From: Balneolaceae bacterium
GTDB lineage: Bacteria > Bacteroidota > Rhodothermia > Balneolales > Balneolaceae
Reading direction: 5' to 3'
Assembly (NCBI GenBank): GCA_007693395.1
Contig: REDS01000119.1
Location: forward strand, 40,104 to 104,103
DNA: 64,000 nt
Shown here: one piece after another, positions 1-64,000 of the stretch
Position numbering within the stretch: position 1 is the first letter of the stretch
Layout: each line of letters opens with the position of its first letter
Notes under the pieces: model-generated
What the model saw: only the letters and a program-made list of their open reading frames with translations
Told to the model about the DNA's origin: nothing
Database searches by the model: none
Made by a program: the position numbers and the translations under genes

Positions 1-1432
1 CTTTTGCTCTGTATGTTCTCTGAATGCGTCCGTCAACATTCACATAACTTGCTGCATGTTCTGCTGCAGTTGTAATCGGGATTACGAGATCAGCAACTTC
101 AGATGTCTCTGAGTTATTGGTTGCAAAAACTGCTACAAACTTATTCTTAAGCTGATCTGCAGTTATCACAGACCGATCTACAAGATTATCATTCAAAATA
201 AGAACAAGCTCAGCCTTTTGAATCTCTTTGCAGATTCCAGACTTATTGAGCTCTTTAAATCCAAGCAATCGGCACCCATTTGTGTTTGGTGCAACATCAT
301 CACTTAATAAGAAGCCATCACCGGTGCCTTCTTCAATGTGAGGTGTAAATACCGGTGTGTTCAGCCCTAATAAGTTTGTGTATTTATTGAGTGCATAATT
401 CTCTTCAACAGATGCATGAGGGCTGGCTATCACCAAAATCTTTGTATTATCTGTATCTTCAATTTGCTCGCTTAATGTTGCGATAGCATTATTCCAGCTT
501 GAGAGAACTTTTTCACCATCCAGTTTCTGTTGAGGCCTGGAAATTCTGTTTTCATTGAAAATTTTATAGGCTTCACGCCCGGCATCCGGCATCCAGTGAT
601 CGTTTACATCAGCATTGAAGCGCGGAGTAACCCTTAGTATCAGGTTGTCACGTGTCCAGAGATCGATGTTAGTGCCTTTACCGTTTGTAATATCAATGCT
701 TGGTGTCTGGTTCATCTCCCAAACTCTGGCTTTGAAACGAAAATCAGCTGATGTAAGAGCACCTACGGGACAGATATCTACAGTGTTCAGAGAGTAGGGA
801 TCGTCAAACTCCCTGCCAGGCGCTGTTGTAGGATAATTTTTATCGCCTCTTGATGTGATTGTAAGCTGGTGTGTTTTACTGATCTCCTGAGTGAAGCGAG
901 TGCAGCGTGTACAGTTGATACAACGCTCTGCATCAAGAACAACCCGTGGTCCCAATTGAATACGTTTTGGCTTATGTACTTTTTTAACTTCAAAACGGCT
1001 CCCTTCTGGCCCGTATTTGTAGGTTTGAATCTGAAGGGGACACTCACCGGCTTGATCACAAATTGGGCAATCCAGGGGGTGATTAATCAGAATTAATTCG
1101 AGATTATCCTTTTGGGCGCGTTTAACCTGTTCATCAGTCTCCTGAGTGAGTATTACCATGCCATCAGCTGCCATCAAGTTGCAGGAAGTCTGTAGCTTTG
1201 GGAACCATCGTATAACACGATCACCATTTTCATCAACTTCGTACTCACCGGTTTCCCGGCTTTTCATGTACTGCCCGGCTTTTACCATGCACTGCCTGCA
1301 GTTGGCTGGTGCTGTCATCGATGGATGATAGCAGAAAAAAGGCACCTCTTTTCCAAGATCCTGTATAAATTGTAATACTTTGTGTTCACCTTCAAATTCG
1401 TATCGGTGGCCATCTATAAAAATTTCAGGCAT
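1..1432 (-). CDS. nuoG: NADH-quinone oxidoreductase subunit G (NuoG), partial (runs off the window start)
   Basis: Reverse-strand translation from ATG at 1432 begins MPEIFIDGHRYEFEGEHKVLQFIQDLGKEVPFFCYHP with 2Fe-2S and 4Fe-4S cysteine motifs (CPICDQAGECPLQ, CINCTRC); directly downstream of nuoF. Confidence 0.9.
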   Translation of the reverse strand, partial: MPEIFIDGHRYEFEGEHKVLQFIQDLGKEVPFFCYHPSMTAPANCRQCMVKAGQYMKSRETGEYEVDENGDRVIRWFPKLQTSCNLMAADGMVILTQETDEQVKRAQKDNLELILINHPLDCPICDQAGECPLQIQTYKYGPEGSRFEVKKVHKPKRIQLGPRVVLDAERCINCTRCTRFTQEISKTHQLTITSRGDKNYPTTAPGREFDDPYSLNTVDICPVGALTSADFRFKARVWEMNQTPSIDITNGKGTNIDLWTRDNLILRVTPRFNADVNDHWMPDAGREAYKIFNENRISRPQQKLDGEKVLSSWNNAIATLSEQIEDTDNTKILVIASPHASVEENYALNKYTNLLGLNTPVFTPHIEEGTGDGFLLSDDVAPNTNGCRLLGFKELNKSGICKEIQKAELVLILNDNLVDRSVITADQLKNKFVAVFATNNSETSEVADLVIPITTAAEHAASYVNVDGRIQRTYRAK

Positions 1433-1500
1433 CTTATCTAAACTTGTTGATTAATATATAGTTGTTGATGAAAAACCGATCAGATAACCGGTGGTTTGTA

Positions 1501-2793
1501 TCAGGCTACTGCGTGTGATTTCTTTTTACAGCGTGCTTCAAATTCATCCCGGAAACGGTTAATTGTAAACCGAACAGGCCATGCAGCTGCATCGGCCAGT
1601 GCACAGATGGTTCTGCCTTCCATCTGTGTGGTGAGGTCGAGCAAGAGGTCAAGATCTCTCACTTCTCCGTCACCGTTTTTAATTTTCAGTAAAATTTTCT
1701 CAAGCCATCCAGTACCTTCACGGCATGGTGTACACTGCCCGCAAGATTCGTGATGATAAAAATGTGCAATTCTCCAAAGCACATCAACCATATCTGTATC
1801 TTCATCCATCACAACCATACCGGCTGTACCAAGCATAGAGCCTACGGTTCGTAGTGAATCACTATCCATTGTAATCCCATCAAGCTGATCAGCACGAAGC
1901 ACCGGGGTTGAAGATCCGCCAGGGATTATCGCTTTCAAAATTTTGCCGTTTCTCATGCCACCTGCAACTTCAATCAGATCAAGAATAGGTACACCGGAAG
2001 GCAGTTCATATACTCCGGGATTATTCACATGACCTGAGATTCCGTATAGCACCGGTCCAGGATGGGTTGGCGCTCCAATAGAGCTAAACCAATCTGCACC
2101 GTTATTGATTACTCCGGTTACATGAGAGAGTGTCTCAATGTTGTTGATGGTTGTTGGCCTTCCCCACAACCCTTTTTGAGCAGGGAATGGTGGTTTAACC
2201 CGTGGGTAACCACGCTTGCCTTCCAAGGATTCGAGCATTGAGGTCTCTTCGCCGCAAATGTAAGCTCCGGCACCTGAGTGCACATAGAAATCCACACTAA
2301 ATGTAGAACCAAGAATATTTTTGCCGATATATCCTTTATCGTATGCATCGGAGATGGCTTTCTCCATCATGTCGATGTAGGTTTTATATTCACCGCGAAT
2401 GTAAACGTAGATAGTGGTGATCTCCATTGCATACGCCGCAATCAATGCACCTTCGATGAAGACGTGCGGATTATATTCAAAGATTTTCCGGTCTTTAAAT
2501 GTGCCGGGCTCAGATTCGTCACCATTGCAGGCAAGATATCTTGGGCCGCCATCAGCCGGAGGCATGAACGACCATTTTAAGCCGGCATTAAAACCTGCAC
2601 CACCTCGGCCGCGAATGTTTGCCTTCTTTACTTCTTCAATCACTGCTTTAGGCCCTTCCCATTTCTTCTTATCTGTAAGAACAGATTTCAGGGCTTTATA
2701 TCCACCGTTTTTGGTGTACACATCAATTTTGTGCAGATCTTTGATATCAGGAAGAAGTACAGGGGTATAATTTTTCCAGTCGACAGTACTCAT
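1501..2793 (-). CDS. nuoF: NADH-quinone oxidoreductase subunit F
   Basis: 430 aa ORF; GRGGAGFNAGLKWSF, CNGDESEPGTFKDR and ESCGQCTPCREGTGW motifs. Confidence 0.96.
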   Translation of the reverse strand: MSTVDWKNYTPVLLPDIKDLHKIDVYTKNGGYKALKSVLTDKKKWEGPKAVIEEVKKANIRGRGGAGFNAGLKWSFMPPADGGPRYLACNGDESEPGTFKDRKIFEYNPHVFIEGALIAAYAMEITTIYVYIRGEYKTYIDMMEKAISDAYDKGYIGKNILGSTFSVDFYVHSGAGAYICGEETSMLESLEGKRGYPRVKPPFPAQKGLWGRPTTINNIETLSHVTGVINNGADWFSSIGAPTHPGPVLYGISGHVNNPGVYELPSGVPILDLIEVAGGMRNGKILKAIIPGGSSTPVLRADQLDGITMDSDSLRTVGSMLGTAGMVVMDEDTDMVDVLWRIAHFYHHESCGQCTPCREGTGWLEKILLKIKNGDGEVRDLDLLLDLTTQMEGRTICALADAAAWPVRFTINRFRDEFEARCKKKSHAVA

Positions 2794-2798
2794 AGTTA

Positions 2799-3329
2799 CT
2801 AAATATTCTTGTGCTGTGGCATTTTGATTTGTTCGTACTCCAGCTCATCACCATTCTTTAACTTTTCAACCAACTCGTCTGCTTTTTCTTTCGTGAGGTG
2901 ATTTACATACTTATCATTCGTAACCTGCAACATAGGTGCGTAACCGCAGGCACCAAGGCACTCAACCTGATTTAACGTAAATGTACCATCTTCGGTGGTT
3001 TCACCGGCTTTTATTCCAAGTTTTTCTTCCAGGTGATGAAGTATGTCATAACCGCCGCAAAGCTGGCAGCTTAAGCAGGTACAAACATCAAGTACGTGTT
3101 TGCCTTTCTTTTCTTTATAATACTGTGTGTAGAAATTAGCAACGCCATGTACGTGTGCTTCCGGCAAGCCAAGAGTTTCTGCTACCAAACGCTGTACTTC
3201 AGGCTCAACATGGCCAAAGCGCCTCTGGGCAACCCATAATGCGGGCAGTGTAGCAGGCATAACTTCCGGGTACTTTGCCTTGATTGTTTCTATTTCCTGG
3301 AGATCTTCCTTCGTAAATTCGTATGCCAT
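2799..3329 (-). CDS. nuoE: NADH-quinone oxidoreductase subunit E
   Basis: 176 aa; thioredoxin-like 2Fe-2S family, VCTCLSCQLCGG and VECLGACGYAPMLQV. Confidence 0.95.
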   Translation of the reverse strand: MAYEFTKEDLQEIETIKAKYPEVMPATLPALWVAQRRFGHVEPEVQRLVAETLGLPEAHVHGVANFYTQYYKEKKGKHVLDVCTCLSCQLCGGYDILHHLEEKLGIKAGETTEDGTFTLNQVECLGACGYAPMLQVTNDKYVNHLTKEKADELVEKLKNGDELEYEQIKMPQHKNI

Positions 3330-3334
3330 AATTC

Positions 3335-4627
3335 TTATTTGTCAGCTTCTCCCAACACGGGATCTAATCCACCAATAATTACCACTGTATCTGCTACCAT
3401 TTCACCGTCAAGTACGTTTTCGAGTACCTGCAAATTTGTGAATGATGGCGCATTGATTTTTAATCGCCAGGGATGGCCGGTGCCATCGCTCTGGATGTAA
3501 TATCCAAGCTCGCCTTTGGGTGATTCTACCGCATGATAACTTTCTGCACCTTCAGGTGGGCAGATACCGGTATCGGTCATCATGAAGTCGTGAATCATTC
3601 CTTCCATTGAGTAATAAACCTCATCTTTAGAAGGATAAGACTGTTTAGCGTTGTCCGTTCGGACAGGGCCTTTTGGCAGTTTTTCGAGACACTGTTTAAT
3701 GATTTTGATGCTTTCTCCCATCTCTTCCATTCTCACATAATATCGTGCAAGATTATCACCTTCAAGGCGGGTGGGAATATTGAAATCTACCTCATTATAG
3801 CGGGCATAAGGGGATAGTTTTCTAATATCAAGCGCATATCCACAGGCCCGAAGAACCGGGCCGGTAGCACCAATTTTTAGAGCATCTTCAGTTTTAAGAA
3901 CACCTGTAGCTTCATTTCTGTCGAAGAAAATACGGTTTCTGTCGAGCAGTTTGTGATAATCCCGCAGTTCATTCGGGAAGGTATTTATAAACTCTTTGAT
4001 ATAGGCTGTAGCTTCATCTGTAAGGTCATTAGCAACGCCACCGATACGGCTGTGCGAAATTGTGAACCTGTGTCCGCCTATGCGGTCCATGATGTCGTAG
4101 ATTTTTTCGCGTTCTTTGAATGTCCAAATAAAGAACGATATAGCACCTGCATCCATCACCATGGTTCCAAGCCACAATAAGTGAGAGGAGATTCTTGCAA
4201 GCTCACATCCAATCATTCGGATATAATGAGCACGTTCAGGTACTTCAACAGAAGCAATTTTCTCAACTGCGGTACAGAGAGCTACGTTGTTGCTGTAAGG
4301 GGATAGGTAATCCATGCGGTCTGTGTAGGGCATGAACTCCTGATACGTTTTATTCTCAGCAATTTTTTCTACACCTCTGTGAAGGTAACCGATATCAAGT
4401 TTGTTTTTTTCGATTGTTTCACCGTCAAGCTGAAGTACAAGACGCAACACACCGTGAGTTGCGGGGTGCTGAGGGCCCATATTAAGAATCATCTTGGTTG
4501 TAAGCGGATCACCTTCATCAAGCTCCTCAATAGAGGTGTGCTTATCTTCAAGGCTTTGGTATAGCTTTTTTTGATGCTCCTTAAAGAACGTAGAATTTAC
4601 TTTACTCTGGATATCTGAAAGTTTCAT
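3335..4627 (-). CDS. nuoD: NADH-quinone oxidoreductase subunit D
   Basis: 430 aa; NMGPQHPATHGVLRLVLQLDGE, IGYLHRGVEKIAE. Confidence 0.96.
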   Translation of the reverse strand: MKLSDIQSKVNSTFFKEHQKKLYQSLEDKHTSIEELDEGDPLTTKMILNMGPQHPATHGVLRLVLQLDGETIEKNKLDIGYLHRGVEKIAENKTYQEFMPYTDRMDYLSPYSNNVALCTAVEKIASVEVPERAHYIRMIGCELARISSHLLWLGTMVMDAGAISFFIWTFKEREKIYDIMDRIGGHRFTISHSRIGGVANDLTDEATAYIKEFINTFPNELRDYHKLLDRNRIFFDRNEATGVLKTEDALKIGATGPVLRACGYALDIRKLSPYARYNEVDFNIPTRLEGDNLARYYVRMEEMGESIKIIKQCLEKLPKGPVRTDNAKQSYPSKDEVYYSMEGMIHDFMMTDTGICPPEGAESYHAVESPKGELGYYIQSDGTGHPWRLKINAPSFTNLQVLENVLDGEMVADTVVIIGGLDPVLGEADK

Positions 4628-4636
4628 AAGCTCTGT

Positions 4637-5152
4637 TTACTGATCGTTATCCGGTGTGGTGCTTGGTAACTCTATAGAACCGGGTATACCGAGCAGTGGA
4701 AATTCTTTTCTTAGCGGGAAATATTGAAAATCTTCCGGCAAGAAAATCCGTCTCAGGTCCGGGTGATTGTTGAAGAACACGCCAAACATATCATAAACTT
4801 CACGCTCATTCCATCCGGCAGCAGGCCATACAGATGTGACAGAATCAACAACGGGATCTTCTTCTTCACATCTAACCTTCACAAAAACTCTGGCACCTGT
4901 TTTCAGGGAGAGTAAGTTGTAAACAACTTCAAACCTCTCTTCTGATGTGTAGCGATCAATCCCAAAAATATCGCTGAGATACACGTAATGTTGTTTATCT
5001 CTCAGATAGGTAGCGATTTCAACGATTGCATCTGCCTCTACACGGATAAACGTATCGCCGGTTGATTGATAAACCTCAATTACTTTATCAGAGAAATTTT
5101 CTGTTAATCCGTCAACAGTATTTTGTAATGGGTCTGAAAGTTGTAGGCTCAT
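4637..5152 (-). CDS. nuoC: NADH-quinone oxidoreductase subunit C
   Basis: 171 aa; WNEREVYDMFGVFFNNHPDLRRIFLPEDF signature. Confidence 0.95.
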   Translation of the reverse strand: MSLQLSDPLQNTVDGLTENFSDKVIEVYQSTGDTFIRVEADAIVEIATYLRDKQHYVYLSDIFGIDRYTSEERFEVVYNLLSLKTGARVFVKVRCEEEDPVVDSVTSVWPAAGWNEREVYDMFGVFFNNHPDLRRIFLPEDFQYFPLRKEFPLLGIPGSIELPSTTPDNDQ

Positions 5153-5155
5153 AAT

Positions 5156-5638
5156 CTAAGTATCAAGCAGTACAGAGTGTTCAGCTTTAATTTTGTCCTG
5201 AATTTTCATAAGTGCATGGATTACAGCATCGGGGCGGGGTGGACAGCCTGATATATAGGCATCTACCGGTAAAAAGTTATCTGCTCCCTGTACCACGCCA
5301 TAGCAGCGGTGCATGCCACCGGTTGAAGCGCAAGCCCCCATTGCAATACACCACTTTGGATCGGGCATCTGATCCCATATTCTGCGAATAGCATGCGACA
5401 TTTTATACGTACACCAACCGGCCACAATCATCACATCAGCCTGCCGGGGTGAAAATCTCATTACTTCAGAACCAAATCGTGAAACATCATATCTTGGACC
5501 TGCAAATGCCATCATTTCGATAGCGCAACATGCTAAACCCATAGGCATTGGCCACGCTGCGTTTGAGCGGGCCCAGTTTACCAGAGTGTCCATTCTTGTT
5601 GTGAGGTAACCTTTACCTAAAGCACTTTCTAAACCCAT
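5156..5638 (-). CDS. nuoB: NADH-quinone oxidoreductase subunit B
   Basis: 160 aa; [29 protein letters not shown]. Confidence 0.96.
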
Positions 5639-5640
5639 AA

Positions 5641-6030
5641 TTACTTCGTTATAGCCTCATATTTTAATTTTTTTAAATCCCAATCCAGGGTACCCTTTTT
5701 CAGTGTATAAATTAGTCCGATAAAGAGTATTACAATAAATACAACCATGGCAATAAACGTTCCGGTTCCGTGCTCCATAAAGCGTACTGCCCAGGGGTAT
5801 ATAAACACAACTTCGAGGTCGAAAACAATGAATTCCATAGCAACCAGATAGAAGGCAATAGAATAGCGATCTTTGGCTTCTCCTACAGGGTCCATACCGC
5901 TTTCGTATGGCTGGAGTTTGGTTTTGTTAGGGCGATAGGGCCCGAGTATCCTTGAAAGAGACATCAACACGATACCAAGTACTAATGCGATGCCAAGTAA
6001 AACGAATATTGGAATGTATTGTTCGAGCAT
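5641..6030 (-). CDS. nuoA: NADH-quinone oxidoreductase subunit A
   Basis: 129 aa membrane protein; [11 protein letters not shown] and [13 protein letters not shown]. Confidence 0.94.
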
Positions 6031-6233
6031 AAATCTTGTCGGTTCTGAATTCCGCTTAAATTACCGCCAGATGCATCTAATGTCAATCTGTATGAGGGGT
6101 AGAAGATAGCAGTTATTGAGCGCAAAGTAGAACTGTTTTTTTAAAAAAAGGTAAGATTCTCAGCTTCATCGATTAGAAAGGTATTGTGCATACCGATCAA
6201 AAAATATTCAGGAGTGATTATTGCAGAAAAAAA

Positions 6234-6262
6234 TCTGCCGAAGCCTGCTAACCTTCGGCAGA
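6234..6262 (-). terminator. Rho-independent terminator for the minus-strand PBP gene
   Basis: Perfect 10-bp stem tctgccgaag(6234-6243)/cttcggcaga(6253-6262); on the minus strand it is followed by a T7 run, and it lies just after the stop of the 6274 ORF. Confidence 0.88.
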
Positions 6263-6273
6263 GGATCAAAAAT

Positions 6274-8583
6274 TTACCAGCCAATGCGGCCACGGCGCGA
6301 ATCCTGATCGGCACCGTTTGCAGGCTCTTCAGGCATTACAAATCCGGGGGGAGGAGTGAAGCCTTCGGTACTCCATGGCGCGTCAGGGTCGGCTGTAACA
6401 TTGTTGATGAATGTACCAACTATCGGCAGTGCCGTTCTTGCTCCCTGGCCAATGCTTGTTGGGCTGTTGGTTGGGAAACGAATTCGCCGGTCTTCACCTC
6501 CAACCCACGATCCCATTACAATATGAGGCATCATGGCAACAAACCAGTTGTCGGCACTGTTCTGGGTGGTTCCGGTTTTACCGGCAACATCTTGTTGAAC
6601 ATTGTATACGTTTCTCAGCCGAACACCTGTACCGTGGTATCCATCACCCCCGCGAACAACACCTCGCATCATATCAAGCATCATATAGGCTGTTTCGGGG
6701 CTTATTGCTTCCTGGCTGTATTCGGGGAAATATTCAACCAATACATTTCCTTCTTTATCTTCAATTCGTGTGATGGCAATCGGATCGATATGAACACCCT
6801 GGTTTACAAACGTTGTGTAGGCGCTAACAAGTTCAAGAAGTGTAACTTCTGCTGTTCCCAGTGCTATGGATGGAAATACTTGTGATTGCCCGATATTAAT
6901 GCCCAGATTAACCGCCATATTCTGAATCATGTGGGCTGCTGGCTGCAAATCGGCGGTTCGGTTGGTTCCCGGTGCACCGGCAATTTCAGGCAGCAGGCGC
7001 ACCGTTACATTGTTTAAACTTCTTGCGAGTGCTTCGCGCAGGGGTACCATCTCAGGGCCGGCGGGTATAGAGCGGTCTTTAGGGTTCCACATGCGTCCGC
7101 TCGGCTCAAGAAAGCTAACTGGATATTTGGAAAATCTGTGATGAGGCATGTAACCATTATCAATTGCAACGGCATAAACAAATGGTTTAAATGTTGAACC
7201 GGCCTGCCGCCTTGATTGATGTACATGATCGAACTGCTGCGTGCCATAATCTGCACCGCCAACCCAGGCGAGTATGTGCCCGTTGTTGGGGTCAATTGCG
7301 GTAAAACTGGCCTGAAGCTTTGTTCTTGCCCGCTTTAGTGAGTCGACAAATGCTTCATCTGCCATCAGGTTTTGAAAAACTACAGACTCCTGATTGGTTT
7401 CGAATTTGGCAAAACCGTTTCTATAACGGTCTGTTTCGCGAATATAATCTCGCAAGAATTGGGGATACTGTTCCCAAAGCCGGTCCATGTAATTGCCGCC
7501 GGGAGAGGTCCACTCACGCTCAAACCTGGGTTGAAATTCACTGAGCCTGTCGAGCACGGCACGTTCTGCATGACGCTGTAAGCGGGAATCGATAGTTGTG
7601 TAGATAACCAGACCATCGGAATAGAGGTCATATCCGTTTTCTTCAACCCAGCCGCGCACTTGCTGGCGAACATATTCACCAAAATAGCGGCTCTCACGCC
7701 CCGCACGCGATGGCGGGTGATAATTTAAAACAAGCTCTTCTTCACGCAAATTCTGAAACATCTCGGATGTGATAAAACCATGCCGCTCCATCAGCGAGAG
7801 TACTACATTACGGCGCAGGGTTGCTCTTTCATTGAAAAATCTCGGGTTGAACGCGTACACAGCGCGAAGTTGTCCAATTAATGTGGCTGCTTCGAGAACA
7901 GTAAGGTCGCTGGCGGGTTTGCCAAAATGTGTTCGGGATGCCGATTCAATTCCAAAAGCGCTGTTACTGAACTCCACAGTGTTCAGGTACATCTCAATAA
8001 TTTCACGCTTGGTGTAATTATTTTCGATCTGAACAGCTGTAATCATTTCGCGCAACTTTCGGGTTACAGACACATCAAACCCAATATTTCTATAAAGATT
8101 TCTGGCAAGCTGCTGGCTGATGGTTGAGCCACCCTGAAAACGCTGCTGAATCCAGTAGTATGGTAGCCTCATAAGGCTTTGAGAGTCTACCCCCCAGTGA
8201 TTGAAAAACCGATGGTCTTCAGTAGCGATTAATGCATTAATGGCATTAGGGGAGATATTGTCAATGGAAACGTACGTTCTATTTTCGATGAAATAGCGAT
8301 CCAGAACCACACCATCGCGGCTGCGCACCTCTGATGCAATGGCTGTTCTCGGGTTTTCAAGCTCTTGAATGGAAGGCAAACCCTGGTAGAGATAAATTAC
8401 ATACCCGCCAATGAAAGCAAGTATGACCGCAGCGGTGATTGATAATGTTACCCAAAATCGCTTCTTTTTATAGTATGGGCGTTCATTGGCAGATTTTCTC
8501 TGTGAAACTACCTGCTTACGATATGCAGCATCGTTAAAGTAGCGTTCCATATCTACATTATTGTTTGATGGATCCTTACTCAT
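6274..8583 (-). CDS. Class A penicillin-binding protein (transglycosylase/transpeptidase, PBP1A-like)
   Basis: 769 aa; N-terminal TM, EDHRFFNHWGVD and GGSTISQQLARNL (GT51), transpeptidase SRRQAGSTFKPFVY and KTGTTQ motifs. Confidence 0.93.
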   Translation of the reverse strand: MSKDPSNNNVDMERYFNDAAYRKQVVSQRKSANERPYYKKKRFWVTLSITAAVILAFIGGYVIYLYQGLPSIQELENPRTAIASEVRSRDGVVLDRYFIENRTYVSIDNISPNAINALIATEDHRFFNHWGVDSQSLMRLPYYWIQQRFQGGSTISQQLARNLYRNIGFDVSVTRKLREMITAVQIENNYTKREIIEMYLNTVEFSNSAFGIESASRTHFGKPASDLTVLEAATLIGQLRAVYAFNPRFFNERATLRRNVVLSLMERHGFITSEMFQNLREEELVLNYHPPSRAGRESRYFGEYVRQQVRGWVEENGYDLYSDGLVIYTTIDSRLQRHAERAVLDRLSEFQPRFEREWTSPGGNYMDRLWEQYPQFLRDYIRETDRYRNGFAKFETNQESVVFQNLMADEAFVDSLKRARTKLQASFTAIDPNNGHILAWVGGADYGTQQFDHVHQSRRQAGSTFKPFVYAVAIDNGYMPHHRFSKYPVSFLEPSGRMWNPKDRSIPAGPEMVPLREALARSLNNVTVRLLPEIAGAPGTNRTADLQPAAHMIQNMAVNLGINIGQSQVFPSIALGTAEVTLLELVSAYTTFVNQGVHIDPIAITRIEDKEGNVLVEYFPEYSQEAISPETAYMMLDMMRGVVRGGDGYHGTGVRLRNVYNVQQDVAGKTGTTQNSADNWFVAMMPHIVMGSWVGGEDRRIRFPTNSPTSIGQGARTALPIVGTFINNVTADPDAPWSTEGFTPPPGFVMPEEPANGADQDSRRGRIGW

Positions 8584-8602
8584 GCCTTATTTAATATTGA
8601 TT

Positions 8603-9346
8603 TTAGTCTGCAAATGGTGATAATTGTTTTCTCTCGCTGTTCCATATAACGATTTCGAACGTATTATTGGTATAAAAAGCCAGCGTACCAAAATGGTGAT
8701 ATGCACCGGGGTTTATATACAAACCACCAGCAAAAGTTTCAATTCTTGGAACGTGATCATGGCCGGTTATAACTACATTAAACTCACTTTGATCAAGAAA
8801 TTTTTCTGCCCACTCCGATAGTCTGTTAGGTATCATCTCCTCATCGCGGGTAAATTCAGAAAAGTTTTTCATAAAATGGTTGCCTGCCTCACCACTGAGA
8901 ATATACTGAAATAGATCAACAAACCATGGTTTGCGGATCATACTGTTCAGTAATGGTCGGGGTATATTAAATTCCGGATTAGTTAAACCATCACCATGGA
9001 AAAGCAGGATGTTTTTTCCGCCAAGTTTTAATGTAGAATACTCTTGTTCTGTGCGGAAGCCTGAATCGTTAAAGTGTCCACGTGTCCAAAAGTCGTGGTT
9101 TCCTGTTATGAACAGCGAATTGAACGTTCTATTGTACTCTTTAAAACGTGCAAGCAATCTCTTTCCGAGCGGAGGGGTATAATTTTTGTACTCCATCCAG
9201 TAATCAAACAGATCGCCCAGAAGGTGAATCTGAATGCTGTTGGTTTCGCAATAATCAATCAGATGGATTAGTGATTTTTCAAGCCGTTTGTTTTTCTCTT
9301 CGCGAAATGCGCCAAGGTGTACATCAGCTAAAAAAATATGCTGCAT
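8603..9346 (-). CDS. UDP-2,3-diacylglucosamine diphosphatase-like metallophosphoesterase (LpxH-like)
   Basis: 247 aa; IFLADVHLG, LLGDLFDYW, GNHDFW, ITGHDHVP metallophosphoesterase motifs. Confidence 0.8.
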   Translation of the reverse strand: MQHIFLADVHLGAFREEKNKRLEKSLIHLIDYCETNSIQIHLLGDLFDYWMEYKNYTPPLGKRLLARFKEYNRTFNSLFITGNHDFWTRGHFNDSGFRTEQEYSTLKLGGKNILLFHGDGLTNPEFNIPRPLLNSMIRKPWFVDLFQYILSGEAGNHFMKNFSEFTRDEEMIPNRLSEWAEKFLDQSEFNVVITGHDHVPRIETFAGGLYINPGAYHHFGTLAFYTNNTFEIVIWNSERKQLSPFAD

Positions 9347-9352
9347 TCCTGA

Positions 9353-10351
9353 TTATTTGTTTCGGGTGATGATAAAGCGTATGAGATCCTCAAAGTCTTC
9401 AAAGCCACGTTTAACAGGCAGAGTGCGCAGAGTGGCTAAAGCATTTTCAGTGTATTCTACCATTTTCTTTTCTGCTGCCTCGAGACCGTTATACTCATGT
9501 ACAAATGCCACAATTTTGTTGATATCTTTGTTGGTTTTTTTCCGTTTTCTCATCAATCGGCGAATGTGCAGCTGCTTCGGCTTGGATGCGTTTTCGAGTG
9601 CGTAGATGAGGGGAAGGGTTACTTTTCTTTCCTTGATATCATTACGAGTGGGTTTACCGATATCATCCCGGCCGTAATCGAACAGGTCATCTTTAATCTG
9701 GAACGCTATACCAATATCCAGCCCAACATTATGCATCGCTTCGGCGATATAGTCATCATCAGTAGCAGCTATAGCGCCGCACTGACAACAGGCTGCGATA
9801 AGGCTTGCCGTTTTTTCAGAAATAATCTGGAAGTAGCGCTCTTCCGTCATATTAAAAAGGTTGGATGTTTTGAGCTGCCTTAATTCCCCTTCACTCATTT
9901 TCTTAACTGCGTCAGACAGTACATGCAGCAGTTTATACTCTTTGTGTTCGAGTGCAATTAACAGGCCTTTGGATAGTAAAAAATCACCAAGCAGCACTCC
10001 TGCCTTATTGCGCCAAATTTTGTTGATGCTTAAAAAGCCACGGCGTTTGTCTGCTTCATCCACCACGTCATCATGAATCAGAGTGGCAGTGTGGAGTAAT
10101 TCAACCATGGTTGCAGCTATAAAACTGCGGTCATCAATATTCCCAAACATGCGTGCAGTCATAAATACAAATGTGGGCCTTATCTCTTTCCCTTTTTGCC
10201 GCAGTAAATATTGAATGATCTGATCGAGAAGAAAAACTTCACTGCTTATCTCATTTTTGAAAAATTTTCTGAATACAGCGAGGTCGTCTTTAACGGGAGC
10301 TGTTACTTCTGAGAGCGAATTTTTTTTCGATAAAATATCTGTAGTGCTCAA
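9353..10351 (-). CDS. Polyprenyl synthetase family protein
   Basis: 332 aa; LIHDDVVDEADKRRG and FQIKDDLFDYGRDDIGKPTRNDI (two Asp-rich motifs). Confidence 0.92.
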   Translation of the reverse strand: MSTTDILSKKNSLSEVTAPVKDDLAVFRKFFKNEISSEVFLLDQIIQYLLRQKGKEIRPTFVFMTARMFGNIDDRSFIAATMVELLHTATLIHDDVVDEADKRRGFLSINKIWRNKAGVLLGDFLLSKGLLIALEHKEYKLLHVLSDAVKKMSEGELRQLKTSNLFNMTEERYFQIISEKTASLIAACCQCGAIAATDDDYIAEAMHNVGLDIGIAFQIKDDLFDYGRDDIGKPTRNDIKERKVTLPLIYALENASKPKQLHIRRLMRKRKKTNKDINKIVAFVHEYNGLEAAEKKMVEYTENALATLRTLPVKRGFEDFEDLIRFIITRNK

Positions 10352-10489
10352 TTAAACCTCTTGCAGAGTACTTTTGGGTAGTTGGTTTAAGATGTGTTAA
10401 TAATACAAATATTACTCATTAATAATTTGCGCAATGCATACCTGATTTTTAGTTTACGTAACACTAACCTATCAAAACATCATACACAT

Positions 10490-11434
10490 TTGAAACATAT
10501 AGCAGTTCTTACAAGTGGCGGAGACTCTCCCGGGATGAATGCCGCAATCAGGGCGGTGATCCGATCGGCTGAGCATTTTGAATTACAAATAGTTGGTGTA
10601 AGATTTGGCTTTAGGGGATTAATTAAGGGTGATTTTGTTCCATTTACTTCTTCTGATGCATCGGGAATAATACAGCGGGGAGGCACCATTTTGAAATCGG
10701 CCCGCTCCGATGAATTTATGACTAAAGAGGGGCGGCAGAAAGCAGCAAATCAGCTTAAAGACAAAAAAATTGAAGCACTTGTTGTAATCGGAGGAGACGG
10801 AACATTTCGAGGTGCAACTGTGCTTGCCAAAGAGCACGGAATTAAAGTTGTTGGAATACCCGGAACCATCGATAATGATCTGATTGGTAGCGATGAAACC
10901 ATCGGGTACGACACGGCACTGAATACGGCTATGGAAGCGATCGATAAAATCCGCGATACGGCGGACGCACATGAGCGCCTTTTTTTGATTGAAGTGATGG
11001 GGCGCCATGCAGGTTTTGTAGCTCTGGAAACGGGGCTTGCAAGTGGAGCAGAACTAATCATACTGCCCGAATATAATCGGGATATTGATGAGATAAAATC
11101 TTCACTAAAAGAGATTCTGAAAGTACACAGCCGCAGTACTCTGGTAATTGTAGCGGAAGGTGAGCAGACAGGAGGAGCAGTAAAATTAGGAGAACAACTT
11201 GAACCCGAATTTAAGCAATATGACATGCGCGTTGCAATTTTAGGGCATATTCAGCGCGGTGGGGCACCCACTGCACGTGATCGTGTTCTCGCGAGCAGGT
11301 TGGGTTATGAGGCTGTAAACGCACTGCAAAATGGGTTGAGTGGTGTAATGGTGGGAGTAATTAACAATGTAGTAAAAATCACTCCGCTTGAAGAAACATT
11401 TGGAAAAAAAAAAAATAGATTTCGATCTTGTTGA
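10490..11434 (+). CDS. pfkA: ATP-dependent 6-phosphofructokinase; last ~8 codons appear frameshifted at an A12 tract
   Basis: Likely TTG start at 10490 (MKHIAVLTSGGDSPGMNAAIRAVIR); GGDGTFRGA, PGTIDNDL, GHIQRGG. The track start at 10394 is an upstream GTG. Reading with one A fewer at 11404-11415 gives ...KKKIDFDLVELSKVLR* ending at 11456. Confidence 0.93.
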   Translation: MKHIAVLTSGGDSPGMNAAIRAVIRSAEHFELQIVGVRFGFRGLIKGDFVPFTSSDASGIIQRGGTILKSARSDEFMTKEGRQKAANQLKDKKIEALVVIGGDGTFRGATVLAKEHGIKVVGIPGTIDNDLIGSDETIGYDTALNTAMEAIDKIRDTADAHERLFLIEVMGRHAGFVALETGLASGAELIILPEYNRDIDEIKSSLKEILKVHSRSTLVIVAEGEQTGGAVKLGEQLEPEFKQYDMRVAILGHIQRGGAPTARDRVLASRLGYEAVNALQNGLSGVMVGVINNVVKITPLEETFGKKKNRFRSC

Positions 11435-11459
11435 ACTGTCAAAAGTATTACGATAAAAA

Positions 11460-12749
11460 ATGATAAAAACAGACATAAGCAGTGCAAAGAAGTTTCTTGA
11501 CGAAGCTGAATTAAATGTTGCAAGGAAGAAAGCGGCAGAAGCTTTCAAAATAGTAAAAGAGAAAAGCGGCCCTGGCTGCGAGTGGTTAGGCTGGCGCCGC
11601 ATTCTGGATACTCCAAATGATGCTGAGCTGGAAGAGATCTCATCACTTGCGGCTAAAATACGCCGGGATGCAGACATATTTATTGTTGCCGGTATTGGTG
11701 GATCTTACACCGGAGCTATGGCACTCATTAAAGCACTCACTCCTCAGTTTGGGCAAAAAGGACCTGAAATTATCTATGCCGGGCACCACATGAGCGGGCG
11801 ATATCTTTCTGAATTGGTGAATTTTCTTGATCAACCAAAAGAAGATGGAAGTACAAAGCAGGTTTACCTGAATGTGATTTCAAAATCCGGAAGCACGCTC
11901 GAAACGGCACTGGCCTTCAGAACCCTGAGAAGCTGGATGCACAAAAAATATGATGATGCAAAGGATAGAATAATTGCAACAACAGGACCCGAAGGCGGGG
12001 TTTTGAATAATATCATCAAAGAAGAGGGGTACAAAAAATATATCATACCGGATGATGTTGGTGGGCGATTTTCTGTACTTACACCCGTTGGCCTCCTGCC
12101 GGTTTCTGTTGCAGGGATCGATATTCAAACTCTTTTTTATGGTGCTGTGTCAGAATTTGAGGAAAACGAAACGGATGCATCAGAAGTGATTGAATATGCT
12201 GCTGCGCGTTACCTTTTCCACGAAAACGATTACGCAATAGATGTAATTGGTTCATTTGAACCCGAACTTCTTGGATTTACTGCATGGATTCAGCAGCTGA
12301 TCGGAGAGAGTGAAGGGAAAGAAGGGAAAGGATTATTCCCAGCGTTAGCCGGCTACTCTACCGATTTGCACAGTGTAGGTCAATTAGTTCAGGAAGGACG
12401 AAGAAACATTGTGGAAACACTTCTTGTAGTAGATAAATCTTTTTCAGACTTAAAGGTTACAAGCGAAAGCTCGGGAGATGTGGATGGGCTGGATTATCTA
12501 TCTGGAAAACCATTTCATGAAATTAACCGCAGCGCTCTTGATGGTACTGTGCAGGCTCATACAGAAGGTGGCGTTCCTGTAATAAAAATTCGTCTCGAAA
12601 TGCTGAATACCCAACAGCTGGGACGGTTGATCTATTTTTATGAACTCTTTACAGCTGTTTATGTTTACATGCTGGGTGTAAACCCGTTTAATCAGCCGGG
12701 AGTTGAAGATTATAAAAAAGCCATGTATACACTTTTAGGAAAAGCTTAA
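11460..12749 (+). CDS. pgi: Glucose-6-phosphate isomerase
   Basis: 429 aa; VAGIGGSYTGAMA, SKSGSTLETALAFR, GGRFSVLTPVGLLP, bacterial PGI. Confidence 0.94.
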   Translation: MIKTDISSAKKFLDEAELNVARKKAAEAFKIVKEKSGPGCEWLGWRRILDTPNDAELEEISSLAAKIRRDADIFIVAGIGGSYTGAMALIKALTPQFGQKGPEIIYAGHHMSGRYLSELVNFLDQPKEDGSTKQVYLNVISKSGSTLETALAFRTLRSWMHKKYDDAKDRIIATTGPEGGVLNNIIKEEGYKKYIIPDDVGGRFSVLTPVGLLPVSVAGIDIQTLFYGAVSEFEENETDASEVIEYAAARYLFHENDYAIDVIGSFEPELLGFTAWIQQLIGESEGKEGKGLFPALAGYSTDLHSVGQLVQEGRRNIVETLLVVDKSFSDLKVTSESSGDVDGLDYLSGKPFHEINRSALDGTVQAHTEGGVPVIKIRLEMLNTQQLGRLIYFYELFTAVYVYMLGVNPFNQPGVEDYKKAMYTLLGKA

Positions 12750-13381
12750 TGCCGGATTCAAATAAAAAATATATTGCGATTGCCGGTAACATTGGCGCAG
12801 GAAAATCCAGCCTCACATCTTTACTCGGAAAAAACTTTGGGTGGGAAACCTATTACGAATCGGTAGATGATAATCCGTACCTCTCCGACTTTTATGATGA
12901 CATGAGGCGATGGAGTTTTAATCTTCAGATCTATTTTTTATCGAGCAGGTTTCAGCATCAAAAAACGTTGATGGGTGCCCAAAAAAGCCTAATTCAGGAC
13001 AGAACCATTTATGAAGATGTGGAAATATTTGCGAAAAACCTCCATGAAATGGGCCTGATGAGCGACAGAGACTATAAAAATTACTGTGCTCTTTTTGCCG
13101 AGATGGTATCGTACTTAAAACCACCGGATCTGCTTATTTATCTCCGGGCTGAAGTTCCTACTCTCGTAAGGCAGATTCAGCAGCGTGGCAGGGAATATGA
13201 GAATACTATCCGAATAGAATATCTCGAAAGACTGAACCGGCTTTATGAAGACTGGATTGACAGATACAACCAGGAAAAACTGATTATAGACACAGATAAT
13301 CTCGATTTTGTTAACAACGAAGAAGATCTTGGTAAAGTAATTACATTAGTAGAGCAAAGATTGTTTGGGCTGTTTAATTAA
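12749..13381 (+). CDS. Deoxynucleoside kinase
   Basis: 210 aa; IAGNIGAGKSSL P-loop, QDRTIYEDVEIFA; TAATG coupling with pgi. Confidence 0.9.
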   Translation: MPDSNKKYIAIAGNIGAGKSSLTSLLGKNFGWETYYESVDDNPYLSDFYDDMRRWSFNLQIYFLSSRFQHQKTLMGAQKSLIQDRTIYEDVEIFAKNLHEMGLMSDRDYKNYCALFAEMVSYLKPPDLLIYLRAEVPTLVRQIQQRGREYENTIRIEYLERLNRLYEDWIDRYNQEKLIIDTDNLDFVNNEEDLGKVITLVEQRLFGLFN

Positions 13382-13413
13382 ATTGCATTAAAAAAGAGTT
13401 ATTTCTATTTTTC

Positions 13414-13935
13414 ATGGCTATTGTGGAAACAGCTAAATTGACTTTTAACGTAAAAGATCTGCCCGATGGCAGAAGCAGCAGAACGGTTCAGTTAGAACCC
13501 GGAGAGATTGAACTCGACGATACTGCAACTTTTGATGGCGGCTCTGTATATGTGGATTTTTACAAAACAGAGCATTTTGTTGAAGTTAAATTCAATATTG
13601 CTGCAATTGCAGAACTGATTTGCGACAGATCTTTACAATCATTTAAAAAGGATTTAACAGGATCATATTACATTTATTTCGATCCAGGTGATGTTGAAGA
13701 GTCAGAAACGGCAAAAGGATCTGTAAAACAGATATCCCGGGTAGATTTATCAATGGATATCAGCAAAGAAGTTCGCGATACAATGATGCTTGACATTCCA
13801 ATAAAGAAAATTCATCCGGATTTCTTAGATTCTGAAGGAAATCCTGTTGATTTTGAGATTCAATCATTTGGGAGTCAGGACAATAAAAAAAATGATATTG
13901 ACCCAAGATGGGCAGCTTTAAAAAAACTGAAGTAA
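13414..13935 (+). CDS. DUF177 (YceD-like) family protein
   Basis: 173 aa; composition and position directly upstream of rpmF. Confidence 0.8.
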   Translation: MAIVETAKLTFNVKDLPDGRSSRTVQLEPGEIELDDTATFDGGSVYVDFYKTEHFVEVKFNIAAIAELICDRSLQSFKKDLTGSYYIYFDPGDVEESETAKGSVKQISRVDLSMDISKEVRDTMMLDIPIKKIHPDFLDSEGNPVDFEIQSFGSQDNKKNDIDPRWAALKKLK

Positions 13936-13954
13936 CTTATTAAATTGCAATTAA

Positions 13955-14137
13955 ATGGCACATCCTAAACGAAAAACATCGAAAGCCCGCAGAAATAAAA
14001 GGCGTTCTCATCACGCAATCAGTGAAATACCGCTGGCTGAGTGTAAAAATTGTGGTGCAATGCACCGATACCACCATGTTTGCATGGAGTGTGGATACTA
14101 CAGAGGTCGTCAGGTTATAGATATTTCTAAATCCTAA
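13955..14137 (+). CDS. rpmF: 50S ribosomal protein L32
   Basis: 60 aa; MAHPKRKTSKARRNKRRSHHA ... CKNCGAMHRYHHVCMECGYYRGRQV. Confidence 0.96.
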   Translation: MAHPKRKTSKARRNKRRSHHAISEIPLAECKNCGAMHRYHHVCMECGYYRGRQVIDISKS

Positions 14138-14149
14138 ATTACCGTATAA

Positions 14150-15136
14150 ATGTTAATTGCTGTTGATGCAGTAGGCGGAGACCATTATCCTGAACGTCCG
14201 GTTCAGGGGGCTATTGAAGCCACCAAAGAGGACAAAGATCTTCGGATTCTTCTTTTGGGGCCGGAAGAGCTCATAAAAAAAGAACTCTCCGGCAAAGATT
14301 ACGATACCAGCAGGATTCATATACACCATGCACCTGAGATTATTGGCATGGATGAATCGCCTGCATCTGCCGTAAAAACAAAACAGCAATCTTCCATAAC
14401 TCTTGGTATTTCAGCCCATAAGCAAGGTAAATGCGATGCATTTGTAAGCGCAGGCAATACTGGGGCGTTGCTCGCCGCTTCAACCTTCATTCTTGGTAAA
14501 CTTGAAGGAGTAATCAGGCCAACCATCGCTGTAACATATCCCACTATTAAAGGTGTGAGCCTTCTCGCAGATGCCGGTGCAAATCTTGAATTGAAGCCTG
14601 AAATGTATCTTCAAGTAGCCAAAATGTGCGAAATTTTTGCCCGGGATATCATGGGGATTGAGAAACCTACGGTAGGGCTGATCAATATTGGTGAAGAGGC
14701 TGAGAAGGGACTTGAACTCCACAAAGAAGTACACAAAAAGTTAGCAGGGCTGCCGAACTTTGCTGGAAATATCGAAGGAAAAGATATTCTGTTTGGTAAA
14801 GGTGATATCTATTTGACCGATGGTTTTACAGGCAATGTTATCCTAAAGTTTGGCGAATCCATGCCTGATGTTCTTAAATACCTGCTCAAGAAAACGATGA
14901 CAGAAGATAATTTGAGTGACGAGCAACAAAAGCTTGTATTCAGTGTAATTGCCAAAACTATGGATACATTTAATTACGAACGCGTTGGCGGACTGCCATT
15001 TCTTGGGGTTAATGGCGTTAGCCTTGTGGGGCATGGAGGCAGTTCAGTTACAGCGATAAAAAATATGATACACAATGCCGTAAATTGCATTGATTCTGAG
15101 ATCAATAAAAAGATTGTCTCTTCTTTAAATAACTAA
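14150..15136 (+). CDS. plsX: Phosphate acyltransferase PlsX
   Basis: 328 aa; IAVDAVGGDHYPERPVQGA, FVSAGNTGALLAAS. Confidence 0.95.
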   Translation: MLIAVDAVGGDHYPERPVQGAIEATKEDKDLRILLLGPEELIKKELSGKDYDTSRIHIHHAPEIIGMDESPASAVKTKQQSSITLGISAHKQGKCDAFVSAGNTGALLAASTFILGKLEGVIRPTIAVTYPTIKGVSLLADAGANLELKPEMYLQVAKMCEIFARDIMGIEKPTVGLINIGEEAEKGLELHKEVHKKLAGLPNFAGNIEGKDILFGKGDIYLTDGFTGNVILKFGESMPDVLKYLLKKTMTEDNLSDEQQKLVFSVIAKTMDTFNYERVGGLPFLGVNGVSLVGHGGSSVTAIKNMIHNAVNCIDSEINKKIVSSLNN

Positions 15137-15145
15137 CTAATATTT

Positions 15146-16132
15146 ATGACCTCCAAAAGAGCAATTATTACCGGTGTGGGTCACTATCTGCCGGACTATG
15201 TGTTGACCAATAAAGAGCTCGAATCGTACGTGGAAACCAATGATGAATGGATTCGCACTCGTACAGGCATATCTGAGCGAAGAATCTTAAAAGATCCGGA
15301 CAAAGCCACCTCTTACATGGGTGAAAAGGCAGCAATTGAAGCGCTGGAAGATGCTGGAGTTGCTGCTGCTGATATCGATACAATTATAGTAGCTACTGTA
15401 ACGCCTGACTACATGTTTCCTGCTACCGCTGCACTTGTACAGAAAAAAATTGGTGCAGATAATGCGTACGCGTTCGATCTTTCTGCAGCCTGTTCAGGAT
15501 TCTTGTATGCACTCTCTACCGGTGGGATGATGATTGAATCGGGACGCGCTAAAAAAGTTCTTGTTATCGGTACCGATAAGATGAGTTCAATTATAGATTT
15601 CACGGACAGAACCACTTGTATTCTTTTTGGCGATGCTGCCGGTGCGGTTGTTCTCGAAGCGGGTGAAGAGGGCGGAATTATCGATTTTGTACATCACACG
15701 GAAGGCGATGAGCAGTGTATGCTCTATCAGCCGGCGGGCGGAAGCATGAATCCCGCATCGGAAGAGACTATCAAAAATAAAGGGCATTTCATCAGGCAGG
15801 ACGGCAAATCGGTATTTAAAAAAGCCACAGAAGGTATGGCAGATGTATCTCTTGAGATCATGGAGCGAAATAATTTAACCGGAGAAGATGTTGCGTGGCT
15901 GGTGCCGCATCAGGCTAACTTGCGAATAATTGATGCCACTGCCAGAAGAATGGGATTAGACAAAGAGAAGGTGATGATTAATATCGGGAAATATGGTAAT
16001 ACTACTGCGGCAACCATACCCCTCTGTCTATACGACTGGAAAGATCAGCTAAAGAAAGGTGATAATATTATTTTATCAGCTTTTGGCGGCGGATTAACCT
16101 GGGGCGCTATTTACCTGAAGTGGAGCAGATAA
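15146..16132 (+). CDS. fabH: Beta-ketoacyl-ACP synthase III
   Basis: 328 aa; ETNDEWIRTRTGISERR, AFDLSAACSGFLYAL, VPHQANLRI. Confidence 0.96.
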   Translation: MTSKRAIITGVGHYLPDYVLTNKELESYVETNDEWIRTRTGISERRILKDPDKATSYMGEKAAIEALEDAGVAAADIDTIIVATVTPDYMFPATAALVQKKIGADNAYAFDLSAACSGFLYALSTGGMMIESGRAKKVLVIGTDKMSSIIDFTDRTTCILFGDAAGAVVLEAGEEGGIIDFVHHTEGDEQCMLYQPAGGSMNPASEETIKNKGHFIRQDGKSVFKKATEGMADVSLEIMERNNLTGEDVAWLVPHQANLRIIDATARRMGLDKEKVMINIGKYGNTTAATIPLCLYDWKDQLKKGDNIILSAFGGGLTWGAIYLKWSR

Positions 16133-16133
16133 A

Positions 16134-17018
16134 ATGAAAGCATATATTTTTCCGGGACAAGGATCTCAAAAAATTGGCATGGGTAAAGGCCACTTTGAAT
16201 CTAACGAAAATTTCAAAAATCTACTGAACAGAGCTGATGAAATTATGGGCATATCTCTCAGTAGAATTATGTTTGAGGGGCCATCAGAAGAGTTAACTCA
16301 AACAAAGCACACTCAACCTGCAATATTTGTGCATTCAGTTGCGCTTTTCCAAACACTGGGTCAAACACCTGATATGGTAGCGGGACACAGTCTCGGTGAA
16401 TTTTCAGCTCTTGCAGCTGCAGGTGTTTTAGATTTTGAAACCGCCTTCGAATTAGTTGTATTACGTGGTAAACTGATGCAGGAAGCAGGTACAATCTATC
16501 CGGGAACCATGGCTGCAATCATTGGGATGGAGAATGAGCTTGTAGAAAAAATTTGTAAAGAAGCCACTGAAGCCATTCAAAAACCGGTAGTACCGGCCAA
16601 CTACAATTCACCGGGTCAGGTTGTTATCTCCGGTGATGTGGATAGTGTGAAAAAAGCAGCAGATTTAGCAAAAGAGAACGGATGTCGGTTGGCGAAATTA
16701 TTGCCAGTTAGTGGTGCGTTTCATTCACCATTGATGCAGCCTGCTTATGAAGCATTAAAAGAAAAACTAAACGAAATTACCTTTAAATCACCAGTTTGTC
16801 CGGTCTATAGTAATGTAACTGCAGTTGCTACATCGGAATCTGACCTCATCAAAAATAATTTACTTCAACAGTTAGTAAACCCGGTTAAGTGGACACAAAC
16901 CATACAAAATATGGTGAAAGACGGTGCTACAGATTTTGTGGAAGTAGGTCCGGGAAGTGTTTTGCAAGGCCTTGTTAAAAGAACAGTTAACGATGTAACC
17001 ATCGAAGGATACGAGTAA
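16134..17018 (+). CDS. fabD: Malonyl-CoA:ACP transacylase
   Basis: 294 aa; FPGQGSQKIGMGK, VAGHSLGEFSALAAAGVL. Confidence 0.95.
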   Translation: MKAYIFPGQGSQKIGMGKGHFESNENFKNLLNRADEIMGISLSRIMFEGPSEELTQTKHTQPAIFVHSVALFQTLGQTPDMVAGHSLGEFSALAAAGVLDFETAFELVVLRGKLMQEAGTIYPGTMAAIIGMENELVEKICKEATEAIQKPVVPANYNSPGQVVISGDVDSVKKAADLAKENGCRLAKLLPVSGAFHSPLMQPAYEALKEKLNEITFKSPVCPVYSNVTAVATSESDLIKNNLLQQLVNPVKWTQTIQNMVKDGATDFVEVGPGSVLQGLVKRTVNDVTIEGYE

Positions 17019-17023
17019 TAATT

Positions 17024-17767
17024 ATGGATTTAAAAGGAAAAAACTGCCTTGTTACCGGAGGTAGTCGGGGAATCGGGAAATCTATCGCTTTAACGCTGGC
17101 AAAGCTGGGTGCAAATGTTGCCATAACTTATGCTCGCTCGGTTGATGCCGCTAATGAAGTTAAGAAAGAGATTGAAGCTCTTGGAGTTAAAAGTATCTCA
17201 TTTCAGGCAGATGCTGTACAATTTGAACGTGCCGAAGAAGTAATTAACGAAATAGTAAGCTCATGGGGATCACTTGATGTGCTTGTAAATAATGCAGGTA
17301 TTACAAAAGACAATCTAATCCTAAGAATGGATGAAAAAGCCTGGGATGATGTGATCACCACAAACCTGAAGAGCATATTTAATTACAGCAAGGCTGCCAC
17401 TAAACCTATGATGCGAGCACGTGGAGGATCCGTAATAAACATCAGTTCAGTGGTAGGTATTTCAGGAAATGCCGGGCAGAGTAATTACTCTGCATCGAAA
17501 GCCGGAATCATCGGTTTTACCAAATCATATGCCAAGGAACTGGCAAGCAGAAATATCAGGGCGAATGTTGTTGCTCCCGGATATATTTTAACTGAAATGA
17601 CCGGAAACCTAAATAAAAAAGTGCTTGAATCCATCAAAAAGGAAACACCACTTGGCCGTGCAGGCGAACCCGAAGAGATATCAAACGTTGTTGCATTCCT
17701 TGCCTCAGATCTGAGTTCATACATAACCGGTGAGGTTATACGGGTTGACGGCGGAATGGCAATGTAG
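17024..17767 (+). CDS. fabG: 3-oxoacyl-ACP reductase
   Basis: 247 aa SDR; VTGGSRGIGKSIA, NNAGITKDNLILRM, YSASKAG. Confidence 0.95.
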   Translation: MDLKGKNCLVTGGSRGIGKSIALTLAKLGANVAITYARSVDAANEVKKEIEALGVKSISFQADAVQFERAEEVINEIVSSWGSLDVLVNNAGITKDNLILRMDEKAWDDVITTNLKSIFNYSKAATKPMMRARGGSVINISSVVGISGNAGQSNYSASKAGIIGFTKSYAKELASRNIRANVVAPGYILTEMTGNLNKKVLESIKKETPLGRAGEPEEISNVVAFLASDLSSYITGEVIRVDGGMAM

Positions 17768-17887
17768 CAAGCGCATTTGAATTGATAGCCAAGAGCGTGT
17801 TATTTTATGGCATTATGTTGTATTTTCATATGTCAGATTTACGAAACTAACTTTTATTAAACCAATAATTAAACAATAGGTCTAAAC

Positions 17888-18124
17888 ATGTCACAAGACG
17901 TAGAAGCAAAAATCAAATCAATCATTGTAGATAAACTGGGTGTAGATGAATCAGAAGTTGTAGCTGATGCAAACTTCACCAATGATCTTGGAGCAGACTC
18001 TCTTGATACTGTAGAATTGATCATGGAATTCGAAAAAGAGTTCGACCTCAGTATTCCTGATGAAGATGCTGAGAATATTGCCACTGTTGGTGATGCTGTA
18101 AAATATATTCAGGAGAAGTCTTAG
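17888..18124 (+). CDS. acpP: Acyl carrier protein
   Basis: 78 aa; [21 protein letters not shown]. Confidence 0.97.
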
Positions 18125-18142
18125 AATTTAGATTCTGTTTAT

Positions 18143-19387
18143 ATGGCTGAGAGAAGAGTCGTAATTACCGGTATTGGTGCACTTACGCCATTGGGAAAGA
18201 CCGCTCCTGATTTTTGGAACGGTCTTCTTTCCGGCACAAGTGGAGTGCGTCCGATTACTCATTTTGATGTAGAAGACCTCCCCACAAAGTTCGCCGGACA
18301 AATAGAAAATTATGACTCCAATGACTACTTCGAAAGAAAAGAAGCACGACGTCTGGATCCCGTTACCCAATATGCTCTTATTACAGCTGAAGAAGCAATA
18401 AGAGACAGTAAACTCGACCTTGATACAGTTGATAAAGATCGTGTTGCAGTAATTGTTGGAACAGGAATCGGTGGAATGAACACATTCTATGAACAGTCTG
18501 TCTCTCTGCACGAAAATGGATCACGCGGGGTGAATCCGTTTTTTATCCCAATGCTTATCCCAGATATACCTGCGGGCCACATCTCTATTAAATATGGATT
18601 CAGAGGTGCTAATTACTGCGCCGTTTCTGCGTGTGCAACCGGCTCTCACAATATTGGCCTTGCCTTCGATAACATTCGATACGGCCACTCCGATATTGCC
18701 GTTTGCGGTGGTACGGAGTCACCGGTTTGGAGAATCGGCATTGCCGGCTTCTCTTCAATGAGGGCACTCTCCCGAAGAAACGAAGATCCCCAAAAGGCCT
18801 CAAGACCGTTCGATAAAGACCGGGATGGCTTTGTATTGGGTGAAGGATCGGCGATGTTCATACTTGAGTCTTTAGAATCAGCCCTTGCAAGAGGTGCGCG
18901 AATTTATAGCGAAATAGTTGGATATGGTTTTTCTGCTGATGCATACCATATTACAGCACCTGATCCTGATGGCAACGGAGTTATCCTTGCGATGAACAAT
19001 GCTCTGAAAATGGCCGGGATTAAACCGGAAGATATTGAGCATATTAACATGCATGGAACTTCTACTCCTCTCGGAGATATTGCTGAGACTAATTCCATCA
19101 AAAAGGTATTCGGAAAGCATGCATACAATATCAATTTGAATTCAACTAAATCTATGACAGGGCATATGCTCGGTGCAGCAGGTGCAGCTGAGGCTATTGC
19201 AACTCTTCTTGCCATCTATCATAGTACAATCCCACCCACTATAAATCAGGAAACACCTGACCCTGAATGCGATCTCAACTACACTCCAAATAATCCAATT
19301 GAGAGAGATATTACATATGCAATGAATAATGCTTTCGGGTTTGGTGGGCACAATACCGCTCTTATTTTCAAGAAATACGAAAATTAA
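18143..19387 (+). CDS. fabF: Beta-ketoacyl-ACP synthase II
   Basis: 414 aa; RRVVITGIGALTPLG, VSACATGSHNIG, HGTSTPLGD, NAFGFGGHN. Confidence 0.96.
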   Translation: MAERRVVITGIGALTPLGKTAPDFWNGLLSGTSGVRPITHFDVEDLPTKFAGQIENYDSNDYFERKEARRLDPVTQYALITAEEAIRDSKLDLDTVDKDRVAVIVGTGIGGMNTFYEQSVSLHENGSRGVNPFFIPMLIPDIPAGHISIKYGFRGANYCAVSACATGSHNIGLAFDNIRYGHSDIAVCGGTESPVWRIGIAGFSSMRALSRRNEDPQKASRPFDKDRDGFVLGEGSAMFILESLESALARGARIYSEIVGYGFSADAYHITAPDPDGNGVILAMNNALKMAGIKPEDIEHINMHGTSTPLGDIAETNSIKKVFGKHAYNINLNSTKSMTGHMLGAAGAAEAIATLLAIYHSTIPPTINQETPDPECDLNYTPNNPIERDITYAMNNAFGFGGHNTALIFKKYEN

Positions 19388-19390
19388 AGG

Positions 19391-20155
19391 ATGATTGAAC
19401 GGTTCAAGAGATGGCTGCGAATTGAATCTGATTCAAAAAATACCCCTCATTCCATTCGTTTTAAACATCTTGGAGATAAACTTGGGATAATTATACTCCC
19501 TGAGCATAATAAGATTTTTGAACAAGCACTTCGCCACAGGTCAATTGTAGACAACGAAAAGTTCGATTCATTTGAAACGTATGAGCGTCTCGAATTTCTT
19601 GGAGATGCAGTTCTCGATTTGATTGTTACCGAAATTTTATTTGAAAAATTTCCGGCAGAGAATGAAGGGTTCCTCACAAAATTGCGTGCAAAGATAGTTC
19701 GCGGAGATACGCTTTACCAAATGGCCCAAAAGCTCGATTTAAATACTTATCTTGAAATTGGAGACCGTGCCGCAGGGCAAGGAATTGAGTATTCGAAAAG
19801 TGTGCTATCTGATGTATATGAATCACTAATAGCTGCAATTTACGTTACTGCCGGTTACGAAAAAGCATTTCAATTTGTACAAAACAATATTGAGACACTG
19901 CTCAACCTCGAAGAAGTTGTAAACCAAGTTGATAATTACAAGAGTGTGCTAATGGAATACTCTCAATCGCTAAAGCTAAAATTACCAAAATACAGTGTGG
20001 TATCAGAGCATGGCCCCGGGCATAATAAAACATTTCATGTAGCTGTATTTATTGAAAATGAAAAAATGGGAGAGGGATCCGGGAAAAGTAAAAAACAAGC
20101 TGAGCAACAGGCAGCGAAAGCCGCTCTTGAAAAAATTGAAGAAGCAGCCAGATAA
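19391..20155 (+). CDS. rnc: Ribonuclease III
   Basis: 254 aa; ERLEFLGDAVLDL, C-terminal dsRBD. Confidence 0.95.
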   Translation: MIERFKRWLRIESDSKNTPHSIRFKHLGDKLGIIILPEHNKIFEQALRHRSIVDNEKFDSFETYERLEFLGDAVLDLIVTEILFEKFPAENEGFLTKLRAKIVRGDTLYQMAQKLDLNTYLEIGDRAAGQGIEYSKSVLSDVYESLIAAIYVTAGYEKAFQFVQNNIETLLNLEEVVNQVDNYKSVLMEYSQSLKLKLPKYSVVSEHGPGHNKTFHVAVFIENEKMGEGSGKSKKQAEQQAAKAALEKIEEAAR

Positions 20156-20241
20156 GTGAATCAAAAGTTTACTTCTGCCTAAAATTTTTTATACTTCTGC
20201 TGCCGTTTTGCAAATCCAATTCGTAGTTATACAGTCTCTCA

Positions 20242-21624
20242 ATGATTGCACATTTACTAAAACCGGAAATTGATGAGCTTATCCAAAAAAAGGACTGGAT
20301 AACGATAAAGGACGCTCTTGAAGATGTTCCTGCCGTAGATATTGCCGAGATGCTTGAAGAACTAAAGCCGCAGGTGGCCGTAGTTATCTTCAGATTGCTC
20401 AAAAAAAGTAAAGCTGCAGATGTATTTAGTTATTTGAGTTCATCTAAAGGAGCAGAACTCCTTGAAGTTTTCAGCAGGCAGCAACTGAGTGACGTGATGA
20501 ATAATCTTGAGCCGGATGAGAGAGTTGCTCTGATGGAAGAGCTACCAGGCGACCTTACGCAGAAAATGCTCAACTCGATGGAGCCCGATAACATTGCTCA
20601 GGTTAGGCGATTGCTAGGATATCCTGCTGAGAGTATTGGTCGAATAATGACCACAAACTATGTGCGAATAAAAGAGCACTGGACTGTACTCAAAAGTTTT
20701 GAGCATATTCGCAAGTTTGGAAGAAATGCAGAAACACTCAACGTGATTTATGTTGTAGATGAAGATGAGAAGTTAATTGATGACCTTCGTCTGAATCAGC
20801 TTATTTTGGCTGAACCGGAAACAAAAATTACCGACATAATGGACAGCACATTTGAGGCTTTAAGTGCTTTCAATGATCAGGAGGAGGCTGTTAAAATGTT
20901 GAGTAAATACGATAGGGTCGCACTACCCGTAGTTGATTCTGGGGGAATTCTTGTTGGTATAGTAACTGTCGATGATGTGTTGGATATAGCTCAGGAAGAA
21001 ACCACTGAAGATATGCAATTGATGGCGGGTATGAGTGCTCTGGATAGAAACTATTCAGAGACACCTGTTACTCAAATGGTTACAAAGAGAATAGGGTGGC
21101 TAATCTTGCTTTTTCTTGGACAGATGTTCACTGTAACTGCAATGGCTGGATATGAAGATACACTTGCTGCTGCCGCAATACTTGCACTTTTTATTCCAAT
21201 GATTATTTCAAGTGGTGGTAACTCCGGTTCTCAGGCTGCAACACTTATAATCCGCTCAATTTCTACGGATGATTTGAAGTTAAGCGACTGGAAAAGGGTA
21301 TTGGGTAGAGAGCTTTTATCCGGACTACTATTAGGTTCTATACTTGGGTTTTTGGGCACTGTTGTGATTGGTTTCTGGATGATTCTTCGCGGAGATCCTT
21401 TTACACTTGCCTTAGGGTTACAGGCCCTAACCGTTGGTACCAGTTTAGTGGGAGTGGTGCTTTTTGGGAACATGAGTGGCTCTATGCTTCCTTTTATAAT
21501 GTCGAAACTGGGCTTTGATCCCGCTGTAACATCTGCTCCATTCGTGGCTACACTTGTAGATGTAACGGGCATTTTTATCTATTTTACAGTAGCCGTATTC
21601 TTATTAACAGGTGTTGTTCTTTAA
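20242..21624 (+). CDS. mgtE: Magnesium transporter MgtE
   Basis: 460 aa; MgtE N domain, CBS pair, TM region with SSGGNSGSQAATLIIRS. Confidence 0.94.
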   Translation: MIAHLLKPEIDELIQKKDWITIKDALEDVPAVDIAEMLEELKPQVAVVIFRLLKKSKAADVFSYLSSSKGAELLEVFSRQQLSDVMNNLEPDERVALMEELPGDLTQKMLNSMEPDNIAQVRRLLGYPAESIGRIMTTNYVRIKEHWTVLKSFEHIRKFGRNAETLNVIYVVDEDEKLIDDLRLNQLILAEPETKITDIMDSTFEALSAFNDQEEAVKMLSKYDRVALPVVDSGGILVGIVTVDDVLDIAQEETTEDMQLMAGMSALDRNYSETPVTQMVTKRIGWLILLFLGQMFTVTAMAGYEDTLAAAAILALFIPMIISSGGNSGSQAATLIIRSISTDDLKLSDWKRVLGRELLSGLLLGSILGFLGTVVIGFWMILRGDPFTLALGLQALTVGTSLVGVVLFGNMSGSMLPFIMSKLGFDPAVTSAPFVATLVDVTGIFIYFTVAVFLLTGVVL

Positions 21625-21643
21625 GTAAATTCTAATAATATCT

Positions 21644-22492
21644 ATGAAAGCTTATCTTGATTTAGTACAAAACGTATTTGATAACGGTGTCTGGAAAGAG
21701 AACAGAACGGGTGTTAAAACACTTTCGAACTTTTCTGAATTTTATAAGGTAGATCTTTCAGAAGGTTATCCTTTACTTACCACAAAAAAAGTGTTTTTTA
21801 AATCTGTTATTATGGAATTGCTCTGGTATTTACGGGGGGAAGACCATATAAAATGGCTGAGGGATGAAAATGATGTGCATATTTGGGATGCATGGGCAGA
21901 TGAAGATGGTTATGTAGGGCCGATCTACCCCGTATTATGGCGTCGTTTCCCAATGGTAAAAGCAGAAGATGGTTCGGTATATAAACCACTTGGAAGCACA
22001 ATAGAAAAAAATTGGAAGTACGTGGAGTTCGATCAGGTTCAGAATGCTATTAACCTTCTAAAAACCAACCCGAATAGCCGCAGAATAGTAGTTTCAGCCT
22101 GGCATCCGGGGCTGCTTGGTGAAATGGGATTACCTCCCTGCCATTTGATGTATATCTTTAACGTTGCGGATGGCAAATTGAATTTGCATCTCACACAGCG
22201 TTCCGGCGATATAGCTTTGGGCATTCCATTTAATCTTGCTTGCTACTCAGCTCTTTTGATGGCGGTAGCACAAGAAGTAGATTTAAAACCGGGTGTGTTT
22301 GCCCACACAATTGTGGATGCACATATATATGAAAATCATGTTGATGGACTGAAAGAACAATTAAAAAGAAAACCCAAGAAACTGCCTGCGCTCGAAATTT
22401 CGAAAAAACCGATTTATGAGTTAACCTTTGATGATTTTAAACTGAAGGATTATAACCCCGATCCCGTAATTCGATTTCCTGTAGCTGTATGA
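21644..22492 (+). CDS. thyA: Thymidylate synthase
   Basis: 282 aa; NRTGVKTLSNF, LPPCHLMYIFNV, QRSGDIALGIPFN. Confidence 0.96.
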   Translation: MKAYLDLVQNVFDNGVWKENRTGVKTLSNFSEFYKVDLSEGYPLLTTKKVFFKSVIMELLWYLRGEDHIKWLRDENDVHIWDAWADEDGYVGPIYPVLWRRFPMVKAEDGSVYKPLGSTIEKNWKYVEFDQVQNAINLLKTNPNSRRIVVSAWHPGLLGEMGLPPCHLMYIFNVADGKLNLHLTQRSGDIALGIPFNLACYSALLMAVAQEVDLKPGVFAHTIVDAHIYENHVDGLKEQLKRKPKKLPALEISKKPIYELTFDDFKLKDYNPDPVIRFPVAV

Positions 22493-22977
22493 AGTTAATC
22501 ATTATCGCGGCACATGATCCTAATCTGGTTATTGGATACAATGGGGAGTTACCCTGGCACTACAGTGAAGATTTAAAATTCTTTAAGCGAATCACAATGG
22601 GCTGCCCTATCTTAATGGGCAGGGTGGTTTTTGAGGAGCTAAAGGAAAAGCCATTGCCCGGGCGGGAAAATGTGGTGTTAAGCAGGTCAAAAAAATATGG
22701 TCATGTGAAAACCTTTACCAACATTAACGATGCCATGCATTATCTAAAAGATCATGAAAAGGTTTTTATTATTGGTGGCGGAAAAATATATGAGCAGACA
22801 ATAGCGCTCGCTGATGAACTTGTAATAACAGAAATAAAAAAAGAGTACTCCGGCGATACCTATTTAGTAAATTATCGCGATGATATAGGTACTGTTTGGG
22901 AAGAAATTTGGAGAGAAGAGCACCCCGAATTTGCCTTTGTGAAATATAGGAGAGTTAATCCAGATCAAGCTCTTTGA
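22489..22977 (+). CDS. folA: Dihydrofolate reductase
   Basis: 162 aa; VIGYNGELPWHYSEDLKFFKRIT; ATGA overlap with thyA. Confidence 0.93.
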   Translation: MKLIIIAAHDPNLVIGYNGELPWHYSEDLKFFKRITMGCPILMGRVVFEELKEKPLPGRENVVLSRSKKYGHVKTFTNINDAMHYLKDHEKVFIIGGGKIYEQTIALADELVITEIKKEYSGDTYLVNYRDDIGTVWEEIWREEHPEFAFVKYRRVNPDQAL

Positions 22978-24211
22978 GGTGTACAAGGTAGGGCTTTACA
23001 ACCGGTGTGGTTAAAGCTATAATATGCTTTGTGTCAGCTGCTTTCGAAAACTCTACTGCTTTTTGTTCGTCATCCAGAATCCATATACTTTCATTTTCAT
23101 ATTTATACGCTTCACTATAGCTTTCATTCAGATCGTAATAATACTTTGTAGAGAGTTCATCATGAGGAAAACCAGATTTTTTCAAATACTTGCTGGTTTT
23201 TTTATGAACATCTTCTGCAAGAGAATCGCGGGTTTTGAGATCAGCAAACCTTGTCCGATATAAACGGCGGTTCAAAAAACGTTCAGCCAAATCAGCCAGA
23301 ATCATGTCTTTACTGGCCTGCCATTTTTTAATACAAATAAAAACGTCATGATCATCCAAAGCCAGGTAATGGTTCATCATGGTTTCACTAATCACTTTTT
23401 TTGATGATGGATTTCTGCTGATAAAATATTTTAGCGAAGCTGAAGGAGTTGCTACTTTCTCACCCGACTCGACAAGGAACTGAACACGTTCAAAAATTTT
23501 CCTTAACAGCGTATCGGCACTCAAAACCGTTTTGTGTAAATATACCTGCATATACATAAGCCTGCGGGATAGAATGTAGTTTTCAACAGCGTAAATTCCC
23601 TTCTTCTCAATAACCACATTTCCGTTAAAAACACGCATGGTTTTTAGAATTCGGTTAATTCCTACAGAGCCCTCAGATACTCCTGTAAAAAAACTATCCC
23701 GTTTCAGGTAGTCTAACCTGTCCATATCAAGTTGAGATGAGATAAGCTGATGCAGAAATTTCTTTGGGTACTGGTTTGTAAAAATTTCGATTGCAGTAGT
23801 AAGCTCGCCTTCAAATTCCCTGTTCAGAGCTTCCATCACACGAAGGCTCATCATCTCGTGATTAAAATCCTCAATCAGGGTATGTTCAAGCGTGTGGGAT
23901 AACGGCCCATGGCCTGAATCATGTAGTAGAATAGCAATCAGCGTTCCCTTTACTTCAGCTTCGCTTATCGTGGTATCTTTCTCTTTTAAATTTTTCAGTA
24001 CTCTCTGCCCGAGCTCCATTGCACCTAAAGCGTGCGAGAAACGCGTATGTTCTGCCGCGGGAAAAACCAGATAACCCAAACCCAGCTGGCGTATTCGCCT
24101 GAGCCGTTGCACATAAGGATGGTCAATCAGTTTTAAAATAATGCCCTTCGGAATGGTGATGAAACCGTGAACCGGATCGCTGAATATTTTGTATTGACTG
24201 CTCTTATCCAT
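22955..24211 (-). CDS. HD domain-containing phosphohydrolase (dGTPase/SAMHD-like)
   Basis: 418 aa; DPVHGFITIP, TRFSHALGAMEL, LLHDSGHGPLSHTLEH, QLDMDRLDYLKRDS. Confidence 0.88.
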   Translation of the reverse strand: MDKSSQYKIFSDPVHGFITIPKGIILKLIDHPYVQRLRRIRQLGLGYLVFPAAEHTRFSHALGAMELGQRVLKNLKEKDTTISEAEVKGTLIAILLHDSGHGPLSHTLEHTLIEDFNHEMMSLRVMEALNREFEGELTTAIEIFTNQYPKKFLHQLISSQLDMDRLDYLKRDSFFTGVSEGSVGINRILKTMRVFNGNVVIEKKGIYAVENYILSRRLMYMQVYLHKTVLSADTLLRKIFERVQFLVESGEKVATPSASLKYFISRNPSSKKVISETMMNHYLALDDHDVFICIKKWQASKDMILADLAERFLNRRLYRTRFADLKTRDSLAEDVHKKTSKYLKKSGFPHDELSTKYYYDLNESYSEAYKYENESIWILDDEQKAVEFSKAADTKHIIALTTPVVKPYLVHLKELDLD

Positions 24212-24212
24212 T

Positions 24213-24707
24213 TCAGCTTTTGTAGAGATATTTTCCCGGATCTTTTATTTCGGGCAGGCGTACTGGACGGTTCTTTTTCAAATCAAACCAAACCCCGATT
24301 GATTCTGCCACTGCCTTCAGTTCTTTTGTCTCTTTTGAATAGATAGCCTGAAATCCGTTAACACTACTATTTCCAAGCTCTTTCATAGCGCTGCCAACCA
24401 AAACAGTTTCACCATATTGAATTGGTTTTATATAGTCGATAGAGATGTGAACCAGCACGAACGACTTTCCCTGTTGCACTGAATGATCAAATTCAGGGAT
24501 TTGTCCTACAAACTGAACTCTTCCCTCCTCAAAGTAAGAGTTGAAAACAGAATTATTGACGTGGCGCAGTGGATCAAGGTCTCGAAACCGAACCTCAAGT
24601 TCTATCCAGTTAAAAAAAGTGTCGGGGTTGTAAACAGGTTTATCCATAATGTTGTTAAGTGAATTGCTTTGGTAAAGGTAAAGAGAATTGAGCAGTATAT
24701 AACCCAA
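24213..24707 (-). CDS. Acyl-CoA thioesterase (4HBT hot-dog fold)
   Basis: 164 aa; VRFRDLDPLRHVNNSVFNSYFEEGR. Confidence 0.8.
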   Translation of the reverse strand: MGYILLNSLYLYQSNSLNNIMDKPVYNPDTFFNWIELEVRFRDLDPLRHVNNSVFNSYFEEGRVQFVGQIPEFDHSVQQGKSFVLVHISIDYIKPIQYGETVLVGSAMKELGNSSVNGFQAIYSKETKELKAVAESIGVWFDLKKNRPVRLPEIKDPGKYLYKS

Positions 24708-24780
24708 TTTATCGCTCTAATTGCCATTTTCATTCCTGCGTTGATTATATTCATATCTAATTTTTAACAAAGACTACCTT

Positions 24781-25857
24781 ATGATTGAAGCAGCATCACT
24801 CGAATTTCTTGAAAAACTTATTTCAACACCAAGCCCTACCGGTTACGAAGCCGAAGGGCAGAAAATTTGGAAAGCGTATATATCACAGTTTTGTGATAAA
24901 ACTGAATCTGATGCATACGGCTCAGCATTGGCGCGTTTAACAGTGAGCAACGATGTACCAACCATAATGCTGGAGGCACACGCTGATGAAATAGGCATGG
25001 TTGTACAGCACATTTCTGATGATGGTTTTGTTACCCTGAATAAGCTTGGCGGGAGTGATTCTACCATAGCAAAGGCAAAAAGAGTAAATATTTTCAATAA
25101 GAGGGGACGGGTTAGCGGTGTAATTGGAAATACTGCCATTCATCTGCAGGAGACAAAAAATGGTGGCGGCAAGCAACCTGCATGGAAAGAAATTTTTGTT
25201 GATATAGGAGTATCATCAAAAGAGGAAGCTTTGGAGTTGGTGCAAGTTGGTGATCCCGTAACATTTACGGATGAATTTGAGATGCTTAATGACCAGATTA
25301 TAACAGGACGTGCGCTTGACAACCGCATAGGTGGATTTGCCATTGCAGAAGCGATGAACATCATCAAAAAAAACCGGAAAAATCTGAAAGTAAATGTACT
25401 TGCCCTGAACTCCGTACAGGAAGAAGTTGGTGGTTTTGGAGCACGAATGATGGCTTACCGCCATATGCCCGATGCGGCTATTGTTACAGACGTTACACAC
25501 GCAACCGATACGCCCGGAATAAATCAAAAAGAGTATGGAGCAGTTAAACTGGGAGATGGGCCAACAGTTCAGCATGGGGGGGCTAACCACATCGCACTTG
25601 TAGATTTAATTGAAAAAGTTGCGGCTGAGAAGCAAATTGCGATACAGCATGAGGCAACCAGCATTCGCACCGGAACAGATACCGACAGCATATTTTTCCA
25701 GCGAACGGGCATACCAAGTGCATTGATATCTCTGCCTCTCAGATATATGCACTCACCGGTAGAAACAGCTTCGCTGAAAGACCTTGAAGGATTGATTGAG
25801 CTGATGGCGGCTTCTGTTTTAGCGATGACGCCGGATCAGGTTTTTACTGTGGGATGA
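24781..25857 (+). CDS. M42 family metallopeptidase
   Basis: 358 aa; SPTGYE, EAHADEIGMVVQHI, GRALDNRIGGF, SVQEEVGGFGA. Confidence 0.92.
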   Translation: MIEAASLEFLEKLISTPSPTGYEAEGQKIWKAYISQFCDKTESDAYGSALARLTVSNDVPTIMLEAHADEIGMVVQHISDDGFVTLNKLGGSDSTIAKAKRVNIFNKRGRVSGVIGNTAIHLQETKNGGGKQPAWKEIFVDIGVSSKEEALELVQVGDPVTFTDEFEMLNDQIITGRALDNRIGGFAIAEAMNIIKKNRKNLKVNVLALNSVQEEVGGFGARMMAYRHMPDAAIVTDVTHATDTPGINQKEYGAVKLGDGPTVQHGGANHIALVDLIEKVAAEKQIAIQHEATSIRTGTDTDSIFFQRTGIPSALISLPLRYMHSPVETASLKDLEGLIELMAASVLAMTPDQVFTVG

Positions 25858-25871
25858 GATTTATGAATTAA

Positions 25872-26882
25872 CTAAAATCCGTTAGGATTTTTTGTTTGCC
25901 AATTCCATGCGTCGCGGCATATCTCTTCAAGGTTGTAATTGGCTTTCCATTTTAGTTCTTTTGCTGCCTTCGTAACATCAGCATAACAGATAGCGGCATC
26001 ACCCGGCCTTCTTCCGGTTATTTCATATGGAATTTTGATGCCATTGGCTTCCTCAAACGCATGTACTACATCGAGCACACTCGAACCCTTACCGGTTCCA
26101 AGGTTGTAAGTTACTAAACCTGGCTTATCATCTAATTTTTCAAGAGCCTTTAGATGGCCGTTTGCAAGATCAACCACATGGATATAATCCCGAATACCGG
26201 TGCCATCAGGTGTGGGGTAATCGCCGCCAAAAACCTTCAGTTTTTCAAGTTTTCCTACGGCAACCTGAGTAATGTATGGCATCAGGTTGTTTGGAATGCC
26301 GTTAGGATCTTCACCGATCTTTCCGCTTTTATGGGCGCCAACAGGATTGAAATACCTCAGTAGGGCTATGTTCCATCGATTATCAGCACTGTAAAGATCT
26401 TTCAAAATATACTCAATGGTAAGTTTTGTACGCCCGTAGGGGTTTACCGCCGAAAGTGCGCTATTTTCGATCAAAGGTGATTGATCAGGATTTCCGTAAA
26501 CCGTAGCAGATGAGCTGAAAACAAGATTGCTTACGCCGTATTCCATCATCACCTCACATAGGTTTAATGTGCCTGCAATATTGTTTTGATAGTATTTGAG
26601 TGGTTTTTCTACCGACTCACCTACAGCTTTTAAACCTGCAAAGTGTATTACACCATCAAAGGAGTTTTCACTGAAAATCTCAGACAGGGATGATTTGTCA
26701 AGAAGGTCGCATTTGTAGAATGCTACTTTTTTATCGCTTAGTTTTTCAACTCTGTGAAGGGATTCGCGTTTGCTGTTGCACAGGTTATCCATCACAACTA
26801 CATCGTATTGATTTGAAAGGAGCTCTAAAACTGTATGGCTTCCAATAAATCCGGTGCCGCCGGTAACAAGAATTGATTTCAC
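25872..26882 (-). CDS. galE: UDP-glucose 4-epimerase
   Basis: 336 aa; [49 protein letters not shown]. Confidence 0.95.
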
Positions 26883-26924
26883 AAAAAGAAGTTTAAGATT
26901 TACAGATGATAGGGATGCTAAAAT

Positions 26925-27269
26925 TTAGATGAATTCTTTTAGTTCTACTAAAAGTTTGCCACAATAAGTATCCATTTCTCTTATGAGTTGTTTTATTTCA
27001 TCTCTGTTGTTTGTGCCAATTAAATCTTTCGATTTTTCATACATCTCTACAATGTGGTAAAGATTCATCATTTGAGCTACGGGTTTTATTTTATGGCCGG
27101 CATTTCTAAGTTTAATTTCATCATTCTTTATAAGTGCTTCCTTAAAATGCTGTTGGAACTCAGTAAACGAATCAACTGAAGCTTCTGCAAACTCCTTCAT
27201 ATAGTTTTCATCACCATAGAGTAAATCCACAATTAACTGCCTTTCAATAAGTGGGTTATTCGGTTCCAT
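26925..27269 (-). CDS. Orphan Hpt (histidine phosphotransfer) domain protein
   Basis: 114 aa all-helical; candidate phospho-His in LRNAGHKIKPVAQMM. Confidence 0.6.
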   Translation of the reverse strand: MEPNNPLIERQLIVDLLYGDENYMKEFAEASVDSFTEFQQHFKEALIKNDEIKLRNAGHKIKPVAQMMNLYHIVEMYEKSKDLIGTNNRDEIKQLIREMDTYCGKLLVELKEFI

Positions 27270-27271
27270 TT

Positions 27272-27664
27272 TTATTCATTTACAGGTTCCTTGATTCCAT
27301 GGGGCTTAGGCCTTCCATTTTCATCAAGGTGCACAAATACAATTTTATCAATTCTTATGATGGGTTTTCTTGTAAACTTTTGCCTTACTTCACACTTAAC
27401 AGTAATTGATGTAGTTCCAAAATTTACTGTTTCCATTCCTATCTCAATAATATCACCAAGTTTAGCGGAATGAACAAAATCAATTTCCGACATAAATTTT
27501 GTAGCAATATTACTTTTCCCTAACTGACAGATTACATAAATCGCGGCTTCTTCATCTATCCAGGCCAGTACAGAGCCACCGAACAATGTACCGTGAGCAT
27601 TGAGATCTTCCGGTTTAATTAATTTTCGGCTAAAGAAACGCATTCCTTGATGGATATCCGGCAT
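27272..27664 (-). CDS. Acyl-CoA thioesterase (YciA/ACOT-like hot-dog)
   Basis: 130 aa; NAHGTLFGGSVLAWIDEEAAI, FVHSAKLGDIIEI. Confidence 0.85.
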   Translation of the reverse strand: MPDIHQGMRFFSRKLIKPEDLNAHGTLFGGSVLAWIDEEAAIYVICQLGKSNIATKFMSEIDFVHSAKLGDIIEIGMETVNFGTTSITVKCEVRQKFTRKPIIRIDKIVFVHLDENGRPKPHGIKEPVNE

Positions 27665-27853
27665 AATTTAATTTGGATTAAGCAAAAATTTACTGAACTA
27701 AAATAAGGGTAAACTCAATCAATAGAAACGAATAGATAGAACGGAAAAGGTTCAATTTTTATGAAGTAATTTAACACTGAATTAACACAGGGGTAAAGAA
27801 CTTAGCCTATCATTAGGTATTCCAAAGCGTACAAATTACAATCAAATAACGGC

Positions 27854-27883
27854 AAAATGGCTCTCTTGATCGGGAGCCATTTT
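27854..27883. terminator. Terminator-like hairpin inside a divergent intergenic region
   Basis: aaaatggctc(27854-27863)/gagccatttt(27874-27883) perfect 10-bp inverted repeat with flanking A/T runs. Confidence 0.65.
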
Positions 27884-28050
27884 ATTTTCAGGTGCTTTTT
27901 CACACAACATTTCACTCTTTTTAAAGCCTGCATCTTCGGACAAAGATTTTTTCCTCTGATTTGAATGAAATCAAGAAAAATAGCAACAAAACCTTTACTT
28001 TAAGTTCTTTTTACGAGCTGCAATTTAACAGAATTTACACGGGTTAAGGT

Positions 28051-29088
28051 TTGACGGACATACTGTTGCTCATAATTGCTGTGGCGATTTTTGGAGTAAA
28101 TTATTTTTTTACTAAATGGTTTATCCGTTACGCAAAAGTAAAGCGCATAACGGATTATCCCACAGAAAGAAGTTCGCATGAGGTACCAACGCCACGAGGC
28201 GGGGGTGTTGGCTTCGTACTATTCACAATTCTGGGAACGGCTGTTTATGCTTTAATTTCCGGGTTATCTTTCCATGCAAACCTTCTAGTTTTTCTTGGAG
28301 CAGCACTTCTTGTTGCAGTTCTCGGGTGGTTTGATGATAAAAATGACCTCTCTAAAAGAGTTCGTTTTTCTGTTCAAATGCTTGCAGCCATTATCGTATT
28401 GTTAGCCATTGGTAACTTTTCATCTCTCTACCTTCCAGGTGGTGTAATCGTACAAATGGGTTTGATTGGTTTGGTGCCGGGATTGATCTGGATTACAGGC
28501 AACACAAACATTTTTAACTTTATGGATGGTGTTGACGGCATTGCTTCAGTACAGGCACTTACAGCATCAGCCGGATGGATTATTTTTGCCTTTTTTTGGG
28601 AAGCACCTTCCTTAATGGCATTGAACGTCATTCTGTTTTGCGGAGTGGCATCTTTCTTGATATTTAACTGGTCTCCTGCAAAAATATTTATGGGAGATGT
28701 TGGCAGTCTTTTTTTAGGCTTTATTTTCGGTTCCATGCCTTTCTTTGCAGTAGCAACTGTTAGCACACTTTCTGTAGGCATGGCTGTTTGGATTGGTGGT
28801 TTGTTATTATGGCCATTCCTGTTTGACGGTACATTCACAATTCTGAGGCGTTTATTGATGGGGGAGAATATTTTTCAGGCTCATCGATCGCATCTTTACC
28901 AAAAAATGAACATTGGTGGCTGGAAACATCACTCAATTTCTCTTATCTATCTTCTTTTTTCATTACTCAGCGTGGTAATTGCGCTGCTTTTTGTGTTTGG
29001 ATCTCATACTATTCAGTGGACATTGGTTGCACTATTACTGCTATTTTCTTTGATTTTTTCTGCCGTTGTTTTGATGCTTGAACGGTAG
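28051..29088 (+). CDS. MraY/WecA-type undecaprenyl-phosphate sugar-1-phosphate transferase
   Basis: 345 aa multi-TM; HEVPTPRGGGVGF, GWFDDKNDLSKRVRF, NTNIFNFMDGVDGIAS, FMGDVGSLFLGF; TTG start. Confidence 0.88.
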   Translation: MTDILLLIIAVAIFGVNYFFTKWFIRYAKVKRITDYPTERSSHEVPTPRGGGVGFVLFTILGTAVYALISGLSFHANLLVFLGAALLVAVLGWFDDKNDLSKRVRFSVQMLAAIIVLLAIGNFSSLYLPGGVIVQMGLIGLVPGLIWITGNTNIFNFMDGVDGIASVQALTASAGWIIFAFFWEAPSLMALNVILFCGVASFLIFNWSPAKIFMGDVGSLFLGFIFGSMPFFAVATVSTLSVGMAVWIGGLLLWPFLFDGTFTILRRLLMGENIFQAHRSHLYQKMNIGGWKHHSISLIYLLFSLLSVVIALLFVFGSHTIQWTLVALLLLFSLIFSAVVLMLER

Positions 29089-29293
29089 TCTCAATAAAAC
29101 CAAATTTCTATATTCAATACGTCGGTAATAATTGCAACTTATCGAGTAATGGAACACAAATTTTGGTTTTCAGTTGTAAGGATTAAAAATTTGAATAGAG
29201 TACAAATTGTCAATCTATTTACTATATTCTATTGATCTATTGGAATAATTGATGGTTTGTGGTTTTTTTACTGCAACTGTTTAACTTGAACAG

Positions 29294-31189
29294 ATGAGTT
29301 TGCTAAAAAATTACCTTTCACGTGCGATATTTTTTATCACAGGCGACGCACTGGCCATATTTACTGCCTCATTATTTTCTTACCTGATTATCAGATCTGT
29401 TTCAGATGTAAGTCTTGCTTTCCCTACGCTCAGTGCGGTTTCCATCATAGTAGTATCTCTATTATTCCTTGGGCTGTTTAAAATGTATCAGGTGAGCTGG
29501 CGATTTACCAGTTTACGTGAGCTGATGATGATTGTGAATTCCCTTGCTCTTGCAGCAATTATTTATGTTGGGGTACTCTTAATAAGCGGTAATTTTTCAG
29601 GTTTTCATCTCTCTTTTTCTATTCTTGTTTTTCTTCAAAGTATACTCTACGTTGGAGGTTTTCGCATAAGTAAGCGAATGAGCCGGGAAGTAATTAAAAA
29701 ACCACAGCTTAAAAAACGGGCAATTATTTTTGGTGCAGGAAACGCCGGCGACCAGATAATGAGAGATATTACAAGGCACCGGCACTGGAACCTGAATATT
29801 ATTGCAATTTTTGATGATCTTGAGAAGTTGCACGGATTGTCTATGCATGGCGTGCCAATAAAGGGCGATCGCCGTAGAATGTTTCAGTTTTTACGATATA
29901 GTGATGTTGATGAGCTGATTATTGCTATTCCATCGCTGCCCAAGCCCGACCTTAAGGCTGTGATCGAACGGGTAAAGCAAATCTCACCCACATTAAAAGT
30001 AAAAGTACTTCCATCTTTTCACCTTCTTTCTGATGATCCTGTTGGAGTGAAAAATATCAGGGAAATAAGCATTGAAGATATTCTTGGGCGTGAACCTGCA
30101 AGGATTGACATTGACCTTATTCGTTCCAGTTTATCAGAGAAAACAGTACTCATCACAGGCGCAGGTGGTTCAATAGGCAGAGAAATTGTACGCCAGTGTG
30201 CTAAGCTCAGTCCTAATAGGATCATTGCATTAGATATTGATGAAACCGAAGTATTTTATATAATAAAAGAGTTCGAAAACTCCGAAACAGAAGTAGTTCC
30301 TTGCGTAGCAAATATTCTTGATAAAGAGCGTATGGACAAGCTATTTGAGGATACTAAACCCGATGTTATTTTCCATGCAGCCGCATATAAGCATGTGCCA
30401 ATGATGGAGAGTTTCCCGGATGAAGCTATAAAAGTAAATGTTGAAGGCACCAAGGTACTCGCTAAACTTGCCTGTTCGCATGAGGTTGATCGATTTGTAC
30501 TTGTATCTACAGATAAAGCCGTAAATCCTACCAATGTGATGGGTGCTACCAAGAGAATAGCTGAAGAGATTTGCCTTTCATACAATCAGCTTTGTATTAC
30601 AAAATTTATCTCTGTTCGGTTCGGTAACGTTTTAGGCTCTCGTGGATCTGTTGTACCTATCTTTATAGATCAAATTAGAAATGGTGGGCCGGTTACCATC
30701 ACACATAAAGAGGTTAAACGTTATTTTATGACAATTCCGGAATCTGTTTTGCTTGTTATGCAAGCTGCAGAGATGGGAGATGGGGGCGAGGTATTTGTTC
30801 TTGATATGGGTGAACCTGTAAAAATTCTTGATATGGCCGAGCAGCTTATACGACTTCACGGTTTGGAGCCTTATAAAGAAATTCCAATAGAGTTTACAGG
30901 TTTACGGCCGGGTGAGAAGATGTTTGAGGAGCTTCTGCAAGCTGAAGAAGGAGTTGAAAAAACTGAGCATGAACTTATTTACAAAGCAATTTGCAGAAAA
31001 ACTATTGATAACAAAGATCTCAACGTAGTTCTCAATAAGTTAACTCTCACCATCAAATCTAATAATCATGAAGCATTGAGGCCAATTATCAAGCAAATTG
31101 TACCTACTTACGAATTCAATACAAACGGGGTTCATCATACTGAAAAAGCTCAATCGAGTATTCGTGAGTTAGCAAATCAAGAGTTATAA
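29294..31189 (+). CDS. Membrane-anchored nucleoside-diphosphate-sugar 4,6-dehydratase/epimerase (CapD/WbpM family)
   Basis: 631 aa; TM N-terminus, VLITGAGGSIGREIVRQ, STDKAVNPTNVMGATKR. Confidence 0.93.
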   Translation: MSLLKNYLSRAIFFITGDALAIFTASLFSYLIIRSVSDVSLAFPTLSAVSIIVVSLLFLGLFKMYQVSWRFTSLRELMMIVNSLALAAIIYVGVLLISGNFSGFHLSFSILVFLQSILYVGGFRISKRMSREVIKKPQLKKRAIIFGAGNAGDQIMRDITRHRHWNLNIIAIFDDLEKLHGLSMHGVPIKGDRRRMFQFLRYSDVDELIIAIPSLPKPDLKAVIERVKQISPTLKVKVLPSFHLLSDDPVGVKNIREISIEDILGREPARIDIDLIRSSLSEKTVLITGAGGSIGREIVRQCAKLSPNRIIALDIDETEVFYIIKEFENSETEVVPCVANILDKERMDKLFEDTKPDVIFHAAAYKHVPMMESFPDEAIKVNVEGTKVLAKLACSHEVDRFVLVSTDKAVNPTNVMGATKRIAEEICLSYNQLCITKFISVRFGNVLGSRGSVVPIFIDQIRNGGPVTITHKEVKRYFMTIPESVLLVMQAAEMGDGGEVFVLDMGEPVKILDMAEQLIRLHGLEPYKEIPIEFTGLRPGEKMFEELLQAEEGVEKTEHELIYKAICRKTIDNKDLNVVLNKLTLTIKSNNHEALRPIIKQIVPTYEFNTNGVHHTEKAQSSIRELANQEL

Positions 31190-31305
31190 ACAAGGGTATA
31201 AAATACGTAGCTCCTCTATTTTTGTCTTTTATACTTCTCCCAAAGAATGGGTTTCTATCGATCGTAATGAACCGTATATTATCGGGCTAAAAATCAAAAA
31301 GCTAT

Positions 31306-32634
31306 ATGAGTTTAGAAAAGTTACTAAAGCAGGTTTTAGACAAAGAGTATAAAGTTGGAATTATTGGGCTTGGCTATGTTGGCCTCCCATTAATGTGGAC
31401 TTTCCATGAAAAGCAGATGCCCGTTCTGGGATTTGATATTGATCAAAAAAAAGTAGACTGCATCAATGAAGGTGTACCCTACATAAAACATCTCGGAAAG
31501 GATAAGATGCAATTATTAGCAAATTCTGATATTTGCGATGCCACATCTGATTTCAACAGGCTACCGGAAGCAGATGCACTGTTGATGTGTGTACCAACCC
31601 CGCTTGATGGCCACCGTGAGCCGGATATGCGATTTGTTGAACAAACTACCGAAGTTATTTCACGGCATTTGCGAAAAGATCAGCTGGTTATACTTGAATC
31701 AACAACCTGGCCGGGCACTACAGAAGAACTAATCATCAACATTTTAGAGAAGAATAGTGGATTGAAAGCAGGTGAGGATTTCTATGTTGCATATAGCCCG
31801 GAGCGTGAAGATCCCGGGAACGAAAACTTCAACACGGCCAAAATTCCTAAAGTTGTTGGTGGACATGGGGAAGATGCATTAAAGCTTGCCTGCGCGCTAT
31901 ATGATACTGCAATCGTAAAAACGGTACCCGTAAGTAATACAAAAACTGCAGAGGCTGTAAAGCTTACAGAAAATATATTCAGGTCGGTAAATATCGCGCT
32001 GGTGAATGAACTTAAAGTTGTATTTAGCGAAATGGGTATTGATGTTCATGAAGTACTTGATGCAGCCGAAACAAAACCATTCGGATTCATGAAATTTACC
32101 CCAGGCCCAGGCCTCGGGGGGCACTGTATACCGATTGATCCCTTTTATTTAACATGGAAAGCCAGAGAGTACGAACAAAATACAAGGTTTATTGAGCTTG
32201 CCGGAGAAGTAAATACTGCGATGCCCAAATACGTGGTTCAACGAACCATCGAGGCTTTAAATTCTCATAAAAAGTCTGTAAATGGTAGTAGAATACTATT
32301 AATCGGGTTAGCTTATAAACCAAATGTGGATGACGACCGGGAATCGCCCACATATAAGTTGATGGACTATTACACTGAACTTGGTGCACAAATAGATTAT
32401 TTTGATCCTTATGTTCCTGTAATTAAAGAATCAAGAGAACATGCGCACTGGGCTGGTAAAGAGTCAATAGAGTGGTCGGGAAATAGTATCCGTGCTTATG
32501 ATGCAGTGGTTATTTCAACAGATCACTCTGATATTGACTACCAACAGCTTTCTGAATGGGCAGGCTTGATCATTGATACACGAAATGCAATGAAACATGT
32601 AAAGGATAAAAATGGACATGTTTGGAAAGCGTAA
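31306..32634 (+). CDS. Nucleotide sugar dehydrogenase (UDP-N-acetylglucosamine 6-dehydrogenase, WbpA-like)
   Basis: 442 aa; VGIIGLGYVGLPL, GPGLGGHCIPIDPFYL. Confidence 0.92.
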   Translation: MSLEKLLKQVLDKEYKVGIIGLGYVGLPLMWTFHEKQMPVLGFDIDQKKVDCINEGVPYIKHLGKDKMQLLANSDICDATSDFNRLPEADALLMCVPTPLDGHREPDMRFVEQTTEVISRHLRKDQLVILESTTWPGTTEELIINILEKNSGLKAGEDFYVAYSPEREDPGNENFNTAKIPKVVGGHGEDALKLACALYDTAIVKTVPVSNTKTAEAVKLTENIFRSVNIALVNELKVVFSEMGIDVHEVLDAAETKPFGFMKFTPGPGLGGHCIPIDPFYLTWKAREYEQNTRFIELAGEVNTAMPKYVVQRTIEALNSHKKSVNGSRILLIGLAYKPNVDDDRESPTYKLMDYYTELGAQIDYFDPYVPVIKESREHAHWAGKESIEWSGNSIRAYDAVVISTDHSDIDYQQLSEWAGLIIDTRNAMKHVKDKNGHVWKA

Positions 32635-32664
32635 GTCGCTGGACAAACAAATTATGTTGTTGAT

Positions 32665-33702
32665 ATGAAAATCTTAATTACAGGGGTTGCTGGTTTTATC
32701 GGGTTTCATTTAGTGAAACGTCTTCTTGATACAGATTATGAAATAACAGGGCTTGATAACCTGAATAGTTACTATGATGTAAACTTAAAATACGACAGAT
32801 TGAAGCAAACAGGTGTTTTCACCTGGGAAAAGAACAGGCTTGTTAGAAGTGAGCATTTTTCAAATTATCAGTTTATCGAAGCTGATCTTCAGGATCAGAC
32901 ATTATTAACGGACTTATTTCAGTCAGAAAAGTTTGATATTGTTGTAAATCTTGCTGCACAAGCAGGTGTACGCTATAGTCTTGAAAATCCCTACTCGTAT
33001 GTTGAGAGCAATATTACAGGTTTTTTGAATATACTCGAAGGCTGCCGACACAACAAAGTGAAGCATCTTATCTACGCATCCTCAAGCTCGGTTTATGGTG
33101 CAAATGAGGAGATGCCATTCAAAACATCAGATCGTGTTGATAATCCTGTAAGCCTCTATGCTGCAAGCAAGAAGTCGAACGAACTAATGGCTCATACGTA
33201 TTCCCATCTGTTTGGTATTCCTACTACAGGGTTAAGGTTTTTTACTGTTTACGGACCCTGGGGCAGGCCGGATATGGCGCTTTTTCTGTTCACCAAAGCT
33301 ATGATAGAGGGGAAGAAAATTGATGTTTTCAATTTTGGCGAAATGGCAAGGGACTTTACGTATGTAGATGATATTGTTGAGGGCATCTACAGGCTTCTGC
33401 CGTTGGCTCCCAAAAGTGAAGAAAATAAGATGCAGAACTCAAAGATACCTTATCAGCTGTTTAATATTGGCTATGGGAGTCCCGTTCGATTGATGGACTT
33501 TATTTCAGAAATTGAGAAAAATCTTGGTATTGAAGCTGACAAAAACTTTATGCCTATACAGCCAGGAGACGTGCCAAAAACATGGGCCGATGTAGATGAT
33601 CTCTTTACGTTAACTGATTTTAAACCACAGGTTCCAACAAAGCAAGGTGTAAAAAACTTTATTGAATGGTATTTGGATTACTACAGAATCAACCTGAAGT
33701 AA
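32665..33702 (+). CDS. NAD-dependent epimerase (UDP-glucuronate 4-epimerase-like)
   Basis: 345 aa; ITGVAGFIGFHLVKRLL, NLNSYYDVNLKYDRL, RFFTVYGPWGRPDMA. Confidence 0.88.
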   Translation: MKILITGVAGFIGFHLVKRLLDTDYEITGLDNLNSYYDVNLKYDRLKQTGVFTWEKNRLVRSEHFSNYQFIEADLQDQTLLTDLFQSEKFDIVVNLAAQAGVRYSLENPYSYVESNITGFLNILEGCRHNKVKHLIYASSSSVYGANEEMPFKTSDRVDNPVSLYAASKKSNELMAHTYSHLFGIPTTGLRFFTVYGPWGRPDMALFLFTKAMIEGKKIDVFNFGEMARDFTYVDDIVEGIYRLLPLAPKSEENKMQNSKIPYQLFNIGYGSPVRLMDFISEIEKNLGIEADKNFMPIQPGDVPKTWADVDDLFTLTDFKPQVPTKQGVKNFIEWYLDYYRINLK

Positions 33703-33794
33703 GAGACTTCTTTATAAGCTTTTGCCTGTTTTTTATTTTGTATGAGTTAATAGCAGCACGTTAAATTAAAAATTACACTCTGCGTATTATTTCT

Positions 33795-33802
33795 TATCTT
33801 TG
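33795..33802 (+). promoter_or_regulatory. Possible Bacteroidota-type -7 element (TAnnTTTG) upstream of the second CapD-like gene
   Basis: tatctttg 45 bp upstream of the ORF start; no confident -33 TTG box at the expected spacing. Confidence 0.25.
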
Positions 33803-33846
33803 CTTTGCTATAACAAGCGGTATCCCATACAAGCTGAGTAGCATAA

Positions 33847-35727
33847 TTGATTAGTGCCTTGGCAATGTTAAAAAGAGTTATTAATTACAGAGATATATGG
33901 AAGTTTTTTGTTGAGATTTCAACATGGACTTCAATTACTTTAATTGCATTTCTTCTCAGGTTAGACGGAGATTTATCCGGTTATGGAAGTGTAATTGCTG
34001 AAGCCACTCTATACCTGTTTTTTCTTAAATCACTCTCGATTTATTGGTTTGGAACATTTCATCAGTCTTGGAGAAATACAGGATTCAGAGACCTTTTCTC
34101 TCTTGTAAAATCCGTTTCATTAGTTTCAGCGATTTTTTTAATTACCGTTATTTTTACAAGGCAAAGTTACGGCATACCTCTTTCTATTCCAGTCATTGAA
34201 TTTTTCCTTTCACTTTTTGTACTTGCGGGCATTCGTGTAGGCACCAGATTTGTACTTGTTTACTGGAAACCCGGAAAAATCAAAGCAAAAGATCCGCAAC
34301 GTATACTCATTGCCGGAGCTGGAGAAAGTGGTAATATGGCTGTTCGTGAGATGCTGCGGCATCCTGAGGCCGGAATGCAACCCGTTGCTTTTTTAGATGA
34401 TGATAAGTCGAAACACGGGCAAAAGTTTCTTGGACTGCCCGTTGTAGGAAATATCAGCGATATGGAAGAAGCCGCTTCAAGGCTTAAGGTTGATGAGATA
34501 TTGATCGCAATGCCATCGGAATCGGGCAAGGTGATTCGCAGAGTTGTGAATTATGCCCGAAAAACAGGGGCTAAATATAGAATAATTCCAAGTATATATG
34601 ATCTGATCAGTGGCAAGGTAACCATCAATCAGATTCGAAAAGTTGATGTGGAAGATCTGCTTAGAAGAAAACCCGTTCAGCTTGATACTACTCAGATTGC
34701 ATCGTATTTAGAAGGAAAAACAATACTTGTTACAGGTGCGGGAGGTTCTATAGGTTCTGAAATAGTGAGACAGGCTGCAAGGTTCAATCCTTCAAAAGTT
34801 ATTCTTCTTGGAAGGGGTGAAAATAGTATTCACCAGCTTGTAAATGAAATAGAGTACCATTTCAAAGATCTTAACTACTTTGCTAGAATTGGCGATATAC
34901 GTGATTATGTAACTATAGAACGCATAATGGATGAATTTCAACCTGACGTTGTATTTCATGCAGCAGCACACAAACATGTACCACTGATGGAGGTGAATCC
35001 GGATCAGGCCGTTTTGAATAATGTTCAGGGAACCAGAAATCTTGTAAATCTATCGGTTACGTACGGTGTAAGCCACTTTGTAAACATCTCTACGGATAAA
35101 GCAGTAAACCCAACCTCGGTAATGGGGGTTACTAAGCGCATATCCGAACAGATTGTACAATGGGGTGCAACTCAGGCTAAAAGTAACGAAGTGTTTGTAT
35201 CTGTTCGATTTGGAAATGTACTTGGCAGCAGAGGAAGTGTTATTCCGAAATTCAAAGAGCAGATTAAACGAGGCGGGCCTGTTTCCATAACACACCCTGA
35301 TATGATTCGTTATTTTATGACAATTCCCGAAGCATCTCAGCTTGTTTTGCAAGCAGGAGCGCTTGATTTGAACGGATCTGTATATGTTCTTGACATGGGT
35401 GACCCGGTTAACATCGAAAAAATGGCGAGAGATTTGATCTCTCTTTCCGGTTTAGAGCCCGATAAGGACATACGCGTTGAATACACTGGAATGAGGCCAG
35501 GTGAAAAACTCTATGAAGAGTTGCTTACGGTAGAAGAAGGAACCGCAATTACTCAACACGAGAAAATATACATTGCGAAAAGCGTGGACTTTATTGAAGA
35601 CTTAACAGAACAGCTTGATCATCTTATTGAGGTTTCGAAGGCCGGCAGTGTAGATGAGATTAAACTTGCACTTAAACAGGTTGTGCCTACTTATCACTAT
35701 AAGCCAAAGGTTGCTATTAACTATTAA
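33847..35727 (+). CDS. Second CapD/WbpM-family nucleoside-diphosphate-sugar dehydratase/epimerase
   Basis: 626 aa; ILVTGAGGSIGSEIVRQAARFNP, STDKAVNPTSVMGVTKR; paralog of 29294..31189. Confidence 0.92.
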   Translation: MISALAMLKRVINYRDIWKFFVEISTWTSITLIAFLLRLDGDLSGYGSVIAEATLYLFFLKSLSIYWFGTFHQSWRNTGFRDLFSLVKSVSLVSAIFLITVIFTRQSYGIPLSIPVIEFFLSLFVLAGIRVGTRFVLVYWKPGKIKAKDPQRILIAGAGESGNMAVREMLRHPEAGMQPVAFLDDDKSKHGQKFLGLPVVGNISDMEEAASRLKVDEILIAMPSESGKVIRRVVNYARKTGAKYRIIPSIYDLISGKVTINQIRKVDVEDLLRRKPVQLDTTQIASYLEGKTILVTGAGGSIGSEIVRQAARFNPSKVILLGRGENSIHQLVNEIEYHFKDLNYFARIGDIRDYVTIERIMDEFQPDVVFHAAAHKHVPLMEVNPDQAVLNNVQGTRNLVNLSVTYGVSHFVNISTDKAVNPTSVMGVTKRISEQIVQWGATQAKSNEVFVSVRFGNVLGSRGSVIPKFKEQIKRGGPVSITHPDMIRYFMTIPEASQLVLQAGALDLNGSVYVLDMGDPVNIEKMARDLISLSGLEPDKDIRVEYTGMRPGEKLYEELLTVEEGTAITQHEKIYIAKSVDFIEDLTEQLDHLIEVSKAGSVDEIKLALKQVVPTYHYKPKVAINY

Positions 35728-35871
35728 CCAACTCAATAATTTGCTGTTATATGGTTTTTCAATGAAAGTTCAATAGAAGTATACACTGGCTTCTCAAGAC
35801 AATATATTTTTTTTGAATAACATTTCTATATTCATACAATACATTAAAAATCTTACACTGAATTCATACTC

Positions 35872-37131
35872 TTGAGCGAAAACGCTTCAAACATACCGGA
35901 GAAAAATAACGACGGCAAACAGCTGCAAAAAAGAGAGATTGTAGAGGAGTACCGTTTAGTTTCTATTGATGATTATACCCATAAAGATGATGAGAAAATC
36001 ATCGATATAATCTGGGTTTTGAAAGATCTCTGGTTGAATAAAAAAGGAATCATCGCCGTCACAGCAATTTTTTTTCTTTTAGGACTGATTTATTACGCCG
36101 GTAGTGAAAGGATTTATTACTCAGAAGCCAAGCTTATGCCCGAAACAACATCAACCGCTTCGCAATTGGGACAGGTTTTTCAGCAGGCAGAAAATATTTT
36201 TGGTTTGCAACGCCGCGTGGAAGAGGAGGATATACGCGTTTCCATGTATCCTTACATAGTAGAAAGTTTGCCATTTCAATTGGAATTGATGCAGCATGAA
36301 GTCTATTTCGGCGATTTGGGCAGAAGGGTTACAATCTTTGAATATTTCACTGAGTTCTATCAGCCAAGTTTTATAGACAGAACAGCTGAAATATTATGGA
36401 ATTATACTATTGGCTTACCTGTAACAATCTGGCGTGCAGCTACTACCCGCCGCCCCATGGCAGATGATTCAGCAGAGATTGCAGGAATAGATTTTTCTCA
36501 GCTTTCAGACTTTAGTGAACCCAGAATTTTAGACAATCAAATACGCCGGGTAGCTAATCAAATGAGTGATTACATCACCATAAGCAGAGAGCCTCAAACA
36601 GGTTTTGTGAGTATTGGCGTATCCCTGCCTGATGCACATGCATCAACAGAGATTGTTATTCTTGTTAAAAACCTGCTTCAGGAATATGTAATCGATTATC
36701 GAACCGAGAAAGCAATTAATAACCTTGAGTTTATTAGAGAGCGTTATAAAGATTCCAAAATTGTATTTCAGCAGAGGCAGGATTCACTTGCTGCTTTTCA
36801 GGATAGAAATGTAAATCCGGCAAGGCAAACCTTGCTGGTGCAGGAGCAGCGTTTACAGTCTGAATTCGACATTGCATTTAGTTTGTATAACACTCTCGCG
36901 AGGAGGTTACAGGAGGCAGAAATCCAGGTTCAGGAAGAAACACCTGTATTTCGTGTTCACGAACCGGCTACCATACCCGGAAGGCATGCACAGCCCAATG
37001 GCATTCGCATCATGGGAGGTTCAATATTTGTGGGATTGTTTTTAGGAATTGCTGCAATCTATATCAGGAGAGGCTTCAGAAGCTTTTTGTATGAATTTCA
37101 CAATAAAGAACCCAAAATCCATCAGGCCTGA
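35872..37131 (+). CDS. Wzz-type chain-length determinant protein
   Basis: 419 aa; two TM segments, coiled-coil ahead of the C-terminal TM, P-rich HEPATIPGRHAQPNG segment; TTG start. Confidence 0.82.
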   Translation: MSENASNIPEKNNDGKQLQKREIVEEYRLVSIDDYTHKDDEKIIDIIWVLKDLWLNKKGIIAVTAIFFLLGLIYYAGSERIYYSEAKLMPETTSTASQLGQVFQQAENIFGLQRRVEEEDIRVSMYPYIVESLPFQLELMQHEVYFGDLGRRVTIFEYFTEFYQPSFIDRTAEILWNYTIGLPVTIWRAATTRRPMADDSAEIAGIDFSQLSDFSEPRILDNQIRRVANQMSDYITISREPQTGFVSIGVSLPDAHASTEIVILVKNLLQEYVIDYRTEKAINNLEFIRERYKDSKIVFQQRQDSLAAFQDRNVNPARQTLLVQEQRLQSEFDIAFSLYNTLARRLQEAEIQVQEETPVFRVHEPATIPGRHAQPNGIRIMGGSIFVGLFLGIAAIYIRRGFRSFLYEFHNKEPKIHQA

Positions 37132-37133
37132 TA

Positions 37134-38936
37134 TTGAAAGTTTTTGAGAGCATTTCTTATTACCTGAGTGTTTACAAAAAGTTTATTGGTAAGCGGTTAT
37201 ACATTGTATTTGGGTTAACCGCCGCTGCAGCAATAACCGAAGCATTTGGTATAACATTAATTTTACCACTTATTGAAGCAGCCGATGCCGGTGATGGCGA
37301 TCTCGACAGAAGCAGCTACGCAGTACGAATTATTTATGGTATCCTGCGTTTTATTGGCATAGAGCAGTCTGTTGTTGGTATTCTTGTTTTTATAGGACTG
37401 GTATTTATCGGGAAAGGTTTGCTTAAATTTGTTGAAGGCGGTTATGCAAGTTACCTTCGTGCACAACTACTTCGAGAGATAAAAGGCCAGATGTTTAATG
37501 CCTACAGAGAAATGGACTACAGTTATTACGCCCATAATAATACAGGGCATTTTATAAATGTAATCAACGGCCAGATCAACAATTTTATTCGGTCTTTTGA
37601 TACATTTACACGGTTTTTAACGATGATAATCATTACCGTTTCGTACCTCTCAATCGCTTTTTTACTTGCTTGGAACTTTGCCCTTATGGCTGTTGCGGTT
37701 GGATTTGTACTTCTCTTTTTGTTCAGGTACCTCAACAAATATGTACAGGAATTATCTCGTAAAACCGCCACGGAAGAAAGTGTTTTAAATAAGTTTCTGG
37801 TGCAAACTATCCAGTCATTCAAATATCTCTCCTCAACCAACCAAATGCAGCATTTAAAAGGTGGTGTAATGGCAAGTATAAGTAAACTTGCAGGTTATAT
37901 GTTTCGCCAGGGTGCGGCAAGTGCATTTACACTTGCCATCAGAGAGCCTGTATCGGTAATATTTTTGTTATTTGTAATCATCATTCAGGTGGTGGTTTTC
38001 GATTCGCCAATTGCCCCGATTTTTGTAGCATTGCTGCTGTTCCACAGGGGTATGCAGCACATGATTGGGATTCAGGACGACTGGCAGCGAACCATGGAGA
38101 AAATAGGTTCGTTAGAAATGGTTGTGAATGAATTCGAGCTTCTCGAAAAAAATAAAGAGCATACAGGTACCCGAAAACTTGGAAAACTTTCAAAAAGCAT
38201 CGAGCTAAAAAATGTTCACTTCTCATATGAAGACAGCGCAGATAAAGTTTTAAAAGATGTATCTATTGAAATACCTGTAAATAATATGGTGGCTTTTGTG
38301 GGGGAATCAGGTGCCGGTAAATCCACCCTTATCGATATGCTAACGTTGCTTTTACGGCCACAGGAGGGTGAAATTCGTATTGACGGAGTACCTGCTGATG
38401 AAATTGATTTTAAATCATGGCGATCTCAAATTGGATACGTTTCTCAGGAAACCGTGGTTTTTGATGATACTATTGCCAACAACATCTGTTTATGGAAGGG
38501 CGACTATGAAAATGATGATACGATCCGGCAGAATGTAGAAGAGGCAGCAAAAAGAGCATATGCCCATAGGTTTATTATGGATTTGCCTGATGGCTACAAC
38601 ACCCTTGTTGGTGATCGCGGAGTAAGACTCTCCGGTGGGCAAAGGCAACGGCTTTTTATTGCCCGTGAGCTCTATAAAAAACCAAATCTGCTGATTCTCG
38701 ATGAAGCAACAAGCTCTCTGGATACAGAGTCAGAACAGTTTATTCAGCAGAGTATCGACGCTCTGAAAGGCTCAATGACCGTTGTAATTATTGCACACAG
38801 ATTATCTACAATTAAAAATGCCGACCATATTTACGTAATTGAAAAAGGCAAACTGGTTGAAGGTGGCTCATACGAAGAGTTATCATTGAACAATAAAACA
38901 CGATTCTCGAAGATGGTGAGAATCCAAAGCCTCTGA
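37134..38936 (+). CDS. ABC transporter, TM-NBD fusion (PglK/MsbA-like oligosaccharide flippase/exporter)
   Basis: 600 aa; six-TM domain then FVGESGAGKSTLIDMLTLLL, RLSGGQRQRLFIARELY, ILDEATSSLD; TTG start. Confidence 0.9.
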   Translation: MKVFESISYYLSVYKKFIGKRLYIVFGLTAAAAITEAFGITLILPLIEAADAGDGDLDRSSYAVRIIYGILRFIGIEQSVVGILVFIGLVFIGKGLLKFVEGGYASYLRAQLLREIKGQMFNAYREMDYSYYAHNNTGHFINVINGQINNFIRSFDTFTRFLTMIIITVSYLSIAFLLAWNFALMAVAVGFVLLFLFRYLNKYVQELSRKTATEESVLNKFLVQTIQSFKYLSSTNQMQHLKGGVMASISKLAGYMFRQGAASAFTLAIREPVSVIFLLFVIIIQVVVFDSPIAPIFVALLLFHRGMQHMIGIQDDWQRTMEKIGSLEMVVNEFELLEKNKEHTGTRKLGKLSKSIELKNVHFSYEDSADKVLKDVSIEIPVNNMVAFVGESGAGKSTLIDMLTLLLRPQEGEIRIDGVPADEIDFKSWRSQIGYVSQETVVFDDTIANNICLWKGDYENDDTIRQNVEEAAKRAYAHRFIMDLPDGYNTLVGDRGVRLSGGQRQRLFIARELYKKPNLLILDEATSSLDTESEQFIQQSIDALKGSMTVVIIAHRLSTIKNADHIYVIEKGKLVEGGSYEELSLNNKTRFSKMVRIQSL

Positions 38937-39037
38937 TTACATTCCTGTACCCCCAATCTTTTAGATGCAATAAGTTGAGGTAGTTTAGTTATTTTAATCT
39001 CAACTTCTATGCGCATTGATGGATAAGTAACTGCTTC

Positions 39038-39970
39038 ATGAGCTCAGATCTTGCTATAGTAATCCCGATTTATAAAAAAGAGTTTTTAACAGAAGCTCTT
39101 GAAAGTATAAGAGCACAAACAGATCAACGGTTTACCGCTTACATTGGCGATGATGCGAGCCCTCACAAGTTGGATGAACTCATAGCAGAGTTAGAACTAC
39201 CCCAAAATTTCAGTTACCACAGGTTTGATAATAACCTTGGGCAACATTCACTTGTAAGCCAATGGCAAAGGTGTATAAATCTCACAAGTGGTGAAAAATG
39301 GATCTGGTTATTTTCTGATGATGACATTGCTGATGCAGCTTGTGTAGAACAGTTCTACAAGTGGAAGCAGAATTTTCCCGGCTATGATCTGTACCGCTTC
39401 AATACCAACAAAATTTCGGAAGATGGCAATCTGTTGAAAGAAAATCTCTTTCCGCAAGTAGTCACCAGTTCCGACTTCCTGAATATAAAACTAAACTATC
39501 TGCAAGAAAGCTATGTAGTAGAGAGCATATTCAGAAGAGACGCTTTTGAGAGAGTTAACGGATTTCCCGACCTTCCGCTTGCATGGGCTTCTGATGATAT
39601 GTTTTGGGCAAAAATTGCATCCAAAACGGGTATTTTTACTATGGATGGCGCTCGTGTTAGCTGGAGGTACAGTGGCAGTAATATCTCATCCAGAAAAGAG
39701 AGTGGAACTGGGAAATTAAAATTAGAAGCATCGCGGCAATTTGTAAAGTGGATCTGCGTAGAATCCGGCCTATTACCGAAACTTGAACCTGCCGACCTTC
39801 CGATAAAATGGTATATTCGGCAACTGAGAAACCTCAGGAAAAACCTGAGTTTCTTCGATCAGCTGGCTTCAGTGGCAAAAGTTTCAAAATATTCGAAGAA
39901 AAGCTGGTTCTATTTTGCAAAGCTTCTAAAGAATGAAAGCAGAGTTTTAAGATGGGTAAAAAAATTCTGA
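39038..39970 (+). CDS. Glycosyltransferase family 2 protein
   Basis: 310 aa; VIPIYKKEFLTEALESIRAQT, GDDASP, FSDDDIAD. Confidence 0.88.
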   Translation: MSSDLAIVIPIYKKEFLTEALESIRAQTDQRFTAYIGDDASPHKLDELIAELELPQNFSYHRFDNNLGQHSLVSQWQRCINLTSGEKWIWLFSDDDIADAACVEQFYKWKQNFPGYDLYRFNTNKISEDGNLLKENLFPQVVTSSDFLNIKLNYLQESYVVESIFRRDAFERVNGFPDLPLAWASDDMFWAKIASKTGIFTMDGARVSWRYSGSNISSRKESGTGKLKLEASRQFVKWICVESGLLPKLEPADLPIKWYIRQLRNLRKNLSFFDQLASVAKVSKYSKKSWFYFAKLLKNESRVLRWVKKF

Positions 39971-41199
39971 TAATTAGCCCGGTTCCGGTTTTTCCCTGGC
40001 ATGCGGGTAACAGAATGCGAATTAAAAGTATTTGTGATGCATTGATCACACGGGGTTGTGAACTCGATTTTTTCTACATTGGATTTGACGAAAAGTTGTC
40101 TGAAAATCACTATACGTTTTTCAATGGGCAAGTTTTAGATCACCTCATTGATGATACAACTACGAATTTCGTTAAAGAGCCGGTTCTTAGAATTCAGGAA
40201 ATAGTAAACGGGCTAAAAACCAGAGCCGGTTATTTTCAAAGACGTTTAAAGTATGGGGAAGATTCTGCAAGATTCAATAAAAGCCTTAGTGAGTTTAAAA
40301 GTATCAAAAAACAGAGGCTTTTAAAGGAACAAATTCAAAAGAATATATATGATGGTGTACTTTTGAACTACACTGTTTACTCTCACCTGTTTGATCTTTT
40401 TGATGACAACGTTATAAAAATTATCGATACGCATGACCGTCTTTCCGACAGATACACACTGTTTCTTGAAGAAGGTGTTGAACCGGTTATTTGGAAAAGT
40501 ATCTCTTCAGCGGATGAAAAAAAGTCGCTATCTAAAGCAGATGTAATTCTCGCTATCACTCAAAAAGAGGCAGAGTATTTCAGAGAGCTTATCAAAGTTT
40601 CAAAACCAGATATTCTTACCGTAACCCATCTTTCACCGTACGATGAGGTTCCTTTGTCTGCCGGCAGATCTGGCAAGACAATTATCACAGTTGGCGGGAA
40701 GAGTGAAATCAACCTAAACGGTTTAAACTGGTTTCTTGATAAGGTATGGAGGCATATCACAAAAAAATTCAATGATGCTGAACTCTTGGTGGCAGGGTCG
40801 CTGTGTGAACAATCTTCCGCGTTCGTTTACAATGAAAATGTAACCCTTCTTGGCCGTTTTGATAGTACGCACGAGGTATATGATAAAGCAGGTTTATGTG
40901 TAAATCCCATCCAGTTTGGTACTGGCTTAAAGATTAAAACCATAGAGGCACTCTCATCGGGAAAAAAAATAATTACCACTAAAGAAGGAGCCTCCGGTTT
41001 AGAGCGTTTTATAGGCAAGGGCCTTGTGATGAGTGATTCACCTGAGGAATGGGTTAGAGAGATAAGCTCCCACTTTGAATGTGAGGAAAACACCGCTGAT
41101 TTTAAAGAAACACTAAAAGCCGAGGTTCACAAATACAATGAAGAGGCCTTTAGAAATATCTATAAAGCGGTTCAGCTTGAAACCGAAACTTTATCATGA
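39952..41199 (+). CDS. Glycosyltransferase (GT-B, GT4-like)
   Basis: 415 aa; ILIISPVPVFPWHAGNRMRI, GLKIKTIEALSSGKKIITTKEGASGL. Confidence 0.85.
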   Translation: MGKKILIISPVPVFPWHAGNRMRIKSICDALITRGCELDFFYIGFDEKLSENHYTFFNGQVLDHLIDDTTTNFVKEPVLRIQEIVNGLKTRAGYFQRRLKYGEDSARFNKSLSEFKSIKKQRLLKEQIQKNIYDGVLLNYTVYSHLFDLFDDNVIKIIDTHDRLSDRYTLFLEEGVEPVIWKSISSADEKKSLSKADVILAITQKEAEYFRELIKVSKPDILTVTHLSPYDEVPLSAGRSGKTIITVGGKSEINLNGLNWFLDKVWRHITKKFNDAELLVAGSLCEQSSAFVYNENVTLLGRFDSTHEVYDKAGLCVNPIQFGTGLKIKTIEALSSGKKIITTKEGASGLERFIGKGLVMSDSPEEWVREISSHFECEENTADFKETLKAEVHKYNEEAFRNIYKAVQLETETLS

Positions 41200-42143
41200 A
41201 AAACGTTCCTGAAGATATTAACATATCAGTGGTAATACCTGTATTTAACAGGGATGATGTTATTTCAAGAGCTATTAAGTCGGTATTAAATCAAACATTA
41301 CCACCAACGGAAATTATAGTGGTTGATGATGGTTCCATGGATAATACTGCAGATATTGTGCAGCAATTCGGGGAAGAGGTAACGTATCTGTATCAAACAA
41401 ATGCAGGCCCATCTATTGCAAGAAATCTGGGAATTACATCAGCAAGTGGTAATTATATCGCTTTTTTAGACTCTGATGATGAGTGGATGGCCGATAAACT
41501 GGAAAAGCAGGTTGAGATAATTCGCGATTTAAAAGCAGATATTGTTATCACAAACTCCGTCTATTTTGATGACACAGGTAGCGGTAATACTGCCTTTTCC
41601 AGATCTGAATTTTCAGATATTCTTTCTAAAAATAACGGGAAGCTGTTAGACTGTTTTACCATGCTTTTAGAGCAAAACTTTATTCATCTTTCAACCGTAC
41701 TTGTCAGGAAAAGCTGCCTGGAAAATGCGGATCTATTTGATGAAACGATGAAAATTGCAGAAGATACCGACCTATGGCTTCGGCTATCAAGTAATTATTC
41801 GTTTGGAATTATTACTAAAACACTTGCCAAAAGGGATGATAGACCGGATAAACTTTCAGGGAATATTCAAAAAGAGTATATGGGCAGAATTTATCTTCTG
41901 AATAAGTTATTGAAGAGAAATACCGAACTGGATAGTGCAAAACGGAAAAAAGTATCACAAAGAAGAGACCTTATTTTGGGTAGGCTTTTAAGTTTAAATT
42001 TTCAGGCAAATGGAGTTGGAAGTGCATTAAAAGCGCTGCTTCTAACAAACTTTAGTTCATTTTTTTCAAAAGAGTTTTATAGGGGATTTTACTGGAACCA
42101 GAAAGAGAATCGAAATTCATCAGAGAAAAAGAACGATGGCTAA
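41196..42143 (+). CDS. Glycosyltransferase family 2 protein
   Basis: 315 aa; VVIPVFNRDDVISRAIKSVLNQTLPPTEIIVVDDGS, FLDSDDEW. Confidence 0.93.
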   Translation: MKNVPEDINISVVIPVFNRDDVISRAIKSVLNQTLPPTEIIVVDDGSMDNTADIVQQFGEEVTYLYQTNAGPSIARNLGITSASGNYIAFLDSDDEWMADKLEKQVEIIRDLKADIVITNSVYFDDTGSGNTAFSRSEFSDILSKNNGKLLDCFTMLLEQNFIHLSTVLVRKSCLENADLFDETMKIAEDTDLWLRLSSNYSFGIITKTLAKRDDRPDKLSGNIQKEYMGRIYLLNKLLKRNTELDSAKRKKVSQRRDLILGRLLSLNFQANGVGSALKALLLTNFSSFFSKEFYRGFYWNQKENRNSSEKKNDG

Positions 42144-43101
42144 CGAAGTTAAATCTACACATAACGGCCAAACCCAGTTGCCGAAAACTTCTGTTATTGT
42201 TCCCTACAGAAATAATGCAGAAGAGGTTTTGCGGCTGGTTCATCATCTGAGAAAACAAACCTACCCTTCAGAAAAAACTGAGATCATACTCATTAATAAT
42301 GGATCTGAAAACTACGTAAAACATTCAGATTTTTCCTCAGAGAAAATAATCCTGCTGGATGAAAGAGAGTTTTCTAACAGTCCATACAGTGCTCGCAATA
42401 GGGGAGTTGAAGCGGCAACCGGCGAAATTCTGGTCTTTATTGATGCCAACTCGTACCCTGCAGAAGACTGGCTGGAAAAGGGGGTTAAATTTCTTCAAGC
42501 TGAAATGGTAAATTTAGCCGCAGGCGCGGTGCAATTTAATTATGAAGACAACGTAACCGCCGCTAAAATAACAGACGCATTAACCTCTATTCGGGTAAAA
42601 GAGGCAGTGTCAGAGCGTGGAGTTGCATATACCGCCAACCTGTTTGTATGGAAAGAAGTATTTAATAAAACCGGTTTATTTGAGGAGGGAGTTCGTTCCG
42701 GTGGTGATGTGCGATGGACTTCAAATGCTGTAAACAGTGGCTTTAAAATTGGATATGCAGAAGATGCTGTGGTTTATAAATTCGCAAGAGGTACCAGAGA
42801 GTTATACCAAAAAAAAATAAGAACGGGAAAAGGTTATTTTTTTAGCTGGAAAGAAGAAGAGAACAGTACGCTGTGGTTTTATAATTTTTTCAGGTCGCTT
42901 AAACCCCCATCTTTTTCAGCCATTACAAAGATCAATGAAGAGAGATATCAATCAGAGTTTGATGCTAAAAAACTGGGAATTTGGTTTCATCTTTATGCAA
43001 CCGGGATAATTGAACAAATTGCATTTATGGTTCAATATTTATCGTACGTATTGGGCAGCCAAAGAGATATAGATAGAAGAGAGGAGATGAAAAAGGATTA
43101 G
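42136..43101 (+). CDS. Glycosyltransferase family 2 protein
   Basis: 321 aa; VIVPYRNNAEEVLRLV, PYSARNRGVEAATGEILVFIDANSYP. Confidence 0.9.
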   Translation: MANEVKSTHNGQTQLPKTSVIVPYRNNAEEVLRLVHHLRKQTYPSEKTEIILINNGSENYVKHSDFSSEKIILLDEREFSNSPYSARNRGVEAATGEILVFIDANSYPAEDWLEKGVKFLQAEMVNLAAGAVQFNYEDNVTAAKITDALTSIRVKEAVSERGVAYTANLFVWKEVFNKTGLFEEGVRSGGDVRWTSNAVNSGFKIGYAEDAVVYKFARGTRELYQKKIRTGKGYFFSWKEEENSTLWFYNFFRSLKPPSFSAITKINEERYQSEFDAKKLGIWFHLYATGIIEQIAFMVQYLSYVLGSQRDIDRREEMKKD

Positions 43102-43114
43102 AAAGCTGAAAAAT

Positions 43115-44617
43115 CTACTGAATAAGAGTCATTTTCCGGGTAAGAACGGTACCGTTGTTTCTAAGCCTATAAATATAAACGCCTGACGATAATCCGGAAC
43201 CATCAAAAGGTACTAAGAAACTTCCTGCCGGCATCTGGCCGTTAACCAGTGTTTGTATACGTCTTCCGGTCATATCATACACAGTGAGTTCCGTTTCTCC
43301 CGATTGTTCAAGTGAGTAGTAAATTATTGTACGGTTGTTAAACGGGTTGGGATAATTCTGATCAAGAAACAGAAAGTTTTTCACATTAAGTTCAGGAAAT
43401 TCTTCCTGGAGCACCTCTTTGTACCGAAGAATTGCTTCAAGATAGTAGTAGTCAGCATAGGAGGTGCCAACATTACCAAAACCTCTGTGCAATGTAGATT
43501 TATTTAAAATTGAACTTAATGATGATTGATGAGTTGAGTAATCTGAACTGCTTAGAGAAAGCAAGATTTCAACTGCAGTATTAAAATAGAGCGAGTTAAA
43601 CGTGTATTGATAAAGCTCTAAAAAACCTGAAGCGGCAATGGCTGCGGCAGAAGCGTCTTTGGTTTGAACGGATCTGTAGGGTTCGTAAAAATCGTAATAG
43701 GGTACAAAATCGTCTGGCAATCTCTCTATAAAGTATTGCGAGGCAGCTTCTGCCGCATCAAGAAACTTTTTGTCTTCTGTAAAGCGATAGATCATTGTAA
43801 AACCGTAAATAGCCCAGGCCTGGCCCCGTGTCCAGACGGAGGTAGGCCCGGCGCCCTGAGTTGTAAATTTGCGATATACATTGCCATTATTGTCAAAATC
43901 TACAACATGATAGGTACTGCCATCTTCACGCATGTGATGCTCAAGTGAAGTTTCTGCATGTGTTTTTGCAATGTTATATAACGAACGGTTCCCGCTATTT
44001 TCAGCTGCCCAAAACAACAGTTCAAGATTCATAAGGTTATCAATAATTACAGGGTAATTTCCGGTCCAATCCCACGATTTAATGGCTCCAATTGTGGGGT
44101 CAAATCGGCGGGATAGGGTATTTGCTGCCCTCAGAAGTGTGCGATAATACGTGCGTTTATTTAATGTTTTATAGCCATTCCCGAAGCTGCTGAAGATCCT
44201 AAAGCCGGTGTCATGATCGAAATTTGCATTCGTCATCGGTTCGAGATCTTCCGTCCATGTAATAGCCAGATCTTTCCACGATTCATCACCCGTTAAACGG
44301 TACATATACCAAAGAGAGCCGGAAAAAAAACCGCTGGTCCATTCATTTCTGCTCAGGTAGTTGATATCCCATTGACCCGACTCGGGATTTGTGTGGCCGG
44401 GATGTTTGGAAGGATTGTGATTTATCTCGTCGAGTGTTTGTAGTAGTTTTGATTCAGCGTGATTGAGTGCCTGCTGAATGCTTTGCGATTCGAACTTATG
44501 AGTACTTATTTGTTGTGCGGTTGCAAAGTTATAATTGAGCAGCGAGAGTAGAGAAACAGCAATTAAAATACCTGTCAGTAAACATAACGTATCCCCAATA
44601 CAAAGCTTACTTCTCAT
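43115..44617 (-). CDS. Glycoside hydrolase family 88-like (unsaturated uronyl hydrolase) with C-terminal Por/T9SS sorting domain
   Basis: 500 aa; WTSGFFSGSLWYMYRLTGDESW, SVWTRGQAWAIYGFTMIYRFTED; C-terminus YPNPFNNRTIIYYSLEQ...GVYIYRLRNNGTVLTRKMTLIQ; N-terminal signal segment. Confidence 0.86.
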   Translation of the reverse strand: MRSKLCIGDTLCLLTGILIAVSLLSLLNYNFATAQQISTHKFESQSIQQALNHAESKLLQTLDEINHNPSKHPGHTNPESGQWDINYLSRNEWTSGFFSGSLWYMYRLTGDESWKDLAITWTEDLEPMTNANFDHDTGFRIFSSFGNGYKTLNKRTYYRTLLRAANTLSRRFDPTIGAIKSWDWTGNYPVIIDNLMNLELLFWAAENSGNRSLYNIAKTHAETSLEHHMREDGSTYHVVDFDNNGNVYRKFTTQGAGPTSVWTRGQAWAIYGFTMIYRFTEDKKFLDAAEAASQYFIERLPDDFVPYYDFYEPYRSVQTKDASAAAIAASGFLELYQYTFNSLYFNTAVEILLSLSSSDYSTHQSSLSSILNKSTLHRGFGNVGTSYADYYYLEAILRYKEVLQEEFPELNVKNFLFLDQNYPNPFNNRTIIYYSLEQSGETELTVYDMTGRRIQTLVNGQMPAGSFLVPFDGSGLSSGVYIYRLRNNGTVLTRKMTLIQ

Positions 44618-45972
44618 GGCTGATCAGCATTGTTAAGAAGTTCAAGAGAAGGGTAGACAAGCGTTATTGCAGAATTTCTGCAGCCTCGGTTAAGCAATTG
44701 ATTTGCAGCACTTTCGTAATACAGGGAGCTGAATGCTAAAGCTGCCGGCCTCATTAATTCATAGTATCTGCAATCGTCAAAACCCGGTTCCGTAACAAAC
44801 GTACCCGGTAGCTGGTTGCCCGTGATGTAATCTGCAATCATATCAAGTGCCGGCTTAAGCCCCCCTATATCCTCTTTATCCAGTAATTGCCAGTCCCGAT
44901 CAGCGACTGTTCGATTTCTTCTCAAATGAGTGAGGTTCATGTATCCTCTCAGGTTGAAATAAACGTAATGTTGTGGCCTGCCGCGGGTTACTTCGTTTGG
45001 TTGGTTACCGGTAGCATCGAAATGGGTATTTATGCGATCGCTGACAGGAGGAATGTAAAAGCCTGAATTAAGTTTATCTTCCTGCTCAGAAAGCATAAAG
45101 TAAATTGCTCTTTGTACATCGAGCCAGGTTGACACATTTGTAGTGCTGTAGGCATCAGCATTGTAGTTCCTGATTACCCATCTCGAAAATTGATAGAACC
45201 ACTCTTTGAGTTGAATGTGGCTTTGGCCTGACCAACTTGCACTATCATAAATAAGAGACGCCGCATCAATAACCTGAATAAAATCATTTGCATCAATAAT
45301 TCCCGGGGAACCACCCCCTCCTGTATCAGGTACACCCAGACGAATTTGTGCAAAATTCATATTGGGGTTCATTCTTGTATAAGGCTCAAAAAACCACTTC
45401 CTCAGAATATCTGCAGCTTTTTCAGCATAATCTTCATCACCAGACATATAGTACGCGAGTGCGAGTGTGAAGACTCCTGAGGACATTTCGGCAAGTTTTG
45501 GCCGGTCGAATTGCTCAACCAGCGGATTTGTGATACCATCTTTGTAGATGGTATGCGCTCCTGTAGAATCAGGGTGCCAGTATCGCGAAATGCTTACATA
45601 ATCATTAATTGAACCACCGGGAGGAACTTGCGGCTTTTCAGTTACAAAACGAAAGTTGTGTGATAAAAACCGATTTGCCCCATTAATCAAAAGTTGATAC
45701 TCTTCCTGAAGTATGGGGTCGGATTCAAGATTCTCCTTAACGATATCAAGATAACTTGTATTGATGATATAAGGGCCTGTGTTTGATGAGCTGAAATCAG
45801 GAATATCATCAGATCGTACACACGATGAAGTAAATATAAATCCTGCTAACAGGAGATAGATCAAATAGTTGTTATATGATAGTTTATAAGCCAGTAGTTT
45901 TTTGTGTTTTTTACGAAATAACGGTTGAAAAAAAATTAGTGAACAGCATTGAAATATATTAAGCAGTATCAA
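44614..45972 (-). CDS. Alginate-lyase-domain lipoprotein (PL5-like)
   Basis: 452 aa; lipobox-like LLAGFIFTSSC; RPKLAEMSSGVFTLALAYYMSGDEDYAEKAADILRKWFFEPYTRMNPNMNFAQ; 4-bp overlap with the GH88-like gene. Confidence 0.82.
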   Translation of the reverse strand: MILLNIFQCCSLIFFQPLFRKKHKKLLAYKLSYNNYLIYLLLAGFIFTSSCVRSDDIPDFSSSNTGPYIINTSYLDIVKENLESDPILQEEYQLLINGANRFLSHNFRFVTEKPQVPPGGSINDYVSISRYWHPDSTGAHTIYKDGITNPLVEQFDRPKLAEMSSGVFTLALAYYMSGDEDYAEKAADILRKWFFEPYTRMNPNMNFAQIRLGVPDTGGGGSPGIIDANDFIQVIDAASLIYDSASWSGQSHIQLKEWFYQFSRWVIRNYNADAYSTTNVSTWLDVQRAIYFMLSEQEDKLNSGFYIPPVSDRINTHFDATGNQPNEVTRGRPQHYVYFNLRGYMNLTHLRRNRTVADRDWQLLDKEDIGGLKPALDMIADYITGNQLPGTFVTEPGFDDCRYYELMRPAALAFSSLYYESAANQLLNRGCRNSAITLVYPSLELLNNADQP

Positions 45973-46092
45973 AAAATCATATTAGTATAGATACTTAAAT
46001 ATAAATGTGCCCCGTACAGATTTTTGATAATTTAACTATCATTTGTGTGAATGCGAAAGTCGTCTCAACCAGATTGAAATCAATATAATTTC

Positions 46093-46977
46093 TTGGAAAA
46101 TTTTGTTTCTGTAATTGTACCGGTTAAAAACGCCTCGGATACCATTGATGAGTTTTTAACTGCTTTGAAAAGTCAAAACTGGTCTGGAAATCAGTTTGAA
46201 ATTATTGTTGTGGATAACGGTTCAGTTGATGATACTATTTCGAGAGTAGAAAAATATCCAGTTAGGCTGTTTTTCGAATCAAATAAAAGCGGCCCATACT
46301 CTGCCCGGAATTTGGGCATAAGCTATGCCAAAGGGAACATCATTGCGTTAACTGATGCAAACAAAATTCCTGAACAGAACTGGATTAAAAAAGGAGTGAA
46401 AGCTTTAGCAAGTAACAATGCCGGGCTCGCAGCAGGTAAGATTACGTTTGAAATTTCAGAGGAATCCTCTTCATCAGAAGTTTACGATGCTTTAACCTAC
46501 AACAACAACAAAAAGCTGGTTGAAGAGGAGGGCGCTGCAACAACCGGTAATCTGTTTTTTTACCGCGATGTGTATGATCAAATTGATGGTTTTCCTGAAA
46601 ATATTCGATCAGGAATGGATATATGGTGGACCAAAAAAGCTGTAAAATGTGGATTTAAACTTGTATACAGTGAAGACGCTGTCGTTGTATGTAAACCAAG
46701 ATACTTTAAGGAGATATTAAAGAAATCCTACCGCGTGGGTAAATCGCATCCTCACAATCTAAAGGCAGATGGTGTTAGCAGTGTATCGATTTTTATGATG
46801 ACTCTCCGAACATTTGCACCACCAAAAATTAAACCATTAAAGGAGAGTATTCTTCAAACTGGGTTAGCAGTAAACCTGATGCCGGTTTGGTTTGTTGCGT
46901 GGCAGAGTAAGATTTTCATGGCTCTTGGCAGGTTGAATGGCCTTCTGAGAAAGGATGCTATCAAAACCAACAGATGA
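46093..46977 (+). CDS. Glycosyltransferase family 2 protein (paralog of 42136..43101)
   Basis: 294 aa; VIVPVKNASDTIDEFLTAL, PYSARNLGISYAKGNIIALTDANKIP; TTG start. Confidence 0.9.
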   Translation: MENFVSVIVPVKNASDTIDEFLTALKSQNWSGNQFEIIVVDNGSVDDTISRVEKYPVRLFFESNKSGPYSARNLGISYAKGNIIALTDANKIPEQNWIKKGVKALASNNAGLAAGKITFEISEESSSSEVYDALTYNNNKKLVEEEGAATTGNLFFYRDVYDQIDGFPENIRSGMDIWWTKKAVKCGFKLVYSEDAVVVCKPRYFKEILKKSYRVGKSHPHNLKADGVSSVSIFMMTLRTFAPPKIKPLKESILQTGLAVNLMPVWFVAWQSKIFMALGRLNGLLRKDAIKTNR

Positions 46978-47005
46978 GGATAATTCGCTGTATCTTAAAA
47001 AGTTT

Positions 47006-48046
47006 ATGAAAATTGCATACATCTACTACAACTTTTACCCCGTAACTGGCGGGGCATCGGTTCATGGGTACTACCTTGCGAGAGAGCTGAGTAATCTCGG
47101 TTTTGAGCTGTATAAGATTAATGGAGAAGCAGACCCTTACACCAAAAAATTAAAAAACAGGATTATTGGCCTGATTTGGATGTTGCGTAATTGTGATCTC
47201 TTCTACATCCGCATGGATTATTTTTCAAATTTTAGAAACCTGATCACAAATATTGCTCTGTTGTTTAACAGGAAAGTTGTTGTTGAACTGAATTCACCGT
47301 CAGATGAGCTACATCTTTTTGGAAAAACTGAGCAACAGATTAGAAAAGCGGATAAGAGAATGGCTGCCGTTTTGAAAAGAGTAGATGCAGTAATTGTAAT
47401 GAGCTCAGCTACAAAGAGATACTGCCAAGAGGCTCTGGGCTTAAAAAATGTACACGTTATAGAAAATGGGGGAGAGGTCTTTAATTCTGATGTAACTAAG
47501 GTATCAATACCCATTCAAGATACACTTAAAGAGATTCGTAAAAACTCGGACGTAATTGTGATTTGGCCGGGTTCTCTAAACTCCATGCAACATGTTGATA
47601 TGATCCGGGAGGTGTCTGAGAAAGTGAGCGATCGAATTTCGTTTCTTGTAGTTACCGGGGATGATTCTTGCAGGCTTCAAAAGAAATTTGGCGACAATGT
47701 GCATATTATACATGATGCAAGCAGAGCAGATGTAGAGTATATGATAGTTAACTCCGATGCCGGCCTTGCTCTGTATGGAGATTACAGCTGGTGCAGATGG
47801 GGTTTCTACAACAGTTCGCTGAAGGTATTTGAATATCTGAATAATGGCCTCGAAACAATTTGCAATAAAGAGGGTTCAGCAGTTCAACAAGCTTATCCAA
47901 ACTTTCATCACATCAGAAATTCAGATGAAATCGTTACCTTCCTTGAAGAAACACGCACCGGCAGGAATACAGTTTCATTGCCGTACAGAACATGGAAAGA
48001 TGTGGCTTTAGAGACGTCTAAAATTTTGAAAGAAGTAATTCGATAA
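47006..48046 (+). CDS. Glycosyltransferase (GT4-like)
   Basis: MKIAYIYYNFYPVTGGASVHGYYLAREL; ORF track start at 46955, in-frame ATG at 47006 preferred. Confidence 0.82.
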   Translation: MKIAYIYYNFYPVTGGASVHGYYLARELSNLGFELYKINGEADPYTKKLKNRIIGLIWMLRNCDLFYIRMDYFSNFRNLITNIALLFNRKVVVELNSPSDELHLFGKTEQQIRKADKRMAAVLKRVDAVIVMSSATKRYCQEALGLKNVHVIENGGEVFNSDVTKVSIPIQDTLKEIRKNSDVIVIWPGSLNSMQHVDMIREVSEKVSDRISFLVVTGDDSCRLQKKFGDNVHIIHDASRADVEYMIVNSDAGLALYGDYSWCRWGFYNSSLKVFEYLNNGLETICNKEGSAVQQAYPNFHHIRNSDEIVTFLEETRTGRNTVSLPYRTWKDVALETSKILKEVIR

Positions 48047-48050
48047 CCGT

Positions 48051-49451
48051 TTGACCAACCAAACACTTCATAAACTTAGAGTATTGGTTTTTATACTCCC
48101 TTTCTTCTTGTATGAAGAGGGGTTGCTTGCCATAATGATGACACTTGCTGCTATCATTATCATCTATTCCGAAAAGATGATGAGATATTTCGTGCAGCTC
48201 GACTGGAAAGAGTATCTGTTTTTTCTCTACATGTTCCACATGCTGTTCGGAGAGAGGCAGTTTGCATATATCGGTATCGAGCCTCTGTTTGTTACGGAAT
48301 TTGTTCTTGGTGTATTGATTTTTGCCTATGCACGGGATCTGCTTCAGGTTAGACGAGTGCTGTTTATTTATTACCTTATTGTTTTAATTGGTCTTGGTTT
48401 TAGTTTCATCTACTTTTTCCAGTTTAAACTGGATGCTGTACGTGATTCGTTTATGCTGCTATATGCCTTCTGGGTGCCCGTGGTTTATCACGTTTTTCGA
48501 GGCAAAAATCATTACGACCTATTTTTTGCACTTCTTAAGATTTTCATCATGCTGAAAGCAATTGCTTACTGCTACGAAGCTGTGATGATTCTTCTTGGCA
48601 ACAGAGCGATTACATTTGAAGGCTTTCGTTTTGGTGTGGGATACATCATGCCGTCCATGATTGTGTTATCGATCTTTTTGCCATTCAGGCATATAGACTG
48701 GAAGTATAAATTGGTTGCCCTGCTAATGGTTCCGGCTGTATTTACTGTGTTTCACCGATCCATATTCCTGGGGATTATACTTGGTGTACTGGTGATATTT
48801 ATCATTGGAGGGCAAACATCACGTAAAAATATCGTTTTGTACGGAGCATCAAGCCTGACGGTTCTCATTGGTTTCCTGATCTACTACAACACAGTGGTAG
48901 AGGTAGACATTTTCAGGATTCTTGAGGTAAAATCGTCTCTTGATGAGGGGAACATCAACTATCGTGTACTCTCTTGGCAGCATGTGCTCGATAAGTTCTA
49001 TGAACATTTTTTGATTGGTTACGGAGTTGGGCGACCGGTAATGTTTGCATATCAAAATGTATTTTACTCAACTGTGGAACTTACCTACTTTGAAATACGG
49101 GATCTTGCAGGAAATGCACAGCCGCACAACTCTTACCTTAATATATTAACAAGATTTGGGGTGCTTGTTTTCCCGCTGTTCCTGTTTGCAATTTTTCAGC
49201 CTTTGTTCAGAATCAGATATTTTGCTCAAAAGAAAAAAAGCTCGAGCACACACGAGTATTCCAAATATTTGCTATTAATAGGCTTTCTAATGCTTATGTA
49301 TGTACTTGCATTTTTTAATGTTGTACTTGAAGGGCCACATCACTCATTTCCATTCTGGCTTGTTATTGGAATGTTGTTAAGTTTTGACAGAGCAGGTAAC
49401 TTGTCTCCAAAAATTCTGCAGATTAAAAAGACGGTGGTAAATTATAGATGA
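48051..49451 (+). CDS. Multi-TM O-antigen polymerase/ligase-like protein (Wzy-like)
   Basis: 466 aa, many hydrophobic segments, large loop with NAQPHNSYLNILTRFGVLVFPLFLF (Wzy_C/ligase-like); TTG start. Confidence 0.78.
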   Translation: MTNQTLHKLRVLVFILPFFLYEEGLLAIMMTLAAIIIIYSEKMMRYFVQLDWKEYLFFLYMFHMLFGERQFAYIGIEPLFVTEFVLGVLIFAYARDLLQVRRVLFIYYLIVLIGLGFSFIYFFQFKLDAVRDSFMLLYAFWVPVVYHVFRGKNHYDLFFALLKIFIMLKAIAYCYEAVMILLGNRAITFEGFRFGVGYIMPSMIVLSIFLPFRHIDWKYKLVALLMVPAVFTVFHRSIFLGIILGVLVIFIIGGQTSRKNIVLYGASSLTVLIGFLIYYNTVVEVDIFRILEVKSSLDEGNINYRVLSWQHVLDKFYEHFLIGYGVGRPVMFAYQNVFYSTVELTYFEIRDLAGNAQPHNSYLNILTRFGVLVFPLFLFAIFQPLFRIRYFAQKKKSSSTHEYSKYLLLIGFLMLMYVLAFFNVVLEGPHHSFPFWLVIGMLLSFDRAGNLSPKILQIKKTVVNYR

Positions 49452-50647
49452 ACATCCTCCAGGTGCACAATAAGTATAAAATTTTGGGGGGAGAATGGAC
49501 CGTATTACAGCAAGAATATGATCTGTTGAAAAACACCCATGCAGTTGAGCAGTTTATTGTAGATAATGCAAAAGAGCTTTCAACAGTAATAGATAAGTTA
49601 AAATTAATTTTTAAAACACACTACAACAAAAAGGCAAAAAAGCAGCTGTTTCATAAACTTACAGTCGGGAATTACGACGTAATGCACACACATAACTTTT
49701 TCCCGCTTTTGTCGCCTTCCGTGTTTGAGGCAGCCAGAGAAGCAGGTGTGCCATCTATTCTAAGTCTTCATAATTTCAGACTTATTCACCCGAACGGATT
49801 GCTGTATCACAATGGAAAAATTGATCACAGAAGCATTGGGGGCAGTGCGTATAACTGTGTTTGGGATGGTGTTTACCGAAATTCGAAAGTTCAAACTGCG
49901 GTAGCCGCTCATATGATAGAGTATCACAGGAAACAAAATACATGGCAAACGTTTCCTTCAGCGTTTATAGCACTTTCAGAATTTTCCAAACAGATGTTTG
50001 TTGATGGAGGCCTTCCGGAAGAACGTATTTTTATAAAACCCAATTTTATTGAAGACCCTCTGAACAATGGCAGCGGGCTTGCTATTCAAGAGAAAAAGGA
50101 AAATATGTTTCTTTTTGTAGGTAGAATCAGCACAGAAAAGGGCATTCAGGATTTGATTGAGTGCTGGGTTCAGTATAAAATAAAGGCGAAGCTTGTTGTA
50201 GCAGGTGATGGCCCTCTCCGGGAGAAACTGGAAAAAAAATCAAAGGCAAACCCATCTATTCAATGGCTTGGGCAAATTTCTAGGGAGGAGATTCTGCAAA
50301 AACTTGCAGTTGCCAAGGCTATGTTGTTCCCAACAAGGTGTTACGAAGGCCAGCCATTGATTATCCTTGAGGCGTTATCCGTAGGTTGCCCTGTAATTAC
50401 ATCTAAGATAGGAAATCCACAAAATATGATTGATGATGGTGTAAATGGGCTCCATTTTAAAACCGGTGATATCCAGGATTTGTACGATAAGATTTCTGCT
50501 ATATATTACAAAACAGAGAAGAGAAAAGAGATGAGTATAAACGCCAGGGAGAGTTATCTCAACAGATACACACCGGAAAAAAATTCTGAGATGTTGATGA
50601 ATATCTACAAAGAAGCTGCAAAACTGGAAAAAAAACTCACAGCCTGA
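49448..50647 (+). CDS. Glycosyltransferase family 4 protein
   Basis: 399 aa; NILQVHNKYKILGGEWTV, FVGRISTEKGIQDLIE, FPTRCYEGQPLIILEALSVGCPVITSKIG. Confidence 0.93.
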   Translation: MNILQVHNKYKILGGEWTVLQQEYDLLKNTHAVEQFIVDNAKELSTVIDKLKLIFKTHYNKKAKKQLFHKLTVGNYDVMHTHNFFPLLSPSVFEAAREAGVPSILSLHNFRLIHPNGLLYHNGKIDHRSIGGSAYNCVWDGVYRNSKVQTAVAAHMIEYHRKQNTWQTFPSAFIALSEFSKQMFVDGGLPEERIFIKPNFIEDPLNNGSGLAIQEKKENMFLFVGRISTEKGIQDLIECWVQYKIKAKLVVAGDGPLREKLEKKSKANPSIQWLGQISREEILQKLAVAKAMLFPTRCYEGQPLIILEALSVGCPVITSKIGNPQNMIDDGVNGLHFKTGDIQDLYDKISAIYYKTEKRKEMSINARESYLNRYTPEKNSEMLMNIYKEAAKLEKKLTA

Positions 50648-50655
50648 ATTTAAAC

Positions 50656-51417
50656 ATGCCTCAAAAGGTAAACATACTTGATGTGGCGGTTAGCAGATAT
50701 AATCTGCAGGAAACGATGGAGGAGTTTTCTAATGCTATTAAAAAAAAGGAAAAACTGCGTGTATCTGTAACCCCCGTAAACTGCATTTTATGGGCAAGAA
50801 AAAATGAATCTTTAAAAAAAATCTACAACAGCGCAGATATTGTTACAGCAGACGGAGTACCTGTAGTTTGGGCATCAAAATTTTTGGGTGATCCAATAAA
50901 AGGAAGGGTGACCGGACTTGATCTGCTGCCTAGGTTTTCTGCAATAGCTGCCAAAGAGGGCTTCTCTTTCTTTTTTTTGGGTGCCGCAGAAGGTGTAGCG
51001 GAGCAACTTTCCAAAAAGCTTGCTGGAATGTATCCGGGTTTGAAAGTTTCAGGAAAATATTCACCTCCCTATGCTGAAACATTTTCTGATGAAGAGAATG
51101 AGAAAATGATTGAGCTTATAAATCAATCAAAAGCTGATGTACTATGGGTAAGTTTAACGGCACCCAAACAAGATTTTTGGATTGCAGAACATTTTGATCG
51201 GCTTGATGTATCGATTGCTGTTGGAGTTGGGGCTGCATTTGATGTTGTTTGTGGAAACATCAAACGCTCGCCGGAGTGGATGCAGATGGCTGGATTGGAG
51301 TGGCTGTATCGATTCTTTCAGGAACCGGGACGACTTTTTAAGCGATATTTTGTTGAAGCCCCGATTTTTATCCCGCTAATTATAAAACAGAAGTTGTATA
51401 AAAAAAGATCAACATGA
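50656..51417 (+). CDS. WecG/TagA/CpsF family glycosyltransferase
   Basis: 253 aa; TVTPVNCILWARKNESLKKIYNSADIVTADGVPVVWASK-type signature, VGVGAAFDVVCGNIKRSPEWMQMAGLEWLYRFFQEPGRLFKRY. Confidence 0.93.
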   Translation: MPQKVNILDVAVSRYNLQETMEEFSNAIKKKEKLRVSVTPVNCILWARKNESLKKIYNSADIVTADGVPVVWASKFLGDPIKGRVTGLDLLPRFSAIAAKEGFSFFFLGAAEGVAEQLSKKLAGMYPGLKVSGKYSPPYAETFSDEENEKMIELINQSKADVLWVSLTAPKQDFWIAEHFDRLDVSIAVGVGAAFDVVCGNIKRSPEWMQMAGLEWLYRFFQEPGRLFKRYFVEAPIFIPLIIKQKLYKKRST

Positions 51418-52373
51418 ACGTAAAGAAAACGGATAAAATCTACATTGCCGGCCACAAAGGTATGGTTGGGTCAGCCATTTATCGGCTGCTAAAGCATCGG
51501 GGATACAATAATCTGCTGGTGAGAACACGAAACGAGCTCGATCTGCGAAATCAGGGGGAAGTAGTTCATTTCATGTCATCAGAAAAACCAAAAGCTGTGA
51601 TTATTGCTGCGGCAAAAGTTGGCGGAATTCTTGCAAACAATCAGTATCCGTACCAGTTTTTACGAGATAATCTCATTATTCAGGATAATCTTATAAACAG
51701 CGCTTTCGAAAATGGAGTTAAAAAGCTCATTTTTCTGGGGAGTTCATGCATTTATCCAAAATTTGCACAACAACCAATGAGTGAAGATTCTCTTCTTACA
51801 GGCGAACTGGAACCTACAAACCAGTGGTACGCAATTGCTAAAATTGCAGGTGTTAAACAGTGCGAAGCTATTAAAAAACAATTTGGACGTGATTACGTAT
51901 CATTAATGCCAACAAATCTTTATGGCCCGGGCGATAACTTTGACCTGGAAACATCACACGTGCTGCCCGCAATGATTCGAAAATTTCATGATGCAAAAGA
52001 AGACAACCATGCTCCTGTAAGGTTGTGGGGTTCCGGCTCTCCGAAGCGAGAGTTTCTTTATGTTGATGATGTTGCGGACGCAGTTGAATTTGCTTTGACG
52101 AGAGAGTTATCGAGTAATTTGTACAATGTTGGCTCTGGAATAGATCTTTTCATTAAAGAACTGGCGGAAAAAATCCGGGAGATGGTAGGCCATAAAGGGG
52201 AAGTACTATGGGATGCAGATAAACCGGATGGTACGCCAAGAAAGTTAATGGATGTATCAAAATTAAAGGCAGAGGGATGGGAATATTCTGTGAAACTTGA
52301 GGATGGTATAGAACAAACATATAATTGGTTCAGGTCAAATTTAGATAACATTAGGGAAGTTAAATTTGATTAG
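51414..52373 (+). CDS. fcl: GDP-L-fucose synthase
   Basis: 319 aa; IYIAGHKGMVGSAIYRLL, LGSSCIYPKFAQQPMSEDSLLTGELEPTNQWYAIAKIAG. Confidence 0.95.
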   Translation: MNVKKTDKIYIAGHKGMVGSAIYRLLKHRGYNNLLVRTRNELDLRNQGEVVHFMSSEKPKAVIIAAAKVGGILANNQYPYQFLRDNLIIQDNLINSAFENGVKKLIFLGSSCIYPKFAQQPMSEDSLLTGELEPTNQWYAIAKIAGVKQCEAIKKQFGRDYVSLMPTNLYGPGDNFDLETSHVLPAMIRKFHDAKEDNHAPVRLWGSGSPKREFLYVDDVADAVEFALTRELSSNLYNVGSGIDLFIKELAEKIREMVGHKGEVLWDADKPDGTPRKLMDVSKLKAEGWEYSVKLEDGIEQTYNWFRSNLDNIREVKFD

Positions 52374-52654
52374 GCAGATGAAATTGATGAAATGATCAAC
52401 TGTTTAAATAATATAAACCAAAAATAATCAATAGTATATTGCGTTTACGTAGGTGCTATTCTGCCCACAAGATATTCATCTTGCTTACAATTCTGATTCC
52501 ACAATTTAGTTCTAATTTTTTTTACATAAAGTTCATATTTGGGGACAAATATGCTTAAATTTGCTCGATATAATAAATCCGGATAGCGGCTGTTCAAAAT
52601 ACTTGAGTAGGTTTTAGTGTTTAATGTTTCAGCAGGGCGCCAAATTATTTTGTA

Positions 52655-53380
52655 ATGGATCTATATGTAAATGATGTTCAGACAGTTCGGGAAAGGCTTG
52701 AGCAAGAGTCTGAAATAGCTGCTGAAAACCCCAAAGAAAGCGGTTATAAAATTTCGAGGTATAAAAACCTGAAAGTACGTCAGTACAAAGGTAAGAGAGC
52801 TTTTGATTTAGTAATTGGTTCCATCGCTTTAATTTTTTGTTTAATCCTTTTCCCATTCATAGCACTGGGCATAAAACTTTCTTCCAAAGGCCCAATATTT
52901 TTTAAACAGAAAAGAACAGGACAGAATGGTATCGTTTTCGTCTGTTATAAGTTTCGTACAATGCGAAATAATTCAGTGAAGCCGGTTAATGGCAAGCCCG
53001 ATATCACCGTAGAAGGGGACGACAGAATTTTCCCATTCGGCAAACTCCTCCGGCTTCTTAACCTGGATGAATTGCCGCAGATCATCAATGTGTTAAAAGG
53101 CGACATGAGCCTTGTAGGCCCCCGCCCATACCCTATTGAAGAGTGCGCTTATTGGAACTCAACTTTCGATGACTTTTTCTATCGTTATGCTGTTAAGCCC
53201 GGCATTACTGGTTTTTCTCAGGTGAAGGGATTCAGGGGCGGAACGTACGATGTTCAACACATGAGAAAAAGAACCGACTACGATCTTATCTATGTGCAAA
53301 AAAATACCTTTCTGATGGATTTATACATCATCATGAAAACAGTAACCAAGATGATAAATCTTGATACCAACGCTCATTAA
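52655..53380 (+). CDS. Sugar transferase (undecaprenyl-phosphate glycosyl-1-phosphate transferase, WcaJ/WbaP C-terminal type)
   Basis: 241 aa; KRAFDLVIGSIALIF, GPIFFKQKRTGQNGIVFVCYKFRTM, NLDELPQIINVLKGDMSLVGPRPYP. Confidence 0.93.
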   Translation: MDLYVNDVQTVRERLEQESEIAAENPKESGYKISRYKNLKVRQYKGKRAFDLVIGSIALIFCLILFPFIALGIKLSSKGPIFFKQKRTGQNGIVFVCYKFRTMRNNSVKPVNGKPDITVEGDDRIFPFGKLLRLLNLDELPQIINVLKGDMSLVGPRPYPIEECAYWNSTFDDFFYRYAVKPGITGFSQVKGFRGGTYDVQHMRKRTDYDLIYVQKNTFLMDLYIIMKTVTKMINLDTNAH

Positions 53381-53416
53381 TAAGTATTTAACTTAAGTAA
53401 ATAGTATTCCTACCCT

Positions 53417-55987
53417 ATGAGAAGAATTATACCACTTTTTATCACAGTATTAATTTTTACTGTTTTTATTCCTCAAACTATTCATGCTCAGTTTGGGGGT
53501 TTTGGAATCGGTAACATACAAAACGTTCAGGTCGACAATTTATCTGACCAAGAGCTCCTCAATTTTTACAGACAAATGCAGGCCCAGGGGTTCACCATTC
53601 AGGAAGTGGGTAATATTGCACGTGCACGTGGTATGCCTGCTTCTGAAGTATCGCGATTAACATCCCGTCTTAATCAGATCGCTACAGGCAGAGACCAAAC
53701 TGATTCGAGAGATACACGATCCCTAAGTAGATCGGTAGATGATACGATGCTTCAGTTCGATGCAGATTTAAGACCACTTGAAGAAGAATTACTGATCAGT
53801 GAGTTGCGCAGGCTTGTTCAGGAAAGGGATGAAGAAGACTTAATACGCCAGCTTGATCTAATTCTCGAAGAAGGCTTCCCGGTTTTTGGAGCAAACTTAT
53901 TTTCAGGTTCATCGCTATCTTTCGAGCCCTCAATGAATATTCCAACACCCGTTGATTATATATTTGGCACTGATGATGAAATTCGAATAGATATCTGGGG
54001 TGCTGCAGAAGCAAACTACAGGCTAACAGTAGATCCTGACGGAAACATAAGAATTCCAAATATTGGCCCTGTTCGAATTGGCGGGTTAAGCTTTGACGAG
54101 GCAAGAAGCAGAATTTTACGAAATCTTCAGAGAATTTATTCCGGTATAAACCTTTCAGAGCCCGAGCGTGGAAATACATATGCTGATATTTCTCTCGGCA
54201 ATGTCAGAAGTATCAATGTTAGCATGATTGGTGAAGTTCGTCAGCCAGGTTCTTACACCGTCTCTTCTCTTGCAAGTGTATTTAACATGCTATACGCTGC
54301 CGGTGGGCCAAACAGGAGCGGTACATGGAGAAGTATTCAGGTAATCAGAGGTGATAGTGTTGTTACTGAATTCGACTTGTATGACCTTATAGTTCACGCA
54401 AATCAGCGGGACAATATTCGCCTCAAAGATCAGGATATTATTCGTATTCCACCTTACATGAACAGGGTTCGGTTAAACGGTGAAGTAAAACGTCCCGGTA
54501 TCTATGAAATGAAAGACGGTGAAACTCTTCGTGATCTTGTAGAGTTTTCCGGTGGTTTTTCTGAGGAAGCATACACAGACAGAATTGTGCTTCATAGAAA
54601 AACCAACATTCAGCGCAGTATTTCTGATGTTGTCTGGCCCGATGGTGGAGAAATTGAACTTCGTAATGGTGATTCTATTGAAATTAAACCAATTATAGAC
54701 CGCTACGAAAACAGGGTGCGAATAGAAGGTGCAGTTTACCGGGAGGGAGATTTTGAATTGACCGAAGGGATGACTCTCACAGATTTACTCGATAAGGCCG
54801 AGGGAGTAAAACCCGAAGCGTATCAGGAAAGAGGTATTATTTTCAGAAGCCAGGATAACCTGATGCTTGAAAGTATTGCGTTTTCAGTGAGAGATATTGT
54901 AGAGGGGAATGCTGAAGATATCGTGTTAAAGCGAGACGATCTTGTTAGAATTTCCTCACTTTTTGATCTTCAGGAAACATTTACTATTTCCGTATCTGGT
55001 TCTGTAAATAATGCAGGGAGATTTGAATATTTAAATGGGATGACACTTGAAGATGCAATTTTCCTCGCTAAAGGCCTGCGGGATGAAGCAGCAGCCTATC
55101 GTGTTGAAGTAGCACGAAGAGTGATTGATGAAGATACCCGAACAAAAGTAAATCAAATAGCTGAAGTATTTCAGTTTGAAATTGAACCGAATTTTAATTT
55201 CCGGGACAGAGACAGTGAATTTCAGCTTCAGCCATTTGACAGAGTTTTTGTAAGAACCAAGCCAAATTACCAGCGGCAATTAACCGTACGCATTGAGGGT
55301 GAAGTACAGTTCCCTGGAGAATATGTACTTGAAAGACGCGACGCACGATTAACTGACTTAATTGAGCAAGCCGGTGGACTTTCACAATATGCATTCCCTC
55401 AGGGAGCTTCAATGTTGCGAGTGCTTGAAATAACCAGTGAAGAGGTAGAAAGGCAAGAGTTTAGAGACAGGTCAGATGTACTTGCTGCACTCAATCTTGA
55501 AAATGTAGATTTAGACAGGTTCGAAACAATCAATGATACAACATTTACACCTGTAGGTATTCGCCTGCGCGAAGCTCTAAGTAATCCAAGAGGCTTGAAC
55601 GATCTTCGTCTTCAGCCGGGTGATGTGATTACAATTCCAAGGGAATTTCAAACTGTACGTGTGGAAGGTGGGGTTCTGTCTCCGGTTACCATGCGCTATG
55701 TGCCTGGCCGTGGCTTACAGAGCTACATTAACTCTGCTGGTGGCACAACTGATCGCGGGCAAAAGCACCGTGCATATATTGTATATGCGAATGGAGAGGT
55801 AGATCGTGTACGAAGATTCTTACGCATCAGAAATAACCCGTCGGTAGAGCCCGGGGCTACAATTATAGTGCCCGAGAAACCGGCGAGTGAGCAGATGTCA
55901 CCACAAGAGACTATTGCACTTACTTCAGCTATCTTGAACACCACTATATTACTTTTTACGGTGATCGACAGACTCAACAGAGATTAG
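53417..55987 (+). CDS. SLBB-domain polysaccharide export outer-membrane protein (Wza-like)
   Basis: 856 aa; signal peptide, DYIFGTDDEIRIDIWGAAEANYRLTVDPDGNIRIPNIGPVRIGGLS, multiple SLBB repeats. Confidence 0.9.
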   Translation: MRRIIPLFITVLIFTVFIPQTIHAQFGGFGIGNIQNVQVDNLSDQELLNFYRQMQAQGFTIQEVGNIARARGMPASEVSRLTSRLNQIATGRDQTDSRDTRSLSRSVDDTMLQFDADLRPLEEELLISELRRLVQERDEEDLIRQLDLILEEGFPVFGANLFSGSSLSFEPSMNIPTPVDYIFGTDDEIRIDIWGAAEANYRLTVDPDGNIRIPNIGPVRIGGLSFDEARSRILRNLQRIYSGINLSEPERGNTYADISLGNVRSINVSMIGEVRQPGSYTVSSLASVFNMLYAAGGPNRSGTWRSIQVIRGDSVVTEFDLYDLIVHANQRDNIRLKDQDIIRIPPYMNRVRLNGEVKRPGIYEMKDGETLRDLVEFSGGFSEEAYTDRIVLHRKTNIQRSISDVVWPDGGEIELRNGDSIEIKPIIDRYENRVRIEGAVYREGDFELTEGMTLTDLLDKAEGVKPEAYQERGIIFRSQDNLMLESIAFSVRDIVEGNAEDIVLKRDDLVRISSLFDLQETFTISVSGSVNNAGRFEYLNGMTLEDAIFLAKGLRDEAAAYRVEVARRVIDEDTRTKVNQIAEVFQFEIEPNFNFRDRDSEFQLQPFDRVFVRTKPNYQRQLTVRIEGEVQFPGEYVLERRDARLTDLIEQAGGLSQYAFPQGASMLRVLEITSEEVERQEFRDRSDVLAALNLENVDLDRFETINDTTFTPVGIRLREALSNPRGLNDLRLQPGDVITIPREFQTVRVEGGVLSPVTMRYVPGRGLQSYINSAGGTTDRGQKHRAYIVYANGEVDRVRRFLRIRNNPSVEPGATIIVPEKPASEQMSPQETIALTSAILNTTILLFTVIDRLNRD

Positions 55988-56006
55988 ATAGTTGAATTCA
56001 TTTCTT

Positions 56007-56052
56007 AAGCCGGGTCTCAACATTAAACACGATGCAGAGCCCGGCTTTTTTA
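56007..56052 (+). terminator. Rho-independent terminator after the SLBB protein
   Basis: aagccggg(56007-56014)/cccggctt(56040-56047) followed by a T run. Confidence 0.85.
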
Positions 56053-56094
56053 TTGTATATTTCATTTAGTTACAACCATTAAGAATCAGTAATT

Positions 56095-57231
56095 ATGGCA
56101 AACAAAAAAGTTGCACTCATTACCGGAATAACTGGCCAGGATGGATCTTACCTCGCAGAACTACTTCTTGATAAGGGGTATATCGTTCACGGTATTAAAC
56201 GCAGGGCAAGCCTTTTTAACACAGATAGGATCGACCATCTTTATCAGGATCCTCATGTTGAGGATAAGGTTCTGTTTCTTCACTATGGTGACTTAACTGA
56301 TTCTATGAATATCACAAAAATTATTCAGGATGTTCAACCCGATGAAATATACAATCTCGCGGCAATGAGCCACGTAAAGGTAAGCTTTGAAACTCCCGAA
56401 TATACCGCAAATACCGATGGCCTCGGTACGCTGCGAATTCTCGAAGCAGTGCGGCTTTTAGGGTTAACAAAAAAAACAAAAATTTATCAGGCATCCACTT
56501 CAGAGTTATACGGATTGGTTCAGGAAGTACCGCAAAGTGAAAAAACACCATTTTATCCCAGGTCTCCCTATGCGGTTGCAAAGATGTACGCTTACTGGAT
56601 TACAGTAAACTATCGTGAAGCGTATGATATGTACACCTGTAACGGGATACTTTTCAATCACGAATCGCCGAGACGCGGAGAAACATTTGTAACCCGCAAA
56701 ATTACCCGTGCAGCTGTAAAAATTGCATTGGGACTGCAGGATAAACTTTACATCGGCAATATGGATGCTAAACGTGACTGGGGCCACGCAAAAGACTATG
56801 TAGAAGCCATGTGGTTAATGCTTCAACAGGATAAACCCGAAGATTTTGTGATAGCTACCGGAAATACAACGTCTGTTCGCGATTTTATTAAAATGGCATT
56901 TGAAGAGGTGGGTATTTCATTATCATTCAAAAATAAAGGAAAAGAAGAGATTGGTGTTATTGAGAAGATCGTTGCAGTTGGTGATATAAATGCAGCACAA
57001 AATGTTTCTGTGGGGGACGTACTCATTAAAGTAGATCCGAGATATTTTCGCCCAACGGAGGTAGAACTGCTTATTGGTGACCCATCTAAAGCCAAATCTA
57101 AATTGGGATGGGAACCAATATACAACCTGAATATGCTGGTAAATGATATGGTTGCTGCGGATGTTGATCTCTTCAGGCAGCAACAGACACTTATTAAGAA
57201 CGGCTACACAGTTCTGAAGCAAGCAGAATAA
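56095..57231 (+). CDS. gmd: GDP-mannose 4,6-dehydratase
   Basis: 378 aa; [66 protein letters not shown]. Confidence 0.96.
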
Positions 57232-57300
57232 TTTTTTTTCGTTTTTAAGTGTAAGGTTTCTGTGATTTTTTGCTCATACTAATAAAAAAGGTATTTACGT

Positions 57301-57618
57301 ATGAAAAAATCACTGATGCTTTCAAACCTTCGCGTAGAAATTCGCAGAAAGCAATCGTCATTCGCGAATGAACGAATGATGCTAAACTGGGTAAAAAGAT
57401 TCTTCGATGAGATGTCCATTGTTCACTCTTCTCAAATAAGAGACTGGCAAAAAGAGATGTTTTTAGCTGATCTTCGGAAAAAAGAAAATGTTTCTTATGA
57501 AGAACTACTCCAGGCAAAATCATCACTTTTCTTTTTGTTTGAAAAAGTGTTGAAGCAATCGGAGTTTTCAAAAATTACTACCGATAGCGAACCCGGATCT
57601 TTCAGGATTACTGCTTGA
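57301..57618 (+). CDS. Stand-alone integrase N-terminal SAM-like (core-binding) domain protein, integron-integrase-like
   Basis: 105 aa; LSNLRVEIRRKQSSFANERMMLNWVKRFF...FLADLRKKENVSYEELLQAKSSLFFLFEKVL resembles the IntI N-terminal domain; no catalytic R-H-R-Y domain follows. Confidence 0.62.
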   Translation: MKKSLMLSNLRVEIRRKQSSFANERMMLNWVKRFFDEMSIVHSSQIRDWQKEMFLADLRKKENVSYEELLQAKSSLFFLFEKVLKQSEFSKITTDSEPGSFRITA

Positions 57619-57631
57619 TTCTGCCGATTAT

Positions 57632-58063
57632 TTATCTTCTGTCGATAATTGCCAGCGTACATCTCGATATTGAAACGAGTTTTTGATCTTCAGTTTCAAT
57701 TCGAGTTTCCCAAACCTGGGTTTGTGACCCACGGTGAATTGGTTTTGCAATTCCAAGTACTGAACCACCAATCCTCACCGGTTTGATATGATTGGCATTA
57801 ATCTCCAGGCCAACCGCCGCTTTTTTTTCGCTTGTGAGATTTAAGTAAGCCCCAACGGAAGCGAGGGTTTCGGCCAGTGCTACAGATGCACCACCATGCA
57901 AAATGCCAAAAGGTTGAATCGTATTTTCATTTACGGGCATTCTCGCTCTTAATTCATTACGGCTTATATGCAAAAATTCGAGGCCAAGAGCGTCGCCCAT
58001 CGTTTTTCTTTTAATAGAAAATAATTCTTCAAACTTCTGTTTTATCTCTTCTTCAATGATCAT
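57632..58063 (-). CDS. PaaI-family thioesterase
   Basis: 143 aa; FGILHGGASVALAETLASVGAYLNL. Confidence 0.9.
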   Translation of the reverse strand: MIIEEEIKQKFEELFSIKRKTMGDALGLEFLHISRNELRARMPVNENTIQPFGILHGGASVALAETLASVGAYLNLTSEKKAAVGLEINANHIKPVRIGGSVLGIAKPIHRGSQTQVWETRIETEDQKLVSISRCTLAIIDRR

Positions 58064-58269
58064 TGTTATTACTCAATTATATTTTCAGCTTTTCGATACA
58101 GTTTTAGGGTTTATTCTGTTTACTTATAGTCTAAGATATCTTATCTGCAGGAAAGTGTTCAAAAAAGTAAACTTTTTTTGAATCTCATTTTTAAAAGTCC
58201 CGGCAAAGTGTAAATTGTTAGGGTAACAGTGTTAACCTTTGTTAATCATCCAAAAAACCGCTTTTTTCT

Positions 58270-60054
58270 ATGAGTGAATATAACAAAACGCTGCCGGAAA
58301 TTATCTTTGAAGGCCTTAAAAAATATGGTGACGGCCTTTTTGCTTCTACCAAAAGAGGGGGGGAATGGCAACCTACAAATGTTGAAACCTTTATCGAGAA
58401 AACTAAAAATCTTGCAATGGGTTTATATACGTTAGGCGTTAGGCCTGGCAGCAAAGTGGCAATCCATTCTGAGAACTCTACAGAATGGTTGATGTGCGAT
58501 CTGGCCACCCTGTCAATTGGAGCTGCAAATGTTCCTATTTACACTACTCAACCCGGCGATCAGATTAAGTATATACTCGAAAATTCTGATTCTGTGGTTC
58601 ATATTGTATCAAATGATGAGATGTTTGCAGATACAAAACCACTCATTAAATGTGTGAAAAATGTAAAAGCTATTGTATCCATCCAGGGTTCATCACATAA
58701 AAAACTAAAGTCGTTTGATGAAGTTATTGAATCAGGTAAGAAACTGAGAGAAGAAAAGCCCGATCTTTTCGATGAACTAAAGAACGCTATTAAACCGGAT
58801 GATCTTGCCACACTGATTTACACTTCAGGCACTACCGGCTTACCTAAAGGAGTTATGCTTACCCATAGAAATATCGCTTCGAACGTTGTGGCATCCCTCG
58901 AAAAATTACCGTTTGATGCGAGTGAATTCCTGGGCCAAAGAGTACTCTCTTATTTGCCGTTATCGCACGTTTTTGAAAGAATGATTGAGTATATGTATAT
59001 CAGCATGGGGTGCAGAATTTATTACATCGAAGTAGTGGAAGAGATCAGGGATGATTTTGGATATGTTCGCCCGTTCTTTTTTGCTACGGTGCCCCGCTTG
59101 CTTGAAAAAATTCATACCGGTGTAAAAGTAAAAGGGCAGGAGTTATCGGGAGCTCAGAAGAATATTTACTATTGGGCAATATATCGTACAGAAAATTATG
59201 ATCCGGAAAATCCACCATCGAAACTTAATGTAAACCACCGACTGGCGAACAGGCTTGTTTACAGTAAAATACGAGAGCTTTTTGGTGGGAATCTTCGGGG
59301 AATGGTCAGCGGAGGTGCAGCACTATCGCCAGATATTTTTAAATTTATGAATGCAATTGGCTTTATTTGTGTGCAGGGGTACGGCCTGACGGAAACATCC
59401 CCGGTAATTACAGTGCAGGCACCCGGTGCCATGAGAATTGGCAGCTCAGGAAAAACTATTCGTGATGTAGAGGTGAAAATTGCCGAAGATGGTGAGATTC
59501 TTTCCAGAGGGCCGCATATCATGAAAGGTTATTATAAAGATGAGGAGCAGACTAAAGAAGTAATGACCGATGATGGCTGGTTCAAAACCGGCGATATCGG
59601 TAAGATTGATGATGACGGTTTTCTCTACATTACCGACAGGAAAAAGTCGATGTTTAAGCTATCCACTGGAAAATATGTAGCACCTCAGAATGTGGAAAAT
59701 CATATTTCAGGATCAGGTTTTATTGAGCAGGCTGTAGTGATCGGATATCAGCGAAAATTCTGTTCTGCACTCATTGTGCCGGCATACGACAATGTACTGA
59801 AACGCCTGAAGCGTGATGGGTATGAGCCATCAAAACCTTTTGCGAAAGATGAAAAGATACGGGAACTCATTCAGGGTGAAGTTGATAAAGCCAATAAAAA
59901 TGTATCTCCATGGGAAACAGTAAAGAAATTCGTACTGCTCGAAGAGCCATTAACAATCGACAGTGGCGAACTTACACCAACCATGAAAGTGAAGCGACCT
60001 GTTGTTCTCGAGAAATACAAGGAGGAGATTGAATCGATGTATGGGGATGAGTAG
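58270..60054 (+). CDS. Long-chain fatty acid-CoA ligase (AMP-forming)
   Basis: 594 aa; LIYTSGTTGLPKGVMLTHRN, GYGLTETSPVI, DGWFKTGDIGKIDDDGFLYITDRKK. Confidence 0.94.
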   Translation: MSEYNKTLPEIIFEGLKKYGDGLFASTKRGGEWQPTNVETFIEKTKNLAMGLYTLGVRPGSKVAIHSENSTEWLMCDLATLSIGAANVPIYTTQPGDQIKYILENSDSVVHIVSNDEMFADTKPLIKCVKNVKAIVSIQGSSHKKLKSFDEVIESGKKLREEKPDLFDELKNAIKPDDLATLIYTSGTTGLPKGVMLTHRNIASNVVASLEKLPFDASEFLGQRVLSYLPLSHVFERMIEYMYISMGCRIYYIEVVEEIRDDFGYVRPFFFATVPRLLEKIHTGVKVKGQELSGAQKNIYYWAIYRTENYDPENPPSKLNVNHRLANRLVYSKIRELFGGNLRGMVSGGAALSPDIFKFMNAIGFICVQGYGLTETSPVITVQAPGAMRIGSSGKTIRDVEVKIAEDGEILSRGPHIMKGYYKDEEQTKEVMTDDGWFKTGDIGKIDDDGFLYITDRKKSMFKLSTGKYVAPQNVENHISGSGFIEQAVVIGYQRKFCSALIVPAYDNVLKRLKRDGYEPSKPFAKDEKIRELIQGEVDKANKNVSPWETVKKFVLLEEPLTIDSGELTPTMKVKRPVVLEKYKEEIESMYGDE

Positions 60055-60076
60055 TCGTGAGTCTTGAGTCCTGAGT
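60053..60076. repeat. Heptanucleotide array, left arm of inverted pair 1
   Basis: agtc-gtgagtc-ttgagtc-ctgagt; overlaps the TAG stop (60052-60054) of the ligase gene. Confidence 0.85.
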
Positions 60077-60157
60077 ATTTAGAAAGGCCTGGGACATCGG
60101 ATAAGATTCACGCATATAATAAGAATAAGCTCCGGAATTAAATTCTAAGAAAATCTC

Positions 60158-62539
60158 ATGACACAAGACTCACGACTCAAGACTAAAAAAATCCAAAACG
60201 TCATCATCCTCGGCTCAGGTGTCATGGGCAGCCAGATTGCCGCGCACTGTGTGAATGCCGGATTGAAGGTGAAGCTGCTGGACCTGAAATCGGACGATCC
60301 CAAACGGCCGAACAAGACGGCGGAAGAGAATATTCAGAAACTGACCAAAATGAACCCGGCGCCTCTGGGCGACCCGGAGTGGACGGAGAGGATTTCGCCG
60401 GGTAATTTTGAGGATCACCTGGAGTGGGTGAAAGATGCAGACTGGGTCTGCGAGGTGATTGTGGAGCGGATGGATATCAAAAAGGAGATGATGGCGAAAC
60501 TGGAGAAGGTGCGCAGGCCGGGCACCATTGTGAGCTCCAACACCTCCGGGCTGCCGATTTCCGATATCAGCGAAGATGTCTCTGATGAGTTCAAAGCTCA
60601 TTTCCTCGGCACGCACTTCTTCAATCCGCCGCGCTATATGAAGCTGCTGGAGATCATACCGACCGAAACCACGGATGATGCGGTGACGCAGTACATGACC
60701 GGCTTCTGCGAAAAAATCCTCGGTAAAGGCGTGGTGATCTGCAAGGATACACCCAACTTCATCGCCAACCGGATCGGCGTCTTTTCGATGGCGTCGATGA
60801 TGCCGTGGTTTTTTGACGGGAAGTTCCGCGCAGAGGAGATCGACTTTCTGACCGGCACCCTCACCGGCTACTCCAAGGCGGCAACGTTCCGAACCGCTGA
60901 TATGGCCGGGCTTGATGTGCTGAACCACGTGGCCGAAAACCTCTATCCCGCGGTGCCGGATGATGAGCGCAGGGAAGCGTTCAAACTTCCTGAGGGATTT
61001 AAGGAAATGGTAGAGAAGGGTGCCCATGGAAATAAGAAAGGGCACGGGTTTTATAAAAAAGTGAAGGGCAACAAGGGAAATGAATACCACGTGGTGGATC
61101 CCGAAACGCTGGAGTATGAAAAGCAGCAGGATGTTTCGTTTGATTCGGCCGATAAAGCCAAAAAGGAGTACAAAACCTCAGGTGAGCGGCTGAAATTTAT
61201 GGTGAACCGGGATGACAAGGCCGGGAAATTTTTGTGGGAGATACACTGCGATCTGCTGCTCTACTCCGCCAACCGCATTCCGGAGATCACAGATTCGGTT
61301 GAGTCGATCGACCGCGCGATGCAGTGGGGCTTCAACTGGGAGCTCGGGCCGTTTCAACGGTGGGACGCTATCGGGGTAGAGGAGTCGGTAAAACGAATGG
61401 AAGAGGAGGAACGAACGGTTCCCGAATCTGTGAAGAAAATGCTTGACAGCGGTCGCAAATCCTTTTACAAGGATGACGGCACCGTGTACAATCTGGCCAC
61501 CGGCAAGGCGGAAGATCTTACCTCGCCGGCAAAAGGGGCGATTACCGTATCCTCGCTCAAACGAAATGGCAAGGAGGTGTGGGGCAACAAGAGTGCCGGC
61601 CTGTACGATATGGGCGATGGTGTGGCATTGTTCGAGTTCCGCACCAAAAACCAGACGCTCGGTTTTGAGCTGGTGAAGTCGGTGGATGAAGCCGCTGAAA
61701 TTGTGAAGGAGCAGTTCGACGCGATGGTGATCGGCCACGACCATGAGAATTTCAGCTATGGCGCCAACCTGGGCGAGGCCGGGGAAGCCCTGAAAAGCGG
61801 TGATTTTGGAAAGATCAACGATGCTGTGAACAATTTCCAGCGTGTGGCTGTCGGACTGCGATACCGGCCGTTTCCGGTGATCGGTGCTGTATCGGGCCGC
61901 TGCTTCGGCGGCGGGGTGGAGTTTATGATGCACTGCGACAAGGTGGTGGCGCATCACGAGCTCTACTGTGGACTGGTGGAGCTGGGTGTTGGGCTTATTC
62001 CCGCCGGGGGTGGCACAAAAGAGCTGCTGCTCCGCGCCATGGAGAAGGTGAAGGAGGAAGAGGATGCCGATCCGCTGCCCTACCTGAAGGACGCTTTTAA
62101 AACCATCGGCATGGCAAAAGTCTCCGATGGCGCACCGAAGGCGAAAAAGCTGGGCTACTTACGCGATACCGACATGATTGTGATGCACCGCGACCTGCTC
62201 CTTGCCACAGCCAAACAGCAGGCCAGGGCGATGGCCGACGCGGGCTATCGTCCACCGGCAGAGCCGAAGATCAAACTGACGGGCCAGACCGGCAAAAGCG
62301 TACTCGATGTCACCGTCTACATCATGACTGAAGCGAAATGGGCCTCACCGTACGACAAGGTCCTCGCCGGAAAAGTGGCCGAAATCATGACCGGCGGTGA
62401 TCTCAGCGAAGCCCAGGAAGTGCCCGAATCGTACGTGCTGAAACTGGAGCGCGAAGCGATCCTGGAGTGCTTCAAGGATGAGCGAACGCATAAGAGGATG
62501 GAGCATATGTTGAAGACGGGGAAACCTCTTAGAAATTAG
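60158..62539 (+). CDS. 3-hydroxyacyl-CoA dehydrogenase/enoyl-CoA hydratase (FadN/FadJ-like)
   Basis: 793 aa; VIILGSGVMGSQIAAHCVNAGLKVKLLD, FKAHFLGTHFFNPPRYMKLLEIIP, hydratase GRCFGGGVEFMMHCDKVVA, C-terminus MLKTGKPLRN. Confidence 0.94.
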   Translation: MTQDSRLKTKKIQNVIILGSGVMGSQIAAHCVNAGLKVKLLDLKSDDPKRPNKTAEENIQKLTKMNPAPLGDPEWTERISPGNFEDHLEWVKDADWVCEVIVERMDIKKEMMAKLEKVRRPGTIVSSNTSGLPISDISEDVSDEFKAHFLGTHFFNPPRYMKLLEIIPTETTDDAVTQYMTGFCEKILGKGVVICKDTPNFIANRIGVFSMASMMPWFFDGKFRAEEIDFLTGTLTGYSKAATFRTADMAGLDVLNHVAENLYPAVPDDERREAFKLPEGFKEMVEKGAHGNKKGHGFYKKVKGNKGNEYHVVDPETLEYEKQQDVSFDSADKAKKEYKTSGERLKFMVNRDDKAGKFLWEIHCDLLLYSANRIPEITDSVESIDRAMQWGFNWELGPFQRWDAIGVEESVKRMEEEERTVPESVKKMLDSGRKSFYKDDGTVYNLATGKAEDLTSPAKGAITVSSLKRNGKEVWGNKSAGLYDMGDGVALFEFRTKNQTLGFELVKSVDEAAEIVKEQFDAMVIGHDHENFSYGANLGEAGEALKSGDFGKINDAVNNFQRVAVGLRYRPFPVIGAVSGRCFGGGVEFMMHCDKVVAHHELYCGLVELGVGLIPAGGGTKELLLRAMEKVKEEEDADPLPYLKDAFKTIGMAKVSDGAPKAKKLGYLRDTDMIVMHRDLLLATAKQQARAMADAGYRPPAEPKIKLTGQTGKSVLDVTVYIMTEAKWASPYDKVLAGKVAEIMTGGDLSEAQEVPESYVLKLEREAILECFKDERTHKRMEHMLKTGKPLRN
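60159..60187. repeat. Heptanucleotide array, right arm of inverted pair 1
   Basis: t-gacacaa-gactcac-gactcaa-gactaaa; 60164-60177 is the exact reverse complement of 60053-60066 (14 bp); overlaps the ATG of the FadN-like gene. Confidence 0.85.
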
Positions 62540-62561
62540 TCTTGAGTCGTGAGTCTTGAGA
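62538..62561. repeat. Heptanucleotide array, left arm of inverted pair 2
   Basis: agtc-ttgagtc-gtgagtc-ttgaga; overlaps the TAG stop (62537-62539) of the FadN-like gene. Confidence 0.87.
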
Positions 62562-62724
62562 TTTTGAACTCATTTTTAGATTTATATCAATATCCACAAA
62601 TACAAAATGGACTTACTTTCACACTTCAATCTACTCAACATCTTCAAGACTAATAAAAAAGTGTAAGGAAATTTTGATACCGGGTTCATATAGTTAAGTC
62701 AATATGAACTTAATCTGGTGAATT

Positions 62725-63078
62725 ATGGATAATTTTAGAAATTTGATTGTATGGAAACGTGCTGTTGAATTGGCAACAAGTGTTTATCGTAAAACCGTAA
62801 ACTTTCCCAAATATGAACTTTATGGATTAACCTCACAAATAAGGAGATCAGCAGTTTCAATCAGCTCAAATATTGCTGAAGGCGCGGGTCGAAGGTCAAA
62901 GAAAGAGTTCGCCAACTTCCTTGGAATCTCTTATGGATCTGCCTGTGAATTGGAAACACAGTTACTGATCGCAAGAAATCTGGAATACTTAGCTCAAACT
63001 GATTTTGATTCTCTTTTCCAAGAATTAAACGAAATTCAAAAAATGCTCTACGCCCTGGAAAAGAAACAACGCAACTAA
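62725..63078 (+). CDS. Four-helix bundle protein (23S rRNA intervening-sequence/S23 family)
   Basis: 117 aa; MDNFRNLIVWKRAVELATSVYRKTVNFPKYELYGLTSQIRRSAVSISSNIAEGAGRRSKKEFANFLGISYGSACELETQLLIARNL. Confidence 0.95.
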   Translation: MDNFRNLIVWKRAVELATSVYRKTVNFPKYELYGLTSQIRRSAVSISSNIAEGAGRRSKKEFANFLGISYGSACELETQLLIARNLEYLAQTDFDSLFQELNEIQKMLYALEKKQRN

Positions 63079-63093
63079 ATCCAATTCCCTCTC

Positions 63094-64000
63094 ATGACTC
63101 AAGACTCAAGACTCACGACTAAACAAAACGAAATCTTCATCGTAGCCGCAAAACGAACCGCCTGCGGAAAGGCCAACAAAGGCTCCCTACGTTTCACTCG
63201 TCCCGATTCGCTGATGGGTGAAATCATCAAAGACCTTTTAAAGCACGCTCCTGCTGTTAAACCCGAAATGGTGGATGACGTCATCGTCGGCTGTGCCTTT
63301 CCCGAAGGGTCTCAGGGGATGAATGTTGCGCGGCAGGCGGTATTTCTGGGTGGGTTGCCCGATTCGGTTCCCGGAATGACGATCAACCGGTTCTGTTCGT
63401 CGGGTTTGCAGACGATCGCCATGGCTGCGGAACGGATAATGGCGAGTGGTGCGGAGATCATGATTGCCGGTGGGGTTGAGAGTATGAGTCAGGTGCCGAT
63501 GGGAGGGGTGTCATTTCAGCCGAATCCCGATCTGGCTGATCAGCGTCCGGAGGTCTATATCAACATGGGGCTGACGGCAGAGAATGTGGCGGACAAATAT
63601 GGTGTGAGCCGGGAAGATCAGGATCAGTTTGCATTCAATAGCCATCAAAAGGCGATTAAAGCGTGGGAAGAGGGGTACTTTGATGAGCAGATCACACCGG
63701 TTGAGGTGGTTCACAAGTATGTAACCGCTGACGGCGAAGTGGAAGAGAATAAATTTTCCTTTGTAAAGGATGAAGGTCCTCGCAAGGATACCAATATGGA
63801 AGCACTCGGCGGACTGCGCGCCGTGTTCAAAACAGGCGGTACCGTCACAGCCGGAAACTCCTCACAAATGAATGATGCTGCTGCAGGCGTACTGGTGATG
63901 AGCCGCAAAAAAGCGGATGAGTTGGGCCTGAAGCCGATCGCTCGGTATCACGGATTTGCCGTGGCGGGTGTGGCACCGGAGATTATGGGAATCGGCCCGG
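63094..64000 (+). CDS. Acetyl-CoA C-acyltransferase (thiolase), partial (runs off the window end)
   Basis: MTQDSRLTTKQNEIFIVAAKRTACGKANKGSLR..., NRFCSSGLQTIAMAAERI, IAGGVESMSQVPMG, VTAGNSSQMNDAAAG. Confidence 0.93.
   Translation, partial: MTQDSRLTTKQNEIFIVAAKRTACGKANKGSLRFTRPDSLMGEIIKDLLKHAPAVKPEMVDDVIVGCAFPEGSQGMNVARQAVFLGGLPDSVPGMTINRFCSSGLQTIAMAAERIMASGAEIMIAGGVESMSQVPMGGVSFQPNPDLADQRPEVYINMGLTAENVADKYGVSREDQDQFAFNSHQKAIKAWEEGYFDEQITPVEVVHKYVTADGEVEENKFSFVKDEGPRKDTNMEALGGLRAVFKTGGTVTAGNSSQMNDAAAGVLVMSRKKADELGLKPIARYHGFAVAGVAPEIMGIGP
63095..63123. repeat. Heptanucleotide array, right arm of inverted pair 2
   Basis: t-gactcaa-gactcaa-gactcac-gactaaa; 63105-63120 is the exact reverse complement of 62545-62560 (16 bp); overlaps the thiolase ATG. 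Confidence 0.87.

Follow-up and report, generated by a model that had tools for sequence, protein, structure and literature searches.

What is a gene for an S23 protein doing between the genes for FadN and a thiolase? Structures of S23 proteins have been solved for about twenty years with no function to go with them, and the origin of 23S rRNA intervening sequences is likewise unexplained. In the window, by which we mean the whole 64,000-nucleotide stretch of Balneolaceae DNA analysed here, the gene lies outside any 23S rRNA gene, in a cassette whose parts are listed in Table 1.

A preliminary description had reported an S23-like gene between inverted GACTCAM arrays, with a perfect 16-bp inverted match and TAGTC at the outer ends, reaching from the FadN stop codon to just inside the thiolase gene, and profile matches and array coordinates confirm this account. 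A scan for the arrays placed them at 62535-62555 (-) and 63096-63123 (+). Positions 62545-62560 and 63105-63120 are reverse complements at 16 of 16 bases, and the outer ends read TAGTC on the left and GACTA on the right. The FadN stop codon TAG (62537-62539) supplies the first three bases of the left arm, and the thiolase ATG (63094-63096) lies within the right arm, which encodes the thiolase N-terminus MTQDSRLTTK. The arrays and the inverted match are not due to chance, since the heptad 14-mer (up to two mismatches) occurs 11 times in the window against 1.03 expected and at most 4 times in 100 shuffles, and perfect inverted matches of the same geometry at 2000 random window positions were most commonly 6 bp and at most 13 bp long.

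Table 1. Features of the window cassette and of the array pair at the FadD-FadN junction
Feature	Position	Strand	Description
Left heptad arm	62537..62560	(-)	TTGAGTC/GTGAGTC units
Right heptad arm	63094..63121	(+)	GACTCAA/GACTCAC units
S23 ORF, 117 aa	62725..63078	(+)	S23 / 23S_rRNA_IVP four-helix-bundle protein; PF05635 and TIGR02436 profiles
Degenerate inner array TCTACTCAACATCTTCAAGACTAAT	62630..62654	(+)	Between left arm and S23 ORF
Promoter-like motif TGTAAGG-N14-GGTTCATAT	62662..62691	(+)	S23 leader
Left arm of arms-only copy, FadD-FadN junction	60052..60077	(-)	Starts in FadD TAG stop codon
Right arm of arms-only copy, FadD-FadN junction	60158..60187	(+)	Gives FadN ATG and N-terminus MTQDSRLKTK

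The S23 protein of the window matches PF05635 with E=2e-41 and 140.9 bits (cut-off 33.8) and TIGR02436 with 137 bits (cut-off 24), and its AlphaFold2 model (pLDDT 97) has the fold of 2GSC (TM 0.95). Profile and fold comparison found in S23 no recognised nuclease or recombinase motif and no transposase domain, and a profile search found no Y1 domain. The invariant polar residues Q38, S45, N49, E52 and E75 lie on one helix face and point to a conserved activity, and dN/dS values of 0.02-0.05 in the six pairs of genomes G000, G012, G013 and G014 indicate strong purifying selection.

The same architecture is found at S23 loci in general. The comparison covered 126 loci from Bacteroidota, Cyanobacteria and Gemmatimonadota, among them a 23S rRNA insert of Azospirillum. 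Repeats of period 7, with no second clear period, are in excess in their flanks when set against the flanks of 600 control ORFs (p 1e-39 to 1e-47) and against 250 intergenic controls. The two arms of a locus are mutual reverse complements (own versus permuted partners, z = 19); the heptad sequence differs from locus to locus, but the arms of any one locus agree. This inverted anatomy is repeated in 16 plasmid S23 loci and inside the Azospirillum 23S rRNA, locus L186 lies inside an LSU rRNA, and closely related genomes have arrays that are longer or shorter by complete heptad units. About one-fifth of the 126 loci have no clear heptads on either flank, and at L178 the arrays are direct, not inverted. 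The comparison shows inverted degenerate heptad arrays to be, at the sequence level, the usual build of S23 genes in several bacterial phyla. The earlier expectation that four-helix-bundle genes lie between (GACTCAM)n arrays needs rewording: it holds for period-7 inverted arrays of locus-specific sequence, but GACTCAM itself is rejected as a marker of such genes because the other six S23 matches of the source genome lack GACTCAM and have different heptads, and most GACTCAM arrays have no S23 gene. Our literature search, whose range excluded most subscription papers, found no report tying S23 to heptad arms.

Full and empty sites were found in Nostocales plasmids (sites A, B, C1, C2 and D), with flanks about 90-98% identical, and show, by sequence comparison, that S23 cassettes insert as discrete units where two genes adjoin. 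Direct repeats of 4-5 bp at the cassette ends are restricted to two well-defined sites (GTAAT and TTCTA); elsewhere the ends are imprecise, and the window cassette has no defined end repeat. Site B lacks some 40 bp of its target sequence, and site C2 is imprecise. The FadN-thiolase junction is polymorphic within the genus. Empty sites, which the preliminary description had proposed to seek, occur there in close relatives, and the junction is occupied by a 60%-identical S23 gene with other heptads in G002 and by a DUF559-type gene in G007. For all six pairs of G000, G012, G013 and G014, dS (NG86, with values >1 near saturation) is 0.19-0.69 for S23 against 0.96-1.42 for FadN, by which measure S23 at this junction is younger than FadN. 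Since thiolase dS between G000 and G014 is also low (0.20), longer tracts recombine locally as well. The junction polymorphism and the lower S23 dS rule out pure vertical inheritance of the cassette. The preliminary description had suggested that the cassette may be mobile, with the arrays as terminal repeats or as putative recognition sites of the protein, and had set against this a cassette present in all relatives by vertical descent with no such association elsewhere, a combination that the data do not show; the full and empty sites, the polymorphism within the genus and the generality of the arms all support a mobile cassette with terminal repeats.

Arms are also found without the gene. 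The FadD-FadN junction holds the same arrays as the window cassette with no gene inside, a pair that the preliminary description had missed, as it had the inner array and the promoter-like motif. The inner array is intact in G012, G013 and G014; there it and the left arm, separated by about 95 bp, make up an arms-only unit that lies upstream of the S23 gene. GACTCAN dimers have a median of 48 in the five genomes with a matching S23 and of 4 in the other 23 (p = 4e-4); many GACTCA arrays occur in G017, G002 and G021, whose assemblies have no intact matching S23. A common core of arms-only elements was not found, and their cores differ. These counts of sequence arrays show that arms lacking S23 are dispersed at other junctions and are commoner in genomes with a matching S23.

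A concrete lead on the role of S23 comes from a promoter-like signal that it shares with DNA-uptake and recombination genes. The genus motif TGTAAGG-N14-GGTTCATAC is present in 25 of 32 S23 leaders of the genus and in none of 28 control ORFs, and the window motif also precedes three other S23 genes of the source genome. Across three genomes the motif is common to recA, radC, ssb, comEC, comM, comEA-type, integron integrase, RAYT and IS200-type genes; outside the genus it is absent from most other Bacteroidota and from all 16 plasmid S23 loci. Judging from the names of the downstream genes in this one genus, the shared motif probably marks a competence and recombination regulon. SOS/LexA control of the S23 leader was rejected, as the known LexA sites of Balneolaeota (TTACACATATTTTWTACATA; PMC7739468) and Bacteroidetes (GGA-N5-TCC and CTAA-N5-TTAG; PMC8565304) are unlike the motif.

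With moderate confidence, we regard the cassette as a mobile DNA element of small size, here called the S23 element, in which inverted heptad arms enclose an S23 gene with a competence-type promoter. Insertion of such cassettes is seen in the full and empty sites, and the protein would act on the folded arms. S23, a four-helix-bundle protein that forms rings, may recognise a hairpin into which the arms fold. The likeliest setting is the single-stranded DNA of natural transformation or of DNA repair, conditions under which the shared promoter would be active. The protein would thereby help its own cassette to insert and would do the same in trans for arms-only satellites, with host recombination enzymes supplying the chemistry. 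Pairing of the arms in transcripts could allow the insert to be tolerated, as with the 23S rRNA intervening sequences that are excised by RNase III; these classical intervening sequences look like the same element. A broader proposal, which we advance tentatively and do not yet lean towards, is that S23 may mobilise a widespread class of elements that has gone unrecognised. Their termini would be inverted heptad arrays that evolve rapidly and in concert, and they would travel as folded single strands of DNA, controlled by competence. Many of the heptamer repeats between genes of Bacteroidota and Cyanobacteria, so far described without a mechanism, would then be arms-only copies, and the 23S rRNA intervening sequences would be members that landed in rRNA. 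Given the common anatomy, the insertion polymorphism and the probable co-regulation with genes for DNA uptake and recombination, the function of S23 and the origin of the intervening sequences both become testable by single experiments.

The strongest competitor, an unlikely one in our judgement, is an intervening sequence of mRNA and rRNA whose arms pair in the transcript, which RNase III would cut out and whose S23 would bind the RNA; by analogy with Avd of diversity-generating retroelements, it would spread by reverse transcription of an RNA intermediate. The S23-bearing 23S rRNA insert of Coxiella is indeed excised by RNase III and has a 28-bp terminal stem and tandem GACAGAT heptads (PMC4990558), the Azospirillum 23S rRNA insert has heptad arms, and the predicted RNA fold of the whole window cassette is closed by its arms (z -3.0). 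Cassettes between codirectional genes are strongly biased to the sense orientation (68 versus 4), and the S23 model matches the Avd structures 4DWL and 8UB7 (TM 0.8). However, selection could yield the sense bias, antisense cassettes exist (L179-L181), and the Avd profile scores only 22.9 on the window S23, under its cut-off of 80. The RVT_1 reverse transcriptase is absent from G000 (98% complete) and from 19 of 28 genus members, and dependence of the window cassette on a reverse transcriptase was rejected for its absence from G000.

It is less probable still that S23 merely hitchhikes, being often caught between inverted copies of ordinary slippage repeats that replication or recombination has spread. 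Many heptamer arrays have no S23 gene, and long simple 7-nt repeats are frequent in bacteria according to work cited in PMC4679880. Against this, S23 flanks stand far above control gene flanks and intergenic regions at period 7 only, arms match their own partner and not the arms of other loci, S23 is under strong purifying selection, and cassettes of different heptad families have independently entered neighbouring junctions.

We give slightly less credence to a vertically inherited regulator of the fad operon, in which S23 and its stem, fixed in the FadN-thiolase operon of a subfamily, would set transcript processing or thiolase translation. Among the nearest S23 relatives, 41 of 79 occupy a FadN|thiolase or a thiolase|acyl-CoA-dehydrogenase junction, in hosts from across Bacteroidota, genomic contexts cluster on the S23 tree (22 changes versus 37 shuffled), and the thiolase start codon comes from the right arm. 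This is countered by the empty or otherwise occupied junctions of relatives, by an S23 younger than FadN, and by the same cassette type in cas, ribonucleotide reductase, transfer and rRNA genes. A selfish homing nuclease or toxin-antitoxin-like unit retained by cleaving or killing, with the arms only a cut site or regulator, is very improbable: the invariant polar face would suit a catalytic site and the promoter is shared with DUF559, GxxExxY and RAYT genes, of which some have nuclease folds, but S23 has no nuclease motif, the cassette has no partner gene, and common decayed copies and empty sites suggest that loss is tolerated.

Returning to the S23 element, several known systems resemble it in part. 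The 23S rRNA intervening sequences of Coxiella and Leptospira also carry an S23 ORF looped by a terminal inverted-repeat stem, in about 430 bp, with heptameric repeats adjoining the ORF in Coxiella (PMC4990558). The window-type insert differs in lying between protein genes and in having its own promoter-like motif, arms-only satellites and empty sites, whereas published accounts hold the ORF of the intervening sequences to be possibly unexpressed (PMC4990558). REP/BIME sequences with a solo RAYT (Y1) transposase likewise pair a single-copy small gene with dispersed palindromic non-coding copies, and RAYT genes carry the S23 motif in this genus; S23, however, lacks an HUH/tyrosine active site, and its arms are locus-private heptad arrays, not REP hairpins. 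Avd shares the four-helix-bundle fold, but the S23 cassette has no nearby reverse transcriptase, template or variable repeat. Insertion sequences and MITEs share terminal inverted repeats with the cassette. S23 insertions have empty sites, with the repeats GTAAT and TTCTA at two of them and imprecise ends at others, and the cassette encodes only S23 and no recognisable transposase. The STRR sequences of cyanobacteria are heptamer arrays. Together with the TAACTGA repeats (PMC4679880), they are intergenic, degenerate 7-bp tandem arrays of Cyanobacteria and Bacteroidota, and for some of them the corresponding junction of a relative is repeat-free, but no S23 link and no inverted, locus-matched arms are reported there. 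Unlike integron cassettes, S23 cassettes have no attC-type core site and no integrase inside and sit singly at operon junctions; both would combine a small gene with a folded single-strand recombination site, and the integrase gene carries the S23 motif.

The preliminary description placed the S23 gene, a four-helix-bundle family member lying between the FadN and thiolase genes, within inverted GACTCAM arrays, and this is borne out exactly, down to the perfect 16-bp match and the TAGTC/GACTA ends. The TAG stop codon of FadN forms the first bases of the left arm, and the thiolase ATG is contained in the right arm. The protein is confidently predicted to fold as a 2GSC-like four-helix bundle. 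A second inverted pair of GACTCAM arrays, free of any gene, lies at the FadD-FadN junction, and additional pairs occur elsewhere in the source genome, a Balneolaceae MAG (G000). The heptad-armed S23 cassette is real, and the phenomenon reaches well beyond what was first described.

At most of 79 related S23 loci whose flanks were read, heptads are repeated in tandem before the gene and recur in reverse-complement form after it, with a heptad sequence that differs from locus to locus. Relative to control segments, period 7 was enriched in the flanks (upstream mean 10.6 vs 4.3, downstream 9.3 vs 3.5), and the other periods from 4 to 12 showed no enrichment. Across 126 S23 loci and 600 control ORFs, period 7 and inverted matching gave p-values of 1e-39 or less, and periods 6 and 8 gave a weak or absent signal; kinship among the sequences makes such p-values overstated, and the effect size is independent of them. 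The score was reached in at least one flank at 81% of S23 loci, vs 13% of 250 intergenic control segments. Upstream and downstream arms matched far better within their own locus (14.2) than with other loci (8.7; z 19 against 20,000 permutations, permuted maximum 10.4). Arms are alike between loci whose S23 proteins are more than 70% identical and fall to random level below 45% identity; the arms of one locus change together yet diverge between loci. One plasmid locus is an exception (L178:1350-2000), with long AAAAGCT/AAAAGCC arrays in the same orientation on both sides of S23.

The cassette is a discrete insertion. Nostocales plasmids hold the same sites both full and empty, in flanks about 90-98% identical, as set out below for sites A and C1; site D is a fourth such case. 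At site A, plasmid locus L201 retains a decayed copy. L192 carries a different S23 cassette at the junction next to C1, where L199 and L200 have none, and at site B an arms-only copy in L204 stands against S23-bearing copies in L182 and L202.

The S23 gene of the window and plasmid insertion sites in full and empty form
Feature	Position or sequence	Loci or remark
S23 gene	62725-63078	normal PF05635/TIGR02436 member (profile matches)
Site A, empty	AAAAAGTAATTAACA	L193, L194
Site A, full	AAAAAGTAAT-S23 cassette-GTAATTAACA	L190, L203
Site C1, empty	GGTTCTAGGTTATG	L192
Site C1, full	GGTTCTA-cassette-TTCTAGTTATG	L199

Empty sites, which the preliminary description proposed to look for at FadN-thiolase junctions, are also present in the genus: GACTCA cassettes occupy this junction in G000, G012, G013, G014 and G003, and in other members it is empty (119, 117, 44, 10 or fewer bp). 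In G002, a different S23 adjoins a relic GACTCA array. A DUF559-type nuclease-like ORF replaces S23 in G007 (L123), and in G025 (L120) the junction is occupied by a related ORF next to a relic GACTCA array. These ORFs represent another type of solo gene at this site, with inverted repeats of their own. Both ORFs are flanked by CCCCTCCTT-type repeats. The junction in L146 lacks S23 and bears some ten tandem TGTCGGA heptads immediately after the FadN stop codon.

The dS of S23 was about half or less that of FadN in all six genome pairs, with a dN/dS of 0.02-0.05, which indicates transfer after host divergence with function kept under purifying selection. Arrays of close relatives differ by whole heptads. 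On the poorly resolved S23 tree, at least 22 gene-context changes were counted, vs 37 when shuffled, so both local inheritance and relocation occur. Between codirectional genes, 68 of 72 cassettes lie in the sense orientation. The upstream stop codon is TAG at 31 of 41 fad junctions, which fits a cassette whose left end supplies the stop.

Arms also occur by themselves. In the five genomes with the matching S23, which in one case is a fragment at the edge of a contig, GACTCAN dimers number 34-118, vs a median of 4 across the 23 other genomes. The exceptions are G017, whose contig stops just past FadN, G002, which has the relic array, and G021.

Inverted heptad arms flank most of 16 plasmid S23 genes from Cyanobacteria, Gemmatirosa and Azospirillum (TAGGGAG, AGGGAAC, GTGACAG, AAAAGGG, GTAGGGT). 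These genes are placed within operons (cas6/S23/cas4, cas10/S23/cmr3 and, in antisense orientation, between ribonucleotide reductase genes). The CRISPR operons concerned belong to cyanobacterial plasmids (L184, L178, L185); the S23 family has been listed among CRISPR-linked proteins (PMC10910872), possibly because cassettes sit inside such operons. An Azospirillum copy with heptad arms lies inside the LSU rRNA gene (RF02541, 2549 bits), which implies that the classical intervening sequence is built alike. The Coxiella intervening sequence is reported to be excised by RNase III and to have a 28-bp terminal stem and tandem GACAGAT heptads before its ORF (PMC4990558).

Between arm and gene, a sharply defined motif, TGTAAGG-N14-GGTTCATAC, is present at 25 of the 32 S23 loci in this genus and at none of 28 control ORFs. 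Allowing up to two mismatches, G000 has 20 sites (2 for the reversed-pattern control), preceding recA, radC, ssb, comEC, a comF-like gene, yifB/comM, rraB, four S23 genes, an integron integrase (418 bits) and a weak RAYT match. In G011 and G023, recA, radC, comM, comEC and comF-like genes recur with a comEA-type HHH protein; several S23 genes join the list there, as do clear RAYT, IS200-type, GxxExxY and DUF559 genes. The motif matched none of the known LexA sites compared. Judging by this gene content, the motif is probably the promoter for a competence/recombination regulon and would also drive a set of solo repeat-associated small genes.

As to mechanism, the arms close the S23 ORF in the predicted transcript fold (z -3.0), the polar residues Q38, S45, N49, E52 and E75 are invariant, and the fold is akin to that of Avd, a partner of nucleic-acid-copying enzymes. 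In the proposed model, S23 would bind the folded arms, most likely in single-stranded DNA at times when the regulon is active, and would promote an insertion carried out by host enzymes.

Another competence-type motif copy in the window (57250-57279) precedes a 105-aa ORF (57301-57618) whose match is confined to the N-terminal domain of integron-type integrases (PF13495); in G011 (L249), too, the motif is followed by a short gene of this kind.
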